Assembly (NCBI GenBank): GCA_015655225.1 | Contig: JAATFK010000063.1 | Location: 1 to 12,362 of the forward strand | DNA length: 12,362 nucleotides | Source of the DNA: Solirubrobacterales bacterium | GTDB lineage: Bacteria > Actinomycetota > Thermoleophilia > Solirubrobacterales > Solirubrobacteraceae | Reading direction: 5' to 3' | Part shown: positions 1 to 12,362 of the stretch, one piece after another | Position numbering within the stretch: position 1 is the first letter of the stretch | Layout of the letters: each line of letters opens with the position of its first letter | Program-made: the position numbers and the translations under genes | The notes under the pieces: model-generated | What the model was told of the DNA's origin: nothing | The model's database searches: none | The model's input: only the letters and a program-made list of their open reading frames with translations

Positions 1-222
1 ATCAAGGCCGACGCGCGCCTGCGGCAGATCCCGGTGGTCGTGCTGACGACCTCGAAGGACGAGGAGGACGTGTTCCGCACCTATGACCTCGGCGTCAGCG
101 GCTTCGTGACCAAGCCGGTCACGTTCGCGGGCCTGGTCGAGGTGATGCGCCACTGGACGCGGTACTGGTTCGAGGTGGTCGAGCTCCCGCTCGGAGGACC
201 GGGTGACCTCACGGCGAACTGA
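1..222 (+). CDS. Response regulator receiver protein, 3' part only
   Basis: Only the last 73 residues are in the window; the gene enters from the left edge in frame 1 with no start visible. The visible part is the second half of a CheY-like receiver fold. A hydrophobic strand ending in VVVLTTS carries the conserved Thr/Ser switch residue, a helix follows (EEDVFRTYDLGVSGF), and then comes the conserved Lys of the FVTKPV strand-loop. The phospho-acceptor Asp would lie off the window. The protein ends soon after the last helix with no output domain, so it looks like a single-domain regulator of the Rcp1/CheY type that passes phosphate to or from a kinase. Its 3' end overlaps the next gene by 20 bases, which implies one operon and translational coupling. 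A sensor kinase directly upstream is likely but not visible. Confidence 0.85.
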   Translation: MKADARLRQIPVVVLTTSKDEEDVFRTYDLGVSGFVTKPVTFAGLVEVMRHWTRYWFEVVELPLGGPGDLTAN

Positions 223-2311
223 GCCGCTCCGGGTCCTGCTGGTCGAGGACGACGAGGACGACTACGTCGTCACGCGCGACCTGCTGCGCGACCAGTCGCG
301 AGCGCGCGTCGAGCTGGACTGGTGCGCCGACTACGCGAGCGCGCTCGCGACGATCCGCCAGCAGCGCCACGACGTCTACCTGGTCGACTTCCGGCTCGGC
401 GCCCGCACCGGCCTCGACCTGATCCGCGAGGCGTTCGCAGCGCGGCCGAGAGCGCCGGTGCTGGTCCTGACCGGGCAGAGCGACTACGAGATCGACCTGG
501 AGGCGTCCGAGCTGGGCGTGACCGACTACCTCGTCAAGCAGCAGCTGGACGCCTCGACGCTCGAGCGCTCGATCCGCTACGCGGTCGGGCAGCAGCGAGC
601 GGTCGCGGAGCTGCGCCGCAGCGAGGAGCGCTACGAGCTGGCGGTCCGCGCCGCCAACGACGGCCTCTGGGACTGGGACCTCGTGCGCGACCGGATCTAC
701 CTCTCCCCCCGCTGGCACTCGCTGCTCGGGCACCCGGAGCGCTCCGGCGAGGAGTCGCCGGTCGCGTGGTTCGAGCTGGTCCACGACGAGGACCGCACGC
801 AGGTGCGGGACGCGATCGCCGCGCACCTCGCGGGCGAGACGCAGCTGCTGGAGGTCGAGCACCGCATGCGCCACGCCGACGGCACCTGGCGCTGGACGCT
901 CAGCCGGGGCCTCGCGATCCGCGACGAGGACGGCCGCGCGACGCGGATGGCGGGCTCGCTCTCGGACGTCACCGAGCGGCGCTCGGCCGAGCGCCGCCTG
1001 CAGCACGACGCGCTCCACGACGCGCTCACCGGCCTCCCCAACCGCGCGCTCTTCATGGATCGCCTCGACCACGCGCTGCGGCGGGGCGCGCGCGACGGGC
1101 GGCCGACCTGCGCGGTGCTGTTCCTCGACGTCGATCGCTTCAAGCTCGTCAACGACGGGCTCGGCCACATGGCCGGCGACGAGCTGCTGCGCCTGCTGTC
1201 GGCCCGCGTCGAGAGCGCGGTGCGGCCGGGCGACACCGTCGCGCGCCTCGGCGGCGACGAGTTCGCGATCCTGCTCGACGAGATCGAGGACGACGAGCAG
1301 CCGCTGCTGGTGGCCGAGCGGATTCAGCGCTGCATCGGGCAGGAGCTGGTGCTCGACGGCCGCACGCTGCGGGTGACCGCGAGCATCGGCGTCGCGCTCG
1401 CCGGCGACGCGACGGCGGCGGCGGAGCTGCTGCGCAACGCCGACATCGCGATGTACGACGGCAAGCGGCGGGGCGGCGGCCTCAGCGAGACGTTCGACGA
1501 GAGCATGCGCCGCCGGCGCGTCGACCGCCTTGCCCGCGAGCACGAGGTGCGGCGCGCGGTCGAGGACCGGCTGCTCCAGGTCCACTACCAGCCGATCGTG
1601 GAGCTGGCGAGCGGCCGCATCCGCGCGCTCGAGGCGCTCGCGCGGTGGCCGGAGGACTGGTCGCCGGTCTCGCCGGCGGAGTTCGTGCCGGTCGCCGAGG
1701 AGACGGGGATGATCGGAGCGCTCGGGCTGCACGTGCTGCGGTCCGCGCTCGACGCGCTGGTCGAGCTGCGACGCGCGCACCGGCTCGCGGAGGACGTCTC
1801 GGTCAGCGTGAACGTCTCGGGACGCCAGCTCGTGGACCCGCGCCTGCCGGACCAGATCTCGGCCGCGCTGAGCACCGCCGGCCTCCCGCCGCAGGCGCTC
1901 ACGCTGGAGATCACCGAGAGCATGCTGGTGCAGGAGTCGGTCCAGCTGCACGACCTCGTCTCGCGGGTCTGCGCCTCCGGCGTCGGGCTGCACCTGGACG
2001 ACTTCGGGACGGGCTACTCGTCGCTCGCGGCGCTGCAGCAGTTCCCCGTCAACGCGCTCAAGATCGACCGCAGCTTCATCAACTCCGACGCGCCCACCAG
2101 CGACGTGATCGTCCGCTCCACGATCACGCTCGCGCACAACCTCGGCATGCGGGTGATCGCCGAGGGGATCGAGACCGACCAGCAGCTCGCGCACCTCACC
2201 GAGCTGGGCTGCGACTACGGCCAGGGCTACCTCTTCTCCCGGCCGGTCAGCGTCGAGGCGAGTCAGGCGCTGCTCGACGGCTGGACGGCGGACGTCTCGG
2301 CCACGCGCTGA
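203..2311 (+). CDS. Receiver-PAS-GGDEF-EAL cyclic-di-GMP turnover protein
   Basis: A 702-residue cytoplasmic signalling protein predicted to make and/or degrade cyclic-di-GMP under control of phosphorylation. Residues 9-130 form a receiver domain, with acidic pocket E15-D17, phospho-acceptor D62 in YLVDFRLG, T90 and K112; Lys is followed by Gln where Pro is usual. Residues about 143-258 are a PAS domain ending in SDVTERR. Residues about 265-435 are a GGDEF domain with intact GGDEF at 350-354 and an RPGD inhibitory I-site at 341-344, exactly five residues before it. Residues about 450-690 are an EAL domain with E477-A478-L479, D599-D600 in DDFGTGYSSL, KIDRSF and AEGIE, all expected for an active phosphodiesterase. 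No membrane segment is seen. The GTG start at 203 is preceded by GGAGGA at 193-198, and it overlaps the upstream regulator by 20 bases. The 3' end overlaps the convergent TetR gene by 49 bases. Both catalytic domains look intact, so net activity cannot be called. Confidence 0.95.
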   Translation: MTSRRTEPLRVLLVEDDEDDYVVTRDLLRDQSRARVELDWCADYASALATIRQQRHDVYLVDFRLGARTGLDLIREAFAARPRAPVLVLTGQSDYEIDLEASELGVTDYLVKQQLDASTLERSIRYAVGQQRAVAELRRSEERYELAVRAANDGLWDWDLVRDRIYLSPRWHSLLGHPERSGEESPVAWFELVHDEDRTQVRDAIAAHLAGETQLLEVEHRMRHADGTWRWTLSRGLAIRDEDGRATRMAGSLSDVTERRSAERRLQHDALHDALTGLPNRALFMDRLDHALRRGARDGRPTCAVLFLDVDRFKLVNDGLGHMAGDELLRLLSARVESAVRPGDTVARLGGDEFAILLDEIEDDEQPLLVAERIQRCIGQELVLDGRTLRVTASIGVALAGDATAAAELLRNADIAMYDGKRRGGGLSETFDESMRRRRVDRLAREHEVRRAVEDRLLQVHYQPIVELASGRIRALEALARWPEDWSPVSPAEFVPVAEETGMIGALGLHVLRSALDALVELRRAHRLAEDVSVSVNVSGRQLVDPRLPDQISAALSTAGLPPQALTLEITESMLVQESVQLHDLVSRVCASGVGLHLDDFGTGYSSLAALQQFPVNALKIDRSFINSDAPTSDVIVRSTITLAHNLGMRVIAEGIETDQQLAHLTELGCDYGQGYLFSRPVSVEASQALLDGWTADVSATR

Positions 2312-2889
2312 GCGCCGAGCACGGTCCCGGCGATCGTCGCGACGAAGCGCGCGTCGACCGGCTCGCGGGAGAACCAGCGGCGGTAGAAGAGCGGCCCGAG
2401 CAGCGCGGCGACGATCGCCGACTGGTCGGCCTCCGGCGTCAGCTCGCCGCGCTCGACGGCGCGCTCGAGGACGGCCCGCAGCGGAGCGGCGTGACCGTGC
2501 TGGATCCGGCTGTGGATCTCGGCGAACTCCGGGTCGCGCTCGGCGACGTCCATGATCGACGGCAGGACCGACGACCAGCGGGCGGTGCCGAGCAGGCCGG
2601 CGATGTTCGAGAGGATCGCCGTGACGTCGCCGACGAGGGAGCCGGTGTCGGGGACCTCCTGCTCGTCGCTGATGCGGGAGCAGGCGTCGATCACGAGCGC
2701 CTCGCGGGTCGGCCAGTGGCGGTAGATCGTGGTCTTCGCGACGCCGGAGCGGCGCGCGACCTCGTCCACGCTGAAGCCGCCGACGCCGCTCTCGCCGAGC
2801 AGCTCGAAGGTCGTGCGCAGCACCCGGTCGCGCGATCTCACGACGCGCGCATCGACCGGGCCGGGCTTTTCGGGGGTTCGTCTCGCCAT
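2263..2889 (-). CDS. TetR-family transcriptional regulator
   Basis: A 208-residue DNA-binding repressor-type protein. The N-terminal helix-turn-helix lies at about residues 22-65 with the typical TetR run FSVDEVARRSGVAKTTIYRHW, followed by the family hallmark pattern PTREALV. The remaining ~140 residues are the helical ligand-binding and dimer part, which shows no feature that names the ligand. The length is normal for the family. The gene is divergent from the VOC-fold gene at 2969, with 79 bases between the start codons and a perfect palindrome at 2911-2933. The simplest reading is that it represses that gene and itself. Upstream of the ATG, TAGGAT sits where both a leaderless -10 box and an AGGA ribosome site could be read. 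The C-terminus runs 49 bases into the end of the convergent GGDEF-EAL gene. Confidence 0.92.
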   Translation of the reverse strand: MARRTPEKPGPVDARVVRSRDRVLRTTFELLGESGVGGFSVDEVARRSGVAKTTIYRHWPTREALVIDACSRISDEQEVPDTGSLVGDVTAILSNIAGLLGTARWSSVLPSIMDVAERDPEFAEIHSRIQHGHAAPLRAVLERAVERGELTPEADQSAIVAALLGPLFYRRWFSREPVDARFVATIAGTVLGAQRVAETSAVQPSSSA

Positions 2890-2895
2890 GGCTTC

Positions 2896-2901
2896 ATCCT
2901 A
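2896..2901 (-). promoter_or_regulatory. Candidate -10 box of the TetR gene
   Basis: TAGGAT on the minus strand fits TANNNT and occupies -12 to -7 relative to the A of the ATG at 2889, the spacing expected if transcription starts on the start codon itself. The same bases contain AGGA seven bases before the ATG, so they could instead be a ribosome binding site. The palindrome at 2911-2933 would overlap the -35 region. Confidence 0.4.
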
Positions 2902-2910
2902 GCCGCTCCT

Positions 2911-2933
2911 CGCTACGCTACCGTTGCGTAGCG
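2911..2933. promoter_or_regulatory. Palindromic operator between TetR and VOC genes
   Basis: Perfect inverted repeat with arms CGCTACGC (2911-2918) and GCGTAGCG (2926-2933) around a 7-base centre. It lies 21 bases upstream of the tetR-type start and 35 bases upstream of the VOC gene start, so a dimer bound here would cover both promoters. The size and symmetry fit a TetR-dimer site; assignment to the neighbouring regulator is inferred from position. Confidence 0.7.
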
Positions 2934-2968
2934 TTACTCACCCGGACCTCAACCGGAAGGACCGTCCT

Positions 2969-3364
2969 ATGGACCTCGTCTCGATCCGCATCATCACCGA
3001 CGACGTGGAGCGTCTCGTGCGCTTCTACGAATCGGTCACCGGCGTCGCGGCCGTGCGCTACACGCCCGCGTTCGCCGAGCTCGCGCTGGGGTCGTGCACG
3101 CTGGCGATCGGCCACACCGACACGACGCGGCTGTTCGGCTCGGACTCCGCGCGCCCCGCCGACAACCACAGTGCGATCGTCGAGTTCCGCGTCGAGGACG
3201 TCGACCGCGAGCACGCGCGGCTCCAGCCGCTGGTCGACGCCTGGGTCCAGGAGCCGACCACGATGCCGTGGGGCAACCGCTCGATCCTCTTCCGCGACCC
3301 CGACGGCACCCTCGTCAACCTCTTCACGCCCGTCACCCCGGAGGCGATCGCGAGATTCAGCTGA
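2969..3364 (+). CDS. Small VOC-fold (glyoxalase/bleomycin-resistance-like) protein
   Basis: A 131-residue protein of the vicinal oxygen chelate superfamily. Two beta-alpha-beta-beta-beta modules are visible: residues 1-50 (DLVSIRIITDDVERLVRFYE) and about 65-125, ending in the family signature RDPDGTLVNLF. In many metal-using VOC enzymes the last strand carries Glu (…IELF); here Asn stands there (VNLF) and the first strand lacks an obvious His, so it may bind a ligand rather than catalyse a metal-dependent reaction. The start chosen is ATG 2969, with GGAAGGA at 2955-2961 seven bases upstream. A TTG at 2924 would fall inside the operator palindrome and has no ribosome site. It is divergent from the TetR gene and probably its target; the substrate is unknown. 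Confidence 0.88.
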   Translation: MDLVSIRIITDDVERLVRFYESVTGVAAVRYTPAFAELALGSCTLAIGHTDTTRLFGSDSARPADNHSAIVEFRVEDVDREHARLQPLVDAWVQEPTTMPWGNRSILFRDPDGTLVNLFTPVTPEAIARFS

Positions 3365-3399
3365 CCGGCGGATCGCGTCAGCCATAGTGGGTGGACGTG

Positions 3400-3415
3400 C
3401 CGCGCGGACGCGCGG
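3400..3415. other. Inverted repeat between VOC and oxidoreductase genes
   Basis: CCGCGCG (3400-3406) and CGCGCGG (3409-3415) are perfect complements separated by two bases, in the 80-base gap before the oxidoreductase gene. There is no T-run after it. It may be a second regulator site or a weak hairpin; chance in such GC-rich sequence is possible. Confidence 0.35.
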
Positions 3416-3444
3416 CGCATCGTCCAGTGAACCGGAAGGAACCC

Positions 3445-4107
3445 ATGGAGATCGGAATCATCGGGGCGGGCCAGATCGGCGGCTCGCTCACGCGTCTGCT
3501 GACGCAGCTCGGCCACACCGTGCGGGTGGCGAACTCGCGTGACCCGGAGACGCTCGCCGAGCTGGCCGCCGAGACCGGCGCGAGAGCCGTCTGGGCGGGA
3601 GACGCCGCCGCGGGCGCCGACCTCGTGATCGTCAGCATCCCGCAGAGAAACGTCCCCGCGCTGGCGGACGGCATCGTGGCCGCGCGCAAGCCCGGCGCGC
3701 CCGTGATCGAGACGAACAACTACTACCCCCGCGAGCGCGACGGCGCGATCCCCGAGATCGAGGCGGGCACGCCGGAGAGCGTCTGGGTCTCCGAGCAGAT
3801 CGGCGCGCCGGTGTTCAAGGTCTTCAACGGGATCTTCTGGAGACACCTCCTCGCGGGCGGCCTGCCGAAGGGCGACCCGAGACGGATCGCGCTGCCGGTC
3901 GCCGGCGACGACGCCGCCAACAAGGAGGTCGTCTTCGCCCTCGTCGACGAGCTGGGCTTCGACCCGGTCGACGGCGGCACGCTGGCGGAGTCGTGGCGCC
4001 AGCAGCCCGGCACCCCGGTCTACGGCAGAGACTTCGACGCCGCCGGCGTCGCCCGAGCGCTCGTGGAGGCCACGCCCGAGCGGCCCGAGGCGTTCCGGGC
4101 CGCCTAG
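3445..4107 (+). CDS. NADP-binding oxidoreductase, F420-dependent NADP reductase-like
   Basis: A 220-residue single-domain Rossmann protein of the Fno-like family (NADP oxidoreductase, coenzyme F420-dependent). The N-terminus MEIGIIGAGQIGGSL holds GxGxxG at residues 7-12. N30-S31-R32 after the second strand is the type of loop that binds the 2'-phosphate of NADP. VIVSIPQRNV (61-70) and FKVFNGI (124-130) match other conserved places in this family. Close relatives include F420:NADP oxidoreductases and uncharacterised reductases, so the substrate cannot be fixed from sequence. ATG 3445 is preceded by GGAAGGA at 3434-3440, and its 11-base leader motif is identical to that before the VOC gene 480 bases upstream, suggesting shared control. 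An upstream GTG at 3391 is in frame, but the added residues (RGRAAHRPVNRKEP) do not look like part of the fold. Rare AGA Arg codons are unusually frequent. Confidence 0.88.
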   Translation: MEIGIIGAGQIGGSLTRLLTQLGHTVRVANSRDPETLAELAAETGARAVWAGDAAAGADLVIVSIPQRNVPALADGIVAARKPGAPVIETNNYYPRERDGAIPEIEAGTPESVWVSEQIGAPVFKVFNGIFWRHLLAGGLPKGDPRRIALPVAGDDAANKEVVFALVDELGFDPVDGGTLAESWRQQPGTPVYGRDFDAAGVARALVEATPERPEAFRAA

Positions 4108-4130
4108 CGCGCCGCGGCGCCGCGGGCGCG
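4108..4130. terminator. GC-rich hairpin between convergent genes
   Basis: CGCGCC (4108-4113) pairs with GGCGCG (4125-4130), and the centre GCGGCGCCGC (4114-4123) is itself a palindrome, so the whole 30-base gap can fold. It sits between the stops of two convergent genes. There is no U-tract in either direction, so termination strength is uncertain. Confidence 0.4.
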
Positions 4131-4137
4131 GCGTCGC

Positions 4138-4455
4138 TCAGGCGAGCGGCTCGTGGTTCGCCCAGACGACCCGGTAGGGGAAGCGGGCCTGCCAGCGCCC
4201 GATCAGCTCCTCCGCTCCCGGCGCGGCGAACGCCGCGTCGAGGGCGGCGCGGTCGGCCACGCCGACCTGCACGATCGCGCTCGCGACGAACTCGGGAGCC
4301 ATCTCGTCGCCGGCCACGCGGATGTGGCGGCGGGCCGCGAACGTCTGGACCTGGCCTGAGCCCTTCATCAGCGCTTCGATGTCCTGCAGGTATCGATCGA
4401 GCTCGTCGTCCGGGATCGTGGGATTGAACGAGACGATCATCGTGTGGTTGATCAT
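4138..4455 (-). CDS. Small alpha-beta barrel (Dabb-like) protein
   Basis: A 105-residue protein resembling stress-responsive alpha-beta barrel (Dabb) or related dimeric ferredoxin-like proteins. Evidence is the start MINHTMIVSF, matching the usual M-I-x-H-x(2)-x-F opening; a helix with DDELDRYLQDIEAL; a middle strand ending in FVASAIVQVGVADRAALDAAF; and a last helix before a closing strand (YRVVWANHEPLA). Function in this family is usually unknown or concerns small aromatic or polyketide ligands. The start is ATG 4455; ATG 4440 would remove the conserved opening. No clear Shine-Dalgarno site precedes either. It is divergent from the LysR regulator, with 69 bases between starts, and is a natural candidate target for it. 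It is convergent with the upstream oxidoreductase. Confidence 0.75.
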   Translation of the reverse strand: MINHTMIVSFNPTIPDDELDRYLQDIEALMKGSGQVQTFAARRHIRVAGDEMAPEFVASAIVQVGVADRAALDAAFAAPGAEELIGRWQARFPYRVVWANHEPLA

Positions 4456-4473
4456 GAGGACATCGAAGCGCCG

Positions 4474-4498
4474 CTCGGCCGCGAAGTCCAAGACCGAG
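4474..4498. promoter_or_regulatory. Possible LysR operator dyad
   Basis: CTCGG (4474-4478) and CCGAG (4494-4498) form an inverted repeat with a 15-base centre in the short region between the divergent Dabb-like and LysR genes. LysR proteins usually bind such interrupted dyads next to their own promoter. The arms are short and GC-rich, so chance is possible. Confidence 0.3.
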
Positions 4499-4512
4499 TG
4501 GGCCCGCGGCGA

Positions 4513-4518
4513 TAACCT
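4513..4518 (+). promoter_or_regulatory. Candidate -10 box for leaderless LysR transcript
   Basis: TAACCT fits TANNNT and occupies exactly -12 to -7 relative to the A of the ATG at 4525. With a 17-base spacer the -35 position reads AAGACC (4490-4495), which keeps the GAC core of TTGACA. The only purine-rich run before the ATG (GAGGGA) lies too close to serve as a normal ribosome site, which favours a leaderless transcript. Confidence 0.5.
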
Positions 4519-4524
4519 GAGGGA

Positions 4525-5412
4525 ATGGCCGACCTGGAGACGCGCGAGCTGGAGTATTTCGTCGCGGTCGCGGAGGAGCTGCACTTCGGCCGCGCCGCGA
4601 CGCGCCTCTCGATCGCGCAGCCGGCGCTCTCGAAGGCGATCCAGCGCGTCGAGACGCGACTCGGCGTCCCGCTGCTGACGCGCTCGAGCCGGCACGTCGC
4701 GCTCACGCCGGCGGGAGAGGCGCTGCTGCATCACGGCCGTCACGCGCTGAACGCGGTCAGCGCGGCGGCCGAGGGGGCGCGCCGGGCCGGCGACGCCGAT
4801 GGCGCGGAACAGCTGCGGCTCGTGATCAAGCCGGGCGGCGACGCCAACCTGCTCTCCGGGATCCTCGCCGCCTACGCCGGCCAGCCCGACGCGCGACGGG
4901 TCGACGTCGTGTTCGGCGGCGCCACCGACCGCGCCGACCACCTGCGCGACGGCCGTGCCGACGTGGCGCTGCTCTACGCGCCGTTCGACGACCTCGCCGG
5001 ACTGGCGTCCGAGACGTTGCTGGTCGAGGGGCGCGTCGCGGTCCTGCCGCGCGATCACCGGTTGGCGGCGCGGACCGAGCTGCGGCTGGCCGACCTGGAG
5101 GGCGATACGCTGCCGCGCTGGAAGGGCGTGCGCTGGACCGGCGTGCCCGACGACGGCAGCGGCCCGGAGATCGCGGACGCGGCGCAGATGGTCCAGCTGA
5201 TCCTGCTCGGGCGGATCGTCGCGGTGCTCCCACGCTCGCTGGTCGAGCCGGTGCACGCGGGACTCGTGTGCGTCCCGGTGATCGACGCGCCCACGAGCCG
5301 GCTGGTCGTCGCATGGCCGGAGCGCGACCGCCGCTCGCTCGTGGCGTCGTTCGTGGCGGCGGCGGTGGGGGCGTGTGCGGCCGCCCCCGCGGCGGCCCCC
5401 ACACCCGCCTAA
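4525..5412 (+). CDS. LysR-family transcriptional regulator
   Basis: A 295-residue regulator. Residues 6-65 are the LysR winged helix-turn-helix: TRELEYFVAVAEELHFGRAA, then LSIAQPALSKAIQRVETRLG, then LLTRSSRHVALTPAGEALL. Residues about 95-280 form the substrate-binding domain, with the usual strand-helix alternation (RVDVVFGGATDRADHLRDGRADVALLYAP is two such elements) and a VAVLPRDHRLA strand. The inducer cannot be named. The last 12 residues are Ala/Pro-rich low complexity, encoded by the GC-rich hairpin region at 5367-5402. It is divergent from the Dabb-like gene at 4455 and probably regulates it and/or itself. The ATG at 4525 has a -10 box at leaderless spacing. It converges on the signal peptidase gene that ends at 5475. 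Confidence 0.93.
   Translation: MADLETRELEYFVAVAEELHFGRAATRLSIAQPALSKAIQRVETRLGVPLLTRSSRHVALTPAGEALLHHGRHALNAVSAAAEGARRAGDADGAEQLRLVIKPGGDANLLSGILAAYAGQPDARRVDVVFGGATDRADHLRDGRADVALLYAPFDDLAGLASETLLVEGRVAVLPRDHRLAARTELRLADLEGDTLPRWKGVRWTGVPDDGSGPEIADAAQMVQLILLGRIVAVLPRSLVEPVHAGLVCVPVIDAPTSRLVVAWPERDRRSLVASFVAAAVGACAAAPAAAPTPA
5367..5388. terminator. Strong GC hairpin at the end of the LysR gene
   Basis: GGGGGCG (5367-5373) pairs with CGCCCCC (5382-5388) around an 8-base loop. A competing larger fold pairs GTGGGGGC (5365-5372) with GCCCCCAC (5395-5402). The hairpin is symmetric, so it could slow or stop transcription arriving from either convergent gene. It lies inside the LysR coding end and lacks a U-tract. 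Confidence 0.35.
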
Positions 5413-5474
5413 CCCCGGAACCCGTCGTCGCCCCATCACACCACGCGATCGTCCGTCCACGCCGCTTCCCCGCG

Positions 5475-6362
5475 TCAGGCGCGCGGCTCGTCGACCAGCG
5501 GCCGCCGCACCACGAGCCGCCAGTCAGGCGCAAGCATCCGCGATCTCGGGACGGTTCGCCCGCGCGTCCGCGGCACGCAGGCGTCGGGCAGCGCGACGCG
5601 CCGCCGGCCGGCGAGCAGCCCGGCGGTGCGCTGATGGTCGGCGCGCGCCTCGACGACGGGCAGCGCGGGCGGCGGCTGAAGCTCCCGCAGCGTGATCGCG
5701 CGCTCGCGCCGGCGCCCCGGCGCGGGGGTCGGCCAGCTGATCGCGACGTGCACGGGAGCGCGTCCCGCGGCGGGGTCGCCGTCGAGCCCGGCAAGGCTCG
5801 GCAGCTTGCGGCTGACGTCGTCGGCCCACGGCGCCCTGCCGCTGTCGCGCAGCCGCTGGGCCTCGCCCCCCTCTCTCCAGAGGCCCGCGACGATCCACAT
5901 CGCGACGAGCACCGCGGGTATGCCGATCACGAGCTTGCGGTACTGCGGGTTGCTCAGGAACTCGAACGCGAAGCCGACATACGGGATGTTGAAGACGACT
6001 CTGTCCTGCGTCGCCTGGGGCAGGAAGAATCTCCAGTTGTCGGGCAGTCTGTTGAAGTCGCCTCTCGTCTGGAAGGCGCGTCTGCCGTCGGCCGTCGTGG
6101 TGATCCGGTAGATCCGGTGCGTGACGAGCTTGTGGTTCGGCGACGCGCCGGGCGGCGGGCCGTAGGTGATCGGGTCGCCGACTCTCAGCGACGAGGTCGG
6201 CACCGGGCGGTCGTAGACGATCGAGCCGGCGTTGTAGGTCCCGGTCATCGAGCCGGTCTGGATCACGTAGCGGTGGAAGCCGAGCGCCGCCGGCACGAGC
6301 ATCAGCCCGGCGAGGCAGAAGAGCAGCACCATCCCCACGTTCATCCCGATCCGCGCGAGCAT
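5475..6362 (-). CDS. SipW-like (ER-type) signal peptidase I with long C-terminal tail
   Basis: A 295-residue membrane peptidase that should remove signal peptides from exported fibre proteins. A membrane segment spans about residues 8-28. The catalytic Ser is S38 in QTGSMTGTYNAGSIV. H82 in VTHRI takes the place of the Lys of ordinary bacterial signal peptidase I, which is the hallmark of the SipW/ER type. D102 in RGDFN is the third conserved site. A second membrane segment spans about 144-162. After it comes a ~130-residue Pro/Arg-rich tail not seen in the second signal peptidase here (176 residues); its role is unknown. The ATG at 6362 lies four bases after the stop of the TasA-like gene, and GGGAG sits in that joint, so the two are one operon. 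The likely substrate is that neighbour. AGA Arg codons are clustered in the catalytic part (R60, R94, R100, R105, R111, R121). Confidence 0.9.
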   Translation of the reverse strand: MLARIGMNVGMVLLFCLAGLMLVPAALGFHRYVIQTGSMTGTYNAGSIVYDRPVPTSSLRVGDPITYGPPPGASPNHKLVTHRIYRITTTADGRRAFQTRGDFNRLPDNWRFFLPQATQDRVVFNIPYVGFAFEFLSNPQYRKLVIGIPAVLVAMWIVAGLWREGGEAQRLRDSGRAPWADDVSRKLPSLAGLDGDPAAGRAPVHVAISWPTPAPGRRRERAITLRELQPPPALPVVEARADHQRTAGLLAGRRRVALPDACVPRTRGRTVPRSRMLAPDWRLVVRRPLVDEPRA

Positions 6363-6366
6363 CTCC

Positions 6367-6945
6367 CTACCCCAGCGCCGTCCACGTGAAGTCGACCGTG
6401 CTTCTGGCGTTCTCGTAAGCGTTCTCGGCGCCGCTGCCGGCGTCGGGCATGCTGACGGTGAACGAGATGCGGTGCTTGGCGCCGGCCGTCCAGGGGCCGA
6501 GGCTGGCCGTTCTGAGCGCGCCGAGCTTGCCGCTGTAGTCGATCACGGCCGCAGGGCAGGAGGACGTGCACGCGGGATCGCCGAGATCCTGGACGAGCAG
6601 GTCCAGCTCCCCCGAGAGCGCGGGGCTCGCGGGCGCGTCTACGAGGCCCGAGGCGGCGAGCTGGAAGGTCGCGCTGAGGTCGCCGGTGTTGACGATGTCG
6701 ACCGTGTCGGTGTGCGAGTGGCCCGGGGCGAGCGCGGTCGTCGTGAGCGCCGCCGAGCCGGTCGCCGTCGTGGTGAACGTGACGACGCCCGTTCTGATCG
6801 CGTTGCCGGTGTTCGCGGACGTGGCGTTGAAGTTCGCACCGCTGGTGGCTGCCAGCGCCGTCGCGATCAGGACCGCCGCGAGGCTGAAGACGAACCGTCG
6901 GACCGTGCGTTGCGGGAGTCCGGCGACGAAGGACGGCGTGCTCAC
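6367..6945 (-). CDS. TasA/CalY-like exported fibre subunit (minus cluster)
   Basis: A 192-residue exported protein. A basic start (QRTVRRF) is followed by a hydrophobic segment (about 18-34) and then SGANFNATSANTGN, the pattern of SipW-processed TasA/camelysin proteins; cleavage after SGA at residue 38 is plausible. The rest is a beta-rich domain with VDIVNTG at 82-88, matching the NNG-type strand in TasA, and a Cys pair C126-x3-C130 in GDPACTSSCPAA. The last strand reads STVDFTWTA. The protein is clearly paralogous to the product of the divergent gene at 8607, including the Cys loop. The GTG start at 6945 overlaps the stop of the EAL gene (GTGA), so the two are translationally coupled. Its own stop is four bases before the signal peptidase start. 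Bacillus TasA forms biofilm-matrix fibres; a fibre role here is inferred. Confidence 0.85.
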   Translation of the reverse strand: MSTPSFVAGLPQRTVRRFVFSLAAVLIATALAATSGANFNATSANTGNAIRTGVVTFTTTATGSAALTTTALAPGHSHTDTVDIVNTGDLSATFQLAASGLVDAPASPALSGELDLLVQDLGDPACTSSCPAAVIDYSGKLGALRTASLGPWTAGAKHRISFTVSMPDAGSGAENAYENARSTVDFTWTALG

Positions 6946-8345
6946 GCCCGGACCGGCTCGACGTGGTCGGCGCCGTGCTCGGCGTCGACCACGGGCTGCT
7001 CGAACCAGTCGCGCAGTGCCTCGACCTTGAGCGGACGGCTGAAGTAGTAGCCCTGCGCGTAGTCGCAGCCCATCTCAGCGAGCCGCCGCAGCGTCAGCTC
7101 GTCCTCGACGCCCTCGGCGACGACGCCGAGGTCGAGGTCGTGCGCGAGCCCGATCGTGGAGCGCACGATCGACTCGTCGGCGGCGTGCTGCGTCAGACTC
7201 GCGACGAACGAGCGGTCGATCTTGATCTCGCGGATCGGCATCTCGCGCAGGACCGCGAGCGAGGAGTAGCCGGTGCCGAAGTCATCGATCGAGAGGCGGG
7301 CGCCCATGTCCGACAGCGCTCGCAGGACAGCCGCCGCTCTCTCGGGATCCGCCTGGATCGCGGCCTCGGTCAGCTCGAAGCCGAGCGCGCGGGCCGGGAG
7401 GTTCCACTTCGCGAGCAGGCGCTCGACCTCTCTCGGCAGCTGGTCGTCGAGCACGTTGGCCGTCCCGAGGTTGACGTCGACACCGGCGCTCATCCCGCGC
7501 GAGCGCCAGCCGGCGCAGTCGCGCAGCGCCAGCTCGATCAGGTGCACGGTGAGCGGGCTGATCAGGTCGCTGGTCGCGGCCTGCGGCATGAACCGGTCAG
7601 GCGTGAGGAGGCCGTCCTTCGGATGGCGCCAGCGCACGAGCGACTCGACCGAGGGAACCTCCCCCGAGCGCAGGTCCACGCGCGGCTGGTAGTGCATCTC
7701 CAGCTGCTTGTCCTTGATCGCCTGCTTCAGCTCCCGCAGGATCGCGCGGCGCTTGGGGTCGTCGCGCTCGCGCAGCGCGCGCGAGGCGGCGAGCAGCCGC
7801 GGCCCGACGCCGGCCAGGAACAACAGCGCCCCGCCGAGGAGGATCAAGTCGATGCGATGCGTGCGGCGGGCGATCTCGGCCGCCACGGGGCCGTACGGGA
7901 CGTGCATCTCGAAGGCCGCCTGGGGCGTTCTCGTGTTCGTGCCGTAGAGCGGGACGACGACCTCGATCTGCTTGCCGACGGTCGTGTCGACGGGGCTCGT
8001 CGCGGCATGCGTCGTGGCGACGACGGTCTGCCCCGCGAGCGCGTTCACGACGCCTGCCGGCTTCAGGTAGGTCTGATCGATCTGGGAGTGGTCGGTCGCG
8101 TAGACGATGTGACCGTTGCGGTCCCAGACGGCGATCGACGCCATCGGGGTCAGCTGCTTGACGGCGGTCGTCGCCGCGTCGAGCGGTCTTAGCTGCGCTG
8201 CGTCGAGCCCGTGCAACTGGACGCGCAGCGCGGGGGCGAACGTCGCCTGTGCGAGGACCTGGGCGCTGTTCTGCGCGGCGGCGATTCTCTCGTCGCGGAT
8301 GTCGCTGCTCGTGACGCGCGAGATCGCGTACGCGAGCGCGCCCAC
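6942..8345 (-). CDS. Membrane sensor with EAL c-di-GMP phosphodiesterase domain
   Basis: At least 467 residues. An extracytoplasmic sensor region (about 12-160) carries MASIAVWDRNGHIVYATDHS, typical of a Cache/PAS-like double-strand core. A membrane helix spans about 166-188, and an EAL domain about 205-450. Catalytic sites are all kept: E234 (in ESL rather than EAL), N292 in VNLG, E324 and E327 in FELTE, D354-D355 in DDFGTGYSSL, K375 in IKIDRSF, E411 in AEGVED and QGYYFSRP. It should hydrolyse c-di-GMP to pGpG. There is no GGDEF domain. GTG 8345 is the first canonical start after the in-frame stop at 8498, but the frame upstream encodes LSIRPGFLLTFALLLAIG, a typical first membrane helix. The true start is therefore probably nearer 8399 (CTG) or 8422 (ATG, after a frameshift). 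Its stop overlaps the start of the TasA-like gene by four bases. Confidence 0.88.
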   Translation of the reverse strand: MGALAYAISRVTSSDIRDERIAAAQNSAQVLAQATFAPALRVQLHGLDAAQLRPLDAATTAVKQLTPMASIAVWDRNGHIVYATDHSQIDQTYLKPAGVVNALAGQTVVATTHAATSPVDTTVGKQIEVVVPLYGTNTRTPQAAFEMHVPYGPVAAEIARRTHRIDLILLGGALLFLAGVGPRLLAASRALRERDDPKRRAILRELKQAIKDKQLEMHYQPRVDLRSGEVPSVESLVRWRHPKDGLLTPDRFMPQAATSDLISPLTVHLIELALRDCAGWRSRGMSAGVDVNLGTANVLDDQLPREVERLLAKWNLPARALGFELTEAAIQADPERAAAVLRALSDMGARLSIDDFGTGYSSLAVLREMPIREIKIDRSFVASLTQHAADESIVRSTIGLAHDLDLGVVAEGVEDELTLRRLAEMGCDYAQGYYFSRPLKVEALRDWFEQPVVDAEHGADHVEPVRA

Positions 8346-8399
8346 GCCGATCGCAAGCAGCAGAGCGAACGTGAGGAGGAAGCCGGGACGGATGGACAG

Positions 8400-8606
8400 G
8401 CGCGAGGTGATGGAGGCGTCATCGACACGACAGCCCCAAAAGTCCAGTCCTCTAGCCCGATATACGAGAGGCGTGCCGTCTGCGCGCCATCCTCCTCAAG
8501 CCCGCGTCCGGACCGTCGATGAATGTCGTGGCGCCGGCTGCAGATCGTGTCAAGGCCGGCAGGTTCAACGAGCACAGTTACTTCCCTCTTAACGAAGGAT
8601 CCGCGT
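8400..8606. promoter_or_regulatory. Divergent control region of the two fibre clusters
   Basis: About 200 bases separate the two divergent clusters and should hold both promoters. It contains an inverted repeat CCTCT (8449-8453)/AGAGG (8467-8471) with a 13-base AT-richer centre around GATATACG, a candidate regulator site. The hexamer GCCGGC occurs twice (8533-8538, 8555-8560) and could pair in a plus-strand leader. I saw no GEMM-type c-di-GMP riboswitch and no promoter I would place with confidence. GAAGGA (8594-8599) is the ribosome site of the plus-strand gene. Confidence 0.5.
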
Positions 8607-9179
8607 ATGTCTCGCTTCAAGGCGCTGTGGTCAGCGTCCCCGAGGAAGATCATCCTCGCCCTGATCGTCGTCCTTGCCGCAGCGGGCGTCGCCGTCGGAT
8701 CAGGCGCGAACTTCAACTCGGCCTCCGCCAACCCGTCGAACACCTTCAGCTCCGGGACGCTCTCGCAGAGCAACTCGAGATCGGGCGCAGCGATCCTCAC
8801 CGCGTCGAACCTCAAGCCGGGCGGAAGCGCCACCGGCACCGTCGACATCGCCAACACCGGCTCGGTCACGGGCGCGTTCACGCTCACCAGAGCGACTCCG
8901 GTCGACAGTCCCGCGAGCCCGGCGCTCTCGGCCAGACTCACCGTGGTGATCACCGACCAGGGCGACCCCTCGTGCACCAGCAGTTGTCCCGCGGCATCCA
9001 CCGTCTACAGCGGCACGCTCGCCGGCATGGGCGCGATCGCCCTTGGCAACTTCACCGCCGGACAGAGACATCGTTATCAGTTCGTCGTCACCTTCCCCGA
9101 CAGCGGGACCGCCGGCGGCGACAACGCCTACCAGGGCGCCTCGACGACGCTCGACTACACCTTCACCTCCAACTCGTAG
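8607..9179 (+). CDS. tasA-like: TasA-like exported fibre subunit (plus cluster)
   Basis: A 190-residue exported protein. A basic start (MSRFKALWSASPRK) is followed by a hydrophobic segment at 15-31 and then SGANFNSASANPSNTFSSGTL, which tracks the mature start of Bacillus TasA (Phe-containing start, then FASGTL). SNLKPG at 67-72 matches the NLKPGD segment of TasA, and TVDIANTGS (78-86) its next strand. C123-x3-C127 in GDPSCTSSCPAA is shared with the paralog at 6367-6945. The end is beta-rich, reading STTLDYTFTSNS. ATG 8607 has GAAGGA at 8594-8599, seven bases upstream; in-frame GTG 8523 has no such site and adds a non-matching stretch. A strong hairpin follows the stop, as expected for an abundant structural protein placed first in its operon. 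Four of its seven Arg codons are AGA. The fibre role is inferred from family. Confidence 0.87.
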   Translation: MSRFKALWSASPRKIILALIVVLAAAGVAVGSGANFNSASANPSNTFSSGTLSQSNSRSGAAILTASNLKPGGSATGTVDIANTGSVTGAFTLTRATPVDSPASPALSARLTVVITDQGDPSCTSSCPAASTVYSGTLAGMGAIALGNFTAGQRHRYQFVVTFPDSGTAGGDNAYQGASTTLDYTFTSNS

Positions 9180-9203
9180 GAAGAGGACCCTCGCCGAAGC
9201 GAT

Positions 9204-9234
9204 CGGGAGGCCCGTGACCATCACGGGCCTCCCG
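9204..9234 (+). terminator. Perfect 14-bp hairpin after the TasA-like gene
   Basis: Bases 9204-9217 and 9221-9234 are perfect reverse complements (14 pairs, mostly G-C) with a three-base loop CCA. It starts 25 bases after the stop of the TasA-like gene and is followed by TCGTTC rather than a clear U-run. Only 27 bases separate it from the next start. It may act as a partial terminator or a 3'-stabilising structure that gives more first-gene mRNA than downstream mRNA. Confidence 0.75.
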
Positions 9235-9261
9235 TCGTTCAGCGCAGACGCTTCCCCCACC

Positions 9262-9870
9262 ATGTCCGACGCCTCCCGCCCCCTCGCCATCAAGCTCCTC
9301 GCCATCGCGGCCGTGCTGATCCTGAGCGCGATCGTGTGGTCGGGCGGGACGTGGTCGTCGTTCGACCGGACCGCATCGTCGCCGGGCAACTCCGTCGCCA
9401 CCGGCACCGTCGCGCTCTCCGACAACGACGGCGGCAGCGCGCTGCTGTCGCTCACCGGCGCGACCAACGGCAGCACGGTGACCGCCTGCACGAGAGTCAC
9501 CTACGGCGGGACGGTCCCCGCCGACGTGCGGCTGTACGGGACGGTCGGCGGGACCGGACTCGCGAGCTTCCTCACACTCACGATCACGCGCGGCACGATC
9601 GCCGGGACGCCCGCCGCGAAGTCGTGCACGAACTTCGTCGCCGACACGACGAACTACCTCTCCAGAGGCGCAGGCGTGATCTACAGCGGCACCCTCTCGG
9701 ACTTCCCCACCTCGGCCTCGACCGCGCTGGTCGACCCGACGAGCGGCGTGGATCAGGAGTGGGTGGCGGGCAGCACCCACGCCTACAGACTGACCGCGAC
9801 GATGAACAGCGCGAGCGGCGCGAGCAAGACCGCGACCGCCGACTTCACGTGGCTGGCGGCGAGCACATGA
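9262..9870 (+). CDS. TasA/camelysin-like exported protein, second subunit
   Basis: A 202-residue exported protein. Hydrophobic segment 9-27 is followed by SGGTWSSFDRTASSPGNSVATG, very close to the GGTWAAFND...FASG signal and mature start of TasA, so SipW cleavage around W31-S33 is likely. VALSDNDGGSALLSL (50-64) is followed by a beta-rich domain with C76 and C122, which may form one disulphide. The final strand TATADFTWLA (190-199) resembles the end of the other two subunits. It is more distant from them than they are from each other, and lacks the CTSSC loop, so it may be a minor or capping subunit. ATG 9262 has no clear ribosome site; GTG 9214 would start inside the hairpin. Its stop overlaps the signal peptidase start by four bases (ATGA). 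Three of seven Arg codons are AGA. Confidence 0.8.
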   Translation: MSDASRPLAIKLLAIAAVLILSAIVWSGGTWSSFDRTASSPGNSVATGTVALSDNDGGSALLSLTGATNGSTVTACTRVTYGGTVPADVRLYGTVGGTGLASFLTLTITRGTIAGTPAAKSCTNFVADTTNYLSRGAGVIYSGTLSDFPTSASTALVDPTSGVDQEWVAGSTHAYRLTATMNSASGASKTATADFTWLAAST

Positions 9871-10397
9871 GCGCCGTCTCCCCCGCCCTGGGCCTCCCCC
9901 GCCGCCGGGCGCTCGGCTGGGCGAACCGCGGCGCGACGGTCGTCCTCGTCCTCGTGCTCGCGCTCCTGGCGCTCGGCGTCGGGCTGCGCACCGCGGGAAT
10001 CAGCACGCTGGTCGACTACAGCGGCAGCATGGCGCCGGCGATCGGCGCGGGCGACCTCGTGCTCGATCGCGGGACCGTCGCCGCGCACCTCGTCCCCGAC
10101 CAGATCGCGACGATCCCCGACCCGATCAGCGGCCGCCTGATCACCCACCGGGTCATCTCCGTCACGCGCGCCGGCGACGACGCCGTCACGGTCGTGACGC
10201 GCGGCGACGCCAACGACGCGTCCGAGCGCTGGTCGCTGCGGGACGAAGCGCCGGTCCGTCGCGTGATCGGCCACGTGCCGGGCGCCGGGCGCGTCGTGCT
10301 GTGGCTCTCCTCGCCGACGCTGCGGCTGGCGCTCGCGGTGCTCGGCGGCGGCCTGCTGCTCGCCGGGATCCTGCGGCGCGTCTGGAGCCGGGGATGA
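9867..10397 (+). CDS. sipW-like: SipW-like (ER-type) signal peptidase I
   Basis: A 176-residue membrane peptidase. Membrane segment about 22-42; catalytic S54 in DYSGSMAPAIGAGDLVL; H94 in LITHRVI replaces the Lys of standard signal peptidase I; D114 in TRGDAND; second membrane segment about 152-170, with only a few residues after it. The length and layout are those of the SipW group. Its start overlaps the stop of the camelysin-like gene (ATGA) and its stop overlaps the start of the Ig-like gene (ATGA), so it is locked in one translation unit with two likely substrates. It uses few or no AGA codons, unlike its upstream neighbour. It shares only the catalytic plan with the minus-cluster peptidase, so the pair are not recent copies. 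Confidence 0.92.
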   Translation: MSAVSPALGLPRRRALGWANRGATVVLVLVLALLALGVGLRTAGISTLVDYSGSMAPAIGAGDLVLDRGTVAAHLVPDQIATIPDPISGRLITHRVISVTRAGDDAVTVVTRGDANDASERWSLRDEAPVRRVIGHVPGAGRVVLWLSSPTLRLALAVLGGGLLLAGILRRVWSRG

Positions 10398-11395
10398 TGC
10401 GGCGTCCGCCGCTGCTGATGGCCGCCGGCGCGTGTCTCCTCGCCCTCGCCTTCGCGGGACCCGCGCTGGAGCGGACCGCGTCCGACTTCACCGCCTCGTC
10501 GAGCAACACCGGCAACAGCTTCGCGGCCGCCGCGCCGGCCAACGCCGCGCCGGTCGTCTCCAGCGCGGTGATCGACAAGGCTGCCGGGGGCGTCGCAGGC
10601 TACGTGAAGCGCTCGGGGACGTTCTACGTCTATGCGAACGCGACCGACGACCATGCCGTCTCCTCCGTCAGAGCGACCGTCACGAAGGTGACCGGCTCCT
10701 CGACCGCTGTCGTGCTGAGCCCGGGGACGTTCACGGCGGCGGGCGTCAGCTACGGCTACCGCAGCGCGCTGCTGACCGCCAGCAGCTCCGTCAGCGGGAC
10801 GCCGTCGTTCACGGTGACGGCGACCGACGCCTCGGCGCTGACCGACACGTTCACCGGGTCGGTGGTCGCGGACTCGACGGCGCCGACCGCCAGCGCGGTC
10901 TCGACGGCGAACCACTCGGGCGGGATCGCGGGGCGCGGCGAGCAGGGCGACACCGCGACGATCACGTTCAGCGAGGCGATCGAGCCCGACTCGATCCTCG
11001 ACGGCTGGGACGGCACGGCGACCGACGTGCAGGCCGCGATCATCGACGGCGGCGGCTCGGGCGACGACCTGCTGCGCGTCTACGACGAGTCGGCGCTCGA
11101 CCCCAGCAAGTACCTCCCGACCGGGACGATCGACCTCGGCCGCTCGGACTTCGTCACGAGCGGCTCCTACGCGGTCTTCGGGCTCGCGAGCGGCGATGGG
11201 ACGTCGTCGAGGATGACGCTCAGCGGCAGAGTCCTCACGATCACGCTCGGCTCGCTCGACTACGGCACGTCGAACACCTCCACCGGAGCCGGCACCGAGC
11301 GCTACACGCCGGTCACGACCCTCACCGACCTCGCCGGCAACGCCGCCACGACGACGGCGGTCGCCGGCAGCGGAACGTCGCACCGGGTCTTCTAG
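10394..11395 (+). CDS. Exported Ig-like repeat protein with TasA-type N-terminus
   Basis: A 333-residue protein. The start MMRRPPLLMAAGACLLALAFAG is a signal peptide, followed by ERTASDFTASSSNTGNSFAAA, the same F-x-A-S-S-N-T-G-N pattern as the neighbouring subunits. Residues about 52-158 look like one Ig-like beta-sandwich (VSSAVIDKAAGG, FYVYANATDDHAVSSV). Residues about 160-333 hold a second with TITFSEAIEPDSI, typical of bacterial SbsA/Big-type Ig-like domains, and end in TPVTTLTDLAGNAATT. No sortase motif or membrane anchor is seen at the C-terminus. It probably decorates, anchors or terminates the fibre. ATG 10394 overlaps the signal peptidase stop by four bases; ATG 10397 is a nearby alternative. 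Its TAG stop shares the CTAG at 11392-11395 with the stop of the convergent LuxR gene. Confidence 0.8.
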   Translation: MMRRPPLLMAAGACLLALAFAGPALERTASDFTASSSNTGNSFAAAAPANAAPVVSSAVIDKAAGGVAGYVKRSGTFYVYANATDDHAVSSVRATVTKVTGSSTAVVLSPGTFTAAGVSYGYRSALLTASSSVSGTPSFTVTATDASALTDTFTGSVVADSTAPTASAVSTANHSGGIAGRGEQGDTATITFSEAIEPDSILDGWDGTATDVQAAIIDGGGSGDDLLRVYDESALDPSKYLPTGTIDLGRSDFVTSGSYAVFGLASGDGTSSRMTLSGRVLTITLGSLDYGTSNTSTGAGTERYTPVTTLTDLAGNAATTTAVAGSGTSHRVF

Positions 11396-12362
11396 GCCGG
11401 CGGCTCCGCCCGCCCCAGCGCCTCCGCGAGCCTCGCCCGCGAGCCGCGTCCGGTCAGGCCGAGCTTCACGTAGCTGCGGGAGAGGTGGGTCTCGACCGTC
11501 TTGAGGCTGACGTAGAGGCCCTGGGCGATCTCCGCGTTGGTGGCGCCGGCCGCCGCCAGCTCGGCGACCCGCAGCTCGCTCGCGGTCAGCGCGTCGCGGC
11601 CCGCGAGCACGGTCCGGGGGCGCCGGCCGCCGCACGCGCGCAGCTCCTGGTCGGCCTGCGCGAGCAGGCGCTGCGCGCCGCACTCCTGCGCGAGCCGCAG
11701 GGCCGCCGCCAGCGGCTCGCGTGCCTCGCGGCGGCGGTTCCCCCGCCGCAGCGCGGCGCCCAGCTCGACCAGCGAGCGCGCCTCCTCCAGCCGCCCCGGC
11801 GAGCCCGCGAGCACCGCCGCCGACTCGCGCAGCAGCTCGATCCCGGCCTCCCCGTCCCCCAGCACGCCGACCGTCCGCAGCGCGATCCCGAGCGGCCGCG
11901 CGAGCCCGGTCGGCCGTGCCAGCGCCAGCTCCTCCGCCGCCAGCCGGCGCGCCTCCGCCCGCTCCTCGACCGGCAGCGCCAGCGCGAGCGCCGAGCGCCA
12001 GCTCGAGAACACCGGCCCGAAGCGCAACGCCTCCATGATCACCCCCGCCGCGCGCAGGTCGGCGATCGCCGGCCGTCGCGCGTTGCGCGCGAGCCGCACG
12101 CGGCCGCGGGCCTCCAGCAGCATCGCGCCGCTCGCCGTCGCGAGGAAGTCCTCCGGCAGCTCGGTCTGCTCCAGCAGCGTCTCGATCGCCGTCAGCGACC
12201 GCTCGACCACTACGTCGACCAGGAGGAACGACGCGGTCGTCACGCCCATCAGCATGTCGGCGCTCCGCGCGAGGTCGAACGCCGTGCTGAGGTCCGCGTC
12301 GGCGGCCGCGAGATCGCCGCGCCGCGCGTGGATCCACGCGCCGTAGCCGACCGTCGTCATCA
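11392..12362 (-). CDS. LuxR-family regulator with TPR-like region, C-terminal part
   Basis: About 323 residues are visible; the gene enters from the right edge and its start is outside. Residues about 1-240 are Ala/Leu/Arg-rich paired helices of TPR type (for instance LVELGAALRRGNRRREAREPLAAALRLAQ). The last ~65 residues are a LuxR helix-turn-helix: LTASELRVAELAAAGATNAE, then IAQGLYVSLKTVETHLSRSYVKLGL. This layout is the C-terminal half of LAL-type regulators, which usually carry an AAA ATPase domain at the N-terminus; that part cannot be seen. It is convergent with the Ig-like gene and shares its stop tetranucleotide. Its position beside the fibre cluster makes regulation of it possible, but nothing in the sequence shows this. 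Arg codons are almost all CGN. Confidence 0.88.
   Translation of the reverse strand, partial: MTTVGYGAWIHARRGDLAAADADLSTAFDLARSADMLMGVTTASFLLVDVVVERSLTAIETLLEQTELPEDFLATASGAMLLEARGRVRLARNARRPAIADLRAAGVIMEALRFGPVFSSWRSALALALPVEERAEARRLAAEELALARPTGLARPLGIALRTVGVLGDGEAGIELLRESAAVLAGSPGRLEEARSLVELGAALRRGNRRREAREPLAAALRLAQECGAQRLLAQADQELRACGGRRPRTVLAGRDALTASELRVAELAAAGATNAEIAQGLYVSLKTVETHLSRSYVKLGLTGRGSRARLAEALGRAEPPA

What the first reader, a model, noticed from the sequence alone, without database searches (positions are those of the whole stretch)
5475..11395. Divergent twin SipW/TasA-type fibre clusters with a built-in c-di-GMP phosphodiesterase
Seven genes in two divergent operons encode three TasA/camelysin-like subunits, two ER-type signal peptidases, an Ig-like surface protein and an EAL phosphodiesterase. 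Each peptidase is joined to its likely substrates by 4-nt overlaps or a 4-nt gap. The classic system is tapA-sipW-tasA of Bacillus; two different SipW copies plus an EAL protein translationally coupled to a fibre subunit is an arrangement I do not recall as described. It suggests a c-di-GMP-tuned extracellular matrix or appendage in a high-GC Gram-positive relative.
Basis: partly seen in the sequence, partly recalled or inferred. Interest (0 to 1): 0.78.

Follow-up and report, generated by a model that had tools for sequence, protein, structure and literature searches.

The report
Two-peptidase TasA fibre locus with phosphodiesterase
A probable actinobacterium carries, side by side, two different enzyme-and-subunit sets for building Bacillus-like protein fibres on its surface, plus a membrane protein that probably destroys the signal molecule c-di-GMP; in relatives that protein and a fibre gene appear to stay together, which points to locally controlled fibre building that has not yet been tested.

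Summary
The seven genes, their coordinates and their 4-nt joints are real. TasA-A (6367-6945) and SubC (9262-9870) were modelled; for each, the B. subtilis TasA fibre is the only PDB Foldseek match below 1e-3. TasA-B is 47% identical to TasA-A and passes Pfam M73. Both peptidases keep the Ser/His/Asp of ER-type signal peptidases but lie in different parts of a 55-row tree: SipW1 in a well-supported clade of 16 (TasA-type subunits nearby in 15), SipW2 among the other 36 (SubC-type subunits nearby in 34; that group is weakly supported). The EAL protein keeps its catalytic residues. Its relatives share contig lengths with TasA and SubC relatives far above chance; one contig shows EAL-TasA-SipW directly. 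A general rule 'c-di-GMP gene beside SipW' was tested and is not clearly supported. A new variant of a known kind; cleavage, assembly and c-di-GMP control are inferred.

The parts
5475..6362 (-). SipW1: ER-type signal peptidase with a long C-terminal tail
   Evidence: TIGR02228 61.7 bits, over its cut-off; Ser38, His82 and Asp102 invariant in the 23 SipW sequences aligned; tree clade of 16 rows, support 100/99
6367..6945 (-). TasA-A: predicted donor-strand fibre subunit, SGA|NF signal
6942..8411 (-). EAL protein with two hydrophobic stretches (read by eye) and a Cache-like region between them; start uncertain (CTG 8399, ATC 8411 or GTG 8345)
   Evidence: Pfam EAL 2.1e-68; catalytic positions conserved in alignment A2; sCache_3_2 at E <= 0.05 in 9 of 36 A2 members, not in the window copy
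8412..8606 (.). divergent intergenic region between the EAL and TasA-B genes
   Evidence: gene positions; no Rfam match here; no sigma-70 consensus
8607..9179 (+). TasA-B: TasA-like subunit with a SipW1-type SGA|NF signal
   Evidence: Pfam Peptidase_M73 30.4 bits; 47% identical to TasA-A over 91% (P0067); motif
9204..9234 (+). 14-bp perfect hairpin between TasA-B and SubC, possible terminator or attenuator; no T run after it
   Evidence: z -6.2 for the 85-nt stretch, 0 of 200 shuffles fold as well; not reported by the T-tail terminator scan
9262..9870 (+). SubC: second TasA-fold subunit family, TWS|xF signal, two invariant Cys
   Evidence: Model pLDDT 82.7, pTM 0.71; only PDB match under 1e-3 is TasA fibre 8aur, E 2.3e-5, TMq 0.47; alignment A3
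9867..10397 (+). SipW2: ER-type signal peptidase, outside the SipW1 clade
   Evidence: TIGR02228 49.4 bits, just under the cut-off; Ser/His/Asp conserved; tree, long branch
10394..11395 (+).
   Evidence: N-terminus; homologues beside other SipW genes; no family match

Best explanation
The locus makes extracellular protein fibres of the TasA kind through two parallel lines. SipW1 removes the signal of TasA-A and TasA-B (SGA|NF); SipW2 removes that of SubC and probably of IgD (T-x-S|x-F). The freed N-terminal segment then acts as the donor strand that completes the next subunit, as in B. subtilis TasA fibres; IgD, which has a donor-like N-terminus on other domains, may start or cap a fibre. The membrane EAL protein reads an outside cue through its Cache-like region and lowers c-di-GMP locally, its translation being coupled to that of TasA-A. 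Shown: genes, joints, predicted folds of two subunits, conserved catalytic residues, SipW-subunit pairing, motif difference, EAL-subunit linkage (one contig directly, others by equal contig length). Inferred: cleavage specificity, fibre assembly, role of IgD, the cue, and the direction and target of c-di-GMP control.
For: Folds: TasA-A; SubC. Peptidase residues. Pairing: (of 16 rows in the SipW1 clade, 15 have TasA-type subunits within 3.5 kb, 13 only these; of the other 36 rows, 34 have SubC-type). Motifs: A1, 31 sequences: S-G-A in 31, then N in 29, then F 30 or Y 1; A3, 36 sequences: T 36, W 28 or F 8, S 34, any, then F 26 or L 10; S[GNA]AxF/Y/W in 14 of 14 TasA-type subunits of at least 100 bits in non-twin SipW1-clade clusters, 0 of 45 SubC-type subunits in the others. 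P2' Phe as a SipW-substrate feature: PMC10269814 (abstract and passages). Donor strand: PMC9674648 (passages). EAL linkage: G115 contig L067 has EAL-TasA-SipW in order; 13 TasA-EAL and 11 SubC-EAL equal contig lengths against 0.45 and 0.98 expected (one of the 13, 1490 nt, is too short to hold both genes).
Confidence: 0.6

Rival explanations
1. Two independent fibre systems that merely lie next to each other; the EAL gene is a passenger or acts on global c-di-GMP and does not control the fibres.
For: The two kinds of cluster lie apart in G164, G168 and G227. c-di-GMP genes are common (474 GGDEF and 173 EAL matches in 23 genomes of 87.5 Mb), and 7 of 63 SipW clusters have one within 3 kb against 2.7-3.7 expected. 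The genome itself has 22 EAL and 31 GGDEF matches.
Against: EAL relatives recur at equal contig lengths with TasA and SubC relatives, EAL-TasA-SipW lie in order in G115, and the EAL and TasA-A genes overlap by 4 nt.
Confidence: 0.3
2. The EAL protein is not an enzyme but a c-di-GMP receptor of the LapD kind (recalled) that signals outward to control processing or release of the fibre.
For: Membrane layout with a region outside the cell, and coupling to a surface-protein gene.
Against: The positions needed for catalysis (recalled) are kept in the window and nearly all of the 36 aligned sequences; one has Asn at the Lys position. LapD-type receptors have degenerate active sites (recalled).
Confidence: 0.1
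3. One peptidase can process all four exported proteins; the second copy is redundant and the motif difference reflects only ancestry of the subunits.
For: Motif and family are confounded; in B. subtilis one SipW handles TasA and TapA (PMC9674648 passages).
Against: Each peptidase group keeps its own subunit family in the fetched clusters of the order, and both copies have intact catalytic residues.
Confidence: 0.25

Closest known systems
tapA-sipW-tasA of Bacillus subtilis
   Same: ER-type SipW next to jelly-roll subunits with an aromatic P2' residue; the TasA fibre is the top structural match
   Different: Two unlike SipW and three subunits in one locus, IgD but no product named TapA, and a coupled EAL protein; other phylum
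AbpA bundling pili of Pyrobaculum calidifontis (PDB 7ueg)
   Different: Archaeal; its paper is not held, so known here only from the PDB title and a citation in PMC9674648
EAL phosphodiesterases with an sCache-like sensor
   Same: Region outside the membrane weakly like sCache_3_2, and a canonical EAL domain
   Different: Gene overlaps a fibre-subunit gene; no GGDEF part

Membership tests
TasA/CalY (camelysin) fibre subunits | TasA-like beta-sandwich fold | tested here: met
TasA/CalY (camelysin) fibre subunits | Pfam PF12389 or NCBIfam TasA model over cut-off | tested here: inconclusive
   Pfam met by TasA-B only (30.4 against 22.5); NCBIfam TasA 22.5 bits for TasA-B against cut-off 450
TasA/CalY (camelysin) fibre subunits | Aromatic residue two positions after the cleavage site (P2') | tested here: met
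   F at the predicted P2' of TasA-A, TasA-B and SubC; among the 36 SubC relatives aligned 10 have Leu; cleavage itself not shown
TasA/CalY (camelysin) fibre subunits | Assembles into fibres by donor-strand exchange | not testable with these tools
   Only a low-confidence N-terminal segment before the sandwich in both models
SipW / ER-type signal peptidase I | Ser/His active site of the ER type | tested here: met
   S38, H82 (and D102) invariant in 23 chosen sequences, both window copies included
SipW / ER-type signal peptidase I | TIGR02228 over cut-off | tested here: inconclusive
   SipW1 61.7 met; SipW2 49.4 under 51.85
Bacillus SipW equivalog NF046067 | score over 190 bits | tested here: not met
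   52.4 and 36.3 bits
c-di-GMP phosphodiesterase (EAL) | EAL domain with catalytic residues | tested here: met
   Pfam EAL; E284, N342, E374, E377, D404, D405, E461 and Q481 invariant and K425 nearly so in 36 sequences; which positions are catalytic is recalled
c-di-GMP phosphodiesterase (EAL) | hydrolyses c-di-GMP | not testable with these tools
   needs an assay

The most novel reading that the evidence does not exclude
Two separate signal-peptidase/fibre codes, SGA|NF read by one SipW lineage and T-W/F-S|x-F read by another, have been brought together in one locus under a local, outside-sensing c-di-GMP switch, giving a composite fibre built from two separately gated subunit lines.
Probability: 0.3. 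Interest if true: 0.75.

Novelty: new variant of a known kind. Interest (0 to 1): 0.56.

Why it matters
The TasA fibre papers seen here concern Bacillus. If the two codes hold, they give a natural pair of signal peptidases with separate substrate rules, testable by swapping short motifs in laboratory strains, and a case where c-di-GMP turnover is tied to one fibre locus in Actinobacteriota.

Tried and rejected
Tested and not clearly supported: a general association of GGDEF/EAL genes with SipW loci. 8 of 65 SipW rows (7 of 63 clusters) have one within 3 kb; 2.7-3.7 clusters expected from the rate in 23 chosen genomes; P(7 or more) 0.02-0.08, and P(5 or more) 0.14-0.32 if the three clusters of one genus count once. 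The 65 rows are the stronger of 80 places listed; the 15 weaker places (above about 2e-20) were not counted. One of these, G008:C89, has a GGDEF gene about 2 kb off. Contig ends shorten some flanks.

No Rfam match above its cut-off and no c-di-GMP riboswitch among the two weak hits. No sigma-70 consensus promoter; the one terminator-like site lies inside the EAL gene, 1.1 expected. The SubC profile found nothing relevant among PDB sequences. The G026 EAL protein is an outgroup type with no TasA near it. Papers: ten searches (listings and starts of abstracts) showed no paper on an actinobacterial TasA/SipW locus with an EAL protein. Most subscription journals are not held, so this is no proof of absence. 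Read: PMC9674648 (passages), PMC5422440 (one passage), PMC10269814 (abstract and passages).

Rows chosen or dropped: A1 holds 31 of the 82 hits; A2 the window and 35 of the 120 listed (of 7213); A3 the window and 35 of the 120 listed (of 337); A4 23 chosen SipW. The tree has 55 of 65 SipW rows (E <= 1e-30, at least 130 aa, distinct); 3 of the 55 fall in neither count (16 + 36). In one search subunits under 100 bits were left out; 6 of 45 SubC-type subunits missed the second expression; 2 of 14 TasA-type ones matched both; of four TasA genes in the twin loci one (L066) is cut by the contig end and shows no signal. One search, meant to read the protein after each SipW, picked wrong frames in several rows, the window among them, and is not used. 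In one search the EAL query was in the wrong frame; redone.

Full report
What is there. The window is a whole contig of an incomplete genome (3.9 Mb, 729 contigs, 77% complete). On the minus strand lie EAL, TasA-A and SipW1; on the plus strand TasA-B, SubC, SipW2 and an Ig-like protein, IgD. Their joints were checked base by base. Only these two SipW-like genes were found in the held genome.

Peptidases. Both have Ser, His and Asp at positions invariant in 23 chosen sequences. A search of 232 genomes of the order found SipW-like genes in 61, at 80 places. I fetched neighbourhoods for the 65 strongest and kept 55 for a tree. SipW1 falls in a clade of 16 rows (support 100/99), with G115 and G160 as its nearest (3 rows, 100/99). 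SipW2 lies among the other 36 rows, a group with weak support (70/85), on a long branch. Of the 16 rows, 15 have TasA-type subunits within 3.5 kb (13 only these, 2 both types, 1 none); of the 36, 34 have SubC-type. 15 of the 36 also have a protein closer to the TasA profile; two of these rows are the twin loci, and the two such proteins of at least 100 bits elsewhere carry neither motif. G164, G168 and G227 carry both kinds at separate places.

Signals. In A1 the predicted site reads S-G-A in 31 of 31 and an aromatic residue two positions on in 31 of 31 (30 F, 1 Y); in A3 it reads T (36 of 36), W or F (36 of 36), S (34 of 36) and, two on, F (26) or L (10). PMC10269814 describes Phe at P2' and Trp at P2 of TasA as features that the ordinary peptidase LepB handles poorly and the ER-type SipW handles (abstract and passages). 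Across loci, S[GNA]AxF/Y/W occurs in 14 of 14 TasA-type subunits of at least 100 bits in non-twin SipW1-clade clusters and in 0 of 45 SubC-type subunits elsewhere; the expressions were written after seeing the sequences. TasA-B has GSGANF and so belongs, by motif, to SipW1; it is also separated from SubC by a hairpin. The N-terminus of IgD (TAS-DF) looks more like the second type. Motif and family are inherited together, so this is one line of evidence, not two.

EAL protein. The positions recalled as catalytic are kept. The part before the EAL domain has two hydrophobic stretches, read by eye, and matches Cache domains weakly: sCache_3_2 at E <= 0.05 in 9 of 36 aligned sequences, best 7e-5, not in the window copy. 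Relatives begin at the equivalent of ATC 8411 or CTG 8399; neither is a usual start, and GTG 8345 would cut the first stretch.

Is the arrangement conserved? In held genomes one further contig (G115, L067) shows EAL, TasA and SipW in the same order, with 14 nt between EAL and TasA. Full-length matches passed 1e-110 in 3 of 399 genomes of the class: the window's own, G115, and G026, an outgroup type without TasA nearby. In the protein database, 82 TasA-A hits and 119 EAL hits share 13 contig lengths (0.45 expected, at most 2 in 60 shifted comparisons; one of the 13, 1490 nt, is too short to hold both genes, leaving 12); 119 SubC and 119 EAL hits share 11 (0.98 expected, at most 4); TasA-A and SubC share 11 (1.6 expected, at most 5, and the 972-nt one is too short). 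The window's own contig was left out. The EAL and SubC lists are the best hits shown, so more may exist; equal length is not proof of the same contig, nor of adjacency. Two Conexibacter records have TasA-A and SubC tags 15 apart (VKB25_01925/01910 and VFS37_04770/04785), which is three genes if tags run by fives (recalled), as in the window.

A result against a broader claim. c-di-GMP genes are not clearly enriched near SipW loci in general: 7 of 63 clusters against 2.7-3.7 expected (P 0.02-0.08; 0.14-0.32 if one genus counts once).

Verdict. The system is a variant of the TasA/SipW fibre system, with two peptidase lineages and a linked EAL protein. Cleavage, fibre assembly and c-di-GMP control remain to be tested.

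Noticed in passing
window 203-2311 (+): Response regulator-PAS-GGDEF-EAL protein in the same window, with four genes between it and SipW1.
   Followed up: no
window 8345-8411 (-): The EAL gene has no usual start codon where its homologues begin (ATC 8411, CTG 8399); GTG 8345 lies inside the first hydrophobic stretch.
   Followed up: partly
window 9240-9264 (+): SubC has no Shine-Dalgarno-like sequence before its ATG and follows a strong hairpin; it may be read from a leaderless transcript.
   Followed up: no
   Followed up: partly
L139, L141, L142: GGDEF gene 2.3 kb from a SipW on the opposite strand, kept in three genomes of one genus.
   Followed up: no
L154 9955-10434 (-): GGDEF domain 125 bp from a SipW with no TasA-like gene found near it.
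   Followed up: no
L073 4055-9174 (-): PAS-GGDEF-EAL gene downstream of a SipW cluster that also holds a thrombospondin-repeat protein with a GSGAAF signal.
   Followed up: partly
L066 7340-8158 (-): TasA-like protein with RTX calcium-binding repeats at the end of the twin cluster.
   Followed up: no
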